Made by a program: the position numbers and the translations under genes | DNA from: Pseudomonas monteilii | GTDB taxonomy: Bacteria > Pseudomonadota > Gammaproteobacteria > Pseudomonadales > Pseudomonadaceae | NCBI GenBank assembly: GCA_001534745.1 | Contig: CP013997.1 | Span: 992,001 to 1,056,000, forward strand | Length of the DNA: 64,000 nt | Direction of reading: 5' to 3' | Notes under the pieces: generated by a model | What the model saw: the letters and a program-made list of their open reading frames with translations, nothing else | The model's database searches: none | What the model was told of the DNA's origin: nothing | Part shown: in pieces, positions 1 through 64,000 of the stretch | How positions within the stretch are numbered: position 1 is the stretch's first letter | Layout of the letters: every line of letters starts with the position of its first letter

Positions 1-2
1 GC

Positions 3-680
3 TTTGGGCCTTGGTCGACGCCGCATCAGCGCTTTCATGACTGGTGCGACGACGGCACACTTGAGCGAGTGCTGGAGAGTCCGCACATCTGGCTGAACCG
101 GGAAGGAATGATCAACTCGGACACCTGGATTAACGACTCTACCGCAGTACGAGCAACGTGAGCCTCTTCAGGCGTCGAAATAAAAGGGGCCTGAAGAACC
201 GTTAGATCATGCTTCGGGACGTAGTCGAGGCGGTCTGACCACCAAGATTCATATGGTTTGCAATGCCAATGGCGTGCCACTGCATTTCAGGCTTTCATCA
301 AGACAAGCCTGTGATGTCTCCCATGCTCAGCCGTTGCAGGCAATTGCAAGAATTGCTGGCAAGCCAGGGCAACCGTATAAATGCAGCTGGTGATTAGTGG
401 CTGACAAGAGATACGATGCCGAAAACCTGCCTCGGCACTACGACTGCTGCTGGATGCAACCGGTGATCCGGTTGCATACCATGGCGCGCAAACCTCGGTC
501 TGGTTTGCTCCGATTTTTGGCCGGCCAAGTGCCGCCAGCGGAACATTATTGAGTGGATGTTTGGCTGGCTGAAAGAGAATCGTCGGATCGTCACGCGCTT
601 GGACAAGCTCGCAAAAAGCTACGCTGCTATGGCTTCACGGGCTTGTACCACGCGGTGTTTGCGACATTTTTTTCGTACAG
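3..680 (+). pseudogene. IS5-family transposase relic (frameshifted)
   Basis: Reading three plus-strand frames in turn recovers most of an IS5-type DDE transposase. One frame gives FGPWSTPHQRFHDW and DTWINDSTAVRAT, then stops near 160. A second gives GGLTTKIHMVCNANGVPL and DKRYDAENLPRHYDC with internal stops. The third gives MFGWLKENRRIVTRLDKLAKSYAAM and ends near FFSYRT around 680. The block order matches intact IS5 transposases, but stops and frameshifts make it non-functional. The 5' end of the element lies outside the window and no terminal inverted repeat was recognised at the 3' side; the frame runs on past the expected stop, suggesting a deletion junction near 680. Confidence 0.85.
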
Positions 681-744
681 AACCTACGATTCCGCGAAGA
701 CCGCGATCGGCATCAGAGCCGCGCTGGGGTGCGCGGATCAGTGG

Positions 745-3700
745 CTATTCGAAACTCTGCTCGCCTTCCTGATCGCGCTTGCTCTCATGTTCGATCCAGC
801 GTTCGAGTTCGGGCAGCATGTCGGTGACCCATTGCCGAACCTCGCTTTCAGCATTTTCATACAGCGTGGTAATAGCCGCACGACGCCGAACCAGGATACC
901 GGCTAGCGAGCCGCTCCAGCTGCGCGGATACAGCCGCGACCAGATGTCACCGAGGAACGCCCGCTTGTCTGGCGCGTGGTCCAAAATCTCCAAGAAAAGT
1001 GTGTAGACACTATTTTCCTCTTCGCCCTGCCGCCGCTTGAACATGGGGATGCTTTTGCCAAGCAGCGGATAGCGCCGATTCGGATCAATATTCGCCCACT
1101 GAACAAGGGTCTCGGCGCTGACATCTTCCACCGGCGTGCCAGACCCGAAGTCCTCCTCAAACAGTCCCTGATTTCTAGGCCTAAGTTCGGGGAGCAGGAA
1201 TTCATCGAGTGCAATCAAGGGATGGGTCTCGAAGAGCGCCTTCAAGACATAACCAAGATCGTAGGACGATAGATAGACGGTCTCTAGTCCAGTCCGGATA
1301 CGAGCGCAGATTTCCCGCAATGTCGCCTCTCCATCGGGTCCGGGGCAGCAGATCCTAATAACGGTATGCAGCCCAAAATCGCGCATCGACTGCTTCTTTC
1401 TGAAGTCAGCGCGCAGTAGCAGCTCACGGCCAACAGCGATCAAGGATGGCGCACATTGGCGGCCTTCTTTCCGATCGCAGTAGAAATGCATGTGTAGCAA
1501 ATCAAGCGCGATCTCGACGCCGTCGGCCAAATTGCTAATGTCGATGAGTAGCAGGCCAAGTGCGTCGGGTGGAGACTCCCCGACACTGCCATTGGCGATG
1601 CTTTGAAAATTCCACGCCGAAAGGACGCCAATTTTGATCGCACGCCGAAGCCGCGCTATGCCTTGAGTATCGATAGCAACACACGCCTGAAGATACGGCA
1701 GACTTCCTGCAAGATCGGGATTCTGGATCACATTCTCTAGCGTAGCGTTGGCAAAGGTCGGAGTCTTGGCGTGCGCGCCATGGATGAACCCGCCCAGCAC
1801 CGTCGGATTCCGATTGTCCGCCTTGGCTACAGAGAACAAATCCAACAGTTCACACCACATCGCGTCAAGATCGGCGGCACCATCTGAGAGACCAATGCCG
1901 CATTCATAGGCGCGCTGCGGATTTTGTTCGACGAGCAATTCGGCGATGAAGGCAACTCGCGTCTCCGGGGTGTTCGCGAGTGCGGTGCCGATTTCTTTCG
2001 CCTGCTGGGAAGCGCGTTCATACGGTTTCATGAGGTCGCTGTCATCAGCGTCGCCGTCAACCATATCCCAACCGTAACTGCTGCGCCCCAGTACGACTGC
2101 ACGGGCCTGATGAAGAAGATCGGTGGGTTTCAAGCGTTCGATGAGTGCAACGAGACGGGTACGCACCTCATCCGGCATCTTGTCGCCCTCGAAGCGCAGC
2201 GCTTTGCGAAAGCCAATCCACCCCTCGATCCAAGGTCGCTCGGAAGAAAAATGGATCGCTGCCTGCTCGAGCGCATCGTGGCAGGCCCCGAAGTGCCACA
2301 GCGTTCTTACGCTGTGAGCAAGGTAGTCCCTGACGTTTTCGATGATTGGCGATAGCTCGACCGCCAGGTCGACCGCGCCGTTGTACCAGGCCCAGATGTC
2401 ACCATAGGTCGGCGGGTGCCAGCCATAGTCCCGTGGCCGGGCGCCGAAGTCGAAGTCGCTGGATGAACTGAAATGGTGCGCCTTCAGCAGCGCACCGAGT
2501 GCGACGCCGGCGCAGCGTGCCAAAGCCGGATCACCCGATTGCGCGAATCGGCGTATGAGCGCTCGCCGCTGATCTGGTAAAGCCTTGGTGCCGGACAGGT
2601 GCAGGTGATACAGCTCGGCGAACATGTCCGAAGCCGAGTTGTTGTGGTGGTCGGGCGATTCAGCGGAAAGGAACCGCGCAAGCAGGGTTGCCGCGCGGTC
2701 GAACAGCGGCGGATCGTAAGCGAGGAGCTTGATCAACCGTATCCATTGCCACCGGTTGCTCGACTGCGGATCGATGATCTTGCCGCCATCTGGGCCGGCA
2801 ATATCACGCTCGATCCTCGCGAGCACGGCATCGGGTGCAACCGGGGCGATGTTGGCGATGATCTGAAGGCCGTTTTTTCCCAGTGTCGTAAGATCGCCGA
2901 GTGGCCCGTCGGCACTGAGCCAACGCTCGACCGCGGCCCGCGCCTCGGCGCTGTCGTGCAGATAGCCGAGGCGGCGCGAAAGGGACTTCTGCATCCGCGT
3001 TGTAAGCGACGCGCAGAAGCGATCGAAATCGGCCGGCGGCATGCGTTCAAGGGCGAACCCGGCGAGCGGGTTGGCGATCGCATGCGGCAGGATAGCGCGC
3101 CACCGTCCCCGCAACTGCGCGACTCCCCGCTGTCGAAGCGTATTCAGCGCCTCATATATCCTTGCTACGGGAACACCGCGAATAGCGGCGACCCGCGCAA
3201 GCTCACCACCTTCCGAGGTATCCTCGCCATCGATCGAATAAAGCAGGGCAAGGTCCTCGGCAGCGGAAAGCAGATCCCGATCAGGATCGTTGCGCTGATG
3301 AAAAATCCGCCCGAAGAGGTCGCGGCTCTTGAGCTTTCCCAGGGTCTCGCCTTTTCCGAGCGTGTCGGCGAGAGCGCGCGCCACGCGGAAGTTGCCGTCG
3401 CTGAACTCTGATATGGTTCGCCTGTCGACCTGCGTCACATTGGGGGAGGTCTTTTCCAGCCACAGTTCTACCATTTCGGACGATGCTGATTGTAAGCGAA
3501 AGACCTCGGTACGCTCGGGTTCGTCGTCGCGAACATCATATTCGACAGTTAAGAGACTGACTTGGCTTCCCGCTTCCGAACAGATGTGTGCCAATTCGCT
3601 GTGCGTCGCCGGGTTACAGTTGTCGACGATCAGGATCGCACGGTGCCGTGCGATCACCAGCTGGCGCGCCATGTCCCGTGCGGTCGGGTCAGTCTCCGCC

Positions 3701-3951
3701 GAATAGTCGGTATAAACGGCGAGCCCCGGATCGAGCGGCACCTCGCCCACACCATCCTCGAACAGTGCCTGCACGAGACGAGTCTTTCCGAGACCGGACA
3801 AGCCGATCAACCGGATACATTGGCGAGCTTTGGTCAGAGAGGCGCGAAGCCGGGCGATACCCTCGCCGATGGTGAGTTGCTCGCGGTCGCTCGTTCGCTC
3901 ATCGGTTAGGCAGGCCTTATCGTTGAAGAGATAGGATGTCTCCTTGCTCAC
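745..3951 (-). CDS. STAND-type NTPase, C-terminal part of an amber-split nuclease-STAND protein
   Basis: A 1068-residue reading frame from a GTG at 3951. A P-loop lies near residues 50-57 (GLSGLGKT) and a Walker B strand near 105-110 (AILIVD), followed by about 900 residues of mostly helical sequence without transmembrane segments. This layout (NTPase, then a long helical sensor) fits STAND NTPases, including the Avs anti-phage group. The upstream nuclease frame (3988-4521) is in the same phase; only a TAG at 3990-3988 separates them, and the intervening codons read on as GWSSIGDW. So this is probably the larger part of one ~1258-residue gene broken by a nonsense codon. Translation could restart at the GTG, but no clear ribosome-binding site precedes it. 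Exact Avs subtype is not assignable by eye. Confidence 0.75.
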   Translation of the reverse strand: MSKETSYLFNDKACLTDERTSDREQLTIGEGIARLRASLTKARQCIRLIGLSGLGKTRLVQALFEDGVGEVPLDPGLAVYTDYSAETDPTARDMARQLVIARHRAILIVDNCNPATHSELAHICSEAGSQVSLLTVEYDVRDDEPERTEVFRLQSASSEMVELWLEKTSPNVTQVDRRTISEFSDGNFRVARALADTLGKGETLGKLKSRDLFGRIFHQRNDPDRDLLSAAEDLALLYSIDGEDTSEGGELARVAAIRGVPVARIYEALNTLRQRGVAQLRGRWRAILPHAIANPLAGFALERMPPADFDRFCASLTTRMQKSLSRRLGYLHDSAEARAAVERWLSADGPLGDLTTLGKNGLQIIANIAPVAPDAVLARIERDIAGPDGGKIIDPQSSNRWQWIRLIKLLAYDPPLFDRAATLLARFLSAESPDHHNNSASDMFAELYHLHLSGTKALPDQRRALIRRFAQSGDPALARCAGVALGALLKAHHFSSSSDFDFGARPRDYGWHPPTYGDIWAWYNGAVDLAVELSPIIENVRDYLAHSVRTLWHFGACHDALEQAAIHFSSERPWIEGWIGFRKALRFEGDKMPDEVRTRLVALIERLKPTDLLHQARAVVLGRSSYGWDMVDGDADDSDLMKPYERASQQAKEIGTALANTPETRVAFIAELLVEQNPQRAYECGIGLSDGAADLDAMWCELLDLFSVAKADNRNPTVLGGFIHGAHAKTPTFANATLENVIQNPDLAGSLPYLQACVAIDTQGIARLRRAIKIGVLSAWNFQSIANGSVGESPPDALGLLLIDISNLADGVEIALDLLHMHFYCDRKEGRQCAPSLIAVGRELLLRADFRKKQSMRDFGLHTVIRICCPGPDGEATLREICARIRTGLETVYLSSYDLGYVLKALFETHPLIALDEFLLPELRPRNQGLFEEDFGSGTPVEDVSAETLVQWANIDPNRRYPLLGKSIPMFKRRQGEEENSVYTLFLEILDHAPDKRAFLGDIWSRLYPRSWSGSLAGILVRRRAAITTLYENAESEVRQWVTDMLPELERWIEHESKRDQEGEQSFE

Positions 3952-3987
3952 GCCGACGCCGCACCAATCGCCGATGCTGCTCCAGCC

Positions 3988-4521
3988 CTACATACCGATG
4001 CCGAGCCGCGTGCGGACCCAGGCGGCAATTCCGGGATGGTGATTGACCCATGTCGCCAGCCGGTTGCGATCATAGAAGTCGCTATGCAACTGCCCGGACT
4101 CAGGCAGATCGTCGAGTTGCGCCCGGATCGCATCGCGACGATCGCTCAGCGGCTTGTCTGCTACTGACCCTTGCGCGCTGACGATGATGTAGGCGCCAGA
4201 GCGAGCGGCGAGTTCGGCGATGACCGGCCGTAGTACGCCGCCAGGACGCATCTCATCACGGATTGCGCTCGCCGGCATGTCGGGCTTTTTCACTTGAAAC
4301 CCTGTGTGCTGGCGCGGCACGAAATCCGGGATCAGCAGTGCGGACGGGCACTCGATCCGGACGTCAAGTCCGCCATCGGCCGCATCCTGATTGCCGCCAG
4401 CCGTTACCGACGAACTGGGGCAGCCCTGCGCCCGCAATTCTGCCATAGCGAGACGTGCGACGAGTGTCCGCAGATCAGCATCATTGAGGTCGGCGACTTG
4501 TGCGCCAGTAATTTCGAACAT
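3988..4521 (-). CDS. Mrr-like PD-(D/E)xK nuclease domain, N-terminal part of the same split protein
   Basis: 177 residues from an ATG preceded by a strong AGGGGG ribosome-binding site. The segment near residues 49-79 reads GGLDV...GFQVKK, which fits the Asp and (E/Q)xK elements of Mrr-type restriction nuclease folds (D53, Q76, K78). A Glu at 28 could be the upstream acidic residue. In Avs-like and Cap4-like defence proteins such a domain is the effector that cuts DNA once the NTPase part is triggered. The frame ends at an amber TAG and continues without a shift into the STAND frame. As it stands the cell would make a free nuclease domain, a read-through product, or nothing useful. Confidence 0.65.
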   Translation of the reverse strand: MFEITGAQVADLNDADLRTLVARLAMAELRAQGCPSSSVTAGGNQDAADGGLDVRIECPSALLIPDFVPRQHTGFQVKKPDMPASAIRDEMRPGGVLRPVIAELAARSGAYIIVSAQGSVADKPLSDRRDAIRAQLDDLPESGQLHSDFYDRNRLATWVNHHPGIAAWVRTRLGIGM

Positions 4522-4544
4522 CGCCCCAACCCCCTTTTATCAAA

Positions 4545-4580
4545 TATTAGATAGCATGCGGGAGAACGAAGAGCAGTCAA
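4545..4580 (-). promoter_or_regulatory. Candidate promoter for the nuclease-STAND locus
   Basis: On the minus strand a TTGACT element (4580-4575) is followed by an AT-rich stretch containing TATCTAATAT, then the AGGGGG ribosome-binding site of the nuclease frame. The spacing to the best -10 match is not ideal. The TTGACT overlaps the last codons of the relaxase relic, so the defence gene may use a promoter lying in older element DNA. Confidence 0.3.
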
Positions 4581-4850
4581 GCGATAGTTGGTCCGCCACG
4601 AAGGCGACGGAACTGCCAGTGATCCCGTCGCCACGCATGATGCCGGCGACTGGCTTGTCGAGCTGACGCTCCAGCGCCGTTTGCCACGGCACGAGCGTGA
4701 ACTCGCGCGATCCGTCGAAGATGCTGTTGGGCCGCCATCCGCGTGATTTATGCTAGGTGCGGAGCATCTGAAACCTCTCGAGATGCTTAAGCGCCGTGCT
4801 TTCCAGTCCGTTCTTGAAGAAAAAGCCCGGACCTTTAGTTCGAAATGAGT
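4577..4850 (-). pseudogene. 3' end of a DUF3363 (VirD2-like) relaxase gene, decayed
   Basis: Minus-strand translation gives GFFFKNGLESTALKHLERFQMLR, a TAG, then SREFTLVPWQTALERQLDKPVAGIMRGDGI, and after a one-base shift WQFRRLRGGPTIA and a stop. The order (LVPW..aLE...G..v.GvmR.dgi.W..gR.RG) matches my memory of the C-terminus of DUF3363-containing conjugative relaxases of the Tn4371-like ICE type. One stop and one frameshift show it is dead. Only the last ~90 codons remain; the upstream part ends in AT-rich DNA at 4871-4960 with no recognisable coding. It ties the adjacent nuclease-STAND gene to a former conjugative element. The call rests on a short match. Confidence 0.5.
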
Positions 4851-4961
4851 TCGAAGTATCGTATCAATCATGGCATTTTTGGTTGATTGATTTATATCAT
4901 ATTGATAAATATGGATTTTATATGGCTATAAATAATCGAGTGGGAGTAATTCTGTAGCGTG

Positions 4962-4989
4962 AAAAAAACCGGCTTCTGCCGGTTTTTTT
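4962..4989. terminator. Bidirectional Rho-independent terminator
   Basis: A run of A, then CCGGC, a TTCT loop, GCCGG and a run of T: a perfect dyad with A/T tracts on both sides, so it can work in either direction. It lies 143 bases downstream of the minus-strand chemoreceptor gene and marks the border between the core chromosome and the foreign-looking 1-4.9 kb segment. Confidence 0.85.
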
Positions 4990-5131
4990 CTATCTGTAGA
5001 GAGCAAAAGGATGCCTTCTGGCTCATCTCCGTACGTCCTGCTAACGATGCCTGCTTCGTGAGAGGCGAGGGCGTAGGCAGACCAGCACCAGCCCCAAGAA
5101 ACTAATGCCCACCCACCTCTCAAAAACCTAC

Positions 5132-7129
5132 TCAGCCCCCCCGACTCAACCCCCCCAAACGCGCCGAAATCGACTGCATCCCCCTACCCAGCTCCCGAAG
5201 AGTACTCGCATCCCGCGCCCCTTCCTCACTGGCCGCATGGATACGCACCGCCAGCTCATTGATTTCCTGCGTCACATGACTCTGCTCCTGGGCCGCGACG
5301 GCGATCTGTTGAGCGCGCTGAACAATGTCATCGAAACTGCCCACCGTAGTACCCAAGGTAGCGGACACGCCCACAGCCTGTTGCACCGACTCGCGGGTGC
5401 GCTGGGCGCCGTTCTGCATGGTCGTGACGGCCGCATTCGACGCCTGCCGCAGCTGAGTGATCATCTCCTGGATCTCGTTGGCAGACGTCTGGGTACGGCC
5501 TGCCAGTGTCCGCACCTCATCGGCCACCACCGCAAACCCCCGGCCTTGTTCACCGGCCCGTGCAGCCTCGATGGCCGCGTTGAGCGCCAACAGGTTCGTC
5601 TGTTGGGAGATCGACTTGATGACCTCCAGCACGCTGCCGACGCGCTCGATGTCTTCCCCCAGCTGAGTGATCGCGGTGGCCGCGCCCGAGATGTCGGTCG
5701 CCAGGCTTTCGATGGATTCACCGTTGCGGTTGACCTGGTGCTGACTCTTCTGCGCCTCTGCCAGCGAGCTGCGCGCCGTGTCCGAGCAGTCCGTGGTATT
5801 GCGTGCGACCTCATGGGCGCTGGCCGACATTTCGGTGATGGCGGTGGCGAGCAGGGTGTTGTCCTGGCGTTGTGCTTCTGCCCGTTCCGCCAGGCCGTTG
5901 GACAGTTGCGCCAGCTCGTTGGCCTGGGTTTCCAGGGACACCGACTCATCGGCAATCTGTCGCAGCATGGTCCGCAAGGAGCCGGCGTAATGGTTAACGG
6001 CGCGGCGCAGCGCACCCAGTTCATCCGACCGCTGAATCTCCAGCTCAGCACCAGCTTGACCGCCTTGGCCGAGCCGTTCGATTTGCGTGGTGGTTTCCTC
6101 GATCTGGGTGAGCAGTCGTTTGCCCGCCAGCCAGGCGAGCCCCAGCAGAATGCCCAGCAGCGGCAGGAGGAACAGCAGGATCTGCCCGGTCAGTGTGTTC
6201 GCCAGTCCGACCACGCGAGCCTCGGGCGTGACCAGCCCGATGCGCCAGCCGGTGCCTTCCATGGTGGCCAACGTGACGTAGGCCGGCCCCTCCAGGCGCG
6301 CGTCGTGTTCGAGATACAGCGTCGTCGTGCCGGCGCGCTGGCTCGACAGGCTGTCGGTGACTGGCTTCAACCACGGTTGTTCCTGGCTCAACCCGGCCAG
6401 GGTCGGCAGGCCCTTGGTGCTCTTGGCATCGGGGAAGAACAGCAGATTGCCTGACGTGTCGACCGCGAACGCGTAGCCGCCGGTGACCGTGCCGTTGGCC
6501 TTGAGAAAGGCTGCCAGGCCGTCCAGCTTGAGGTCGATCGTGGCGACACCGGCAAACGTGCCCTGTGCCTGATAGGGCACGCTACACGTCGTCATCGCCA
6601 CACTACTGACCGGGTCCTGGTAGGCATCTGACCAGACGCAACGTCCCTGGGGCGCGGATTTGGCGCCGGTGTACCAGGACTCGGCCTGATACGACGGGGT
6701 TTGCGCGGCGTTGTACTCGTCCGAATAGTCCAGCCCATTGCTGGCGTTGCGCGCCCAGAAAAAGCTGCGGCGCTCGGTGCCGGCCGTAAAGCGGTTGGGT
6801 TCTGGCCACACCCCGCCGCCTGCGATGGCGGCATCGCCCTGGCTGTCGATCACGTTGGGCAGCGTGGCCTTGAACAGGGCTTCTTCGTGGGGCAGGGTCT
6901 CGGCCAGGTGCGCCATCGCCGCCGTGGTGCCTTCGATACGGTTCACTTGCATGGCCAGCTGACGGGTGATCGCATTGGCCGATTGTTCCGCAGCCTCGGT
7001 GCCTGCAGCGACCAACTGCGGCTTGCCGCCCAGGGTCATGACGGCGTAGATCGCCAAGGCAGTCAGCACCAGCAGCGTCAGGATACCCAGTGTCATGCGC
7101 CCTGAAATGCGGTCGGGAAGTAGCGGCAT
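5132..7129 (-). CDS. Methyl-accepting chemotaxis protein with dCache-like sensor
   Basis: 665 residues from ATG 7129, which has GTGGAG just upstream; a TTG 15 bases earlier is less likely. Order: TM1 about 14-33, a ~280-residue periplasmic region with Cache-like features ([23 protein letters not shown]), TM2 about 310-335, HAMP, then a full signalling hairpin with the conserved tip [20 protein letters not shown]. It would pass periplasmic ligand binding to CheA/CheW. The usual amino-acid motif of dCache sensors (YxxxxRxWY) is not intact: a Glu sits where the Arg would be expected. So the ligand is probably not a plain amino acid, and I cannot name it. Confidence 0.9.
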
Positions 7130-7255
7130 GCTGAAACTCCACAAAAATTGAGGTCGGCTGTAGTGGGTAACGGCAGTCGGGCGCGATAGTTGAGGCGCTA
7201 CCTGAGGGTTTGCGTGATCAAGTGACGGTCGATCGAGAAAACACCGCCAAAGACG

Positions 7256-9277
7256 TCACGCATGGGTCAACCCGGTCAACGTGTCCGCAATGGTCTTGGT
7301 CCGCTGCGCCGTGCCCTCGGTCGCCCGACTCGACGCTTCCAGCGTGTCCAGCATCTCCCGCAGCGCACCTACCCCGGTGGACTGATCCTCGATCTGCTGG
7401 GCCACCCGCTGGATCTCTCCCGACAGCACCTCGATGTCCGCGCCAATGTCCGCCGCGTTCTTGCGTGTGATTTCCGCCAGCTTGCGCACCTCGTCCGCCA
7501 CCACCGCGAAGCCCCGGCCCAGGTCGCCCGCGCGTGCAGCCTCGATGGCCGCGTTCAGCGCCAGCAGGTTGGTCTGCCCGGCGATCTGCTGGATCACCTG
7601 CACGATCGACTGGATCCGCAAGCTCGACCCTGCCAGCGCACGCGCACCTTCCACCGCGGTCTCTGCCTGGCTGGACAGCCCTTCGACCGTGGTCCCGGCC
7701 TGGACGGACACCGTGTTCTGCTGGCCAATGGTGCCCACCAGTTCGTCCATCGAGGCATGCAGTTCACCGGAGTACTGCTTGAGCTGCGACGCGATGTCTT
7801 CCTGTTGGCGCTCGGCCTGGGCCAGCACCTGGCCCAGGTCGGTCAGGCCTTCGAAGACGGGCAGGATCGTGCGGTCCAGGCCACGGGTATTGAAGGTGTC
7901 GGTGAAGTCGTTGTTCTTGAACGCGGCAATCTGCTTGACCACCACATGGTTCAAGCCCGCCAGCTTCTTCACCTGGCGCCGCAGGAAGAAGGCTTTGAAC
8001 TCGCCGTAATGGGCGATGAAGTTGTCTACATACTCGGCCGTGAAGCTCGCCCCCTTGGCCATCCGAAAGAAGAAGATCGCCGTCAGCGTCTGGTTCAGGT
8101 TCAGGCCCAGGATTTCCCCGAAGGTCGAAAACCCTGCCAGCGGCACGTCACCGAACACACCGGTCATGTTGCCCAGCTCGGCGCCGTTGTTCAGCCGGCG
8201 CAGGATGCAGTCGTTCAGGATGCCCGCCACCGGCTGGCCGCCCTTGCCACGCAGGAACTGCTCATAGTCCAGGCGCGTCGCTTCCCGCAACGGTGTACGC
8301 CGCACCATCACCAGCTCTTCGCCCGGCGCCACGTCGCAGAACAGCTGCACGATCTGCTGTTCGTAGTCGATTCGCGCGATGGAGCGTACGAACAGCTCAT
8401 TGCCCACCCGAATCGCGAATGAATAATCCGCCAGCTTCGATTCCAGCGCCTGTGGCGCGCAGGCGAACGCGTCGCACAGCGCCTGCACCATGCTCTTGAT
8501 GTTGCCGCTGCTGTCGATCACCTGATCGATCGTGCGGTCCTCCACCGAGGCCGTCAGCACACTGAACGTCAGGTTTTCTGCCTTGAAGTTCTGGCTCTTG
8601 AACACGTCGAACCGCACGTTCGCCGCCGTCTTCAGGAACACGATCTGCACGTGGTTCTGATAGCTGCGCTGGCCGTCATGGATCAGCGTCTTCTGGAAGT
8701 CCGACTTGCCCCCGGCCGACCCGCCCACGAACAGACACGGAAAGCGCCCGGACTCGTACAGCGCCTCCATGAAGAACGACTCCGACGCCGACAACCCGTC
8801 GAACACCACGTACGCCAGCGTATCGCGGTGATCGATCGAGGTGCGCACCTGCGCTCGCTTGATATTGGCCACCAGCTTGGCGATCCGCTCCTGCATCCCC
8901 AGCCGCGGGCCCCCACCGCGAATGTCCTCGCACTCGAGCGGCACCATCACCACCTCGGCCGAGGCGATCACACTGTCGTCGAATAGCTGCAGCACGATCC
9001 GGTCCCAGCGCTCGCCCGTGGCGCAATACAGCGAGGTGGGCGCATTGCAGAGTTCGCCGGAGGTCGTGCACAGGCTGATGCTGGCGTGGGGGAACCGGCG
9101 CTTGAGCTTGGCGGCGATGGCATCGATGTCCAGGTGCGGCGAGATGAAGCCGGTGATCAGCAGCGGGGTGATGCGCAGGGCATCGAGCGCCGCGTCCAGG
9201 TCGTTGGCAGTGCTGGTGAGCGTGGCGGTGCCTGGGCGCGATGGCCGGGTTTTTTTCAGGAAGGCGAGTGGGTTCAT
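7256..9277 (-). CDS. Soluble chemoreceptor with FIST sensor domain
   Basis: 673 residues from ATG 9277 (MNPLAFLKK); an upstream in-frame start would add 17 atypical residues. The N-terminal ~400 residues look like FIST_N plus FIST_C ([55 protein letters not shown]). There is no transmembrane segment or HAMP domain. The C-terminal third is an MCP signalling domain with tip [24 protein letters not shown] domains are proposed to bind small intracellular molecules, so this should be a cytoplasmic receptor reporting metabolic state to the chemotaxis array. It follows the dCache receptor on the same strand with about 125 bp between genes. Confidence 0.88.
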
Positions 9278-9544
9278 GAAGGCTCGGTCGAAAAGGGGAC
9301 GGCGTACGGTTAAAAGAACTATCGGCAAGTTGAAGAGGGGCTGGAGGGGATGCGACGGATGGACGCGTTACAGCACTTTCCCTATCCGCGACGGGCGACT
9401 GCCGATCGTTGGCGAGTACTCAAGGTGTTGATGACATCGGCAGCCGCCTGCGAGATGACGTCGCTCCCTACCGGACGAATGAAGGGCTATTCGCCCCAAG
9501 GCGCAACCAACACCCTCGGGCGAATGACCACCTTCATCGACGAA

Positions 9545-11491
9545 TCAAACCGCCTGCACCCTGGCCAGTTGCTCGCCTTCGAGCCAGGCGCCGATCTCGC
9601 TGGCACGCATGGGTCTGGAAAACAGGTAACCCTGGGCCAAGGTGCAGCCTAGGTTTTTCAGGGTGCCGAGCTCGTCAGCGGTTTCCACGCCTTCCACGAT
9701 GCATTCCAGCTGCATGTCCTGGCACAGGGTCACCAGCGACTTGACGATCTTGGAGCTGGCTGGATTGAGGTGGATGTGGGTGACGAAGGTGCGGTCCACT
9801 TTCAGTTTGGTCAGCGACAGCGCGTGGATCTGGCTCAGGCTGGAATAGCCGGTGCCGAAGTCGTCCAGGGAAATGCCGCAGCCCAGTTCGCGGAACCGGC
9901 CGATCGCACGCTGGGCTTGGGGCAGGTCCTGGATGACGGCGGTTTCGGTGATCTCCAGGTCGAGGCAGGTCGGGTCGAACCGGCTGCGCTGGATCAGCTC
10001 GACGATCTGCTGGGCGGCATCCTCAGACCCGCAATCGTGGGCGGACAGGTTGAACGACAGGCGAATCCCTGTCGGGAAGTTCGCGGCGGCGTCCAGCGCC
10101 TTGCTCAGCAGCGGCACCGTGAGCTGATTGACCATGCCGATGCGCTCGGCGATCGGGATGAAATCGCTGGGCGGCACGTGGCCCAGTTCCGGGCTTTCCC
10201 AGCGGGCCAGTGCCTCGAAGGCGACGGTGTGCTCGCGGTAGATGTCCACGATGGGCTGGAACACCATGTAGAACTCGCGATCCAGATCGGCCCTGCGCAG
10301 CGCCTGTTCGGTCAGGCCTTCGCGGTTGAGCTGCTGGCGATGGGCGCCGCTGAACAGGCAGACCGTGCCAGGGCGGTGGCGTTTGCTCTGGTACAGGGCA
10401 TAGTCGGCGTATTCGTACGCTTGCGTGGCGCAGGATGCCTGGTCGGGGAAGGTCGCGATGCCCAGTGAGCCACTGATCTGGATCGGGATGTCCACCAGCA
10501 GGAACGGCTCGCGCAGGCGGTCGCAGATGTTCTCGCCGAACGCCCGCAATTGGTCGTCGCCCATGGCCCGCGTGATGATCAGGCCGAACTCGTCGCCCCC
10601 CAGGCGGGCCAGGTGCACCCCCTCGTCGAGCAGTCCGGTCAGGCGCTGCCCCACCTGATAGAGCAGCTTGTCACCGATGCTGTGGCCGTAGAGGTCGTTG
10701 ACCGGCTTGAAGCCGTCCAGGTCGATCAACCCGACGGCCAGACGAGCCTCCTGCTCCGGGGCGTGGGACAGCAGGGTTTCGAGACGGGAAAAGAACTGCC
10801 GCCGATTGGCCAGCCCGGTCAGGCTGTCCTGATTGGCCAGGTGAAGGTTTTCTTCGCTGAGCTTGGCCGTCTGTGCCTGCATGTTCACCAGGCGGGTGAA
10901 GTCGGCGTACTGCGCCTTGAGGATGACCAGCATGGCGATGGACACCAGCAGGACATCGATCGCCGTGGCGATGAAGGTCGGGATGGTGGTGGAGGCGAAG
11001 AACACCACGAACGCCGTGTTCACCACCGCCGTGGTGGCCAGGGCCGCGGGCAGCAGGTGCATCATGCAGAAGATGCAGCCGATGACGGTGATCGCCATGT
11101 AGAAGGCGACATGCGCCTGGGTATAGCTGTTGCCATGGGGAAACAGCGCCAGGGACCAGGCGGTGAACGCCACGGCCACGAAGGGTGCGAGCATGTTGGT
11201 GCGCCTGAGCGCCGCCAGCATCTGTTCTGGCGTGCGGGTGCGCTTGCGCGTGCGTATCCAGTTCGCCGCACGGATCACGCCGAACAACGTCATGAGCAAC
11301 GGGCAATACACCACCAGCCAGCGGGGCGCGACCTCAAAATGGGTGCCCGCCAGCATCAAGGTGTTGATCAGCAGGATGAAATACATCATCGGCAACTGGC
11401 GCGACAGCGAGATGTATTGCGCCTTGACCAGGCCAGGGTTGTCCTTGGGCACGGACATCGACGCTCGAAGACCGAGCAGTATGTTCTTCAT
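9545..11491 (-). CDS. Membrane-bound GGDEF-EAL c-di-GMP protein
   Basis: 648 residues from ATG 11491 (MKNILLGLR); the longer frame upstream is Arg-rich and unlike protein. About six hydrophobic helices fill residues 30-210, a MASE-like membrane sensor. Next comes a GGDEF domain with LARLGGDEFG, then an EAL domain with FEALARWE, a downstream DDFGTGYSSL and EGVET. All signature residues for both diguanylate cyclase and phosphodiesterase are present, so either or both activities are possible. No RxxD inhibitory site is obvious just before GGDEF. It heads the minus-strand signalling cluster with the two chemoreceptors. Confidence 0.9.
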   Translation of the reverse strand: MKNILLGLRASMSVPKDNPGLVKAQYISLSRQLPMMYFILLINTLMLAGTHFEVAPRWLVVYCPLLMTLFGVIRAANWIRTRKRTRTPEQMLAALRRTNMLAPFVAVAFTAWSLALFPHGNSYTQAHVAFYMAITVIGCIFCMMHLLPAALATTAVVNTAFVVFFASTTIPTFIATAIDVLLVSIAMLVILKAQYADFTRLVNMQAQTAKLSEENLHLANQDSLTGLANRRQFFSRLETLLSHAPEQEARLAVGLIDLDGFKPVNDLYGHSIGDKLLYQVGQRLTGLLDEGVHLARLGGDEFGLIITRAMGDDQLRAFGENICDRLREPFLLVDIPIQISGSLGIATFPDQASCATQAYEYADYALYQSKRHRPGTVCLFSGAHRQQLNREGLTEQALRRADLDREFYMVFQPIVDIYREHTVAFEALARWESPELGHVPPSDFIPIAERIGMVNQLTVPLLSKALDAAANFPTGIRLSFNLSAHDCGSEDAAQQIVELIQRSRFDPTCLDLEITETAVIQDLPQAQRAIGRFRELGCGISLDDFGTGYSSLSQIHALSLTKLKVDRTFVTHIHLNPASSKIVKSLVTLCQDMQLECIVEGVETADELGTLKNLGCTLAQGYLFSRPMRASEIGAWLEGEQLARVQAV

Positions 11492-11795
11492 TAGGCGATG
11501 CTCTGAAAAGACGACCAGGTGAACGACCGACTGGATTGCCCTTTCCAGCCTGGACCGAGCGGGGCTGAATGCATGCTCCCAGGAAGGATATCGGCCGATC
11601 CTGGGGTTTCTACAGCGTCTACGACTAGTGGCACTTTGACTTCGTTCCGTCAGCCGGTCGCTTTCGCCCCCTGAAGCGCGCATGCGCACTGCGTTTCTGG
11701 CGGCGCACCCATGTCGCCTGCCGTGCTACCTTGACCCGAACCTGGCAGTCCGGCCGCTTGCCAACCCTCACGCCACCCACACAGTTCACCTGCCC
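11492..11795. other. Divergent intergenic region
   Basis: 304 bases between the GGDEF-EAL gene (minus) and the small membrane protein (plus). It should hold promoters for both. I see no convincing -35/-10 pair, hairpin or repeat. Confidence 0.5.
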
Positions 11796-12146
11796 ATGCC
11801 TGTGCGTCCTTCGTCCACTCCGCGTTCCGATGCCCTCAGCCTCCGTCGACTGCTGGGCTATTACACCCTGTTCATGCTCGGCATCGCCCTGTTCGCCGCC
11901 GCCCCCTTGCTCCTGGCGATCGGCGCAGGCACGATGGCCAGCCAGTTCGGCTGCCAGGTGGACGAGGGGAGCCCGCATGCCTGCTGGATCCTGGGCTGGG
12001 ACGCCGGCCCGACGTTCTATCGGCTGGGCGTCATGGGCTGGTACATGTTGGTCACGTTACCAGCAGGCGCCATGCTGATGCTCGGGGCGACAGCGCTGCT
12101 GGTGGTGCAGCTTGTCCGCCACTGGGGCTCTGCTCGACGTCACTGA
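11796..12146 (+). CDS. Small membrane protein, unknown function
   Basis: 116 residues from ATG 11796 (MPVRPSSTPRS); the frame is open further upstream but with atypical composition. Two hydrophobic helices are visible: YYTLFMLGIALFAAAPLLLA (about 24-47) and YMLVTLPAGAMLMLGATALL (about 83-105). The loop between carries two Cys and several Trp and should face the periplasm. The C-terminus is basic. I do not recognise the family. It lies between the signalling cluster and the RHS pair with no sign of an operon. Confidence 0.6.
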   Translation: MPVRPSSTPRSDALSLRRLLGYYTLFMLGIALFAAAPLLLAIGAGTMASQFGCQVDEGSPHACWILGWDAGPTFYRLGVMGWYMLVTLPAGAMLMLGATALLVVQLVRHWGSARRH

Positions 12147-12308
12147 TACGTAGGCACTGGGTGGGCGTTCGCCGAACAGGGCCGTCGCACAGGATCGCTG
12201 TCTTGGCCATACGGCATCGCCTGACAGTTCTGCCAGTTGTACTGCGTCTCTACAAACCACAAGCTGGGTGTCTGGTATGTAAAGAACACTGTGAGGTTGG
12301 GGGACTGC

Positions 12309-13247
12309 ATGGACAGGCGGATGTATTTCTATCTTCATGACTCCTCTAGACAGGAGATCCAGCAAGCACTGAGCTGGACGTTCATGCACGGTCACGGGCA
12401 GCCACTTGTCGAGTTGATGCATGCAGGTGCAGCGTCCGATGCGTGCCCACTGGCGGTCGATGGCGCCGCTTCGGTGCTGCACACGAGCAGTGCAGGGCAC
12501 AGGGTCGATCATGCCTATACGCCCTACGGTCATGTCTGGCGTAGGGATCGACAAACGCATCGGTTGGGATTCAAGGGCGAGCGTTACGATCCATTGAGCG
12601 ACACGTATGCCTTGGGTCAGGGGTATCGTTTGTATGGTCCTGGCCTAATGCGCTTCCTGGCGCCCGATAGCTTCAGCCCCTTTGGCCAAGGAGCGCTTAA
12701 CAGTTATGGCTTTTGTATCGGCGATCCGATCAATAGGTCGGATCCGACAGGCCATGTATCGGTGGAGGAGCTAAAATTAAGGATGAAAAGTATGGGGTTG
12801 AAGGCGACTGACCATTCGCCAGTCCTGCACAGATCGTGCGTTTCGTCAGCGCCTGAACGGTCTGAACAATCCCGGCAGAGTACATCTACCCCTGAAGACG
12901 CCCGGCCCAGCCAGGTGGCCAAGTCAAAAAAAACAGTCTCGTTCGAGGGCGTCGTGCGTGCGTTTGAAACCGACGAATTTACCGGGCTGCGTGCCCCCGT
13001 CGAGGTAAGGGCGTCTTTCCGCGAGCGTCTAGCGCTGTCTAAACAAGCAGGCGAGTTGTTCGGCCAGTATGAGGACCAACTGAAACAGTACACCACCGCG
13101 CTCTCCTATTCCCGAAGCGCGACCAATATCAGATTTACCAGAAATCCTTATTTTGCTGACAAGATGACTGCAATCAATAAGGAAAGACGCCACACAGTCC
13201 AGCGCTTGCTCGATGTGCAAAAGGCTATTGCAAAACTGCGCTATTAA
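12309..13247 (+). CDS. Orphan RHS-core protein A
   Basis: 312 residues from ATG 12309 with GGGGGA four bases upstream. Residues ~15-155 carry an RHS repeat-associated core: AYTPYGH, GFKGERYDPLSDTYALGQGYR, PGLMRFLAPDSFSPFG, GDPINRSDPTGH. In full-length Rhs or TccC toxins this core ends at the DPxG motif and is followed by a variable toxin. Here the shell-forming repeats are missing and only one core unit remains. The tail after 155 (~155 residues) is Lys/Arg-rich and helical, lower in GC than neighbours, and matches no toxin I know. The gene sits 99 bases before a second gene of identical length and layout. Role uncertain; a polymorphic-toxin reservoir or secreted module is possible. Confidence 0.75.
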   Translation: MDRRMYFYLHDSSRQEIQQALSWTFMHGHGQPLVELMHAGAASDACPLAVDGAASVLHTSSAGHRVDHAYTPYGHVWRRDRQTHRLGFKGERYDPLSDTYALGQGYRLYGPGLMRFLAPDSFSPFGQGALNSYGFCIGDPINRSDPTGHVSVEELKLRMKSMGLKATDHSPVLHRSCVSSAPERSEQSRQSTSTPEDARPSQVAKSKKTVSFEGVVRAFETDEFTGLRAPVEVRASFRERLALSKQAGELFGQYEDQLKQYTTALSYSRSATNIRFTRNPYFADKMTAINKERRHTVQRLLDVQKAIAKLRY

Positions 13248-13346
13248 GCCTGTCGGCAGGGGCAGTCTCGGCAGTTCCGTGGGGTTTTAAAGACCTAAGT
13301 GGGTGTTGCAAGGCAGCCGCACCCTGCATCATTGGAGGAACAGAAG

Positions 13347-14285
13347 ATGACCAAGGACCTACGTTTCTACCAACACAAGCAGTTGAAGACCGAAGTGGAA
13401 AACGCGCAATGTCGAACGCTCTTCTCGAACGGTCATCAGGCGCTCGCCGAGTGGCGCAATGCGGGTGCAAAAGCGCACGGCCTGCTATTGGCAATCGATG
13501 CTTCTCATTCAGTGCTGTATACCCGCAGCCAGTCCGGGCTCGTTGGCCGAGCCTACTGCCCCTACGGTCATGGCGCCTTTGATGGGACATCCAACCAGGG
13601 ATTCAACGGCGAGCGTTACGAAACGCTCATCAAGGCATATGCCCTGGGGCAAGGTTATCGTTTCTACAGTCCAAACTTGATGCGTTTTCTGGCTCCAGAT
13701 ACCGCGAGTCCGTTCGATCGTGGCGGTCTGAATAGCTACCTGTATTGTTCGGCCGACCCTGTGAACCGTCAAGACCCTGATGGGCATGCAGATTTCAGTC
13801 AGATGCGCAGAGTGCCGCAAAAATTCCTTGCAGAGGCAGCACGGCAGCGGACTGCACGGCAGCAGGTTGAAGCGTTTCGACGGCGCCGTGGTATCAATCA
13901 GCCTCCTCAGCCTCCTCAGGCGGCTCAGCCCCCTCAGGCTGCTCAAACACAGCCTAGAAATCCTCTGGCCTTACGCCATGGCGCTCAATTCTACGAACGA
14001 CCTAACGTCACTAACAACGCGCTTGCCGTACCTGTACGGCCGCCTGAAGCAACGACTGATTCACGTTCTCCTGAATCGACCGCAGCTCGCACGCCGACAG
14101 CCCTGCATGAGGAATTGATAGAGCTCCATAGCCATATACAGCGCTACGAGAACTCTACACGTTATCTGACACCAGGAACCGAGGTGACCGATAATTATGT
14201 GGCCGATATCGAACGTTTCCGGCAGCGTGCCCACTCAATTCGGCAACAGCTTGATGTGAGTCAACTCAGCTGGTTTCATTTTTAA
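13347..14285 (+). CDS. Orphan RHS-core protein B
   Basis: 312 residues from ATG 13347 with GGAGG upstream, exactly the length of protein A. Core motifs: AYCPYGHGAF, GFNGERYE, KAYALGQGYRFYSPNLMRFLAPD, GGLNSYLYC, DPVNRQDPDGH. The tail contains an imperfect Pro-Gln-Ala repeat (QPPQ, PQAAQ) near residues 190-215, then a helical end (NYVADIERFRQRAHSIRQQL). That end resembles the last segment of protein A (YFADKMTAINKERRHTVQRLL), so A and B look like diverged tandem duplicates rather than independent arrivals. No immunity-like gene lies between or just after them; the next gene is a DUF4034/Sel1-like protein. Confidence 0.75.
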   Translation: MTKDLRFYQHKQLKTEVENAQCRTLFSNGHQALAEWRNAGAKAHGLLLAIDASHSVLYTRSQSGLVGRAYCPYGHGAFDGTSNQGFNGERYETLIKAYALGQGYRFYSPNLMRFLAPDTASPFDRGGLNSYLYCSADPVNRQDPDGHADFSQMRRVPQKFLAEAARQRTARQQVEAFRRRRGINQPPQPPQAAQPPQAAQTQPRNPLALRHGAQFYERPNVTNNALAVPVRPPEATTDSRSPESTAARTPTALHEELIELHSHIQRYENSTRYLTPGTEVTDNYVADIERFRQRAHSIRQQLDVSQLSWFHF

Positions 14286-14402
14286 GCGTCTGCTGGATAT
14301 GGTAATGACGACCCTGTCCATTCAGTGCGTAGCGCAAACGCTTACGTCCAGGCAACGATGCTGTAGGCTGGTACAGGTTCCATCCCAGCCAAAAGGATTC
14401 GC

Positions 14403-16355
14403 ATGTCGCTTCGTCACTCCCCCGACTTTCTTCACGCAACGCATTGTCCCCAAGTCGTACAAGACCTAATCGAAGCGCGCTTCGACGCCGTCGATGGCCA
14501 TTTGCAGAGCCTGTCGTCGGCAGGCGACAGTGCCAGCGAGCAGGCCCTTGGCACCCACTGCGCGACGCTTCAGGCGTTTGCCGGAGCCTGCCAGCAGTAC
14601 GCTGAACAATGGCCCGTGTGGAAACACCAGTGCCCGGACAGCGTCTGGCCGGACGTCGTCGCCTGCCTGTTGTGGGAAAAGGCTGCCAGCGAGACACGCG
14701 GCCAGGGCTTGGCTGAAGACGTCAGCGAAGGGCAATGGCAGCAGGCCCAACTGGCCTGCGATGCGCTTTTTCTCCAGGCGTTGGACGTGGCCCAGCGTCA
14801 GCCTCTGCCCTGGGTGATGACCGTGAGCCTGATGCGCTCCGTGCTGGTATTCGGCGAACCCGATTGGCTGATGCCCTGGCTGACAGGCCAGTCGAGCGAC
14901 GCCGAGCTGGCCGCGTTGCATCAGCGTCGACAGGCGGCGCTCGCCCACTGGCCGAACCTGCCACCTGTCCCGGCGCTGCCCGCCGTGCCCCCGACCCGCC
15001 TGGTGGCTGCCTTGGCCGCTTACCCCCGTCGCGAAGGCGAGCCGCAAGGGTTCTTCTGGCTGCATCAGGCGCTCCAGGCTTCGCCAGTCGGCGCCTGGGC
15101 CTTGGAGCTGTATGCCTTTTTGCGCACGCCGCGCTGGGGCGGCAGCCATGAGGAGATCCTCTGGCTGGCCGATTCGCCGCTGGCCGCGCGCCTGGATGAA
15201 TCGCAGCGCAACGCGATCCGCCTGGTCGCCTGGCTCGACGACCTCGATGCCGACAGCGTGGACGTGGAGGACGACGCAGCCTGTCAGGCCGCCTTCCAGC
15301 GGGGCCGGCATTTGCTGGAGCGACCATTGCCGGCCTCGGCACGGGCCCGGGTCAGCCTGGCCTTGGGCGACCTGGCGTATCTGGCCGATCACATGGCGCA
15401 CGCCCAGACCTATTACGCGCAGACCCTGGCCGAGTGGCCCCAGCTGACCGCGGCGGACGACGTGCTCTACCGCATGCTGTGCGTGGCGGCGCACAGTGGT
15501 ATGGACCCCTGGTTTGGCCAGGTGGTGTCCCAATCGCGCCTTCAGTCGGCCTTCGCTTCGGTGCTTTATGGCCTGCTGTGCGACACCGGCTGGTGCGGCG
15601 TGCCGCGTGATCCCGCCCAGGCCGAACACTGGTACCGGCAGGCACTCACCTACGGGCCGATGCCGGTACCGGAAGGCGAATGCCCCTTCAATGACGTGTA
15701 CTACGCCTTCGATGAAAGCCTGCACGGCACGGCCCTGCGGCACATGGTCGAGTACGCGGCCGGGCTGGGTGTGCCCGAGATGCAGTTCGCCCTGGCCTAC
15801 CTGCACGAAGAGGAGGACCCGGTGACGGCTCTGCACTGGTATCGCCAAGCGGGTGCCCAGGGCTTTGGACGGGCGTTGTACAACCTGAGCGTGGTCTGCG
15901 ACCGTGGCGTGGAGGAGGGCGGCCTGCCTGGCTGGAGCGTGGAAGCCTTGCGCGAGCTGGGCAACGACTGCGAGGTGGCGTGCCTGGAAGAGCTGGTCGA
16001 CCAGCCGACGCTCACGCCTCGGGCGCTCAACCGCATTCCGAACTGCTTCATCGGTATTCACGGCTACCTGACCAAGCACAAGGTCGACTCCGAACGCGTG
16101 CGGCGCAACCTGGCGGTGTTGCGGCAGTATGCCGAGCGGGGCTGGGCCGAGGCCATGTACGTGCTCGCCGAACACTACCGCGCCGAGGACTGCCCGCAAG
16201 GCCATGACTACCCGCAGGCGGTCTACTGGTGCGAACAGGCCTGTCGCCTGCAGCCGGACGATGCGCGCAGCGTGCGATTGCGCGAGCGCTTGAGCGAAGG
16301 GCTGATGGGCGGTATGCGCTACCGGCGGGCGTTGGCCAAGGCAGAAAAGCGCTAG
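14403..16355 (+). CDS. DUF4034/Sel1-like repeat protein
   Basis: 650 residues from ATG 14403 with AAAGGA upstream. No signal peptide. The middle (about 200-330) resembles DUF4034 (PQGFFWLHQALQASP, FLRTPRWGGSHEEI). The second half has Sel1/TPR-like helical pairs: DPAQAEHWYRQALTYG, MQFALAYLHEEEDPVTALHWYRQAG, AEAMYVLAEHYRAE, PQAVYWCEQACRLQP. Such proteins act as cytoplasmic scaffolds; no enzyme motif is seen. It follows the RHS pair on the same strand after 117 bases but returns to the high GC of the chromosome, so a functional link is not shown. Confidence 0.7.
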   Translation: MSLRHSPDFLHATHCPQVVQDLIEARFDAVDGHLQSLSSAGDSASEQALGTHCATLQAFAGACQQYAEQWPVWKHQCPDSVWPDVVACLLWEKAASETRGQGLAEDVSEGQWQQAQLACDALFLQALDVAQRQPLPWVMTVSLMRSVLVFGEPDWLMPWLTGQSSDAELAALHQRRQAALAHWPNLPPVPALPAVPPTRLVAALAAYPRREGEPQGFFWLHQALQASPVGAWALELYAFLRTPRWGGSHEEILWLADSPLAARLDESQRNAIRLVAWLDDLDADSVDVEDDAACQAAFQRGRHLLERPLPASARARVSLALGDLAYLADHMAHAQTYYAQTLAEWPQLTAADDVLYRMLCVAAHSGMDPWFGQVVSQSRLQSAFASVLYGLLCDTGWCGVPRDPAQAEHWYRQALTYGPMPVPEGECPFNDVYYAFDESLHGTALRHMVEYAAGLGVPEMQFALAYLHEEEDPVTALHWYRQAGAQGFGRALYNLSVVCDRGVEEGGLPGWSVEALRELGNDCEVACLEELVDQPTLTPRALNRIPNCFIGIHGYLTKHKVDSERVRRNLAVLRQYAERGWAEAMYVLAEHYRAEDCPQGHDYPQAVYWCEQACRLQPDDARSVRLRERLSEGLMGGMRYRRALAKAEKR

Positions 16356-16549
16356 GCGCACGGGTCTGGCGGCTTAGGTGGATCGCTGCACTCCGTCCAT
16401 CTGAGCCGCCTTGGGCAGGCCAACATGACATTTCTTTCAGCTCCAGCCATCACGCATCGCTTAATCTTTCGCAATTGCAGGTGTATCGTATTCGCCCTTC
16501 GCTGCCACGCTGTTGGCACAACGCTCCTGCATGACGAGGTACCCGCCCG

Positions 16550-17932
16550 ATGTCCCTGACCCGCCGACAAATTCTCAAGGGCCTGACTGGCCTGGCCGTG
16601 GTCGGCCTAGGCGCAAGGGGCGCCACGCGCTATTGGCTGGGCAAGGTGGAAGACGAGAATGCCGGGCACGATTACGAACTGATCGCCGCGCCCCTGGACG
16701 TCGAGCTGGTGCCAGGCCACATCACCCCGGCCTGGGCATTCGGCCCCTCCGCGCCAGGCACCGAGCTGCGGGTTCGTCAGGGCACCTGGCTGCGGGTCCG
16801 CTTCATCAACCACCTGCCGATCGAGACCACCATCCATTGGCACGGCATCCGTCTGCCACTGGAGATGGACGGCGTGCCCTACGTCTCCCAGCTGCCCGTT
16901 AAACCGGGCGAATATTTCGACTACAAGTTCCGCGTGCCGGACGCCGGCAGCTACTGGTACCACCCCCATGTAGCCAGTTCCGAAGAGCTGGGCCGTGGGC
17001 TGGTCGGGCCGCTGATCGTCGATGAGCGCGAGCCGACCGGCTTCCAGCACGAGCGCGTGCTCAATCTCAAGACCTGGCACGTGGACGAGCAGGGCGCCTT
17101 CATGCCGTTCAGCGTGCCCCGCGAAGCGGCGCGCAACGGCACGGCCGGGCGCTTGATCACCATCAATGGCGACGCTGAATCGGTCACCGAGTTGCCGGCA
17201 GGGCAGGTGGTGCGGGTGCGTCTGCTGAACCTCGACAACACCTGGACCTACCGGATCAACCTCAAGGGCAATTGCGAAGCCCGGATCTACGCGATCGATG
17301 GCAATCCGGTCCGGCCCAGATCGCTGGAGAAAGAGTACTGGCTCGGCCCCGGCATGCGCCTCTGCCTGGCCATCAAGATTCCCGAGGCCGGCGAGGAAAT
17401 CTCGCTGCGTGATGGTTTCGTGCGCCTGGGCACCTTGCGCTCGGTCGCCAGCGACCAGCCTTCTGGCGAGTGGCCACCGGCCTTGCCGCCCAACCCGATC
17501 GCCGAGCCGGACCTCGAAAACGCCGAGACGCTCAACTTCAACTTCGAATGGTCAGGCAAGCTGTCGACCGGGGTGGACGACGGCAAGCCGCCCAGCCTGT
17601 GGCAGATCAACGGCAAAGCCTGGGACATCACCGACAAGACCTGTGCGGACCGGCCCATCGCCACCTTGCAGCAGGGCAAGAGCTACATCTTCGAGCTGAA
17701 GAATATGACGCAGTACCAGCACCCGATCCACCTGCATGGCATGAGTTTCAAGGTGATCGGCTCCAATCGCCACAAGATCACCGAGCCCTGGTTCACCGAC
17801 ACCTACCTGCTGGGACGCAACGAGCGGGCCCAGGTGGCACTGGTGGCCGATAACCCGGGCACCTGGATGTTCCATTGCCATGTCATCGACCACATGGAAA
17901 CCGGCCTGATGGCCGCGATCGCGGTGGTCTGA
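16550..17932 (+). CDS. Multicopper oxidase, Tat-exported
   Basis: 460 residues. The N-terminus has a twin-arginine signal (LTRRQILKG) and a hydrophobic stretch, so it should be folded in the cytoplasm and exported by Tat. Three cupredoxin domains carry all copper sites: HWHG and HPH in domain 1, HPIHLHG and HCHVIDHMETG in domain 3, with Cys of the type-1 site in HCH and an axial Met. No Met-rich loop of the CueO type is seen. Likely substrates are metals or phenolics. It overlaps the next gene, tadA, by one base (TGATG), so the two are translationally coupled although their jobs are unrelated. Confidence 0.9.
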   Translation: MSLTRRQILKGLTGLAVVGLGARGATRYWLGKVEDENAGHDYELIAAPLDVELVPGHITPAWAFGPSAPGTELRVRQGTWLRVRFINHLPIETTIHWHGIRLPLEMDGVPYVSQLPVKPGEYFDYKFRVPDAGSYWYHPHVASSEELGRGLVGPLIVDEREPTGFQHERVLNLKTWHVDEQGAFMPFSVPREAARNGTAGRLITINGDAESVTELPAGQVVRVRLLNLDNTWTYRINLKGNCEARIYAIDGNPVRPRSLEKEYWLGPGMRLCLAIKIPEAGEEISLRDGFVRLGTLRSVASDQPSGEWPPALPPNPIAEPDLENAETLNFNFEWSGKLSTGVDDGKPPSLWQINGKAWDITDKTCADRPIATLQQGKSYIFELKNMTQYQHPIHLHGMSFKVIGSNRHKITEPWFTDTYLLGRNERAQVALVADNPGTWMFHCHVIDHMETGLMAAIAVV

Positions 17933-18426
17933 TGCGGCCACGGATCATCGATCGCAGTCGCGATCAGGCCTTCATGGAGCTGGCCCTGGCGCTGGCGGCA
18001 CAAGGCGCAGCCCTGGGCGAGGTGCCCGTGGGCGCCGTGCTGGTCCAGGACGGGCAGGTGGTGGGCCAGGGCTTCAACCGCCCGATCCTCGACAGCGACC
18101 CGAGCGCCCACGCCGAGATGGTCGCCATCCGTGAGGCGGCGCGCATGGCAGGCAATTACCGGCTACCGGGCAGCACGCTGTACGTGACCCTCGAGCCGTG
18201 CAGCATGTGCGCCGGGCTGATCGTGCATTCCCGGGTGGCACGCGTGGTGTATGGCGCGCTGGAGCCCAAGGCCGGCGTGGTGCAGAGCCAGGGGCAGTTC
18301 TTCGAGCAGGGGTTTCTCAATCACCGTGTGCTGTACGAAGGGGGTGTGCTGGGGGAGGCGTGCGGGCAGATGCTGAGCGCGTTCTTCAAGGCCAGGCGCG
18401 GGCGCAAGGCGAGCCCGCAGGACTAG
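17932..18426 (+). CDS. tadA: tRNA-specific adenosine-34 deaminase
   Basis: 164 residues. It converts wobble A34 to inosine in tRNA-Arg(ACG). The zinc site is HAEM (with the catalytic Glu) plus PCSMCAG, the standard CDA-fold pattern of TadA. Length and the LPGSTLYVTLEPCSMCAG segment are typical. The start ATG overlaps the stop of the multicopper oxidase. The gene converges on mltF with only eight bases between stop codons. It is normally essential, so its expression probably depends at least partly on transcription through the oxidase gene. Confidence 0.95.
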   Translation: MRPRIIDRSRDQAFMELALALAAQGAALGEVPVGAVLVQDGQVVGQGFNRPILDSDPSAHAEMVAIREAARMAGNYRLPGSTLYVTLEPCSMCAGLIVHSRVARVVYGALEPKAGVVQSQGQFFEQGFLNHRVLYEGGVLGEACGQMLSAFFKARRGRKASPQD

Positions 18427-18434
18427 GGCGGCCT

Positions 18435-20114
<1,680 letters not shown>

Positions 20115-20115
20115 C

Positions 20116-20121
20116 TAGAAT
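20116..20121 (+). promoter_or_regulatory. Candidate -10 of the purL promoter
   Basis: TAGAAT lies 43 bases upstream of the purL start. The -35 at normal spacing (TGCCGA) is weak. No clear PurR-type operator was recognised. Tentative. Confidence 0.3.
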
Positions 20122-20163
20122 GCCCGGCCTCCAAGCACACCCCTTCTTGAGGCTGTCCCGACG

Positions 20164-24060
<3,897 letters not shown>

Positions 24061-24062
24061 GC

Positions 24063-24374
24063 GTGTACAAGCTCGCCTTCTTCGTTCCGCCCAGTCACCT
24101 GAACGTGGTCAAGGCCGCTGTGTTCGCCGCAGGTGGCGGACACCTCGGCGACTATGACCAGTGTGCCTGGCAGACGCTCGGCCAGGGCCAGTTTCGCCCG
24201 TTGGACGGCAGTCAGCCGTTCATCGGTCAGGCTGGCCAGCTCGAGCAGCTGGAGGAATGGAAGGTCGAGCTGGTGGTGACCGACGACCTGATCGCTCAGG
24301 TCGTCGGTGCACTCAAGCAGAGCCACCCGTACGAGACGCCCGCCTACGACGTCTGGCGACTTGTCGAGTTCTAA
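24063..24374 (+). CDS. Nif3-like (NGG1p-interacting) domain protein
   Basis: 103 residues from GTG 24063, three bases after the purL stop; translated YKLAFFVPPSHLNVVK..., ending DDLIAQVVGALKQSHPYETPAYDVW. The HPYE(T)PAYD ending is characteristic of the small inserted domain found in Nif3/YqfO proteins, here alone without the metal-binding halves. Function unknown. The position suggests cotranscription with purL. A degenerate copy of its last ~30 codons lies at 25741-25830, on the far side of RHS gene C. Confidence 0.85.
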   Translation: MYKLAFFVPPSHLNVVKAAVFAAGGGHLGDYDQCAWQTLGQGQFRPLDGSQPFIGQAGQLEQLEEWKVELVVTDDLIAQVVGALKQSHPYETPAYDVWRLVEF

Positions 24375-24586
24375 CCCGCAATAACGATATTGACGACAGT
24401 TTTACCGCGACGCTAGGGGAACGTAGAGTACTTTGGTCGGCCTAAGGGATGTCCACTCCCCGGCAAGTGCTTTCGGTCTTAACCATCGCGCTAAAAGGTG
24501 AGGGGATGAAACCCGATGAATTTCAAGCAGCGATGGGGCAAATAATCGTGTTGAGCGTTCAGACGCGATAACCGAGTTTGAGATCA

Positions 24587-25522
24587 TCAAGGCTGCCTGA
24601 TGTTATCGACAATGGCCCTAATGTCTTCGAACCTTGAAAGAGCAAAAAGAGTCTGGCCTCCAACCCCCCCTAACGCTAGCGCCGCACCTGCTGCAAACGA
24701 ACTTCCCGTCGCTGCAAATGTTCCGTATCCGGCGATAGCCGTTATGGCTGCGATAGTCGGCGCGTCACCAACTAAAGGCACCCCCGTGGTCCCGAGTACA
24801 TCATAATCATCATTAAATACAGGCACCCCCGTGATCCTGGACCTCTCCTCATCAACCCTGCCGCGCAAGGCGATAATAGCGTTATTCACGACACCTATGT
24901 CCTCGTCATGCAATGCGATGGATATTTCAATATGAGATCCGGGCCGGTTGGGTGAGTTTTCCACGCGATGAACGTCGATGCCGGGACTCACAACGCCGTG
25001 CGTAGTCTGTACCGAAAAATTCGGTAACTGCCCAAGCACCCAATTTCCAGCTCTTCTCAACCAATGCCACCATTGGCCGCTTGGGTCTTCTCGATTGATG
25101 GGATCTCCTTGACAGTAGCTATAGGCATTGATACCGCCTTGACGAAAAGGGGATAACGTATCCGCTTGTAGGAAGCGCATTAATCGTGGACTGTAATATC
25201 GATGTCCATTTCCAAGCGCATAACAGTTCGAGAAAGGATCGAGTCGTTGTCCAGTGAAGGCTGCCAGAGAAGCAGCAGGCGAGGTGTACAGAAAACCATA
25301 GGGCGAATAGGTTTGGTGGAGGTTGCCAGGGAGGCGGCGTAGAACCGTATTTGTAGCATCACAGGGTAAAAGGTACTTGGCCCTCTGCGTGCAGCCGTCC
25401 TCTGCCAATACCATGCCAGCGGCCCGTATCAATCGGCGTGGTGAGTGACTGGACTCAGCTGTCAATTGGTTGTTCTGGTAGAAAAAGTCCCTTCTGTGCA
25501 TCGAACATGTCATAGAGCGCAT
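24587..25522 (-). CDS. Orphan RHS-core protein C
   Basis: About 311 residues if started at ATG 25522, which has AGGG nine bases upstream; ATGs at 25513 and 25501 are alternatives. The start FFYQNNQLTAE followed by a short repeat and the core (YSPYGFLY, YALGNGHRYYSPRLMRFLQADTLSPFRQGGINAY, GDPINREDPSG) is the usual Pseudomonas orphan RHS pattern. The tail of ~165 residues differs from A and B and has a long Ala/Gly-rich hydrophobic stretch (AAITAIAGYGTFAATGSSFAAGAALALGG) that could insert into a membrane. The base composition is clearly more AT-rich than purL. The gene lies between the real and the duplicated 3' end of the Nif3-like gene. Confidence 0.75.
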   Translation of the reverse strand: MRSMTCSMHRRDFFYQNNQLTAESSHSPRRLIRAAGMVLAEDGCTQRAKYLLPCDATNTVLRRLPGNLHQTYSPYGFLYTSPAASLAAFTGQRLDPFSNCYALGNGHRYYSPRLMRFLQADTLSPFRQGGINAYSYCQGDPINREDPSGQWWHWLRRAGNWVLGQLPNFSVQTTHGVVSPGIDVHRVENSPNRPGSHIEISIALHDEDIGVVNNAIIALRGRVDEERSRITGVPVFNDDYDVLGTTGVPLVGDAPTIAAITAIAGYGTFAATGSSFAAGAALALGGVGGQTLFALSRFEDIRAIVDNIRQP

Positions 25523-25740
25523 CGACGGAAACCCTGACCTTGGACGTTTATGACAGGGTTCTCTATAAGCCCGGAAGGTGTCTACTGATAGAAGTGCCAG
25601 GTGCATCCAACAGTGCCTTGGATGCGGACGGTGTGAGAGCGCTGAACGGCACGCGCGCCTAGCTTGCTTTGTATGTGTCAACAGACAAGGCTGAGACGGG
25701 GAACGTAGGCAAGGCCTGTAGAGAGGGCAATATTCGGAGC

Positions 25741-25830
25741 AGCCTCGCTGTGATCGATGACCTGATCGCTCAGGTCATCGACGCACTCAAGCGAAGCCCT
25801 TGCTCCCCGACAGCTGTCTGCGAGGTCTAA
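25741..25830 (+). repeat. Degenerate duplicate of the 3' end of the Nif3-like gene
   Basis: Plus-strand translation reads LAVIDDLIAQVIDALKRSP...EV-stop, against LVVTDDLIAQVVGALKQSH...EF-stop in the intact gene at 24270-24374. Over a 49-base stretch only about seven bases differ; after that the copy is shortened. The intact gene and this copy are direct repeats about 1.47 kb apart that enclose RHS gene C. This is the footprint expected if a segment was inserted at, or recombined into, the 3' end of the gene. It is the only recognisable feature in the 349 bases between RHS C and the Het-C gene. Confidence 0.8.
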
Positions 25831-25871
25831 AAAGCGTCGGATAGTCCTCACAGGCTAGCCCTCTGTCGCGA

Positions 25872-27983
25872 TCACAGGGGAATGAAGTCCGGTGCGAAGG
25901 TGGTTTGAATCCAGCTGGCCCCCGTCGCGTCCTCGATCTCCTGAATGAATTCGCCGGTTTCCTTCAATACCTTCGACAGCCGGTCACTGAGATGGCCTAG
26001 CTCGGAGAACTGCAGGGTCCGTAACGTTTCGATCGACGTGCCTTGCGCGACCTTGCGCGGGTTGTCTTGCGCCCATTGAACGACGGTCGCCTCCCACCAG
26101 GTCACGTCCCACGGATGCACGAGAAAGCCCTTGGCGATGTCGATCGGACTGTCGGCCTGCTCGGTATGCCCTGCCCAGTGAGCGTACATCGCCTGACCCA
26201 CTTGCTTGACCGCCACGCCGGCCAGTTGCACGGCCAATGTGTGGAACGGGTGCGTGGCATGGTCCTTGGCCAGCTGTGAGTGGGTCAGGAGCGCCTCAGG
26301 GTCAGTGTTGGGATCCTTGTCCAGCAGCACCTGCAAGGTCGCGATATGGTCGCCGGCCCATTTCACCAACGGCTTCATGAGAAAGTTGCCGGCATAGTTC
26401 AAGGGCTTGAAGTGGTGCTGCAATGCGCCGGTCGTGGCGTTGTAGATCTTGTAGTAGTAGTTGCTGGCGATTTGTCGGCGGGCCTGCACGTAGAGCCCGT
26501 ACAGCCTGAGCAGCAAGGGCAGTCCTTCTTCCTCCAGGATCGTCGTGACGATCTGGTCGAACACCGCCTGCTCGTCTTCGCTCTGGCTTTCGTCCAGGTC
26601 GGTGGGGAAGAAGTGGTTGGCCAGCGGGTCGAGCAGGCTGTTGATCAGGTCGAGCTGGCCGAACATGCCCGTCACTACAGGCCAGCCATGGCCCGAGGGC
26701 GCAACCTTTTCGAGCTTCGGGGTCCACACCAGCACCCGGTCATCGACGGCGCGCTTGAGGCACAGTTCGACGACGTTCGAGTGCGCGAAGTAGTCTTCCA
26801 GGACATGCAGCGCTTCACCCAGGTAGCGCAACCCGACAGGGGTCGGTCCTTCTTTCATGGCAGCGGACAGTTTTGCCTGCACGTAGGCGATGGAGCGGCG
26901 GATGTAGCGTTTGATCGAGCGCTTGGGCAGAAGCCCAAGCCGAGGGTCGCCCGGAAACACCAGGGGCAGGAAGTCGGGGTCGATCTGCCGAGGGTCGTAG
27001 GCCTGTGGGGTGGGCACTAGCGGATTGTCGATATGTTCATGGGGCCGGTAGACCCCGAGCCTGTCGGGGGTGACCTTGTAGGCGGCACGGCTGTCCGGCG
27101 TCGTCTGCAGAGGCGCGAACGCCTTCAGGGCCAACAGGTCGATGAGGGTCGTCAATCGTTCACGAGAGAACCGCAGCGAGGCTTTGCCGATCTGCTCGCG
27201 CGTCTCGGGCGTCAAGGCAGACATATCCGCGGGGCGTACGAGTTTCTGATCGATCAGTTGCGAGTGATCGCGCAGCCAGTTACCGAAATAGATGGCATCG
27301 CATTGGGCCGTGCTGAAGCCGACTTCGACCAGCAGACGTGAGAGCGAGCCATGCCCCGATGAGCCGGGCACATGCGCTTCACCGTAGCCGGCGGCGAAAC
27401 GCTTGGTTCGGCGCCGGCGGCTTTCAGGCAGTTCCAGCGTGCCCAGCGAAATCGTCACCGCGGCGGCTTCGGCATTGGGGCGGTAGGTCGCCAGGACGTC
27501 ACCTGGCTTGACGGGCTCTGCATAGAACAGCAGCGCTTTGGCGAAGGCGACAGCTGCCCCTTGATCCAGCGGACTGGGTGCGTCGCTTGTCTCGAGAGCG
27601 TCCGGACGCCGTGACAGGCTGTCTTCGACATAGCCAGCGAAGGCCTCGAGCAGTCCGGTCAGCAAGTCGAAGCCGGCTCTGGAGGTCTGGAGTGCGCTTT
27701 CGATGAGCGCTTCGCTCACGTCGATACAGCGGGTGTCGGGGTTGTACACCGCCGCCCGCTGCTGATCCGACACGAGGGTGTAGGCGGGCGGAGCGATGCG
27801 GTCATGTTTCAGATCCTCCCGGAAAGCCAGGAACGCTTTCAGCGTGCAGTGGCGTCCGACCATCGGCCTGAAGAGCAGGACGAACGACGATTCATCGGTG
27901 TGTGCGGCCACGTGCTTCAGCAGGTCGAGGGCCAGGCGGCTGGCGAAGGAGGCGGTCGGGGGCAAGGCGTACAGGTGGCTCAT
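25872..27983 (-). CDS. Het-C-like (heterokaryon incompatibility C) family protein
   Basis: 703 residues. The Het-C hallmark region is clear: YFGNWLRDHSQ near residue 235 and LGEALHVLEDYFAHSN near residue 370, whose His, Glu and Asp residues would bind metal as in the zinc-dependent phospholipase C-like fold. A GHGSLSR segment precedes them. No signal peptide or transmembrane helix is obvious. In fungi Het-C takes part in nonself recognition; bacterial homologues are common in Pseudomonas, but their role is not established to my knowledge. It lies downstream of RHS C's start on the same strand, in a stretch that may be a competition island. Confidence 0.8.
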   Translation of the reverse strand: MSHLYALPPTASFASRLALDLLKHVAAHTDESSFVLLFRPMVGRHCTLKAFLAFREDLKHDRIAPPAYTLVSDQQRAAVYNPDTRCIDVSEALIESALQTSRAGFDLLTGLLEAFAGYVEDSLSRRPDALETSDAPSPLDQGAAVAFAKALLFYAEPVKPGDVLATYRPNAEAAAVTISLGTLELPESRRRRTKRFAAGYGEAHVPGSSGHGSLSRLLVEVGFSTAQCDAIYFGNWLRDHSQLIDQKLVRPADMSALTPETREQIGKASLRFSRERLTTLIDLLALKAFAPLQTTPDSRAAYKVTPDRLGVYRPHEHIDNPLVPTPQAYDPRQIDPDFLPLVFPGDPRLGLLPKRSIKRYIRRSIAYVQAKLSAAMKEGPTPVGLRYLGEALHVLEDYFAHSNVVELCLKRAVDDRVLVWTPKLEKVAPSGHGWPVVTGMFGQLDLINSLLDPLANHFFPTDLDESQSEDEQAVFDQIVTTILEEEGLPLLLRLYGLYVQARRQIASNYYYKIYNATTGALQHHFKPLNYAGNFLMKPLVKWAGDHIATLQVLLDKDPNTDPEALLTHSQLAKDHATHPFHTLAVQLAGVAVKQVGQAMYAHWAGHTEQADSPIDIAKGFLVHPWDVTWWEATVVQWAQDNPRKVAQGTSIETLRTLQFSELGHLSDRLSKVLKETGEFIQEIEDATGASWIQTTFAPDFIPL

Positions 27984-28169
27984 GACTCATGCTCGTTGAG
28001 GGATCGGACGAGCAGCATGCGCAATAGGTCCTTCGATTTTAACGATGGAAGATTACCGGGTCAGGCGCCGCGACAAGGGCGTCTTTGACCGTGTGACGCC
28101 GCGCGACAGGCCTGTCGTGCCTGCCGCGAGCCGCCTGAGGCAGACGCTCGGATGAGTAGGCCGCCGTGG

Positions 28170-30218
28170 TCAACCGACGCCGATCGGGCCGCCATCGTTG
28201 CGCTGGATCACCACTGTCGCCGAGCGGGGTCGCACGCGCTGGTGGGCAGGCGTGGCCACGGTCGCGTCATCGCGCCAGGGCCAGTTGTCCGGGTGCTGGA
28301 TGTTGAGGAACAGCGTGGTGTGGTCCGGGGTGAACGCCAGGCCAGTGACCTCGCAGCCATTGGGCCCGACGAAGAACCGCCGCAGGTCCACCTGGTTTCG
28401 GGCATCGACCGGCACCTGCTTGCCGCTGGCATCCACCAGTTGCGTGGGAATGACCGCCAGCAGTTGATCGTTGGTGTAATCGGTCACCGAGGTCTCGCCA
28501 TTGTCCGTCTCGAACCAGAGGATCCCGCGGCCATCGAAGCGCATCCCATCCGGGCTGGCGAACTGATTGAGTTCGGTCAGACCCGAGCGGTTGATGTCCG
28601 GGGCGCCTGTGGCGTTGGCGCCGAACACGAAGATGTCCCAGGTGAAGTGCGTGTGATCGTCGCTGTCGTGCCAGCGGATGATATGGCCGTGACGGTTGGG
28701 GCCGCGCGGGTTGGCCGCATCGACGTTCTCCGGGGTGCGCACGCTGTTGTTGGTCAAGGTCAGGTAGACGTCGCCGTTGAGCGGATTGACTGCCGTCCAT
28801 TCGGGGCGGTCCATGGGCGTGGCGCCCACGGCGTCGGCTGCGCTGCGGGTGTCGAGCAGGATGCCGGCCAGGTCACCGTACAGGGTGCCCAGGGTCGCGC
28901 CGGAGACCGTGGGCGCGTTCACCGTCAGCGGCAACCAGACCCCGCTGCCATCGGCGTCGAAGCGCGCCACATAGAGTGTGCCCTTGTCCAGGTACTTGGC
29001 GCCGGTGGCCAGGCGATCGGCCGGTGAGGCATCGGCCGGATCCCAGACGGCATCGGACACGAACTTGTACAGGTACTCGTTGTTCGAGTCGTCGCCCATG
29101 TACCAGACCAGGGGCTTGCCGGCCACCGGAAGGCCGGGACAGCAGCCCTCATGGCGGAAGCGACCCAGTGCGGTGCGCTTGGTGGCCGGGGCCTGTGCAT
29201 CGAACGGGTCGATCTCGACGATGTAGCCGTAGGTGCTGGCTTCGTTGCGGTAATCGTCGGTGGCGCTGTCGCCCCGCGGCGTCACGTCGAAGCGGGCGAA
29301 CTCGTCGTCCACCTCGCTGGGGTCGCCTGCGGCGGTTTCCCAGCGGTGCTGGCCGCTGCTGGTGGCGATGCCCAGGCGGCGCTGGTCGGTCGGCAAGGGT
29401 GCTTTGTTGACGAAGATGCCCGGCCAGTTTTCTTCGCAGGTCAGGTAGGTCCCCCAGGGGGTATAGCCATTGCCGCAGTTGTTGTTGGTTCCTCGCGCCT
29501 GGGTGCCGTCTGGAGAAAACCGCGTCCTGACGTGCGCCGATCCACGCAGAGGGCCGGCGATGGCCATCGGCGTGGCCGTGGTGAAGCGCCGGTTGAGTGG
29601 ATCGTTCATGACCACCTGCCAGCGCCCGTCGACCTTGTCCAGACGTACGACACCGACGCCATGGGCGTTGATCTCCTTGCGCGCTTCCTCGGCCGGACGC
29701 CTGCCCTGGGCATCCTGGGTCGGGCCGTTCGGGTGCAGGGCCTGGGTGTCGATGTACTCGAAGTTGATGGCCAGCAGCCCGGCATCGGAGCGGCCCTCGA
29801 GCGGGAAGAACTGCATGCCATCGTGGTGCATGCCCATGGCATTGGCCTGGTCGGCCGCGCTGTTGCTGCCGTCGGCTTTCCAAGGGGTGGCGCGATCGTT
29901 GAGGGGTGTGCCCCAGGGGGCGAGTACGTGAGCGCTGTAGCCGGGTGCGACCGTGCAGGCATCGGTGCGCGAGCCGGGGATCGACTGGAAGCCCAGGGCG
30001 AGCGGTGACGGGCTGGGTCCAGCGGGCGGCTGCCCGAGCGTCGTGGCCTGCGCATCGCCCAGCCAACTGGCCAGGCCTGTGCCGACCATCATCGTGACGG
30101 CGGCCCCCAGGCCACCACGCAGTACCGTACGACGACTGAGGTAGGCGTCCATCACGCTGGCCATCGGCGCGTGGTCGCTCGGGTTGCGGTTCAGGCTATC
30201 GCCAGACGCTCGACTCAT
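28170..30218 (-). CDS. PhoX-family (DUF839) alkaline phosphatase, Tat-exported
   Basis: 682 residues from ATG 30218 with AAGGA upstream. A twin-arginine signal (LSRRTVLRGG) lies near residue 28, so the protein is exported folded. The rest is the DUF839/PhoX beta-propeller: GNNNCGNGYTPWGTYLTCEENW with the Cys and Glu that bind the Fe/Ca centre, YGYIVEIDPF, HEGC, and YMGDDSNNEYLYKFV. It should release phosphate from organic esters in the periplasm, normally under PhoB control in phosphate starvation. Confidence 0.9.
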   Translation of the reverse strand: MSRASGDSLNRNPSDHAPMASVMDAYLSRRTVLRGGLGAAVTMMVGTGLASWLGDAQATTLGQPPAGPSPSPLALGFQSIPGSRTDACTVAPGYSAHVLAPWGTPLNDRATPWKADGSNSAADQANAMGMHHDGMQFFPLEGRSDAGLLAINFEYIDTQALHPNGPTQDAQGRRPAEEARKEINAHGVGVVRLDKVDGRWQVVMNDPLNRRFTTATPMAIAGPLRGSAHVRTRFSPDGTQARGTNNNCGNGYTPWGTYLTCEENWPGIFVNKAPLPTDQRRLGIATSSGQHRWETAAGDPSEVDDEFARFDVTPRGDSATDDYRNEASTYGYIVEIDPFDAQAPATKRTALGRFRHEGCCPGLPVAGKPLVWYMGDDSNNEYLYKFVSDAVWDPADASPADRLATGAKYLDKGTLYVARFDADGSGVWLPLTVNAPTVSGATLGTLYGDLAGILLDTRSAADAVGATPMDRPEWTAVNPLNGDVYLTLTNNSVRTPENVDAANPRGPNRHGHIIRWHDSDDHTHFTWDIFVFGANATGAPDINRSGLTELNQFASPDGMRFDGRGILWFETDNGETSVTDYTNDQLLAVIPTQLVDASGKQVPVDARNQVDLRRFFVGPNGCEVTGLAFTPDHTTLFLNIQHPDNWPWRDDATVATPAHQRVRPRSATVVIQRNDGGPIGVG

Positions 30219-30260
30219 CGGGAAATCCTTGCGGCTCTTAAGGGAAACGAACGGCGACTG

Positions 30261-30282
30261 TAGTACGTCAATGTGACGTTCA
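30261..30282 (-). promoter_or_regulatory. Possible PHO box upstream of the PhoX gene
   Basis: On the minus strand the sequence CGTCACATTGACGTACTAC resembles two heptamers of the CTGTCAT-N4-CTGTCAT type at the right spacing, the second poorly conserved. It lies ~45 bases upstream of the start codon. Family knowledge predicts PhoB control; the sequence match alone is weak. Confidence 0.3.
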
Positions 30283-30299
30283 GTTGGCAGAATGATGAA

Positions 30300-30324
30300 C
30301 GCCCCTGGCACGGGGCCAGGGGCG
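30300..30324 (-). terminator. Hairpin terminator after tpsA
   Basis: Ten-base perfect stem CGCCCCTGGC/GCCAGGGGCG with a five-base loop, about 80 bases beyond the tpsA stop. The T-tract on the minus strand is interrupted (TTCATCATTCT), so efficiency is uncertain. Confidence 0.6.
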
Positions 30325-30405
30325 TACGGTGCACGGCTTGTGAGGCCTGCTCAGACGGGGAGGCACCAGGCCGACCGGGGTCGAACGGCCTGGCTCGGCC
30401 GTGGG

Positions 30406-33400
30406 TCAGCGATCCTGCTTGCCCCGGACCGTCGCGTCCCACTGTGCGGAGTTACTGTGACCGCTGGTGCGCAGCAGCCCCAGGTCCAGGGCGTTCTCGC
30501 CCGCCGCCGCGCCCACGTTCTGGCTGACCTGGACGATCGCTGTCCCCAGGTCCACCGGCGCGTTCGACGCATCCAGGCTGACGTCCCGACGGTAGTCATG
30601 CCCACTGAGGGTTTCCTTGCTCAGCGACGCGGTCTGCAGGTCGACGGCCCCGTTGACCGATTGCAGGCGCGCGCCGACCAACGAAGTGCTGCCGCCCACG
30701 TTCAGGTCGATGCCGTTCTGGCCGTTGATCGAGGTCTGCTGCGCGACCGTGTCGCGTTGCTGGTGCGAGACATCGACCTTGATCGTCGGCGAGAAGCCTG
30801 GCTCGGCTTTGCTCAAGGCCGGCCCGACCTTGTCCAGGACCTTGCCACTGGCCGGCCCCGTCACCGCGGCCACCGCGTTGGTGTAGCCCTGTGGGTTCTT
30901 CTCCTGGCTCAGGCGTGCATCGGCCTTGACCGACAGGGCATCGACGTGGTCCTTGCGGCTGGCCACGTGCAGGTCGCCACCGACCTCGCCCGAGACCTGG
31001 CCGGCCTGTACCTGTACACCCTCCAGGCGGGTATCGCCTTGACTGAGCAGGGTGAGGCGGTCAGCGCGCAGTTGGCTGTCGACGTGGGTGCGATTGTCGC
31101 GCTTGTCCAGGTCGACCTGCAGGCGACCGTGCAGCCCTCGAGTAGCGTTGTCAGGGGTGCCAGTCTTGCTCATGGCAAAACCGGCGCCACCTGTGACGTC
31201 GAGGTTGTTACGGTGCTCGCGGCTCTCGCTCGCCTCCACCCGCAGGCCGCCGTTGGGGGCTCGAAGGTCGATCTCGCCCGCCGTCATGTGCACCCCTTGC
31301 AGGTGCACGGCCTGATCGTCGCGGGCCTGACCGGCGACCGTGACCTTGCCTTTGGCATGGACTTCGGCCACCGAAGACGTGGAACTGCGCTCATCGATGC
31401 GCCCGCTGGTGAGGTGCCCGCCCAGGCTGCCGCCGCGGGTCGCGCCCTGCTTGTAGCCCACCTCGCCACCGCCGCCGAGGGTCGAACCGCTGACCTCGTG
31501 GGTGTCGACCGCCGCCACGACCTGGGTCACGCCGCCACTGTCCAGCTCGACGCTCGCCGCAGGCCGCTCGCGTGTCCCGATGCGCAGGCCTTCCAGGCGC
31601 AGGTCGCCAGCGCTGGTGAAACTCACCTGGCCCTCGGCCTGGGCCTGGGCGACCCGTGCCTGGGTATCGGTACCCTGTCGATGGGTGCGGTCCAGGTAGC
31701 CGCGTGCTTCTGCCCCGATGTTCGTCGGGCGGTTGCCACCCTTGGCCCAGGCATTGCCGCTGAGCTGGTCGATCTGCTCGGTCTGCGTGTCGTTGGCCTG
31801 TACGACGTCGAGTTTCCCTTCGCTGCGAACCGTCACATCGCCCTGGCCCCCCTCGAAGCCACTGCCTTCGTAGCGACCGTCGCTGCCCAGCTGGATCTGC
31901 ACGCCCTGGCGTCCCTGGAACAGGGCCGGGCGCGCCGTGCTGCGCTCGGTGTGCTGCGTCAGCGAGCTTCCCTTGCCGGCCACGCGCAGGTTGATGTCTT
32001 CACCGGTGCTGGTGTCCACGCGGCCGTCGCCGTCCACGGCCAGCTCGTGCACCTGCCGGCGGGTAGTGTCCTGCGCCGCGCGTGCCTGGTGGGTTTCGGC
32101 TGCCAGATCCAGTCGCCCGGCGTCGGCCTTGTACGCCGTGCCCTCGTCCAGCAGCGTGTCGGCCTCGACCTTGACCGCGCTACCGGTGTATTGGGCTACC
32201 TGGGCCTGGGTACTCGCGTCGACAATCTCACGGCGCAGATGGCCACCGGTGACGTCGCCGCCCACACTGGGCGGCGCCATGGCGTCTTCCGGGCCGGCCT
32301 GCTGGAAGCGCGCGGCCTCTTCACCGGTGACCAGGCGCTCGATCGGCCGGGTCACGTCGCGGTATTCCAGGCTGGCGCCCAGCGTGCCCTGCCAATCGGT
32401 CTGCCGCTGCGTGCGCTCATGGGTGTCGCTGACCGCCTGGTTGTCGACGGTCTTGGCCACGGCGTGTACCTGCTTGCCGGCGCTCAGGTGCGCTGCCTGG
32501 TTGACCAGGTGCGGTGTCTCGATCGTCAGGTCACCGGCCGACGTGATCGTGGTGCGTGCCACCGTGGTGTCGCGCACCTGATCGACCTGCTGGCGGCGAT
32601 GGCCTTCGAAGGCACTGCTGACACGGTCGATACCGCCCCCCACGACCAGGCCGCCGCCGGTGCGTGTGGTGGTGGTTTCGCTGTCGTGTTCATCATGGCT
32701 GGCGGCCAGTGTCACCTTCTGGCCCTTGACCGTGACATCGCCGCTGTCGGTGACAAGGGTGGCCGTGTCCAGGCGCACGTCACCGGCGCCATCGAGCACG
32801 ATCTCGGCGCCCTTGAGCTGGCTGCCGATGGCGGTGTCCGTGCGCGTGCGGGTGGTGGTGTCGTCGACCTCATAGCCGACGCTGGCCGCGTACTGCTTCG
32901 AGCCTGGCGTGCCGTCCTTCGCTTCGCGCGTCTGCCCGGCGCTCGCGGTGAAGCCGCGGCGTTGCTCGGTGTCGTGCTGCGTCTGGACCTGGCGTTCGGG
33001 GGTGATGTCCAGGTCACCCTTGGCCTGCAGCTCGAGGCGTTGTCCCGCCTTGAGGTGCGCGCCACGGACCTGCAGTTCGGCCTCGCTGGCCAGGCGCAGG
33101 TTGGTGTCCGACGAGACATCGCTGACCAGCACGTCCTGACGCTCCTTCTGGCTCTGGGTACGCGTGCCGAGCAGGCCGAAGACCTGGCTGTCCTTCTGCT
33201 GTCGCTGTTGACGTTGAGTGTCGACGGCGGCTTCCACCGACAAGGCGCCGCTTCGGCTGTACAGCACGGCATCTCCCTGGCTGCGTACCTGGCTGCCTTG
33301 GATGCGGACCTGATCGGCCGTGACCTCGAGTGCGCCGCCGGCCTGTACCGCGCTGCCGAAGGTGCGTTCGCCCTGGGTGTCGTCGTTGCCGCGCCCACCG

Positions 33401-34944
33401 AAGAACGTCCCTGACACCAGATCGCCGCGGTAAGCCTGTTCGGTCGCGGTTTGCCGCATCTTCTGCCCATCGATGGTGACCTGCCGGGCCGTGAGGCTCA
33501 TGTCGCTGCGGCTGGTCACCCGACTGCCAGTCACGTTCAGTGCGTCCTGGGCGGTGAGGGTGACCCGCTGGCCGGTCAACGTGGTCGGGTTGCCCGACTC
33601 CTGATAGCGCTCGGCCTCGGTATCGCCGCGCCACAGGTGCTTGCGGTGTTTTATGCGCTCTGCAACGTGCTGGCTGTCGAGGGTCGAGCCGAGGCTCAGC
33701 TTGCCCGCGCTGTCGAGACTCAGGTCGCCACCGGCCTCGATGCGTGCGCTGCGCACGTCGAGATCGCCGCCGGACTTCAGGCGTACATCGCTGCGCGCCA
33801 GCAGCTCGGTGCCCGCGTGCGTGCGCGTGGTGAGGGTCTTGTCGCTGTCGTAGGTTTCGTAGGTGACGAACAAGGTCTTGTTCTTCCAGTTCTCCCGTTG
33901 CCGCTCGATGTCCTGCCGCATCTTGGCGTCCAGGGTCAGTGCGCCGCCGGCGCTCAGGTCGATGCGCTCGGCGCGCGCCTTGACGTCACGCATGTACAGG
34001 CCGCGCATGGCCGCCAGCACCACGTCACCCCGTTCCGTGAGCAGCTGGCCGTGCCCGGTCTGGCTGCCTTCGATCTGCAGGCCACCAGCGGAGCGCACGT
34101 CGATCCCGTCCTGGGCCTGGATGTCGGTTCTGACCATGCGTACGCCTGCCCCATCGGTGGTGCTGACGATGCGCACGCGCCCGGCGCGCATGGCACCGAA
34201 CAGCGTGGCGTCCAGCTCGGTGGACGGTGCACTGGCATGCGCTGCGATGCTGCCATCGACCCTGTCGACCCGGTTACGGCCGGCGATCACGTCCAGGTCG
34301 GCCTTGGCTTCCAGGCTGCCCAGGGCCTCGATGCGTGGCGCGATCAGGGCCAGGGCGCCCTCGCGATTGGCGGCGCCCTCCTTGAGCACGGTCAGGCTGC
34401 CTTCGGCGCCCAGGGTGTCGAGGTAACGGATCCGCCCGTCTTCGAGGATCGGAGTGCCGACCAGAAAGCCCGCGCGGGTGGTGTTGATGAACTGGCCGCC
34501 ATTGACCGTGATGCCATTGGGGTTGGCCAGCACGTAGTCGGCCGGACGGCCGAAGATTTCCTGCCGGCCTTCGATGAGCGACGCATTGCGGCTGACCACT
34601 TCGTTGAGGATGGTCGAGGCTGACTGGCCCTGAAACTGCGGGTTGGCCGCCAGGGCCCCGGCCAGCTGTGAATACCCCGCCTCCAGGGCATTGTTCAGCA
34701 CCAGGCCAGGCTTGCCGACGTTGTAGTCGAGGAACTGGTTGTGCGACAGGCCATTGGCCGTGGGCGGCACGATATCGATGACCGGCACGCCATGGGCGTC
34801 GTTGATGAGGGGCGTGCCCCCAGGGCCCGTCGTCGCCTGCAAGGGCCCGGCGGCCAGGGCAGGGGTGCTGCCCAGGACGGCCAGGAAGATGGCCCAGCGC
34901 AAGGGGTCGGGGTGTCGGGGGGAGGTGGGTGTGTGCTGTTTCAC
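30406..34944 (-). CDS. Two-partner secretion exoprotein (FhaB/hemagglutinin-like TpsA)
   Basis: 1512 residues from GTG 34944 with AAGAGAGA upstream; the frame is open for 279 codons before it, but that part overlaps tpsB and is not protein-like. Signal peptide about 14-33 (AIFLAVLGSTPALA). The TPS secretion domain follows (NGLSHNQFLDYNV, NPNGITVNGG). Then come repeated hemagglutinin-type beta-helix units with many 'GxLxLxAxxxV' strands. There is no VENN or other pretoxin module and no toxin domain; the protein ends in DATVRGKQDR. That makes it short for a CdiA and more like an adhesin or hemolysin. It would be exported by the neighbouring TpsB. Confidence 0.88.
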   Translation of the reverse strand: MKQHTPTSPRHPDPLRWAIFLAVLGSTPALAAGPLQATTGPGGTPLINDAHGVPVIDIVPPTANGLSHNQFLDYNVGKPGLVLNNALEAGYSQLAGALAANPQFQGQSASTILNEVVSRNASLIEGRQEIFGRPADYVLANPNGITVNGGQFINTTRAGFLVGTPILEDGRIRYLDTLGAEGSLTVLKEGAANREGALALIAPRIEALGSLEAKADLDVIAGRNRVDRVDGSIAAHASAPSTELDATLFGAMRAGRVRIVSTTDGAGVRMVRTDIQAQDGIDVRSAGGLQIEGSQTGHGQLLTERGDVVLAAMRGLYMRDVKARAERIDLSAGGALTLDAKMRQDIERQRENWKNKTLFVTYETYDSDKTLTTRTHAGTELLARSDVRLKSGGDLDVRSARIEAGGDLSLDSAGKLSLGSTLDSQHVAERIKHRKHLWRGDTEAERYQESGNPTTLTGQRVTLTAQDALNVTGSRVTSRSDMSLTARQVTIDGQKMRQTATEQAYRGDLVSGTFFGGRGNDDTQGERTFGSAVQAGGALEVTADQVRIQGSQVRSQGDAVLYSRSGALSVEAAVDTQRQQRQQKDSQVFGLLGTRTQSQKERQDVLVSDVSSDTNLRLASEAELQVRGAHLKAGQRLELQAKGDLDITPERQVQTQHDTEQRRGFTASAGQTREAKDGTPGSKQYAASVGYEVDDTTTRTRTDTAIGSQLKGAEIVLDGAGDVRLDTATLVTDSGDVTVKGQKVTLAASHDEHDSETTTTRTGGGLVVGGGIDRVSSAFEGHRRQQVDQVRDTTVARTTITSAGDLTIETPHLVNQAAHLSAGKQVHAVAKTVDNQAVSDTHERTQRQTDWQGTLGASLEYRDVTRPIERLVTGEEAARFQQAGPEDAMAPPSVGGDVTGGHLRREIVDASTQAQVAQYTGSAVKVEADTLLDEGTAYKADAGRLDLAAETHQARAAQDTTRRQVHELAVDGDGRVDTSTGEDINLRVAGKGSSLTQHTERSTARPALFQGRQGVQIQLGSDGRYEGSGFEGGQGDVTVRSEGKLDVVQANDTQTEQIDQLSGNAWAKGGNRPTNIGAEARGYLDRTHRQGTDTQARVAQAQAEGQVSFTSAGDLRLEGLRIGTRERPAASVELDSGGVTQVVAAVDTHEVSGSTLGGGGEVGYKQGATRGGSLGGHLTSGRIDERSSTSSVAEVHAKGKVTVAGQARDDQAVHLQGVHMTAGEIDLRAPNGGLRVEASESREHRNNLDVTGGAGFAMSKTGTPDNATRGLHGRLQVDLDKRDNRTHVDSQLRADRLTLLSQGDTRLEGVQVQAGQVSGEVGGDLHVASRKDHVDALSVKADARLSQEKNPQGYTNAVAAVTGPASGKVLDKVGPALSKAEPGFSPTIKVDVSHQQRDTVAQQTSINGQNGIDLNVGGSTSLVGARLQSVNGAVDLQTASLSKETLSGHDYRRDVSLDASNAPVDLGTAIVQVSQNVGAAAGENALDLGLLRTSGHSNSAQWDATVRGKQDR

Positions 34945-34970
34945 AGGGGTCTCTCTTCTTGTTGGATGAA

Positions 34971-36671
34971 TCACAGATCGATGCTCAGCTCGGCCACCCA
35001 GAACCCAGGTTCCAGGCTGCCTCGGCGTGGCCCGTGAGCGGACAACGCACGCTGGTGGTCCAGGCGCAGCCGCGCGTGGGGCAAATCCAGGTGCAGGCCC
35101 AGGGCGGCGCCGACCAGACGTTGTGACGGTTCGCCCTGGGCATAGCGGCTCCAGCCGACGTCCAGCCCGGCGGATGCGCGCAGGCCCACGCCCTTGAGGT
35201 CGGGTTGCCAAAGGGGATGGCTGAACGTGTTGCGCCACAGGGCGCCCGTGGCGCCGGCCACGTAGTGCTGGCGAAAGCCGCGCACGGCCAGGTCGTCGCT
35301 CAGCGCCAGCTGTTCGAGGGCAGGCAGGCGGTCGGCGCTGTACTGCAGGTTCACGAGGCTCTGCCAACGCCAGTCGGTGGGGCGTTGCCCCTGGCGCAGG
35401 TGCAGCAGGCTGGCCCGGTACTTGCGAAAGTCCGGGCGGGGCGCCTGGCGCGAAGCGCTCGGCGCGTCGGCGCCCAGGGAGGGCAACCCCTGGGACACCC
35501 CCAGCGAGGCATGCCACAGGCCTGCTTGAAGCCAGAGCAGGTCCAGGCCGACATCGAGTGTGGTCAGGCGCGTACTCTGCAACAGGGTCTTGCGCGCGTA
35601 GAGGCGATTGAGGGTGTGCTTCTGGTCGAACCGTACCGACGCATTCAGCAGACCTTGCTGGTTGCGCCACAGCATCCGGTTCACGCTCAGGCCTTGGAAG
35701 CGGCTTTCGCCCTCGGGGCGTCCAGGCGTCTGTGGCGTGGCGCGATAGGCGATACGGCTGGCCATGGCGCCGAGGGTCCATGGCCCGTAGGGCACGCTGT
35801 AGTGCAGTGCCAGGGCCTGGCTCTGACCTGCGGTGCCGGGTGGTGCAGTGGACAGCGAGACGTTGAGGGCATCGTTCAGGTGGGCGGGCGAATCCAGACT
35901 GAACCGCAGGCCCAGGCGGTGGCGTCCGACGGTCTCACTGGCGCGGTTGTCGAGCGTGCCGGACAGGTGCCAGCGTTTGCCCACGTGCTGAGGGTGCAGC
36001 ACCAGCCGCGAGCCACCGGGCAGCTCGCCCGGCAACAGGTCGGCCGACAGGGTGAAGGCCGGGAGGCGGTTGAGCTGGTCGAGCCCCTGTTCGAGGTCGG
36101 GCAGGTGTAGCGGCTCGCCAAGCATGTCCGGGAACGCGCCGCGCAGCGACAGGGGCAGGCTGGGGTCGGCCAGCACGATCGACTCGACGAAGCCTTCGAC
36201 GATGACGACCTGCAGCGGCTCGCCCTGGCGTGGCGTGCTGGCCAGGTAGGGGCGCGCGGCAGGGTAGCCGGCCTCGACGTAGCGTCGGGTGATGGCGGCA
36301 AGCAGCTGGTTGATGTCGGCCACGCCCGTGCAGGGACGCAGGATCGGCTGGACGGCCGCCTTCAGGGCGGCGCTCGATACGACCTGGTTGCCGCTCAGGT
36401 GCAGGCCGGGGAAGGGCCAGCAGGCACCGTCCACGTCCGCCGACGTCTCGGCTTCGGGCGTTGGCGCCGTCTGCTCGCGCTGTTGCCAGCGTTTCAGGCG
36501 CTGCTGCTGTTCGAGGGTGCGAAAGTCCGATTGCTGTTCGCGCAGCAGCTGGCTGGCCGGGTCGATGCCCAACGCCACCGAAGGCAGGGCCAGGCAGCTG
36601 ACCAGGCACAGCCGCCGCAGGGCCGTGGTGTGGGTGGACGGTGTGAGAAGGAACATGCCGCAGATACCCAT
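34971..36671 (-). CDS. ShlB/FhaC-type outer-membrane transporter (TpsB)
   Basis: 566 residues (ATG 36671; ATG 36656 five codons later is equally possible). Signal peptide ending near ALPSVALG. A coiled N-terminal helix rich in Gln/Glu, a POTRA region (GNQVVSSAALKAAVQPIL, YVEAGYPAARPYLAS), then a 16-strand barrel with conserved loop-6 motif VRGF. It recognises the TPS domain of TpsA and moves it across the outer membrane. It lies 26 bases upstream of tpsA on the same strand, a clear operon. Confidence 0.92.
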   Translation of the reverse strand: MGICGMFLLTPSTHTTALRRLCLVSCLALPSVALGIDPASQLLREQQSDFRTLEQQQRLKRWQQREQTAPTPEAETSADVDGACWPFPGLHLSGNQVVSSAALKAAVQPILRPCTGVADINQLLAAITRRYVEAGYPAARPYLASTPRQGEPLQVVIVEGFVESIVLADPSLPLSLRGAFPDMLGEPLHLPDLEQGLDQLNRLPAFTLSADLLPGELPGGSRLVLHPQHVGKRWHLSGTLDNRASETVGRHRLGLRFSLDSPAHLNDALNVSLSTAPPGTAGQSQALALHYSVPYGPWTLGAMASRIAYRATPQTPGRPEGESRFQGLSVNRMLWRNQQGLLNASVRFDQKHTLNRLYARKTLLQSTRLTTLDVGLDLLWLQAGLWHASLGVSQGLPSLGADAPSASRQAPRPDFRKYRASLLHLRQGQRPTDWRWQSLVNLQYSADRLPALEQLALSDDLAVRGFRQHYVAGATGALWRNTFSHPLWQPDLKGVGLRASAGLDVGWSRYAQGEPSQRLVGAALGLHLDLPHARLRLDHQRALSAHGPRRGSLEPGFWVAELSIDL

Positions 36672-36801
36672 CGTGGTGGATCTGCGACGACTGTAAAAAG
36701 CGGGGCGCGTGGGCGATGCCGTCCCGGGCCGAGAAACGTGTCGGCCAGGGGCGAGGGATCAGGTAGGGGGGTTCTGGAGACTTTTCCTACATCCTAGGAC
36801 G

Positions 36802-37362
36802 TCAAGGACGAATCTCGATCAGCGTCCCATCCTTGACCAGGCTCCAGACCTCGCGCATGTCGTCATTGCGCATGGCGATGCAGCCTTCGGTCCAGTCCAG
36901 GGTGTGGAAGTACCACTCCGGGTACTGCGCGTCGATCGGCGTGCCGTGGATCATGATCATGCCGCCGGCCGGAACACCCTCACGGGTGGCACGGGCCGCA
37001 TCGCTGATGTTGGGGTAGGAGATGTGCATGGCCAGGTTGTAGCGATCGCTGACCTTGCGCCAGTCGATCCAGTACAGCCCTTCGGGCGTGCGCTTGTCGC
37101 CTTCCTGCAGCTTGGGGCCGTTGGGCCGCTTGCCCAGCGAGATGCGGTAGGTCTTGAGCGGCTCGCCCCGGCTGATCAGCTGCAGACGGCGCTCGGACTT
37201 GATCACCAGCACCTTGTCCACCACGCGTTGGGTGACCTGGGCGGGCACGGTGGCCGGTGCCTGTCCCGGAGCGGGCAGGGGCTTGCGAATGAGGGTTTCG
37301 GTAAAGGCCGCCTGGGACAGGCTGGCGAAACCGACGCAGAGCAGGGCGAGCAACCAACGCAT
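36802..37362 (-). CDS. L,D-transpeptidase (YkuD family)
   Basis: 186 residues with a signal peptide (LLALLCVGFASLSQA). The YkuD domain spans about 48-185, with ISLGKRPNGPK, HGTPI and the nucleophile in TEGCIAMRN. Such enzymes form 3-3 peptidoglycan cross-links or attach lipoproteins in the periplasm. No LysM or peptidoglycan-binding domain is attached. It follows the zinc-ribbon Nudix gene with 17 bases between, same strand, likely cotranscribed. Confidence 0.9.
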   Translation of the reverse strand: MRWLLALLCVGFASLSQAAFTETLIRKPLPAPGQAPATVPAQVTQRVVDKVLVIKSERRLQLISRGEPLKTYRISLGKRPNGPKLQEGDKRTPEGLYWIDWRKVSDRYNLAMHISYPNISDAARATREGVPAGGMIMIHGTPIDAQYPEWYFHTLDWTEGCIAMRNDDMREVWSLVKDGTLIEIRP

Positions 37363-37379
37363 GGAGCGATCCTGTGGAA

Positions 37380-37934
37380 CTAGCTATGGGGTGAGGCGAG
37401 CTGCATCGGCGGCAGGTATTCGTTGCCGATGGGGTAATGCTGCGTGAGGCGGTCACGATAATAGCATTGCAGGGTGCGTGTCACGGTGCGGAACGCCAAG
37501 TGCGACCAAGGGATCTCGTGTTCCTCGAACAGCCTGACTTCCAGGCTCTCGACGCCGATGGCGAAGTCCGTGTCGGCCAGCTCGGCGCGGAAGAACACGT
37601 GCACCTGGTTGATGTGCGGCAGGTCGAACAGCTGGTACAGCGCCATCTCGCCGACGCGTGCGCAGGCCTCCTCGACGGTCTCGCGACGAGCGGCCTGTTC
37701 GAGGGTCTCGCCGTTTTCCATGAAGCCGGCCGGCAGCGTCCAGTAGCCATGTCGCGGCTCGATGGCGCGACGGCACAACAGGACGCGGCCTTCGTGGGTC
37801 GGCAACACCCCGGCGACGATGTTCGGGTTCTGGTAGTGGATGGTATGGCAATGCTCGCAGACATACCGCAGGCGGGTATCGCCCTCGGGAATACGCTGGA
37901 TGACCGGTTGACCGCACGCGCTGCAGAAATTCAT
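37380..37934 (-). CDS. Nudix hydrolase with N-terminal zinc ribbon
   Basis: 184 residues. Two CxxC pairs near residues 4-7 (CSAC) and 26-29 (CEHC) form a zinc ribbon. The Nudix box near residue 71 (GFMENGETLEQAARRETVEEA) has the catalytic RE and EE residues. The layout is that of small NudC-related hydrolases in proteobacteria; substrate unknown, probably a nucleotide-sugar or dinucleotide. Divergent from the second Nudix gene at 38062. Confidence 0.88.
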   Translation of the reverse strand: MNFCSACGQPVIQRIPEGDTRLRYVCEHCHTIHYQNPNIVAGVLPTHEGRVLLCRRAIEPRHGYWTLPAGFMENGETLEQAARRETVEEACARVGEMALYQLFDLPHINQVHVFFRAELADTDFAIGVESLEVRLFEEHEIPWSHLAFRTVTRTLQCYYRDRLTQHYPIGNEYLPPMQLASPHS

Positions 37935-38061
37935 GTCTGGCTTCCTGGTGGATGCCGCTATCTTGGCGTGCCGGTGCGGTGCGCCGCAAGTCGTGGCAGG
38001 GCTTGGGTTGCGTCATGGCTTTGGTGCATGATGCAGACAGGCCTTGATTCGAGACTGCGTG

Positions 38062-38661
38062 ATGCTGGATGAGCTTGTTCGCCGGATGAGCACCCACACC
38101 CCCGGCACCCTGACCACCGACCGCCGCCTTCCGGAGGCTGCGGTGCTGCTGCCCATCACCCGTGGCGAGGAGCCGGAGCTGGTGCTGACCCTGCGTGCCA
38201 AGGGGTTGTCGACCCATGGCGGTGAAGTGGCGTTCCCGGGCGGTCGACGTGACCCTGAAGACCCGGACCTGATCTTCACCGCCCTGCGCGAGGCCCATGA
38301 GGAAATCGGACTGCCACCCGGCCTGGTGGAAGTGCTCGGCCCGCTGAGCCCCTTGATCTCCCTGCATGGCCTGAAGGTGACACCCTTCGTCGGGGTGATT
38401 CCGGACTATGTCGACTACGAAGCCAACGATGCCGAGATCGCGGCGGTGTTCAGCGTGCCGCTGGCGTTCTTCCGTGAGCCGCCCCAGGAGCACACGCACC
38501 GGGTCGATGCCCAGGGTCGGCATTGGTACGTGCCCAGTTACCGCTTCGGCGAGTACCGGATCTGGGGCCTGACCGCGATCATGATCGTCGAGCTGGTGAA
38601 CCTGCTCTTCGATGCCGACATCGGCCTGCACCGGCCGCCTGCGCACTTCATCGAGATTTGA
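38062..38661 (+). CDS. CoA pyrophosphatase-like Nudix hydrolase
   Basis: 199 residues from ATG 38062 (a TTG 18 bases upstream is less likely). The segment [19 protein letters not shown] followed by [11 protein letters not shown] joins the UPF0035 signature with a Nudix box, as in NudL/CoA diphosphatases that cut CoA and its derivatives. First of a plus-strand run with the carbonic anhydrase and DUF1289 genes. Confidence 0.88.
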
Positions 38662-38698
38662 CCGGCGTGCTTTTCCCTGCCGATTGCGAGGATTTTTC

Positions 38699-39223
38699 AT
38701 GAACTACCGCCTTGGCGACCTGCGTGTCGACACCCACCCCAGCAGCTGGACCGCCCCAGGCGCGATCCTGATCGGCAAGGTCCGCCTGCAGGCGCAGGCC
38801 AGCGTCTGGTTCGGCGCCGTGTTGCGCGGCGACAACGAGCTGATCGACATTGGCGAGGACAGCAACGTCCAGGACGGTGCGGTCCTGCACACCGATCCGG
38901 GTTCGCCGCTGACCCTGGGGCGTGGCGTGACCATCGGCCACAAGGCCATGCTGCACGGGTGTCACGTGGGCGACTACAGCCTGATCGGCATCAATGCGGT
39001 GATTCTCAACGGGGCGCGTATCGGCAAGCATTGCATCATCGGCGCCAATGCCCTGATTCCCGAAGGGCGGGAAATCCCCGACGGCTCGCTGGTGGTCGGC
39101 TCGCCGGGCAAGGTCGTGCGTACCCTGAGCGATGCCCAGATGCGCCTGCTCGAAGCCAGCGCCGCGCATTACGTGGCCAATGCCCAACGCTATGCGCGCG
39201 ACCTCGCGCCCCAGGAGGACTGA
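38699..39223 (+). CDS. Gamma-carbonic-anhydrase family protein
   Basis: 174 residues from ATG 38699, with GAGGA upstream. A left-handed beta-helix is visible as hexapeptide repeats ([53 protein letters not shown]). The zinc-ligand histidines ([13 protein letters not shown]) are present. Members of the YrdA/CaiE group often have no measured activity, so catalysis is uncertain. Confidence 0.9.
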
Positions 39224-39225
39224 GC

Positions 39226-39420
39226 ATGGAGGTCAAGGAACGGCCGGTCGCCTCGCCCTGCGTGAGCATCTGCGCACTGGACGAGCAGGACATCTGCACC
39301 GGCTGCCAGCGCAACGTCGATGAAATCACGCGGTGGTCGCGCATGGACAATGCCGAGCGCCGCCAGGTCCTGGCCCTGTGTCATACGCGTGCCCTCGAGG
39401 CCGGGCTGATCCTCGGCTAG
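39226..39420 (+). CDS. DUF1289 small Cys-rich protein
   Basis: 64 residues from ATG 39226, two bases after the carbonic anhydrase stop, with a strong AGGAGG inside the end of that gene. Cys pattern CVSIC...DICTGCQRN and a WSRM motif define DUF1289. Probably binds a metal or Fe-S cluster; function unknown. Translationally linked to the gene before it. Confidence 0.9.
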   Translation: MEVKERPVASPCVSICALDEQDICTGCQRNVDEITRWSRMDNAERRQVLALCHTRALEAGLILG

Positions 39421-39481
39421 CCAGGCTTGGCCGAGGGCAGCGACTCACGTACCCTGTGCGACCTGTCCGACGGTCCTGCTC

Positions 39482-39952
39482 ATGTTCTATCTTCTTGCCT
39501 ATGTCAGCAGCGTGGTGCTGATCAACTACGCGTTTTCCAGTGCGCCGCACCTGGACGTCATCTGGTCCGCCTGGGGCGGGTTGGTGTTCGTCCTGCGCGA
39601 CATGGTCCAGACCCGCTACGGCCATGGCGCATTGCTGGCCATGCTGGCAGCGCTGGTGCTGTCCTACGTCACCTCCGAGCCGGCCATCGCCCTGGCCAGC
39701 GCCACCGCGTTCTTCGTCTCCGAGCTGATCGACTGGCTGGTGTTCAGCGTCACCCGCCGGCCTCTGCGTGACCGGCTGTGGTTGAGCTCGGCACTGAGCA
39801 TCCCGGTCGACACCTTCATCTTCTTCGGCATGATCGGTGCCCTGACCCCAGCGGTGGCTGGCACGGCGCTGCTGTCGAAGTTCGCGGGCGTGACCGCCGT
39901 GTGGCTGATCATGAGCTGGCGCGACCGGCGCAGTGCCCTGGCCAACTCCTGA
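39482..39952 (+). CDS. VUT-family membrane transporter (queuosine-precursor type)
   Basis: 156 residues with about five hydrophobic helices. The layout (ATAFFVSELIDWLVFSV, WLSSALSIPVDTFIFFGMIG) fits VUT/YhhQ proteins, ECF-like importers of 7-deazaguanine bases for queuosine. It is shorter than E. coli YhhQ (~220). Substrate is inferred from the family only. Confidence 0.75.
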   Translation: MFYLLAYVSSVVLINYAFSSAPHLDVIWSAWGGLVFVLRDMVQTRYGHGALLAMLAALVLSYVTSEPAIALASATAFFVSELIDWLVFSVTRRPLRDRLWLSSALSIPVDTFIFFGMIGALTPAVAGTALLSKFAGVTAVWLIMSWRDRRSALANS

Positions 39953-40098
39953 GTCACAGGCCGGCACCGTTCCGCTTCTGCTTGCAGCTCAAAGCGTGCA
40001 GCCCTTCACCCCCCAAACCAGAACGTCAGGTGTAAACTACCGGTCCTTTTCAGCGGCGGGCCCCAGCGGTCCGCCCCGCACGCTTTCGAGGACCTGAG

Positions 40099-41283
40099 AT
40101 GACGACCCGTATCGGAACCCCCTTGTCGCCTACCGCGACCCGTGTACTGCTCTGTGGCTGTGGTGAACTGGGCAAGGAGGTGGTCATCGAGCTGCAGCGC
40201 CTGGGCGTCGAAGTGATCGGTGTGGACCGCTACGCCGATGCGCCCGCCATGCAGGTCGCCCACCGCAGCCATGTCATCGACATGCTCGACGGCGCCGCGC
40301 TGCGCGCAGTCATCGAGGCCGAGAAGCCGCACTACATCGTGCCGGAGATCGAAGCCATCGCCACCGCGACGCTGGTGGAACTGGAAAGCGAAGGCTTCAA
40401 CGTGGTGCCCACGGCGCGTGCCACGCAACTGACCATGAACCGTGAAGGCATCCGCCGCCTGGCCGCCGAAGAACTGGACCTGCCTACTTCACCGTACCAT
40501 TTCGCCGACACCTTCGAAGACTATGCGCGTGCCGTGGCCGACCTGGGCTACCCGTGCGTGGTCAAGCCGGTGATGAGTTCGTCGGGCAAGGGCCAGAGCC
40601 TGCTGCGCAGCGAAGGCGATCTCGAGAAGGCCTGGCAGTACGCCCAGGAAGGCGGCCGTGCAGGCAAGGGGCGGGTGATCGTCGAAGGCTTCATCGACTT
40701 CGACTACGAAATCACCCTGCTGACCGTGCGCCATGTGGGCGGCACCACCTTCCTGGCCCCGGTCGGTCATCGTCAGGAAGGCGGCGACTACCAGGAATCG
40801 TGGCAGCCCCAGGCCATGAGCCCCAAGGCCCTGGCCGAGTCCGAGCGGGTGGCCAAGGCGGTCACCGAGGCGTTGGGTGGGCGTGGGCTGTTCGGCGTCG
40901 AACTGTTCGTCAAGGGCGATCAGGTCTGGTTCAGCGAAGTGTCGCCACGGCCCCATGACACCGGCCTGGTCACCCTGATTTCCCAGGACCTGTCCCAGTT
41001 CGCCCTGCATGCCCGGGCCATTCTTGGCCTGCCGATTCCGGTGGTGCGCCAGTTCGGCCCATCGGCCTCGGCGGTGATCCTGGTGGAAGGGCAGTCGAGC
41101 CAGACGGCATTCGCCAACCTCGGCGCGGCCCTGGCCGAACCCGATACCGCGCTCCGCCTGTTCGGCAAGCCGGAGGTCAAGGGTCAGCGGCGCATGGGCG
41201 TGTGCCTGGCCCGGGACGAATCGATCGAGGCGGCCCGCGCCAAGGCGACCCGCGCATCGCAGGCGGTGTCTGTAGAGCTTTAA
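40099..41283 (+). CDS. purT: Formate-dependent phosphoribosylglycinamide formyltransferase
   Basis: 394 residues, full length. Makes FGAR from GAR, formate and ATP, the folate-free route for the third step of purine synthesis. ATP-grasp fold: [12 protein letters not shown] at the N-terminus, [14 protein letters not shown] in the ATP-binding loop, and [10 protein letters not shown] near the metal site. Its product feeds PurL, encoded 16 kb away on the same strand. A start ATG follows a GAGGA site. Confidence 0.97.
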
Positions 41284-41929
41284 GAAACGATCAGTGGGTG
41301 CCGGACGCACGAGCCTCCCGGCAGGCGGCACCCACCGGGTTGGGTGAGCCTGCCCGCGATTGCCTCCCCCGAGTCACCGTCTGCATCGCGGGCAAGCCCG
41401 CACAAGCTGCTTGCGCAGTGAGGCCCATATTGATGGCTGCAGAGGTCTGGGTGGGAGCTGGCTTGCCAGCGATAGGGCCCTGCCAGGCGCTGCATGCGGT
41501 CGGGCATGTACCGAGTAGAAAAGACAGTTGCTCCCACAGGCGGCTTTGCCGTCATGTGGGTGCCTGCTCGAAATGGATATCTATGGAAGTCTGTCCGCCG
41601 CCTTGGCGCTGCGCTGTCGCGCAGAGAACATGGCGATAGCTGGCAGGATCCGAAGCTTCATTGCTGATCGATTTAAGGGCCGCCTTGCGGCCCATCGCGG
41701 CACTGGGGCCGCTCCTACACCCGTAGCCCCACTGCGGCGTTGCAGGCTATCGCGGTCACCTGTAGGAGCGGCCCCTGCCGGGGCGCCGGACCGGCCGCGA
41801 TTGGGCCCGCAGGGCCCACAAAGCAGTCAATGCGGTGGAGCAGAAAAGGACAATGCCTCCCCCAGCGCGCGCGCACCCCGTTCATCCTGGCAACCCCCCT
41901 TGCGAGAGGCCGCCTGACCCGCCTGCCGC
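41284..41929. repeat. Noncoding repeat-rich patch (REP-like inverted repeats)
   Basis: 646 bases without a convincing gene. GCGGGCAAGCCCGC (41388-41401) and GCTGGCTTGCCAGC (41457-41470) are near-perfect palindromes. GGGGCCGCTCCTACA (41705-41719) is matched exactly by its reverse complement at 41761-41775. The GGAGCGGCC motif is the usual Pseudomonas putida REP core. Such elements can act as transcription ends for purT and the convergent transporter gene, or as transposition and gyrase sites. Small open frames here lack coding character. Confidence 0.75.
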
Positions 41930-43234
41930 TCAGAGCGCCCGATCCCGTGTTTCCTTCAGGCACATCACCGCCACCAAGCTGATCACCGCCGCGCCCGACA
42001 CGTACCCGCCGACCCAGCTCAACCCACCCAGGCTGACCAGCTTCTGCGCGAAGAACGGGGCTGCCGAGGCGCCGACGATTCCACCCAGGTTGTAGGCGGC
42101 AGAAGCACCGGTGTAGCGCACGTGGGTCGGGAACAGCTCGGGCAGCAGGGCGCCCATCGGTGCGAAGGTTACGCCCATCAGGAACAGCTCCAGCGCCAGG
42201 AACGCCGCCACGCCCATGCTCGAGCCGGACGTCAGCATCGGCTCCATGGCAAAGCCCGACGCGACTGCCAGCACGCCACCGATCATCAGCACCGGCTTGC
42301 GCCCGTAACGGTCGCTGAGCCACGCCGACAAAGGGGTGGCCAGGGCCATGAAGATCACCGCGAAGCACAGCATCGCCAGGAAGCCCTCCCGGGTATAGCC
42401 CAGGGTCGAGACACCGTAGCTCAGGGAAAACACCGTGGAGATGTAGAACAGCGCATAGCACACCACCATGGCCATGGCCCCCAGCAGCATCGGCTGCCAG
42501 TAGTGGGCAAACAGCTCGACCACCGGCAGCTTCACGCGCTCCTGGCGGGCGACGGCCTTGGCGAACACCGGGCTTTCCTCGAGCTTGAGGCGCACGTACA
42601 AACCCACCAGCACCAAGGCTGCGCTGAGCAGGAACGGAATACGCCAGCCCCAGTCGCGGAATTGCTCGTCGCTCAGCACCAGGGCCAGCGTCAGGAACAG
42701 ACCGTTGGCGGCCAGGAAGCCGATGGATGGGCCCAGTTGCGGGAACATGCCGAACCAGGCGCGCTTGCCTGCCGGAGCGTTCTCGGTCGCCAGCAGGGCC
42801 GCGCCGCCCCATTCGCCGCCCAGGCCCAGGCCTTGGCCGAAGCGCAGCAGACACAGGATCACCGGCGCCCACAGGCCGATGCTGTCATAGCCCGGCAGTA
42901 CGCCGATCAAGGTAGTCGAGACCCCCATCAGCAGCAGCGAGGCAACCAGCGTCGACTTGCGTCCGATGCGGTCGCCAAAGTGCCCGAACAGCGCCGAACC
43001 CAGCGGCCGCGCCAGAAAGGCGATGCCGAAGGTCATGAACGCCGCCAGCATCTGGGCGGTGCCTGAGCCCGAGGGGAAGAACACCGGCCCGATCACCAGG
43101 GCCGCCGCCGTGGCGTAGACGTAGAAGTCGTAGAACTCGATGGCGGTGCCGATGAAGCTGGCGGTGGCCACGCGGGCAGGAGAATTCACCGGCGCGGTCG
43201 GCGCGGTGGAGGCGAACGTGTCGCTGGAAGTCAT
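41930..43234 (-). CDS. MFS transporter, metabolite:H+ symporter (MHS) type
   Basis: 434 residues with 12 predicted helices. N-terminal TASFIGTAIEFYDFYVYATAAALV is the typical MHS start; the loop 2-3 motif is GHFGDRIGRKS and the second half has LSDRYGRKP. Closest in layout to ShiA/ProP-like importers of organic acids or betaine. Ligand cannot be told by eye. Converges on purT through the repeat patch. Confidence 0.88.
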   Translation of the reverse strand: MTSSDTFASTAPTAPVNSPARVATASFIGTAIEFYDFYVYATAAALVIGPVFFPSGSGTAQMLAAFMTFGIAFLARPLGSALFGHFGDRIGRKSTLVASLLLMGVSTTLIGVLPGYDSIGLWAPVILCLLRFGQGLGLGGEWGGAALLATENAPAGKRAWFGMFPQLGPSIGFLAANGLFLTLALVLSDEQFRDWGWRIPFLLSAALVLVGLYVRLKLEESPVFAKAVARQERVKLPVVELFAHYWQPMLLGAMAMVVCYALFYISTVFSLSYGVSTLGYTREGFLAMLCFAVIFMALATPLSAWLSDRYGRKPVLMIGGVLAVASGFAMEPMLTSGSSMGVAAFLALELFLMGVTFAPMGALLPELFPTHVRYTGASAAYNLGGIVGASAAPFFAQKLVSLGGLSWVGGYVSGAAVISLVAVMCLKETRDRAL

Positions 43235-43462
43235 GGCATCGATCCCTGGCAGTCTGGTGCTTCATGGCCTGCGCAGGCGCGCAGGCTGGAGCCTGTTCTT
43301 GTGATTCGACGTCTCGACGGGCGGGGCCGGATGGGGCCGGGAGGGCAGCGCTCAGGATGGCGAGGCGATGCCGCAGGTACGTCGAGCCGTGGACTGGCCG
43401 CTGACCCCCAGGCGCGGGTAGCAGGGGGGCGGCAGGGCTGGGTAAGCGTGGCTCGAGTATAG

Positions 43463-44668
43463 CTAGCGGGTCAGGGTCCAGGCCAGCACCTTGCTGGCGC
43501 GGTTGTCTTCGGTCTCGAGGATCTCCAGGCGATAACGCCCGACCTTCAGGCACACGGCGCTGGCCGGAATGCTTTCCAGCGCTTCGGTGACCAGCCCGTT
43601 GAGGGTCTTGGGCCCGCCATCGCAGGGCAGGTGCCAGCCCAGGCTGCGGTTGATCTCGCGCAGCGAAGCCACGCCATCGATGACGTAGCGCCCATCGGCC
43701 TGGGGGTGGACGTGGGGGTTGTCCAGCCCGTGCTCGTCCTCGAACTCGCCGACGATCTCTTCCAGGATGTCTTCGAGCGTGACCAGGCCCAGCACATCGC
43801 CATACTCGTCCACCACCAGGCCCAGGCGGCGCTGTTGCTTGTGGAAATTGAGCAGTTGCTGCTGCAGCGGCGTGCCTTCGGGGATGAAGTAGGGCTCGTG
43901 GCAGGCCGCCTTCATCTGCTCGACGGTCAGGCTGTCGGTCCTGAGCAGGTGCTCGATGGTCTTGCGGTTGAGCACCGCCTGCACCTGGTTGATGTCGGCG
44001 TGGTAGACCGGCAGGCGGGTATGGGTGGTGCGCTGGAGCTGGGCGGTGATCGCCTCGATCGGGTCGTCGAGGTTGATACCGTCGACCTCATGGCGCGGAA
44101 TCAGGATGTCGTCGACGGTGATGCGCTGCAGGGCCCGCAGCCCCTCGAACAGGTCGGCGCGTGACGGTTCGTTGCGCGGCGGCTCCTCGAGCGCATCGTG
44201 CTGTTCGACCTGCGCAGGGTGGGCGACCGGCCCGCGCTGGAACGGCCGCAGCAACAGGCGCGCGCAGCCATCGAGCAGGCAGGCCAGCGGCTGGACGATC
44301 AGCAGCGGCAGGCGCAGCAGGCTGTGGCCCAGGCTCAGCAAGGCCCGAGGGTGACGGAGGGCCAGGCGTCGCGGCAGGTAGTCGGTGAGCACCAGCAGGG
44401 CCAGGGTCGCCCCCAGGCCGGCCAGCCAGAAGCCCTGGGCCGGTGCCTGGCGCTGGCCGATCAGCAGCGCGCTGCCCAGGACCAGCAGACGTCCCAGGCC
44501 GGCGCACAGGATCAGCGCGCGCACGGACAGTCGCGGTACGTCAGGGGAGGCGTCGGGCGAGGCCGTCGTGACCTGCCGCTGCGCCGCCTCGGCCGCGCTG
44601 AACAGCATCGACCACAACAGGGCCAGGACCAGAAGGGCGATCAACGGATCGAGCGTGGGAGCGTCCAT
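43463..44668 (-). CDS. CNNM/CorC-like protein with CBS domains
   Basis: 401 residues. The N-terminal ~150 residues have several hydrophobic helices corresponding to a shortened DUF21/CNNM region. Two CBS domains lie near 190-310 (DDILIPRHEVDGINLDDP, LGLVVDEYGDVLGLVTLEDILEEIVGE), then a CorC_HlyC domain. Related to E. coli YfjD and proposed to move Mg or Co ions. It follows the YpjD-like gene with 9 bases between, as in other Pseudomonas. Confidence 0.88.
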   Translation of the reverse strand: MDAPTLDPLIALLVLALLWSMLFSAAEAAQRQVTTASPDASPDVPRLSVRALILCAGLGRLLVLGSALLIGQRQAPAQGFWLAGLGATLALLVLTDYLPRRLALRHPRALLSLGHSLLRLPLLIVQPLACLLDGCARLLLRPFQRGPVAHPAQVEQHDALEEPPRNEPSRADLFEGLRALQRITVDDILIPRHEVDGINLDDPIEAITAQLQRTTHTRLPVYHADINQVQAVLNRKTIEHLLRTDSLTVEQMKAACHEPYFIPEGTPLQQQLLNFHKQQRRLGLVVDEYGDVLGLVTLEDILEEIVGEFEDEHGLDNPHVHPQADGRYVIDGVASLREINRSLGWHLPCDGGPKTLNGLVTEALESIPASAVCLKVGRYRLEILETEDNRASKVLAWTLTR

Positions 44669-44677
44669 GATGAGCGA

Positions 44678-45487
44678 TCAGATGTGCAGGATGAATTCAC
44701 GTACCAGCTTGCTGCCGAAGTACGCCAGCATTAGCAGGCAGAACCCGGCCAGTGTCCAGCGGATCGCCTTGTGCCCGCGCCAGCCCAGTCGATGGCGCCC
44801 CAGCAGCAGGACGCTGAACACCACCCAGGCGATGCACGACAGCGAGGTCTTGTGCACCAGGTGCTGAGCGAACAGGTTGTCCAGGAACAGCCAGCCGGAG
44901 ATCAGTGACAGCGTGAGCAGCCCCCAGCCGGCCCACAGGAAGCCGAACAGCAGGCTTTCCATGGTCTGCAGGGGCGGGAAGTTGCGGATCAACCCCGAGG
45001 GATGCTTGTGCTTGAGCTGGCGGTCCTGCAGCAGCAGGAGCAGGGACTGGAACATCGCCATGGTGAACAGCCCATAGGCGAGGATCGACAACAGGATGTG
45101 CGCCAGGATGCCCGGTTGCTCGTTGACCAGCGGCACGGTGCCCGGCGGCGCGAACTGCGACAGCAGCGCGGTGATGGCGCCCAGCGGGAACAGCAACAGC
45201 AGCAGGTTCTCCACCGGGATGCGCAGGCAGGCCAGCAGGGTCAGGGCGATGACGGCAGTGGCGATCAGGCTGGCGGCGCTGAAGAAGTCCAGGCTCAGGC
45301 CCAAGGGGGTGAGCAGCTGGAAGAACAGGGCGATGCCCTGGGCCACGACGGCGATGCCCCCCAGTGCGCCGAGCAGCCGCTTGTCGGCACGCGTGCCCTT
45401 GGCCAGGCAGGTGCCCTGATGGAACGCGGCGATGGCGTACAGGCAGGCGGCGATCAGATTGGGGATGAGGCTGGGTGAGGAGAGCAT
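44678..45487 (-). CDS. YpjD/CcsA-like cytochrome c assembly family membrane protein
   Basis: 269 residues with eight hydrophobic helices. The segment LAHILLSILAYGLFTMAMFQSLLLLLQ and the conserved His in AHILLS and HKTSLS fit the CcsA/HemX-type fold. YpjD is widespread beside ffh; its role is unproven. It is divergent from ffh (240-bp gap), which fixes the promoter region between them. Confidence 0.85.
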   Translation of the reverse strand: MLSSPSLIPNLIAACLYAIAAFHQGTCLAKGTRADKRLLGALGGIAVVAQGIALFFQLLTPLGLSLDFFSAASLIATAVIALTLLACLRIPVENLLLLLFPLGAITALLSQFAPPGTVPLVNEQPGILAHILLSILAYGLFTMAMFQSLLLLLQDRQLKHKHPSGLIRNFPPLQTMESLLFGFLWAGWGLLTLSLISGWLFLDNLFAQHLVHKTSLSCIAWVVFSVLLLGRHRLGWRGHKAIRWTLAGFCLLMLAYFGSKLVREFILHI

Positions 45488-45726
45488 AAGTCCTGGTAGG
45501 CAAGCCCTAAAGGCCGGAGTTTGGCATAGAACGCGCTCGCCTAGGAAGCCTGCCGGCCAGTCGGCGCCGGGACAGGCGGCGAGCGCCGTTCGGCATCGGC
45601 GCGCTGTCCGGGCAGGTGGGCGACGGCGCCAGTCTTGGTTATACTCGCCGGCTTGTTGCGCCCCCCGCGTGTCGTCTGCCGCCCCGGCGCCTGAAAATCT
45701 CGGCTCGCCAGCCTGAAAGGATCACC

Positions 45727-47106
45727 ATGTTCGAAAACCTGACCGACCGCCTGTCACAGACGCTGCGCCATGTCACCGGCAAGGCCAAGCTGACCGAAGA
45801 CAACATCAAGGACACCTTGCGCGAAGTGCGCATGGCCCTGCTCGAAGCCGACGTCGCGCTGCCGGTGGTCAAGGATTTCGTCAACAGCGTCAAGGAACGT
45901 GCGGTCGGCACCGAAGTGTCGCGCAGCCTGACGCCGGGCCAGGCCTTCGTGAAGATCGTCCAGGCCGAACTCGAAAGCCTGATGGGCGCCGCCAACGAAG
46001 AGCTGGCGCTCAACGCCGCGCCACCGGCGGTGGTGCTGATGGCCGGCCTGCAGGGTGCGGGCAAGACCACCACGGCGGGCAAGCTGGCCAAGCTGCTCAA
46101 GGAGCGCAAGAAGAAGTCGGTCATGGTGGTCTCGGCCGACGTCTACCGTCCGGCGGCGATCAAGCAGCTCGAGACCCTGGCCAACGACATCGGCGTGACC
46201 TTCTTCCCGTCCGACATCAGCCAGAAGCCGGTGGCCATCGCCGAGGCGGCGATTCGCGAAGCCAAGCTCAAGTACATCGACGTGGTGATCGTCGACACCG
46301 CCGGCCGTCTGCACGTCGACGCCGACATGATGGACGAGATCAAGGCGCTGCACGCCGCGGTCAAGCCGGTCGAGACCCTGTTCGTGGTCGACGCCATGAC
46401 CGGCCAGGACGCCGCCAACACGGCCAAGGCCTTCGGCGATGCGCTGCCGCTGACCGGCGTGATCCTCACCAAGGTCGACGGTGACGCCCGTGGCGGTGCC
46501 GCACTGTCGGTACGCGCCATCACCGGCAAGCCGATCAAGTTCATCGGCATGGGCGAGAAGAGCGACGCGCTCGAACCGTTCCACCCCGAGCGGATCGCCT
46601 CGCGGATTCTCGGCATGGGCGACATGCTCAGCCTGATCGAGCAGGCCGAGCAGACCCTGGACAAGACCAAGGCCGACAAGCTCGCCAAGAAGCTCAAGAA
46701 AGGCAAGGGCTTCGACCTGGAAGACTTCCGCGACCAGCTTCAGCAGATGAAGAACATGGGCGGCCTGGGTGGCCTGATGGACAAGCTGCCGAGCATCGGC
46801 GGCATGAACCTGTCGCAGATGGGCAATGCCCAGGGCGCGGCCGAGAAGCAGTTCAAGCAGATGGAGGCGATCATCAACTCCATGACCCCGGCCGAGCGCC
46901 GCGACCCCGACGTCATCAGCGGGTCGCGCAAGCGCCGCATCGCCTTGGGTTCCGGCACCCAGGTGCAGGACGTCGGCCGTCTGATCAAGCAGCACAAGCA
47001 GATGCAGAAGATGATGAAGAAGTTCTCCACCAAGGGCGGCATGTCGAAGATGATGCGCGGCCTGGGGGGGATGCTGCCAGGCGGCGGCAACATGCCCAAG
47101 CTCTGA
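45727..47106 (+). CDS. ffh: Signal recognition particle protein Ffh
   Basis: 459 residues from ATG 45727 with AAAGGA upstream. N domain, GTPase G domain (GLQGAGKTTT, DTAGRLHVD, TKVDGDARGG), and a Met-rich M domain (MKNMGGLGGLMDKLPSIGGMNLSQMG) binding 4.5S RNA and signal sequences. Co-translational targeting of membrane proteins through FtsY. The rpsP operon follows on the same strand after 232 bases. Confidence 0.98.
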   Translation: MFENLTDRLSQTLRHVTGKAKLTEDNIKDTLREVRMALLEADVALPVVKDFVNSVKERAVGTEVSRSLTPGQAFVKIVQAELESLMGAANEELALNAAPPAVVLMAGLQGAGKTTTAGKLAKLLKERKKKSVMVVSADVYRPAAIKQLETLANDIGVTFFPSDISQKPVAIAEAAIREAKLKYIDVVIVDTAGRLHVDADMMDEIKALHAAVKPVETLFVVDAMTGQDAANTAKAFGDALPLTGVILTKVDGDARGGAALSVRAITGKPIKFIGMGEKSDALEPFHPERIASRILGMGDMLSLIEQAEQTLDKTKADKLAKKLKKGKGFDLEDFRDQLQQMKNMGGLGGLMDKLPSIGGMNLSQMGNAQGAAEKQFKQMEAIINSMTPAERRDPDVISGSRKRRIALGSGTQVQDVGRLIKQHKQMQKMMKKFSTKGGMSKMMRGLGGMLPGGGNMPKL

Positions 47107-47338
47107 CCCGATTCAGGTCGGTCGCGGGCGCCGCGATCGACCGGAAATCCCCGCCCCGGCGGGGCCATTGCCGCTTTTGCGAGCGGCGTAACCGGCAGGT
47201 CCGGACGCAGGCGAACGGCCTTTTTTCCAAAAGGCGTTTGCAAAAGCCCGTATATTCCCTGAGAATATGCGGCCTTTTGGGCACCCGTGCCCACTGTGCA
47301 TTCAGATTTGCAGCACCGACTACAGGAACGATGTTCAC

Positions 47339-47590
47339 ATGGTAACCATCCGTCTTGCCCGTGGCGGCTCCAAAAAGCGCCCATTCTACCACCTGACCGT
47401 GACCAACAGCCGTAACGCCCGTGATGGCCGTTTCGTCGAGCGTATCGGTTTCTTCAACCCGATCGCAGCTGGCGGCGAAGTTCGTCTGTCGGTCGATCAG
47501 GAACGTGCTACCTACTGGCTGAGCCAGGGTGCGCAGCCGTCTGAGCGTGTTGCTCAGCTGCTGAAGGACGCTGCCAAGGCCGCTGCCTGA
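47339..47590 (+). CDS. rpsP: 30S ribosomal protein S16
   Basis: 83 residues, first gene of the rpsP-rimM-trmD-rplS operon. [20 protein letters not shown] and [14 protein letters not shown] are the standard S16 motifs. ACAGGAACG serves as ribosome-binding site. A possible upstream promoter (TTGCAA near 47238 with an AT-rich -10 around 47261) is not strong enough to list separately. Confidence 0.98.
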
Positions 47591-47595
47591 GCACT

Positions 47596-48132
47596 ATGAA
47601 CGCGACGCCAGAAAACGCGGACGACCTGATCGTCGTCGGCAAGATCTTTTCGGTTCACGGCGTTCGCGGCGAGGTGAAGGTGTATTCCTTTACCGATCCG
47701 ATTGAAAACCTGTTGGATTATCCCCGCTGGACGCTTCGGCACGAAGGCGTGGTAAAGCAGGCAGAGCTGGTCAGCGGTCGTCCCTCGCAAAAGGGATTGG
47801 TCGTCAAGCTCAAGGGCCTCGACGATCGTGATGAAGCACGTCTTCTGAGCGGTTACGACATCTGTGTCGAACGAAGCCTTTTGCCCAACCTGACCGACGG
47901 CGAGTACTACTGGTACCAGCTGGTGGGTCTGAGTGTCATCAACCAGGACGAACACCTGTTCGGCAAGGTCGATCACCTGTTGGAGACCGGCGCGAACGAT
48001 GTACTGGTGGTGCGGCCCTGCGCAGGCAGCCTGGACGATCGCGAACGCTTGTTGCCCTACACGGCGCAATGCGTGCAAGCCATCGATCTGGATGCAGGCG
48101 TGATGCGGGTCGACTGGGACGCGGACTTCTGA
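47596..48132 (+). CDS. rimM: 16S rRNA maturation protein RimM
   Basis: 178 residues. N-terminal RimM domain (VVGKIFSVHGVRGEVKVYSF) and C-terminal PRC-barrel (DGEYYWYQLVGLSV). Binds S19 in the 30S head during assembly. Five bases after rpsP; the next gene, trmD, follows after three. Confidence 0.97.
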   Translation: MNATPENADDLIVVGKIFSVHGVRGEVKVYSFTDPIENLLDYPRWTLRHEGVVKQAELVSGRPSQKGLVVKLKGLDDRDEARLLSGYDICVERSLLPNLTDGEYYWYQLVGLSVINQDEHLFGKVDHLLETGANDVLVVRPCAGSLDDRERLLPYTAQCVQAIDLDAGVMRVDWDADF

Positions 48133-48135
48133 CCG

Positions 48136-48888
48136 ATGGGTAACCTTCGCGTCGATGTGGTCACGTTGTTCCCCGAGATGTTCTCGGCCATCACGGCGTA
48201 CGGCATTACCAGCCGCGCGGTGAAACAGGGGTTGCTCGAAGTGACCTGCTGGAACCCGCGGGACTACACCACGGACCGACACCACACGGTGGACGATCGG
48301 CCCTTCGGTGGCGGCCCTGGCATGGTGATGAAGATCAAGCCTCTGGAAGATGCCCTGGCCAGCGCCAGGCAAGCGACCGGAGCACAGGCGAAGGTGATCT
48401 ACCTGTCGCCGCAAGGCCGCAAGCTGACACAGCAGGCGGTCAAGGACCTGGCGCAAGAAGGATCGTTGATCCTGATCGCCGGTCGTTACGAAGGCATCGA
48501 CGAGCGTTTCATCGAGACGCATGTCGATGAGGAGTGGTCGGTTGGCGACTATGTTCTGTCCGGTGGCGAGCTGCCGGCCATGGTGCTGATCGATGCGGTT
48601 ACACGACTGCTGCCCGGAGCTTTAGGGCATGTGGACTCGGCGGAAGAGGATTCCTTTACCGACGGTCTGCTGGACTGCCCGCACTACACCCGACCTGAGG
48701 TGTATGCGGATCGGCGTGTACCCGACGTGTTGCTCAGTGGCAACCATGCACACATCCGGCGTTGGCGAATGAAGCAATCCCTCGGGAGAACCTTCGAGCG
48801 ACGCGCCGATCTTCTGGAAAGTCGCTCGCTTTCTGGAGAAGAGAACAAGCTGCTCGAGGAATATCTCCGCGAGCGGGACGATAGTTAA
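48136..48888 (+). CDS. trmD: tRNA (guanine-37-N1)-methyltransferase
   Basis: 250 residues. SPOUT-class enzyme with a trefoil knot: [14 protein letters not shown] and [16 protein letters not shown]. Methylates G37 next to the anticodon with S-adenosylmethionine, which keeps frame. Dimer; essential. Normal length and place in the operon. Confidence 0.98.
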
Positions 48889-48930
48889 ACGTATCGATGG
48901 TGGATCGAACATCCGCCTTAGGAGCACAGC

Positions 48931-49281
48931 ATGACCAACAAGATCATCCAGCAGCTCGAAGCCGAGCAGATGAGCAAGGAAATCCCGACCTTCGCACCCG
49001 GCGACACCGTTGTCGTCCAGGTAAAAGTGAAGGAAGGTGAGCGTTCCCGTCTGCAGGCATTCGAAGGTGTCGTGATCGCCAAGCGTAACCGCGGTCTGAA
49101 CAGCGCCTTCACCGTGCGCAAGATCTCCAGCGGCGTTGGCGTCGAGCGTACCTTCCAGACCTACAGCCCGCAGATCGACAGCCTGGCCGTGAAACGTCGT
49201 GGTGACGTGCGTAAAGCCAAGCTGTACTATCTCCGCGACCTGTCCGGCAAAGCCGCTCGCATCAAGGAAAAACTGTCCTGA
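48931..49281 (+). CDS. rplS: 50S ribosomal protein L19
   Basis: 116 residues with TAGGAG upstream. [26 protein letters not shown] and [17 protein letters not shown] segments are diagnostic. Last gene of the operon; a strong terminator follows. Confidence 0.98.
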
Positions 49282-49320
49282 GTGCAGTTTGACCGGTGGC
49301 CCTGGCCACCTCGCGAGACA

Positions 49321-49348
49321 AAAAGCAGCCTTCGGGCTGCTTTTTTGC
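49321..49348 (+). terminator. Terminator of the rpsP-rplS operon
   Basis: AAAAAGCAGCC, a TTCG tetraloop, GGCTGCTTTTTT: classic Rho-independent terminator 40 bases after rplS. Confidence 0.95.
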
Positions 49349-49381
49349 TATGTGCCCCTCCCGTTTTCGTGAAGCGATGCC

Positions 49382-49792
49382 ATGACGACCCGTGACCATG
49401 AAATCCAGCGCCGTACCGAAGCCTCGGTCACGCGCGTGACCAAGGCGGTATTCCCGTCCACCACCAATCACCACAACACCTTGTTCGGCGGCACGGCCCT
49501 GGCCTGGATGGACGAAGTCTCGTTCATCGCCGCGACCCGTTTCTGCCGATTGCCCTTGGTGACGGTGTCGACCGATCGCATCGACTTCAAGCACCCGATC
49601 GCCGCCGGCTCCATCGTCGAGCTGGTCGGGACGGTGATCAAGGTCGGCAACACCAGCCTGCAGGTGGAGGTCGAGGTCTTCGTCGAGGACATGTACGTGG
49701 ACGGGCGCGAGCGGGCGATCCACGGCGTGTTCAGCTTCGTGGCCATCGACGAGGACAAGCGGCCCGTGCCGGTGTTGCCGGTGGGGGAGTGA
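49382..49792 (+). CDS. Acyl-CoA thioesterase (hotdog fold, YciA-like)
   Basis: 136 residues. TNHHNTLFGGTALAWMDEVSFIAA contains the active-site helix with the catalytic Asp, and STDRIDFKHPIAAGSIVEL follows. Hydrolyses acyl-CoA; chain length not predictable. Single gene after the ribosomal terminator. Confidence 0.9.
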   Translation: MTTRDHEIQRRTEASVTRVTKAVFPSTTNHHNTLFGGTALAWMDEVSFIAATRFCRLPLVTVSTDRIDFKHPIAAGSIVELVGTVIKVGNTSLQVEVEVFVEDMYVDGRERAIHGVFSFVAIDEDKRPVPVLPVGE

Positions 49793-49793
49793 G

Positions 49794-49956
49794 CCGCAAG
49801 CCATAAGCCATAAGCCATAAGCTGCAAGCTGCAAGCTGCAAGCTGGACTGCGGCGCTGTTTGAATGTTGATTGAATGAATAATGTCGGCGCGACTTGCTC
49901 TAGCTTGTAGCTTGTAGCTTGTAGCTTGTAGCTTGTAGCTTGTAGCTCGAAGCTCG
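49794..49956. repeat. Inverted arrays of a 7-bp repeat
   Basis: From 49794: CCGCAAG, CCATAAG x3, CTGCAAG x3, seven perfect-length heptads. From 49901: TAGCTTG x6, then TAGCTCG and AAGCTCG. The second array is the reverse complement type of the first (CAAGCT core), separated by ~55 AT-rich bases. Together they could fold as a long cruciform. Located between the thioesterase gene and xerD. Confidence 0.9.
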
Positions 49957-49977
49957 CCGCCCCCGCCCAGGTAGCCC

Positions 49978-50874
49978 ATGCCCGCACTCGACCATCCTCT
50001 GATCGATCCCTTTCTCGACGCCCTGTGGCTGGAAAAAGGCCTGTCCGACAACACGCGTGTGGCCTATCGCAGCGACCTCGTCCTGTTCAACGGGTGGTTG
50101 CAGACGCAGGGCGTCACGCTGGAAGCGGTAGGGCGCGAGCTGATCCTCGATCACCTGGCCTGGCGCGTGGACCAGGGCTACAAGCCACGCTCCACGGCGC
50201 GCTTCATCTCCGGGCTGCGGGGCTTCTTCCGCTACCTGCTGCGCGAGGGGCACGTGGCGGTCGATCCGACCCTGCTGGTGGACATGCCGCAACTGGGCAA
50301 GCCGCTGCCCAAGTCCCTCTCGGAGGCCGATGTCGAGGCGCTGTTGCAGGCCCCGGACCTGGGCGAGCCGATCGGCGAGCGTGACCGGGCCATGCTCGAG
50401 GTGCTGTATGCCTGTGGGCTGCGGGTGACCGAACTGGTGAGTCTGCGGCTCGACCAGATCAACTTGCGCCAGGGTGTATTGCGGGTGATGGGCAAGGGCA
50501 GCAAGGAGCGCCTGGTGCCGATGGGGGAGGAGGCGGTGGTCTGGGTCGAACGCTACCTGCGTGGCGGCCGTGCCGACCTGCTCAACGGGCGGCCGAGCGA
50601 TGTGCTGTTTCCCAGTCAGCGTGGCGAACAGATGACCCGCCAGACCTTCTGGCACCGGATCAAGCACCATGCGCTCGTGGCGGGCATCGACAAGGGCCTG
50701 TCGCCGCATACCTTGCGTCATGCCTTCGCCACGCACCTGCTCAACCATGGCGCCGATCTGCGAGTGGTGCAGATGCTGCTGGGGCACAGTGACCTGTCGA
50801 CCACGCAGATCTACACCCACGTGGCCAAGGCGCGGCTGCAGCAGCTGCACGCCGAGCACCACCCGCGTGGATGA
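49978..50874 (+). CDS. xerD: Site-specific tyrosine recombinase XerD
   Basis: 298 residues. Core-binding SAM-like domain to ~105, catalytic domain with CGLRVTEL (first Arg), GKGSKERLVPM (Lys), SPHTLRHAFATHLL (His-x-x-Arg), LGHSDLSTTQIYTHV (His and Tyr nucleophile). Works with XerC at dif to resolve chromosome dimers. Its place upstream of dsbC and hom matches other Pseudomonas, so it is the housekeeping enzyme and not an island integrase. Confidence 0.96.
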   Translation: MPALDHPLIDPFLDALWLEKGLSDNTRVAYRSDLVLFNGWLQTQGVTLEAVGRELILDHLAWRVDQGYKPRSTARFISGLRGFFRYLLREGHVAVDPTLLVDMPQLGKPLPKSLSEADVEALLQAPDLGEPIGERDRAMLEVLYACGLRVTELVSLRLDQINLRQGVLRVMGKGSKERLVPMGEEAVVWVERYLRGGRADLLNGRPSDVLFPSQRGEQMTRQTFWHRIKHHALVAGIDKGLSPHTLRHAFATHLLNHGADLRVVQMLLGHSDLSTTQIYTHVAKARLQQLHAEHHPRG

Positions 50875-51025
50875 GCCGCGCTCATGTTGCGCCACACGGC
50901 CCGTGACTGTCGGTCAGCAGCCTCGGGTTGTGGTAGGCTTGGGCGCTTTGTAGCCTGCGCTGTCGAGTCGCCCCGTGGCGTCCACCCGGCAGCTGCGCCG
51001 TCCTTGTCCGCCCCCAGGAGTTTTC

Positions 51026-51769
51026 ATGCGCGTGACCCCGCTTTTCGCCGCCGCCACCCTGGCGCTGGCCAGCACGTTCGCCGTCGCGGCGAGCCCTGAT
51101 CCGGCCGCCGAGCAGGCCATCCGCAAGACACTCAAGACCCTCGAGCTGGACGTGCCGGTGGAAAGCGTGTCGGCCAGTCCGGTCAGCGGTCTGTACGAAG
51201 TCCAGCTGCAGGGCGGTCGTGTCCTGTACGCCAGTGCCGATGGGCAGTTCGTCATGCAGGGCTACCTGTTCCAGGTCCAGGACGGCAAACCGGTCAACCT
51301 CACCGAGAAGACCGAGCGCACCGGCGTGGCCAAGCTGATCAACAGCATTCCCGTGGGTGAGATGGTGGTTTATCCTGCCCAGGGCAAAGCCAAGTCGCAC
51401 ATCACCGTCTTCACCGACACCACCTGCCCGTACTGCCACAAGCTGCACGCCGAAGTGCCCGAACTCAACCGTCGCGGTATCGAAGTGCGCTATGTCGCCT
51501 TCCCGCGCCAGGGGCCCGGCTCGGCGGGCGATGAGCAGTTGCAGGCAGTCTGGTGCTCCAGCGATCGCCGTGCGGCGCTGGACAAGCTGATCGACGGCAA
51601 GGACGTCAAGGCCGCCAGTTGCGCCAACCCGGTCGCCAAGCAGTTCCACCTCGGTCAGTCGATCGGCGTCAACGGGACGCCTGCGATCGTGCTGGAGAGC
51701 GGCCAGGTCATTCCGGGGTATCAGCCCGCGCCACAGCTGGCCAAGCTGATCCTGGGCGAAGCCAAGTAA
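51026..51769 (+). CDS. dsbC: Thiol:disulfide interchange protein DsbC
   Basis: 247 residues from ATG 51026 with CAGGAG upstream. Signal peptide ends near TFAVAA. N-terminal dimerisation domain, linker, then a thioredoxin fold with the active-site TTCPYCHKLH and the cis-Pro NGTPAI. Periplasmic disulfide isomerase. A second Cys pair (VWCSS...ASCAN) is the usual structural disulfide. Confidence 0.96.
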   Translation: MRVTPLFAAATLALASTFAVAASPDPAAEQAIRKTLKTLELDVPVESVSASPVSGLYEVQLQGGRVLYASADGQFVMQGYLFQVQDGKPVNLTEKTERTGVAKLINSIPVGEMVVYPAQGKAKSHITVFTDTTCPYCHKLHAEVPELNRRGIEVRYVAFPRQGPGSAGDEQLQAVWCSSDRRAALDKLIDGKDVKAASCANPVAKQFHLGQSIGVNGTPAIVLESGQVIPGYQPAPQLAKLILGEAK

Positions 51770-51780
51770 TCTAATCTGAC

Positions 51781-51806
51781 GCCGTCGCCATGGGGAGACG
51801 GCTGTT
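51781..51806 (+). terminator. Weak hairpin between dsbC and hom
   Basis: GCCGTC and GACGGC pair around a ten-base loop, followed by TGTTTTC. It could end dsbC transcripts or attenuate read-through into hom; short stem and interrupted T-tract keep it tentative. Confidence 0.35.
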
Positions 51807-51848
51807 TTCACGGTCGGCACGTCGTCGGCCGTTCATGGGGAGTTGACA

Positions 51849-53153
51849 GTGAAACCGGTCAAAGTAGGCATCTGTGGGTTGGGGACCGTCGGTGGCGGTA
51901 CCTTCAATGTGCTTCAGCGCAACGCCGAGGAAATCGCCCGGCGGGCCGGCCGTGGCATCGAAGTGGCGCAGATCGCCATGCGTTCGCAGAACCCCAACTG
52001 TCAGATTGCCGGTACCCCCATTACCGCCGATGTGTTCGAGGTCGCGAGCAACCCCGAGATCGACATCGTCATCGAACTGATCGGCGGCTACACCCTGGCG
52101 CGCGATCTGGTGCTCAAGGCCATCGAGAACGGTAAGCACGTGGTCACCGCGAACAAGGCGCTGATCGCCGTGCATGGCAACGAGATCTTCGCCAAGGCCC
52201 GCGAGCAGGGCGTGATCGTCGCCTTCGAAGCGGCCGTGGCCGGTGGCATCCCGGTGATCAAGGCCATCCGCGAAGGCCTGTCGGCCAACCGGATCAACTG
52301 GCTGGCCGGCATCATCAACGGCACCGGCAACTTCATCCTCACCGAGATGCGCGACAAGGGCCGCACTTTCCCCGATGTGCTCGCCGAAGCGCAGGCCCTG
52401 GGCTATGCCGAGGCCGACCCGACCTTCGACGTCGAAGGCATCGATGCCGCCCACAAGCTGACCATCCTGGCGTCGATCGCCTTCGGTATCCCGTTGCAGT
52501 TCGACAAGGCGTACACCGAGGGCATCACCCAACTGACCACGGCCGACGTCAACTACGCCGAGGCACTGGGCTACCGCATCAAGCACCTGGGCGTGGCCCG
52601 CAGCACCGACAGCGGTATCGAGCTGCGCGTGCATCCGACCCTGATCCCGGCCGACCGCTTGATCGCCAACGTCAACGGCGTGATGAACGCGGTCATGGTC
52701 AACGGCGATGCCGCTGGTTCGAGCCTCTACTATGGCGCTGGCGCCGGCATGGAGCCGACCGCCTCGTCGGTGGTGGCCGACGTGGTCGACGTGGTCCGCG
52801 CCATGACCTCCGACCCGGAAAACCGCGTGCCGCACCTGGCCTTCCAGCCCGACGCGCTGTCGGCCCATCCGATCCTGCCGATCGAGGCCTGCGAGAGTGC
52901 CTATTACCTGCGCATCCAGGCCAAGGATCACCCCGGTGTGCTGGCCCAGGTCGCGAGCATCCTGTCCGAGCGTGGCATCAACATCGAGTCGATCATGCAG
53001 AAGGAAGCCGAGGAGCAGGATGGCCTGGTGCCGATGATCCTGGTCACCCACCGCGTCATCGAGCAGCGCATCAACGATGCCATCGTCGCGCTGGAAGACT
53101 TGCAGGACGTGGTCGGCAAGGTGGTCCGCATTCGCGTCGAGCAACTGGGCTGA
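51849..53153 (+). CDS. hom: Homoserine dehydrogenase
   Basis: 434 residues from GTG 51849, chosen because GGGGAG lies at good distance; a TTG six bases upstream is possible. NAD(P) fold GICGLGTVGGGT, catalytic core (GIINGTGNFILTEM, YAEADPTFDVEGIDAAHK), and a C-terminal ACT domain (HPGVLAQVASILSERGI) for threonine feedback. Reduces aspartate semialdehyde to homoserine. thrC follows after 178 bases. Confidence 0.96.
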   Translation: MKPVKVGICGLGTVGGGTFNVLQRNAEEIARRAGRGIEVAQIAMRSQNPNCQIAGTPITADVFEVASNPEIDIVIELIGGYTLARDLVLKAIENGKHVVTANKALIAVHGNEIFAKAREQGVIVAFEAAVAGGIPVIKAIREGLSANRINWLAGIINGTGNFILTEMRDKGRTFPDVLAEAQALGYAEADPTFDVEGIDAAHKLTILASIAFGIPLQFDKAYTEGITQLTTADVNYAEALGYRIKHLGVARSTDSGIELRVHPTLIPADRLIANVNGVMNAVMVNGDAAGSSLYYGAGAGMEPTASSVVADVVDVVRAMTSDPENRVPHLAFQPDALSAHPILPIEACESAYYLRIQAKDHPGVLAQVASILSERGINIESIMQKEAEEQDGLVPMILVTHRVIEQRINDAIVALEDLQDVVGKVVRIRVEQLG

Positions 53154-53170
53154 GGGGGTGAACGGCGAGT

Positions 53171-53300
53171 GGCAAGCTGCAAGCTGCAAGCCGTAATCCT
53201 TCGCTTTCGAGACCCTAGAATTCATTACAGTCGCGTGGGGCGACAGAACGTAACGCTCAGCACCGCTAGACGAGCTTGAAGCTCGCCACTTGCAGCTTAC
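53171..53300. repeat. Second CAAGCTG-type inverted repeat locus
   Basis: GGCAAGCTGCAAGCTGCAAG (53171-53190) and the opposing GAGCTTGAAGCTC...TTGCAGCTTAC (53273-53300) flank ~80 bases. Same heptamer family as at 49794-49956 but shorter. Lies between hom and thrC. Confidence 0.7.
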
Positions 53301-53331
53301 GTCCCCGCCCCGCGCCCAGAGGTTTGCACAC

Positions 53332-54741
53332 ATGCGCTACATCAGCACTCGCGGCCAGGCGCCGGCCCTGAACTTCGAAGACGTCCTGCTGGCGGGCCTT
53401 GCCAGCGACGGCGGCCTTTACGTGCCGGAGAACCTGCCACGCTTCACCCAGGAAGAGATCGCGTCCTGGGCCGGTCTGCCGTACCACGAGCTGGCCTTCC
53501 GGGTGATGCGTCCGTTCGTCGAAGGCAGCATCGCCGATGCCGACTTCAAGCGGATCCTCGAAGAGACCTACGGCGAGTTCGCCCATGCTGCCGTGGCGCC
53601 GCTGCGTCAGCTCGACAGTAACGAATGGGTCATGGAGCTGTTCCACGGCCCGACCCTGGCGTTCAAGGACTTCGCCCTGCAACTGCTCGGTCGCCTGCTC
53701 GATCACGTGCTGCTCAAGCGCGGCGAGCGTGTGGTGATCGTCGGCGCCACCAGTGGCGACACCGGTTCGGCCGCCATCGAAGGCTGCCGCCGGTGCGACA
53801 ACGTCGACATCTTCATCCTGCACCCGCACCAGCGCGTGTCGGAGGTGCAGCGTCGGCAGATGACCACCATCCTCGGCGAGAACATCCACAACATCGCCAT
53901 CGAAGGCAACTTCGACGACTGCCAGGAGATGGTCAAGGCCAGCTTCGCCGACCAGTCCTTCCTCAAGGGCACCCGTCTGGTGGCGGTGAACTCGATCAAC
54001 TGGGCGCGGATCATGGCCCAGATCGTCTACTACTTCCATGCTGCCCTGCAGCTGGGCGGGCCGGCGCGTTCGGTGGCCTTCTCGGTGCCGACCGGCAACT
54101 TCGGCGACATCTTCGCCGGTTACCTGGCGCGCAACATGGGGCTGCCGATCAGTCAGCTGGTGGTCGCCACCAACCGCAACGACATCCTGCACCGGTTCAT
54201 GAGTGGCAACCGCTACGTCAAGGAAACCCTGCACGCCACCCTGTCGCCGTCGATGGACATCATGGTGTCGTCGAACTTCGAGCGCCTGCTGTTCGACCTG
54301 CACGGTCGCAGTGGCGCGGCGATCGCCGAGCTGATGGATCGCTTCCGCCAGGGCGGCGGCTTCACGGTGGAAGAAGACCGCTGGACCGAAGCCCGCAAGC
54401 TGTTCGACTCCCTCGCGGTCAGTGACGAGCAGACCTGCCAGACCATCGCCGAGGTCTTCGCCCGGACCGGCGAGGTGCTCGACCCGCACACGGCCATCGG
54501 CGTCAAGGCCGCCCGCGAGTGCCGTCGCAGCCTCGACACCCCGATGGTGATCCTGGGGACTGCCCATCCGGTCAAGTTCCCGGAAGCCGTGGAGCAGGCC
54601 GGCGTCGGCAAAGCCTTGGAGCTGCCAAGCCACCTGAGCGACCTGTTCAGCCGCGAAGAGCGTTGCACGGTCCTGCCCAACGACCTCAAGGCCGTCCAGG
54701 CCTTCGTGGCGCAGCATGGCAACCGCGGCAAGCCGCTTTAA
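53332..54741 (+). CDS. thrC: Threonine synthase
   Basis: 469 residues from ATG 53332. PLP enzyme turning O-phosphohomoserine into threonine. The PLP lysine is in TLAFKDFALQ, the phosphate-binding loop in GATSGDTGSAA, and NSINWARIMAQ is typical. Long form used by Gammaproteobacteria. It forms the threonine branch with hom just upstream. Confidence 0.97.
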   Translation: MRYISTRGQAPALNFEDVLLAGLASDGGLYVPENLPRFTQEEIASWAGLPYHELAFRVMRPFVEGSIADADFKRILEETYGEFAHAAVAPLRQLDSNEWVMELFHGPTLAFKDFALQLLGRLLDHVLLKRGERVVIVGATSGDTGSAAIEGCRRCDNVDIFILHPHQRVSEVQRRQMTTILGENIHNIAIEGNFDDCQEMVKASFADQSFLKGTRLVAVNSINWARIMAQIVYYFHAALQLGGPARSVAFSVPTGNFGDIFAGYLARNMGLPISQLVVATNRNDILHRFMSGNRYVKETLHATLSPSMDIMVSSNFERLLFDLHGRSGAAIAELMDRFRQGGGFTVEEDRWTEARKLFDSLAVSDEQTCQTIAEVFARTGEVLDPHTAIGVKAARECRRSLDTPMVILGTAHPVKFPEAVEQAGVGKALELPSHLSDLFSREERCTVLPNDLKAVQAFVAQHGNRGKPL

Positions 54742-54755
54742 TCCAGCGGTTCGGG

Positions 54756-54780
54756 AACGGCGCCAGAAGGCGCCGTTTTC
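54756..54780 (+). terminator. Terminator of thrC
   Basis: AACGGCGCC, loop AGAA, GGCGCCGTT, then TTC: perfect nine-base stem 15 bases after the stop. The T-tract is short but the stem is strong. Confidence 0.75.
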
Positions 54781-54892
54781 AGGTCGCCTCTAGGCTATTT
54801 CCCTACGTCCTTCAGTTATTTCCTACAGACCGCTCTAGAAGACCTTCCCTACAGTGGCCGGCCGTCGTGCCCGTCTACTGCAGGAGAAATGC

Positions 54893-55333
54893 ATGGACCG
54901 TCTGAGCGTCCTGATTCATCAGCACAGCCCCTTCCACCAGATTCACCTGCACCAGGCCTTGAACGCCCAGGGCGTGTACGACGTCCGGGTGAGCGACGAC
55001 CTGGCACTGGCCTGCACCTGGCTCAAGCGTGATCGCCCCTTCGACCTGCTGGTGGTGGACCATGGCGTTCGCCTGGCAGAAGGCACGCGGTTGCTCCAGC
55101 GCATGGCCCGCAGTCAGGGCGCGCGTGCTGTCCTGTTCGTCGGTCATCCGCGCGACGGCGAACGCGACCTGGCCCGCCAAGCGCAGGCGCTCGGCCTCTG
55201 GGTGCTGGGCGAACTGGACTGGCCCTTGTCGACCCTGGCCCTGGCGCGTCACCTGCAGCGGTTGCGGCGCAGCAGCCCGCGCCTGAGCAGGCGCTGTCAG
55301 CAAACGGTCATGACGACCTCGCATGCTCGCTGA
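54893..55333 (+). CDS. Pseudo-receiver protein (degenerate response-regulator domain)
   Basis: 146 residues from ATG 54893 with CAGGAG upstream. The pattern VLIHQHSPFHQIHLHQAL ... FDLLVVDHG ... AVLFVGHP ... VLGELDWPLS follows the strands of a CheY-like receiver. The phospho-acceptor Asp is kept at 56, but the acidic pair after strand 1 is His9-Gln10 and the conserved Lys before Pro is Trp110. So it probably cannot be phosphorylated normally. No output domain; the C-terminus is basic and rich in Arg. Similar to receiver-only proteins near thrC in other Pseudomonas (from memory). Confidence 0.7.
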   Translation: MDRLSVLIHQHSPFHQIHLHQALNAQGVYDVRVSDDLALACTWLKRDRPFDLLVVDHGVRLAEGTRLLQRMARSQGARAVLFVGHPRDGERDLARQAQALGLWVLGELDWPLSTLALARHLQRLRRSSPRLSRRCQQTVMTTSHAR

Positions 55334-55413
55334 ACCAGGCCAGGCATGCGCGAACTTTCTCTGCCCTGGCACGGTCAGTCTTCCTACCTAACCAGAACAA
55401 GCGAGTGAGTCGG

Positions 55414-55695
55414 ATGGAACGAATCTGCAAACTGCTCAATGAAGCCTTGACTCCCTATCACGCCACCCTCGGTGAAACCGATGCCCGTTCGATGCGTGAC
55501 CTGTCGCTCTTCGACCGTCAAGGTCGCCTGGTGCTGCGGCGCGCCGTGACCCTCTCGCAACTGCAGGACCAGCGCCTGCTGGTAGACCTGGTGGATGGGT
55601 TGCACCGCGACTTGCAAATCGCCGAAGGACGTCTGCAGCCCTGTGTGATCGCTGCCCTGCAGCACTGCCAGCAGTCGGTGGGAACCTTCGCCTGA
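55414..55695 (+). CDS. DUF3509 protein
   Basis: 93 residues from ATG 55414 (GTG 55405 is an alternative). The LSLFDRQGRLVLRRAVTLSQLQD and DLVDGLHRDL segments fit DUF3509, a small family found mainly in Pseudomonas with no known function. No signal peptide or membrane helix. 80 bases after the pseudo-receiver gene; a terminator follows. Confidence 0.75.
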   Translation: MERICKLLNEALTPYHATLGETDARSMRDLSLFDRQGRLVLRRAVTLSQLQDQRLLVDLVDGLHRDLQIAEGRLQPCVIAALQHCQQSVGTFA

Positions 55696-55785
55696 GGGCG
55701 CCGTCAGACAGGTAATGGCAGTCGTGCGGCGCTTTGCTCCGGTGTTGGCTGGCTGCCTCGGAAAGCTCCCAAGGGCTTTCGCTTG

Positions 55786-55824
55786 ACCCCGGGCGTCTTC
55801 CCCAGCGCCCGGGGTTTCTTTTTT
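55786..55824 (+). terminator. Rho-independent terminator after DUF3509 gene
   Basis: ACCCCGGGCG and CGCCCGGGGT form a ten-base stem with a ten-base loop, followed by TTCTTTTTT. On the plus strand it ends the DUF3509 transcript; it also lies ~60 bases beyond the minus-strand CoA transferase stop. Confidence 0.9.
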
Positions 55825-55885
55825 CCGGCGTTCATGTGGGCGTGTGGAACGTCCCCGCGATACTTTCCGTCCGCGCCCCGCTGTA

Positions 55886-57085
55886 CTAGACCACCCCGCG
55901 TGCCCGCAGCCCTGCGATGGCTTCAGCGTCGAATCCCAGCCCCGCCAGCACCGTCTCGGTATGCTCGCCCAGCGCCGGCCCCACCCACTCGGTGCCGCCG
56001 GGCGTTTCCGACAGTTTCGGCACGATCCCCGGCATCCGGAATGGCGTGCCATCGGGCAGCTTGGCCTGAAGGAACATCTCGCGTGCCAGAAACTGCGGAT
56101 CGCTGAACATGTCTTCGGCCGAGTAGATACGGCTGACCGGCACGCCCGCCGCATTGAGTACGCTCACGACCTCGTCCAGGGGCAACCCGCCTGCCCAGCG
56201 ATCGATCACGCCGTACAGCTCATCGCGCCGCCGATCACGGCCATCGTTGCTCGCCAGCGCCGGGTCATCGGCCAGGTCGGCGCGATCGATGGCGCGCATG
56301 AAGCGCTGGAAGATCGCATCGCCGTTGGCGCCGATCTGCACGTGGCGGCCATCGGCGCAGGTGTGGATGGAGGAGGGGGTGATGCCGGGCATGATGTTGC
56401 CGGTGCGCTCGCGAATGAACCCGAACACGTCGAACTCCGGCACCATGCTCTCCATCATCGCGAAGATGGCCTCGTACAGCGCCACGTCCACCACCTGGCC
56501 CTGTCCACCGTTGACGTCGCGATGACGCAAGGCCATGAGCGCGCCGATCACGCCCCACAGCGCTGCAATGGAATCACCGATGGAAATGCCCGTGCGCACG
56601 GGCGGGCGGTCCTCGAAACCGGTGATGTAGCGCAGGCCACCCATGGATTCACCGACCGCGCCGAAGCCTGGCTGGTCCTTCATCGGACCGGTCTGGCCGA
56701 ACCCCGACAACCGGACCATGACCAGGCGCGGGTTGAGCGCGTGCAGCACCTCCCAGCCCAGGCCGAGTTTCTCCAGCACCCCGGGGCGGAAGTTCTCGAT
56801 CAGGATGTCGGCCTCGGCCAGCAACCGCTTGAGCACGTCCAGGCCCTCGGGGTGCTTGAGGTTGAGCGTCAGCGACTGCTTGTTGCGCGCCTGCACGAAC
56901 CACCACAGGGACGTCCCCTCGTAGAGCTTGCGCCACTTGCGCAGCGGATCACCCCCGTCGGGCGATTCGATCTTCACGACCTCGGCACCGAACTCGGCAC
57001 AGATGCGCGACGCGAAGGGGCCGGCGATCAAGGTGCCGAGTTCGACGACCTTGAGGCCGGCGAGGGGTTTGCTGGGCATAGTCAT
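55886..57085 (-). CDS. CaiB/BaiF family CoA transferase
   Basis: 399 residues from ATG 57085 (ATG 57079 two codons later also possible). N-terminal GLKVVELGTLIAGPFASRICAEFGAEVVKIE and later ENFRPGVLEKLGLGWEVL, VRLSGFGQTGPMKDQPGFG and YEAIFAMMES are class III CoA-transferase motifs. Moves CoA between organic acids. No partner enzyme adjoins it, so the substrate is open. Divergent from the yaeQ-like gene. Confidence 0.92.
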   Translation of the reverse strand: MTMPSKPLAGLKVVELGTLIAGPFASRICAEFGAEVVKIESPDGGDPLRKWRKLYEGTSLWWFVQARNKQSLTLNLKHPEGLDVLKRLLAEADILIENFRPGVLEKLGLGWEVLHALNPRLVMVRLSGFGQTGPMKDQPGFGAVGESMGGLRYITGFEDRPPVRTGISIGDSIAALWGVIGALMALRHRDVNGGQGQVVDVALYEAIFAMMESMVPEFDVFGFIRERTGNIMPGITPSSIHTCADGRHVQIGANGDAIFQRFMRAIDRADLADDPALASNDGRDRRRDELYGVIDRWAGGLPLDEVVSVLNAAGVPVSRIYSAEDMFSDPQFLAREMFLQAKLPDGTPFRMPGIVPKLSETPGGTEWVGPALGEHTETVLAGLGFDAEAIAGLRARGVV

Positions 57086-57214
57086 GACGCATCCATGGCG
57101 GTGGGAACAGGCGCCCGGTTTTACCACAGGCCCTCGTCGGGCCGATACCGCTGCGACCCACCTGGCAGCAGGATCAGGTAGACTGTGCGCCTTTTCTTGC
57201 AGAAGCCCGCGTCC

Positions 57215-57757
57215 ATGGCCCAGCCGTCCACCACCTACAAGTTCGAACTCAACCTGACCGACCTCGACCGAGGTGTCTACGAAAGCGTTCGCCAGACCAT
57301 CGCCCGCCATCCGTCCGAGACCGAAGAGCGGCTGGCCGTGCGCTTGCTGGCCTACGCGCTGTGGTACAACGAGCAACTGGCGTTCGGGCGCGGTCTGTCG
57401 GACGTCGACGAAGCCGCCTTGTGGGAGCGCAGCCTGGACGACCGCATCCTGCACTGGATCGAAGTCGGCCAGCCGGATGCCGAGCGCCTGACCTGGTGCT
57501 CGCGCCGCACCGAGCGCACCAGCCTGCTGGCCTATGGCAGCCTGCGCGTCTGGCAGGGCAAGGTGGTCGATGCGGTCAAGGGCTTGAAGAACCTGAACAT
57601 CGCCGCCGTGCCGCAAGAGGTGCTGGAGGTCCTGGCCAAGGACATGCCGCGCACCATCAAGTGGGACGTGATGATCAGCGAAGGCACCGTGTTCGTCACC
57701 GACGACCGTGGCCAGCACGAAGTCCAGCTCGAGTGGCTGCTCGGCGAGCGCGGCTGA
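57215..57757 (+). CDS. yaeQ: YaeQ family protein
   Basis: 180 residues from ATG 57215. YKFELNLTDLDRGVYE, RHPSETEERLAVRLLAYALWY and GLSDVDEAALWERSLDD are diagnostic. YaeQ has a variant PD-(D/E)xK nuclease fold; no nuclease activity is established to my knowledge. In E. coli the gene was picked up as a suppressor in rfaH mutants. recJ starts 28 bases after it. Confidence 0.92.
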   Translation: MAQPSTTYKFELNLTDLDRGVYESVRQTIARHPSETEERLAVRLLAYALWYNEQLAFGRGLSDVDEAALWERSLDDRILHWIEVGQPDAERLTWCSRRTERTSLLAYGSLRVWQGKVVDAVKGLKNLNIAAVPQEVLEVLAKDMPRTIKWDVMISEGTVFVTDDRGQHEVQLEWLLGERG

Positions 57758-57785
57758 TGTCCCCCGATTCCAACTGAAGATGGCC

Positions 57786-59495
57786 ATGCGTATCGAACCC
57801 CGTCCACTGCCTGACACCCTGCCGTTCCTCGGGCCGCTGCCGCCCTTGCTCACACGCCTGTACGCCGCGCGTGGCGTGCAGTGCGAAGGCGAGCTGGACA
57901 AGAGCCTGGCGCGCCTGCTGCCGTACCAGCAGCTCAAGGGGATCGACAGGGCGGTCGAGCTACTGGTGCAGGCGATCGAGGCGGGCCAGCGCATCCTCAT
58001 CGTCGGCGACTTCGATGCCGACGGCGCCACCGCCAGCACCGTCGGTGTGCTCGGGCTGCGCCTGCTCGGCGCTGCCCACGTCGATTACCTGGTGCCCAAC
58101 CGCTTCGACTATGGCTACGGCTTGACCCCGGAGATCGTCGAGGTCGCCCTGCAGCGCCAGCCGGACCTGCTGCTGACCGTGGACAATGGCATCTCCAGTG
58201 TCGAGGGGGTCGCCGCCGCCAAGGCCGCTGGGCTGACGGTACTGGTCACCGACCACCACCTGCCGGGGCCGCAGTTGCCCGACGCCGATGCCATCGTCAA
58301 CCCGAACCAGCCCGGCTGTCCGTTTCCGAGCAAGTCGCTGGCCGGCGTGGGGGTCATCTTCTACGTGCTGATGGCGCTGCGCGCGCGCCTGCGCAGCCTG
58401 GGCCGCTACGACGCCCAGCCACAGCCGAACATCGGCGAACTGCTGGACCTGGTGGCATTGGGCAGCGTGGCGGACGTGGTGCCGCTGGATGCCAACAACC
58501 GCATTCTGGTCCACCAGGGCCTCGAACGCATCCGTGCAGGGCGCGCCCGTCCCGGCATCAAGGCGATCCTCGAGGTCGCACGGCGCGAGCCTCAGCGCAT
58601 CAGTTCCACGGACCTCGGCTTCATCCTCGGGCCTCGGCTCAACGCGGCCGGCCGCCTGGACGACATGAGCCTGGGGATCGAGTGCCTGCTGTGCGACGAC
58701 CCGGACCTGGCACGCGACATGGCCGCCCAGCTGGACGACCTCAACCGCGACCGCAAGTCCATCGAGCAAGGCATGCAGCGCGAGGCGCTGGCGCAGCTCA
58801 AGGACCTGCCCATCGAGTCCATGCCCTACGGCCTGTGCCTGTTCGACGCCGACTGGCATCAGGGCGTGATCGGCATCCTGGCCTCGCGCCTGAAGGAGCG
58901 CTACCACCGCCCGACCATCGCCTTCGCCGATGCAGGCGACGGCATGCTCAAGGGCTCGGCGCGTTCGGTGCCAGGCTTTCACGTGCGCGATGCCCTGGAT
59001 GCGGTGGCGGCCCGTCACCCGGCGCTGATCAGCAAGTTCGGCGGGCATGCGATGGCCGCCGGGCTGTCGCTGCCCGCCGAGCATTTCCCGGCGTTCGCCG
59101 AGGCCTTCGACGAGGAAGTGCGACGCCAGCTGCGCGAAGAGGACCTGACCGGCCGCCTGCTGTCGGACGGTACCCTGGCGGTGGAGGAGTTCCACCTGGA
59201 GCTGGCGCGCGCGTTGCGCCATGCCGGCCCCTGGGGCCAGCATTTTCCAGAACCGCTGTTCCACGGGGTGTTCCAGCTGGTCGAGCAACGCATCGTCGGC
59301 GAGCGTCATCTGAAGGTGGTGCTCAAGAGTGAATGCGGCAGCGTGCGTCTGGATGGGATCGCCTTTGGCGTCGATCTCGCCGTCTGGCCCGACCCTGCCG
59401 TGCGTTGGGTGGAAGTGGCCTACAAGCTGGACGTCAACGAGTTTCGCGGCCAGGAAAGCGTCCAGTTGCTGATCACGCACCTCGAACCGCGCTGA
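57786..59495 (+). CDS. recJ: Single-stranded-DNA-specific exonuclease RecJ
   Basis: 569 residues from ATG 57786 (ATG 57780 is two codons earlier), GAAG site upstream. DHH phosphoesterase motifs GDFDADGATAS, TVDNGISS and VTDHHLPG, then the DHHA1 region (SARSVPGFHVRDAL, KFGGHAMAAGLSL) and an OB-like C-terminus. Degrades 5' single strands in RecF recombination and mismatch repair. Confidence 0.97.
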   Translation: MRIEPRPLPDTLPFLGPLPPLLTRLYAARGVQCEGELDKSLARLLPYQQLKGIDRAVELLVQAIEAGQRILIVGDFDADGATASTVGVLGLRLLGAAHVDYLVPNRFDYGYGLTPEIVEVALQRQPDLLLTVDNGISSVEGVAAAKAAGLTVLVTDHHLPGPQLPDADAIVNPNQPGCPFPSKSLAGVGVIFYVLMALRARLRSLGRYDAQPQPNIGELLDLVALGSVADVVPLDANNRILVHQGLERIRAGRARPGIKAILEVARREPQRISSTDLGFILGPRLNAAGRLDDMSLGIECLLCDDPDLARDMAAQLDDLNRDRKSIEQGMQREALAQLKDLPIESMPYGLCLFDADWHQGVIGILASRLKERYHRPTIAFADAGDGMLKGSARSVPGFHVRDALDAVAARHPALISKFGGHAMAAGLSLPAEHFPAFAEAFDEEVRRQLREEDLTGRLLSDGTLAVEEFHLELARALRHAGPWGQHFPEPLFHGVFQLVEQRIVGERHLKVVLKSECGSVRLDGIAFGVDLAVWPDPAVRWVEVAYKLDVNEFRGQESVQLLITHLEPR

Positions 59496-59598
59496 ACCGG
59501 GTACGGCAAAACGGGTCTAGGCTCAGAGAAGCCGGCATGCGGCTTGCCCTCCACGGGTGAGCACGGCCGGTCCCCTTGCCGCCTTCGGAGGACCTTCC

Positions 59599-60705
59599 AT
59601 GAGCCTGCTGCTCGAGCCGTACACCCTGCGCCAGCTGACCTTGCCCAACCGCATCGCGGTCTCGCCGATGTGCCAGTACTCCAGCGTCGATGGCCTGGCC
59701 AACGACTGGCACCTGGTCCACCTGGGCAGCCGCGCCGTCGGTGGCGCAGGGCTGGTCATGACCGAAGCCGTCGCGGTGACGCCGGACGGCCGCATCACCG
59801 CCGAAGACCTGGGGCTGTGGCACGACGAGCAGATCGCGCCGCTGCAGCGCATCACCCGCTTCATCGTCGCCCAAGGCTCGGTGCCAGCCATCCAGCTGGC
59901 CCATGCCGGGCGCAAGGCCAGTACCCATCGCCCCTGGTTGGGCAAGCACGGCAGCGTGTCGGTCGAGCAGGGCGGTTGGCAACCCGTCGGGCCCTCGCCG
60001 ATCGCCTTCGACCCTGAGCACACCGCGCCCCTCGAGCTGAGCGAGGGGCAGATACAGGACATGGTGCAGGCCTTCGTGGCCTCGGCCCGCCGCGCCCTGA
60101 CGGCGGGCTTCAAGGTGGTCGAGCTCCACGCCGCCCACGGCTACCTGCTGCACCAGTTCCTCTCGCCTCTGAGCAACCAGCGGCGCGACAGCTACGGCGG
60201 CAGCTTCGAGAACCGTATCCGCCTGACGCTGGAAGTGACCGAGGCCGTGCGTGAGGTCTGGCCTCAGGACCTGCCGCTGTTCGTGCGCGTTTCGGCCACC
60301 GACTGGGTCGAGGACGGCTGGAACCCGGAAGAAACCGTCGAACTGGCCCGGCGCCTGAAGGCCTTGGGTGTCGACCTGATCGACGTGTCCTCTGGCGGCA
60401 CCTCGGCCAACGCCGAGATCCCGACCGGGCCAGGCTATCAAACGCGCTTCGCCGAGAAGGTGCGCAAGGAGTCGGGGCTGGCCACCGGCACGGTGGGCAT
60501 GATCACCGAACCGGCCCAGGCCGAGCACATCCTGCGTACCGGGCAGGCGGACATGATCTTCCTGGCCCGGGAGCTGCTGCGCGATCCTTACTGGCCCCTG
60601 CATGCCGACGACGACCTGGGCGGCAAGCAGGCGGTCTGGCCGGCGCAATACCAGCGCGCCACCCACCGCGATCAACCGATTCACGAGTCGGACCTGCGCG
60701 ACTGA
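59599..60705 (+). CDS. NADH:flavin oxidoreductase, Old Yellow Enzyme family (YqjM type)
   Basis: 368 residues from ATG 59599 with GGAGGA upstream. FMN-binding TIM barrel: LPNRIAVSPMCQYSS with the redox-tuning Cys of the YqjM/XenA subgroup, HAGRKAST, ELHAAHGYLLHQFLSP with the substrate His, and RDSYGGSFENR. Reduces activated C=C bonds, nitro esters or similar xenobiotics. Related to P. putida XenA but not identical enough by eye to give the symbol. Confidence 0.9.
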   Translation: MSLLLEPYTLRQLTLPNRIAVSPMCQYSSVDGLANDWHLVHLGSRAVGGAGLVMTEAVAVTPDGRITAEDLGLWHDEQIAPLQRITRFIVAQGSVPAIQLAHAGRKASTHRPWLGKHGSVSVEQGGWQPVGPSPIAFDPEHTAPLELSEGQIQDMVQAFVASARRALTAGFKVVELHAAHGYLLHQFLSPLSNQRRDSYGGSFENRIRLTLEVTEAVREVWPQDLPLFVRVSATDWVEDGWNPEETVELARRLKALGVDLIDVSSGGTSANAEIPTGPGYQTRFAEKVRKESGLATGTVGMITEPAQAEHILRTGQADMIFLARELLRDPYWPLHADDDLGGKQAVWPAQYQRATHRDQPIHESDLRD

Positions 60706-60870
60706 CGGCATGGCCCTGGGCCGCTCGTCGCGTGCCCAGGGTCGCGCCCTGGCCCAGGGTGCGGGGCAGACGGCTCTCGTAGCCCACGCAACATCCCGAA
60801 GCACAATCTTTTAAGCGCCCGTTAAGCCAAGGACTCTAATCTGCAAGCCATTCCCTTCAGGAGACTGCAG

Positions 60871-61647
60871 ATGAACACCCGTGCCTTGCTCGAAAACCTG
60901 TTCAAATCCGGCCAATCGCTGCTTCAGGACCGCGCCTCGGGCAAAGGGGGCGGGCTGAGCGATCTGCTGGGCGCCGCCAAGGGCGCCACCCAGGGCGGGG
61001 GTGGGCTGGGCAGCCTGCTCGGGGGCGGCAAAGGCCAGTCGGGTGGGTTGGGTGGCCTGCTGTCGGGGGCCGGTGGCGGCGCCATGGCCGCCAGTGCCCT
61101 GGGCGTGCTGATGGGCAGCAAGAAGGCCCGCAAGTACGGCGGCAAGGCGCTCACCTATGGGGGGCTGGCCGCACTGGGCGTACTGGCCTACAAGGCGCTG
61201 GGCAACTGGCAGGCGCAGCAGGGCCAGGCCAACGCTGCCGAGCCGCAGACCATCGACCGGCTGCCGGCCGACCAGGCCGAGCAGCACAGCCAGGCCATCC
61301 TCACCGCCCTGGTGGCCGCGGCCAAGGCCGACGGGCATGTGGATGAGCAGGAGCGCGCAGCCATCGAAGGTGAGTTCGTCAAACTGGACAACGATCCAGA
61401 GATGAAACAGTGGTTGCATCAGCAGCTCGAGCGCCCCCTGGACCCGGCCGAGGTCGCGCGCGCGGCGCAGACACCGGAAATGGCTGCCGAGATGTACCTG
61501 GCCAGCGTCATGGTGGTGGATCAGGAAAGCTTCATGGAGCGCGCCTACCTCGACGAACTGGCCCGCCAGCTGAAGCTGGAGCCTGCCCTGCGCCAGGAGC
61601 TTGAAAGCCAGGCCAAGGCCGCTGCGGATGTCACGCCTGGCCCGTGA
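60871..61647 (+). CDS. DUF533 (YebE-like) membrane protein
   Basis: 258 residues. The first ~75 residues are very Gly-rich (GGGLSDLL, GGGGLGSLLGGGKG), a helix follows at about 95-112 (LTYGGLAALGVLAYKAL), and a TerB-like helical domain fills the C-terminus (AILTALVAAAKADGHVDEQERAAIEG). Role unknown; E. coli YebE belongs to the same family and is envelope-stress linked. Confidence 0.88.
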   Translation: MNTRALLENLFKSGQSLLQDRASGKGGGLSDLLGAAKGATQGGGGLGSLLGGGKGQSGGLGGLLSGAGGGAMAASALGVLMGSKKARKYGGKALTYGGLAALGVLAYKALGNWQAQQGQANAAEPQTIDRLPADQAEQHSQAILTALVAAAKADGHVDEQERAAIEGEFVKLDNDPEMKQWLHQQLERPLDPAEVARAAQTPEMAAEMYLASVMVVDQESFMERAYLDELARQLKLEPALRQELESQAKAAADVTPGP

Positions 61648-61757
61648 TGCCTGACAGGGCAAGGACGCCCGTTCGCAATCAGATCAGCCGCAACGTGTAG
61701 GACGCGTGCGCTATACTTCGGCGATTTTTCCGCTCGTAGTATCGTTGAGGGCTGACC

Positions 61758-63380
61758 GTGAAGAACTGGACACTGCGCCACCGTATCCTGGCAAGCTTTG
61801 CCGTGATCATCGCCATCATGCTGCTGATGATCGTGGCGGCCTATTCCAGGCTGGTGGCCATCGAGGCCAGCGAAGAAGCCGTCGGCTCGGATAGCATTCC
61901 CGGCGTCTACTACAGCTCGATGATCCGCAGCGCCTGGGTCGACAGCTACGTCACCAGCCAGCAGCTGGTCGGCCTCAGCGGCCATCGCGAGATCACCTCG
62001 ACGGACCTGGAGCTCTACAAGAACTTCGAGGACCGCCTCAAGCAGCACATGGCCAGCTACCAGGGCACCATCCGCACCCCGGACGACCAAGCCAGTTTCG
62101 ACGTCTTCGTCAAGCTGGAGCAGGACTACATGACCCTGGTCAACCAAGTGCTGGCAGCCTATCGGCAGCGCAACTATGCCCAGGCCGAACGGCTGATCAC
62201 CGACCAGTTGACGCCGGTCTGGATGGAAGGGCGCAAGCACCTCAATACCGTCATCGAGCGAAACCGTGAAGCCGCCGATCAGGCCAGCGATGCGATCGTG
62301 GTCGCCGTGGCCACGGCCAAAGGCAGCATGATCGTGTCCCTGGCCCTGGCGATCGTCGCCGCTGGCGTCTGCGGCCTGCTCTTGCTGCGCGCCATCACCA
62401 CACCCATGCGCGCCATGGTCGAAGCCCTCGATCGCCTGCGCTCCGGGGATTTGAGCATGCGCCTGAACCTCGACCGCAAGGACGAGTTCGATGCCGTGCA
62501 GACCGGCTTCAACGAGATGGCCGAATCCCTGGCGGCCCTGGTGTCCCAGGCGCAGCGCTCGTCGGTGCAGGTGACCACCTCGGTCACCGAGATCGCCGCC
62601 ACGTCGCGCCAGCAGCAGGCGACGGCCACCGAGACGGCCGCGACCACCACCGAGATCGGCGCGACCTCGCGGGAGATCGCCGCGACCTCCCGTGACCTGG
62701 TGCGCACCATGACCGAGGTGACCTCGGCAGCGGACCAGGCTTCGGTGCTGGCCGGTTCGGGCCAGCAGGGGCTGGCGCGCATGGAAGAGACCATGCACCA
62801 GGTGATGGGCGCCGCCGATCTGGTCAATGCCAAGCTGGCGATCCTCAACGAGAAGGCCGGCAACATCAACCAGGTCGTGGTGACCATCGTCAAGGTCGCC
62901 GACCAGACCAACCTGCTGTCGCTCAACGCCGCCATCGAGGCCGAGAAAGCCGGCGAGTATGGCCGCGGCTTCGCCGTGGTCGCCACCGAGGTGCGTCGCC
63001 TGGCCGACCAGACCGCCGTGGCCACCTACGACATCGAGCAGATGGTGCGCGAGATCCAGTCTGCGGTGTCGGCGGGGGTGATGGGCATGGACAAGTTCTC
63101 CGAAGAAGTGCGCCGAGGCATGTTCGAGGTGCAGCAGGTGGGCGAGCAGCTGACCCAGATCATTCATCAGGTGCAGGCGCTGGCCCCCCGGGTGCTGATG
63201 GTCAACGATGGCATGCAGGCCCAGGCCACGGGCGCCGAGCAGATCAACCAGGCGCTGGCCCAGCTCAGCGATGCCAGCACCCAGACCGTCGAATCCCTGC
63301 GCCAGGCCAGCTCGGCCATCGACGAGCTGAGCCAGGTCGCGGTGGGGCTGCGCGGCGGCGTGTCGCGCTTCAAGGTGTGA
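61758..63380 (+). CDS. wspA: Surface-sensing chemoreceptor WspA
   Basis: 540 residues from GTG 61758 with GAGGG upstream. TM1 about 12-32, a four-helix-bundle periplasmic region, TM2 about 188-208, HAMP, and a signalling hairpin with [25 protein letters not shown]. The EAEKAGE tip variant and the directly following CheW-like and CheR-like genes identify WspA, the receptor that senses surface contact and drives c-di-GMP synthesis through WspR. Confidence 0.92.
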
Positions 63381-63907
63381 GCGCGGTGGACTTGCCGATG
63401 TCCGCACCTTCGTCATCGACGCATGCCAAGGGCACCCTGTATCTGCAGTTCACCCTGGGCGAGCAACGCTTTGCCGTGGACGTGCGCGAGGTGATCGAAG
63501 TGCTGCCCTGGCGTGCGCTCAAACCGATCGCCGAGGCGCCTGCCTGGGTCGTCGGCCTCCTGGCCCACCGAGGCCAGCTGATTCCGGTGCTCGACCTGTC
63601 GTCACGCAGTGTCGGTCGGCCAGCGCAACGCCGGACCAGCACCCGCCTGGTGCTGGTGCACTATCAGCCCGAGACGACTGCGGCACGCCAGCCATTGGGG
63701 CTGGTGCTCGAGCGGGCCACCGACACCGTGCGGCATCCTGCCGAAGCCTTCAGACCCTACGGGCTGGACACGGGCCAGGCACGTTACCTGGGGCCGGTGC
63801 TCGAGGATGCGCAAGGCCTGTTGCAGCGCATCGAGGTCGGGCAGTTGTTGCCCGATGATGTCCGCGCCGTGCTGTTCCCCGTGCCGGTCGAGACGAGGTC
63901 ATCATGA
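63377..63907 (+). CDS. wspB: CheW-like coupling protein WspB
   Basis: 176 residues from GTG 63377, which overlaps the wspA stop; ATG 63398 is an alternative start. CheW fold: [46 protein letters not shown], and [13 protein letters not shown]. Couples WspA to the kinase WspE. Its end overlaps the next start (ATGA). Confidence 0.9.
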
Positions 63908-64000
63908 TCGAGCAGCGGTTCTTCGATTTTCTCCACCAGCGGATCGGGCTGGACGTCGCTTCGGTGGGCGAGACCATGGTGCAGCGCGCCCTGCGTCAGC
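63904..64000 (+). CDS. wspC: CheR-like methyltransferase WspC, 5' end only
   Basis: The first 32 codons of a frame starting [22 protein letters not shown]; the gene runs off the window. The start overlaps wspB by four bases. The opening sequence and position agree with WspC, the methyltransferase for WspA. Confidence 0.8.
   Translation, partial: MIEQRFFDFLHQRIGLDVASVGETMVQRALRQ

Follow-up and report, generated by a model that had tools for sequence, protein, structure and literature searches.

An anti-phage PD-Lambda-4_A gene interrupted, probably recently, by an in-frame amber codon in a guaA island remnant of Pseudomonas monteilii

The window analyzed here, a 64,000-nucleotide stretch of Pseudomonas monteilii contig CP013997.1 (positions 992,001 to 1,056,000), carries on its minus strand a nuclease-STAND defense gene divided by one in-frame TAG. 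We consider it likely that this gene encoded a single-chain PD-Lambda-4_A protein, that a recent nonsense mutation broke it where the linker between its domains begins, and that the system is now inactive within a guaA island. The gene itself is an allele of a mobile, already catalogued defense family.

One Reading Frame with a Single Internal Stop

On the minus strand, an ATG at 4521 starts a frame of 177 aa (4521-3988) that is closed by TAG at 3990-3988. Downstream of this codon the phase is unchanged: beginning at 3987 it runs for 1,080 codons up to a TAG at 747-745, and the earliest start in this run, GTG 3951, gives 1,068 aa. The entire frame (4521-745) thus comprises 1,259 codons including the terminal stop and holds exactly two stop codons, the TAG at residue 178 (3988-3990) being the sole interruption, with no second stop or frame break elsewhere in the gene. 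A preliminary description had read two frames in one phase, parted by this TAG alone and continuing as GWSSIGDW; coordinates and translation agree, and the residues past the stop were read identically.

When each half was searched alone against PADLOC, both fell on adjoining parts of the same model, PDLC03991 (PD-Lambda-4_A; 1,283 positions). The N half matched model positions 3-178 (E 7.2e-65) and the C half positions 181-1283 (E 8.5e-292), leaving only 179-180 between the two matches, an arrangement far beyond chance. At E up to 1, every PADLOC match of either half was to PD-Lambda-4_A models. The gene therefore covers the model over its full length, although its chain is not the single uninterrupted one of that family. 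Other libraries contributed little: the C half had weak Pfam matches alone, all below their cut-offs, and NCBIfam gave nothing useful.

The N half (residues 1-177; 3991-4521, minus strand) was predicted to fold with a mean pLDDT of 88.6, and the top rows of its structure ranking by VIA-align were FokI, EcoT38I, and the Avs4 N-terminus. For the C half (745-3987, minus strand), the best Foldseek match was Avs3, followed by Apaf-1, with NRC2 and NLRC4 also found, and its predicted structure has the P-loop STAND NTPase fold. C-half residues 1-21 (residues 179-199; 3925-3987, minus strand) had pLDDT <50, indicating predicted disorder. The joined protein is hence predicted to consist of a PD-(D/E)XK-like nuclease effector domain, a disordered linker that begins at the stop, and a STAND NTPase with a helical solenoid. 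As a counterpoint, on these predicted folds the stop sits exactly on the domain boundary, where a split would be least harmful.

The motifs expected of both domains were located on the minus strand by reading the sequence against conserved columns. Read by eye, the conserved nuclease motif region D53...Q76-x-K78 lies at 4288-4365, with E28 upstream; nuclease columns including D53, Q76, and K78 had a conservation of 1.0 in full-length relatives and were retained in the window, and the same three residues were invariant also in a 42-sequence alignment. The Walker A (P-loop) motif GLSGLGKT occupies residues 240-247 (3781-3804), and a Walker-B-like LIVDNCNP region surrounds D300-N301 (3610-3639). 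The preliminary description had named an Mrr-like nuclease joined to a STAND NTPase and had proposed running FoldSeek on both halves. The nuclease-like and STAND parts of that assignment stood; the strict Mrr part was not shown, as Pfam gave no match on the N half and the Mrr_cat model had no match anywhere in the genome. Foldseek supported the C half and returned nothing convincing for the N half.

Relatives Carry a Sense Codon at the Stop Position

A scan of named genomes recovered 10 loci, from Stenotrophomonas, Bordetella, Sphingobium, Siccibacter, Acidovorax, Xanthomonas, two Novosphingobium, Dokdonella, and Lautropia. In all 10 the stop position is occupied by a sense codon, and 8 are open across all 1,258 codons. 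The other two are damaged: L007 has a frame break further downstream, and L010 is degraded. An annotated, uninterrupted 3,777-base gene is likewise present on the Sphingobium plasmid AP027332.1. Lesions in relatives (L007, L010, G1152, and G1229) lie at other sites.

A wider alignment was built from the best 120 of 2,091 homologues of an intact relative, scoring having been limited to the 7,998 candidates with the most shared words; these 120 were selected by full length and show the normal chain, not the frequency of splitting. A residue fills the stop column in all 120 listed full-length relatives (Ser 82, Ala 28, Thr 6, others 4) and is directly followed by an invariant Gly-Trp. A PGWS-like segment, given in the preliminary description as running uninterrupted through this point, is indeed uninterrupted, but the residue before Gly-Trp is mostly Ser or Ala and is Pro in 0 of 120.

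The gene was also surveyed at several taxonomic ranks. Within the genus, matches came from 12 of 398 genomes, including the window's own; of the 14 match rows, 12 lacked an internal stop, and the remaining two were the window with its TAG and a row with TAA. Matches were found in 5 of 144 genomes in a C-half survey of relatives, in 5 of 390 genomes of the order, in 15 of 369 genomes of the class, and, with the N half, in 8 of 398 genomes of the phylum, the window's genome being counted where listed. Short-frame matches to the nuclease domain also included G217 and G1444 (E about 9e-4). No match was obtained in E. coli genomes searched as DNA or in phage records searched as protein; 41 plasmid records had a match. 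DNA identity to the window was 86.8-93.6% in eight relatives, and the Bordetella and Sphingobium copies were 97.3% identical to each other; at such identity, the gene must have passed between distant hosts.

Flanking genes vary among the ten relatives. A PADLOC scan of 8 flanking frames matched type I specificity, Tmn, and PDC-S36, and SIR2-like weakly. A 379-aa SIR2-like gene was considered as a fixed partner and rejected, being upstream of L003, L007, and L009 only.

The Gene Lies in a Decayed guaA Island

Upstream of the defense gene lies a second copy of the guaA 3' end (4935-4954, plus strand), 18 of 20 bases identical to the first and marking one edge of the island. The other copy of this direct repeat is the verified guaA 3' end itself, ~1.2 kb outside the window (L029:6828-6847), and the duplicated end is therefore present at both edges. 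Within the repeat is GAGTGGGA, the core given for guaA island sites in the consulted part of PMC7775301. The ~6.1 kb between the repeats have 56.8% G+C, against 65.1% in the window beyond 5100, and contain a FitA-like antitoxin frame overlapping a PIN-domain gene, a broken insertion sequence (IS), the defense gene, and upstream sequence shared with relatives.

The IS and the upstream sequence are decayed. Part of the broken IS abuts the 3' end of the defense gene (1-686, minus strand) and runs ~220 bases beyond the window; it has inverted ends of 17 nt (L029:7780-7796 and 8670-8686), ten related stretches elsewhere in the genome that are 68-84% identical, and no Pfam match in its frames 35-280 and 553-906. 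The upstream remnant (4524-4826, minus strand) shares 85-89% nucleotide identity with sequence upstream of L001, L003, L006, and L008, and in L009, which alone among the relatives was scanned in this way, a portion of it forms the end of a DUF3363 (relaxase-type) frame; the window frame 4404-4871 had no Pfam match. The frames between the repeats that reach 80-100 aa or more were inspected by eye, four of them also in one Pfam scan and three in another, and no integrase of the island's own was seen. An empty site was not found: in none of four relatives examined did the chemotaxis gene that borders the island stand next to guaA within the stretch read. The island is a decayed remnant.

Selection on the Interrupted Gene

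To date the stop, dN/dS and a tree were computed with nine intact relatives, leaving out the broken L007 and L010 and skipping or masking the stop column. Against its two nearest relatives, L003 and L004, the window had a dN/dS of 0.24-0.25, and against all nine 0.14-0.26, compared with 0.09-0.32 for pairs among the others. The window tip branch measures 0.056 substitutions per site. Were that branch fully neutral, ~5.5 stops would be expected, and one or fewer arose in 2% of 1,000 simulations. Only 7 of 446 conserved (≥90%) columns are altered in the window, compared with 2-12 in the first 14 listed relatives, although those 14 control proteins contributed to the consensus used to score them and the window did not. 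The earlier remark that the gene has suffered little further damage is borne out by the lack of another stop, the low dN/dS, and the conserved columns mostly kept.

Some relaxation of selection is nonetheless possible on the window branch, because its ratio of tip-unique nonsynonymous to synonymous changes (35:42) is higher than at the remaining long tips (L005, L009, and TomTYG65). With a background of 0.12, we estimate that no more than about 15% of the branch would have to be neutral. Selection thus seems to have acted along most of the branch, with the stop arising late. Of the three readings offered in the preliminary description, a recent mutation fits best, given a dN/dS of 0.24-0.25, the few stops, and the open frames of relatives.

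Alternative Explanations

The same measurements bear on whether the gene could be an old pseudogene under no selection. The tip-unique ratio and the decay of the neighboring IS and upstream remnant lean that way, but a dN/dS of 0.24-0.25 against the nearest relatives, one stop where ~5.5 are expected under full neutrality, the absence of a frameshift, and the retained conserved columns have already largely refuted it, and we regard it as highly improbable. An error of base calling or assembly, with the gene in truth intact, is unlikely. In its favor, one tRNA-Ile copy of this assembly is short of one G in a G run relative to another copy, and two assemblies of a single strain, Xanthomonas campestris CN13, conflict on whether a distant relative is intact; these examples are differences of length, however, whereas the TAG is in frame and leaves length unchanged, and the assembly consists of one contig with a completeness rating of 100%.

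If the stop is real, the product might still function by being read through often enough to yield working full-length protein. The frame past the stop is intact and bears a signature of selection, but that selection may be older than the stop, and the translation apparatus offers no help. Rfam placed 72 tRNAs in the genome; ARAGORN, run on 60 loci (30 + 30) covering these places, could read 71, one tRNA-Ile copy being unreadable, and none had a CTA (amber) anticodon. PylS stayed below its cut-off, with weak matches in 13 of 14 control genomes as well. The suppressed stop suggested in the preliminary description therefore gains no support from the tRNA set, and we judge read-through extremely improbable. 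No second copy of the gene was found, the surveys returning a single match in this genome.

Alternatively, a 177-residue nuclease and a sensor started at GTG 3951 or by re-initiation could assemble in trans and still defend the cell. In the predicted structures both halves form complete folding units, with the stop at the start of the disordered linker; effectors are exchanged near this boundary, an alpha/beta-hydrolase domain replacing the nuclease in two plasmid relatives; and a cluster of listed short relatives ends near residue 177. Yet anti-Shine-Dalgarno pairing reached at best -2.8 at GTG 3951, compared with -11.3 at ATG 4521 and a median of -2.9 for 500 random gene stretches, so that there is no ribosome-binding site above background, and TTG 3810 is the one further in-frame start ahead of the P-loop. 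The 120 listed full-length relatives, although selected by length, also cross the junction. The pair of cooperating chains proposed earlier thus found no positive support, and we hold it to be very unlikely.

Short nuclease frames were considered as natural split forms. Among the best 120 of 309 short N-half relatives, 52 terminate in register with the family; for 22 of these the end falls at residues 161-188, with three exactly at 177 and five at 167, immediately ahead of the invariant Trp. Such ends near 177 could be contig ends or mutations of Trp codons, and genuine split genes may be among them. The two genome cases of short frames that were opened, G1152 and G1229, are multiply damaged, and neither is a clean two-gene version. 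A broader proposal, in which the linker is a recurrent natural split point where stops arise independently, and either the freed nuclease and sensor act in trans or the stop serves as an on-off switch keeping a system prone to autoimmunity in check, seems to us decidedly improbable.

Interpretation and Comparison with Known Systems

A recent nonsense mutation in a single-chain PD-Lambda-4_A gene remains our preferred reading. In the intact form, to judge from predicted structure, the NTPase-solenoid would sense a phage component, and sensing would lead to assembly and to switching on of the N-terminal PD-(D/E)XK-like nuclease, as in Avs. From the window allele one would expect the 177-residue nuclease domain on its own, detached from the sensor, with the sensor made scarcely or not at all, and the system is most probably inactive. 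Anti-phage genes travel widely and are often lost; the window would then offer a snapshot of one such family being switched off just past its nuclease domain while the remainder is still fresh. Should the halves work separately instead, a STAND sensor could control a nuclease without being joined to it.

The island resembles guaA-integrated islands such as ICERspD18B in having a directly repeated guaA 3' end that contains the core, but differs from them in being a remnant of ~6.1 kb in which no integrase or conjugation gene was seen. PD-Lambda-4 systems are expected to have a second component; in relatives, the PADLOC scan of the 8 flanking frames matched no PD-Lambda-4 partner. The PD-Lambda-4_A model itself is one chain, whereas the window copy is divided by the stop. 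In the literature, PD-Lambda-4 is entered alongside P-loop NTPase in the part consulted of a domain review and is given by name in the passages seen of a genome paper, while the examined passages of PMC9519451, which introduced the PD systems, hold no text on PD-Lambda-4 itself.

Avs (antiviral STAND) proteins are also among the closest known systems. They sense a phage protein, assemble, and thereby activate a nuclease. The intact relative L004 had 0 sequence matches to solved-structure chains at E up to 1, and hence no detectable sequence relationship to Avs of solved structure at that threshold. In predicted fold the C half resembles Avs3, and the N half may resemble Avs4.

Domain replacement and damage among relatives of the defence gene

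Relatives of the STAND part of the defence gene at L024:5206-9327 and L025:5215-9342 had the nuclease domain replaced by an alpha/beta-hydrolase domain, and the junction fell near the same boundary. In three sphingomonad loci only (L003, L007, and L009), a shared gene encoding a 379-aa protein was found upstream of the defence gene relative; when tested in L003, this protein was matched weakly by SIR2-type defence models.

Other relatives were broken or in dispute. For a distant relative on the plasmid of Xanthomonas campestris CN13 (L027 and L028), two assemblies of the same strain conflicted: one showed an intact gene, the other a frame break near residue 68. In another genome, G1152, the relative was split into pieces lying >30 kb apart (L154 and L155). 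Because the same transposase-like frame, recognised by eye, adjoined both pieces, rearrangement between two IS copies is suggested as the cause of this split.

Other features of the window and its genome

Two frames resembling short RHS-repeat core proteins, each with its own tail, were recognised by eye elsewhere in the window (12237-13247 and 13299-14285). In the genome from which the window derives, a tRNA-Ile copy (G000:C1:4594339-4594411, locus L068) had one G fewer in a run of Gs than another tRNA-Ile copy and therefore could not be named by ARAGORN. Either the assembly is wrong at this point or the tRNA itself is damaged.

The guaA island remnant

Two copies of the guaA 3' end, at window 4935-4954 and, in a stretch of the same genome reaching past the window edge, L029:6828-6847, formed the edges of an island remnant of roughly 6.1 kb containing the defence gene. 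Within the same island, outside the window, two small overlapping genes (L029:7085-7339 and 7336-7755) encoded a FitA-like antitoxin and a PIN-domain toxin-like protein, and at the DNA level this pair matched VapBC-type plasmid pairs.
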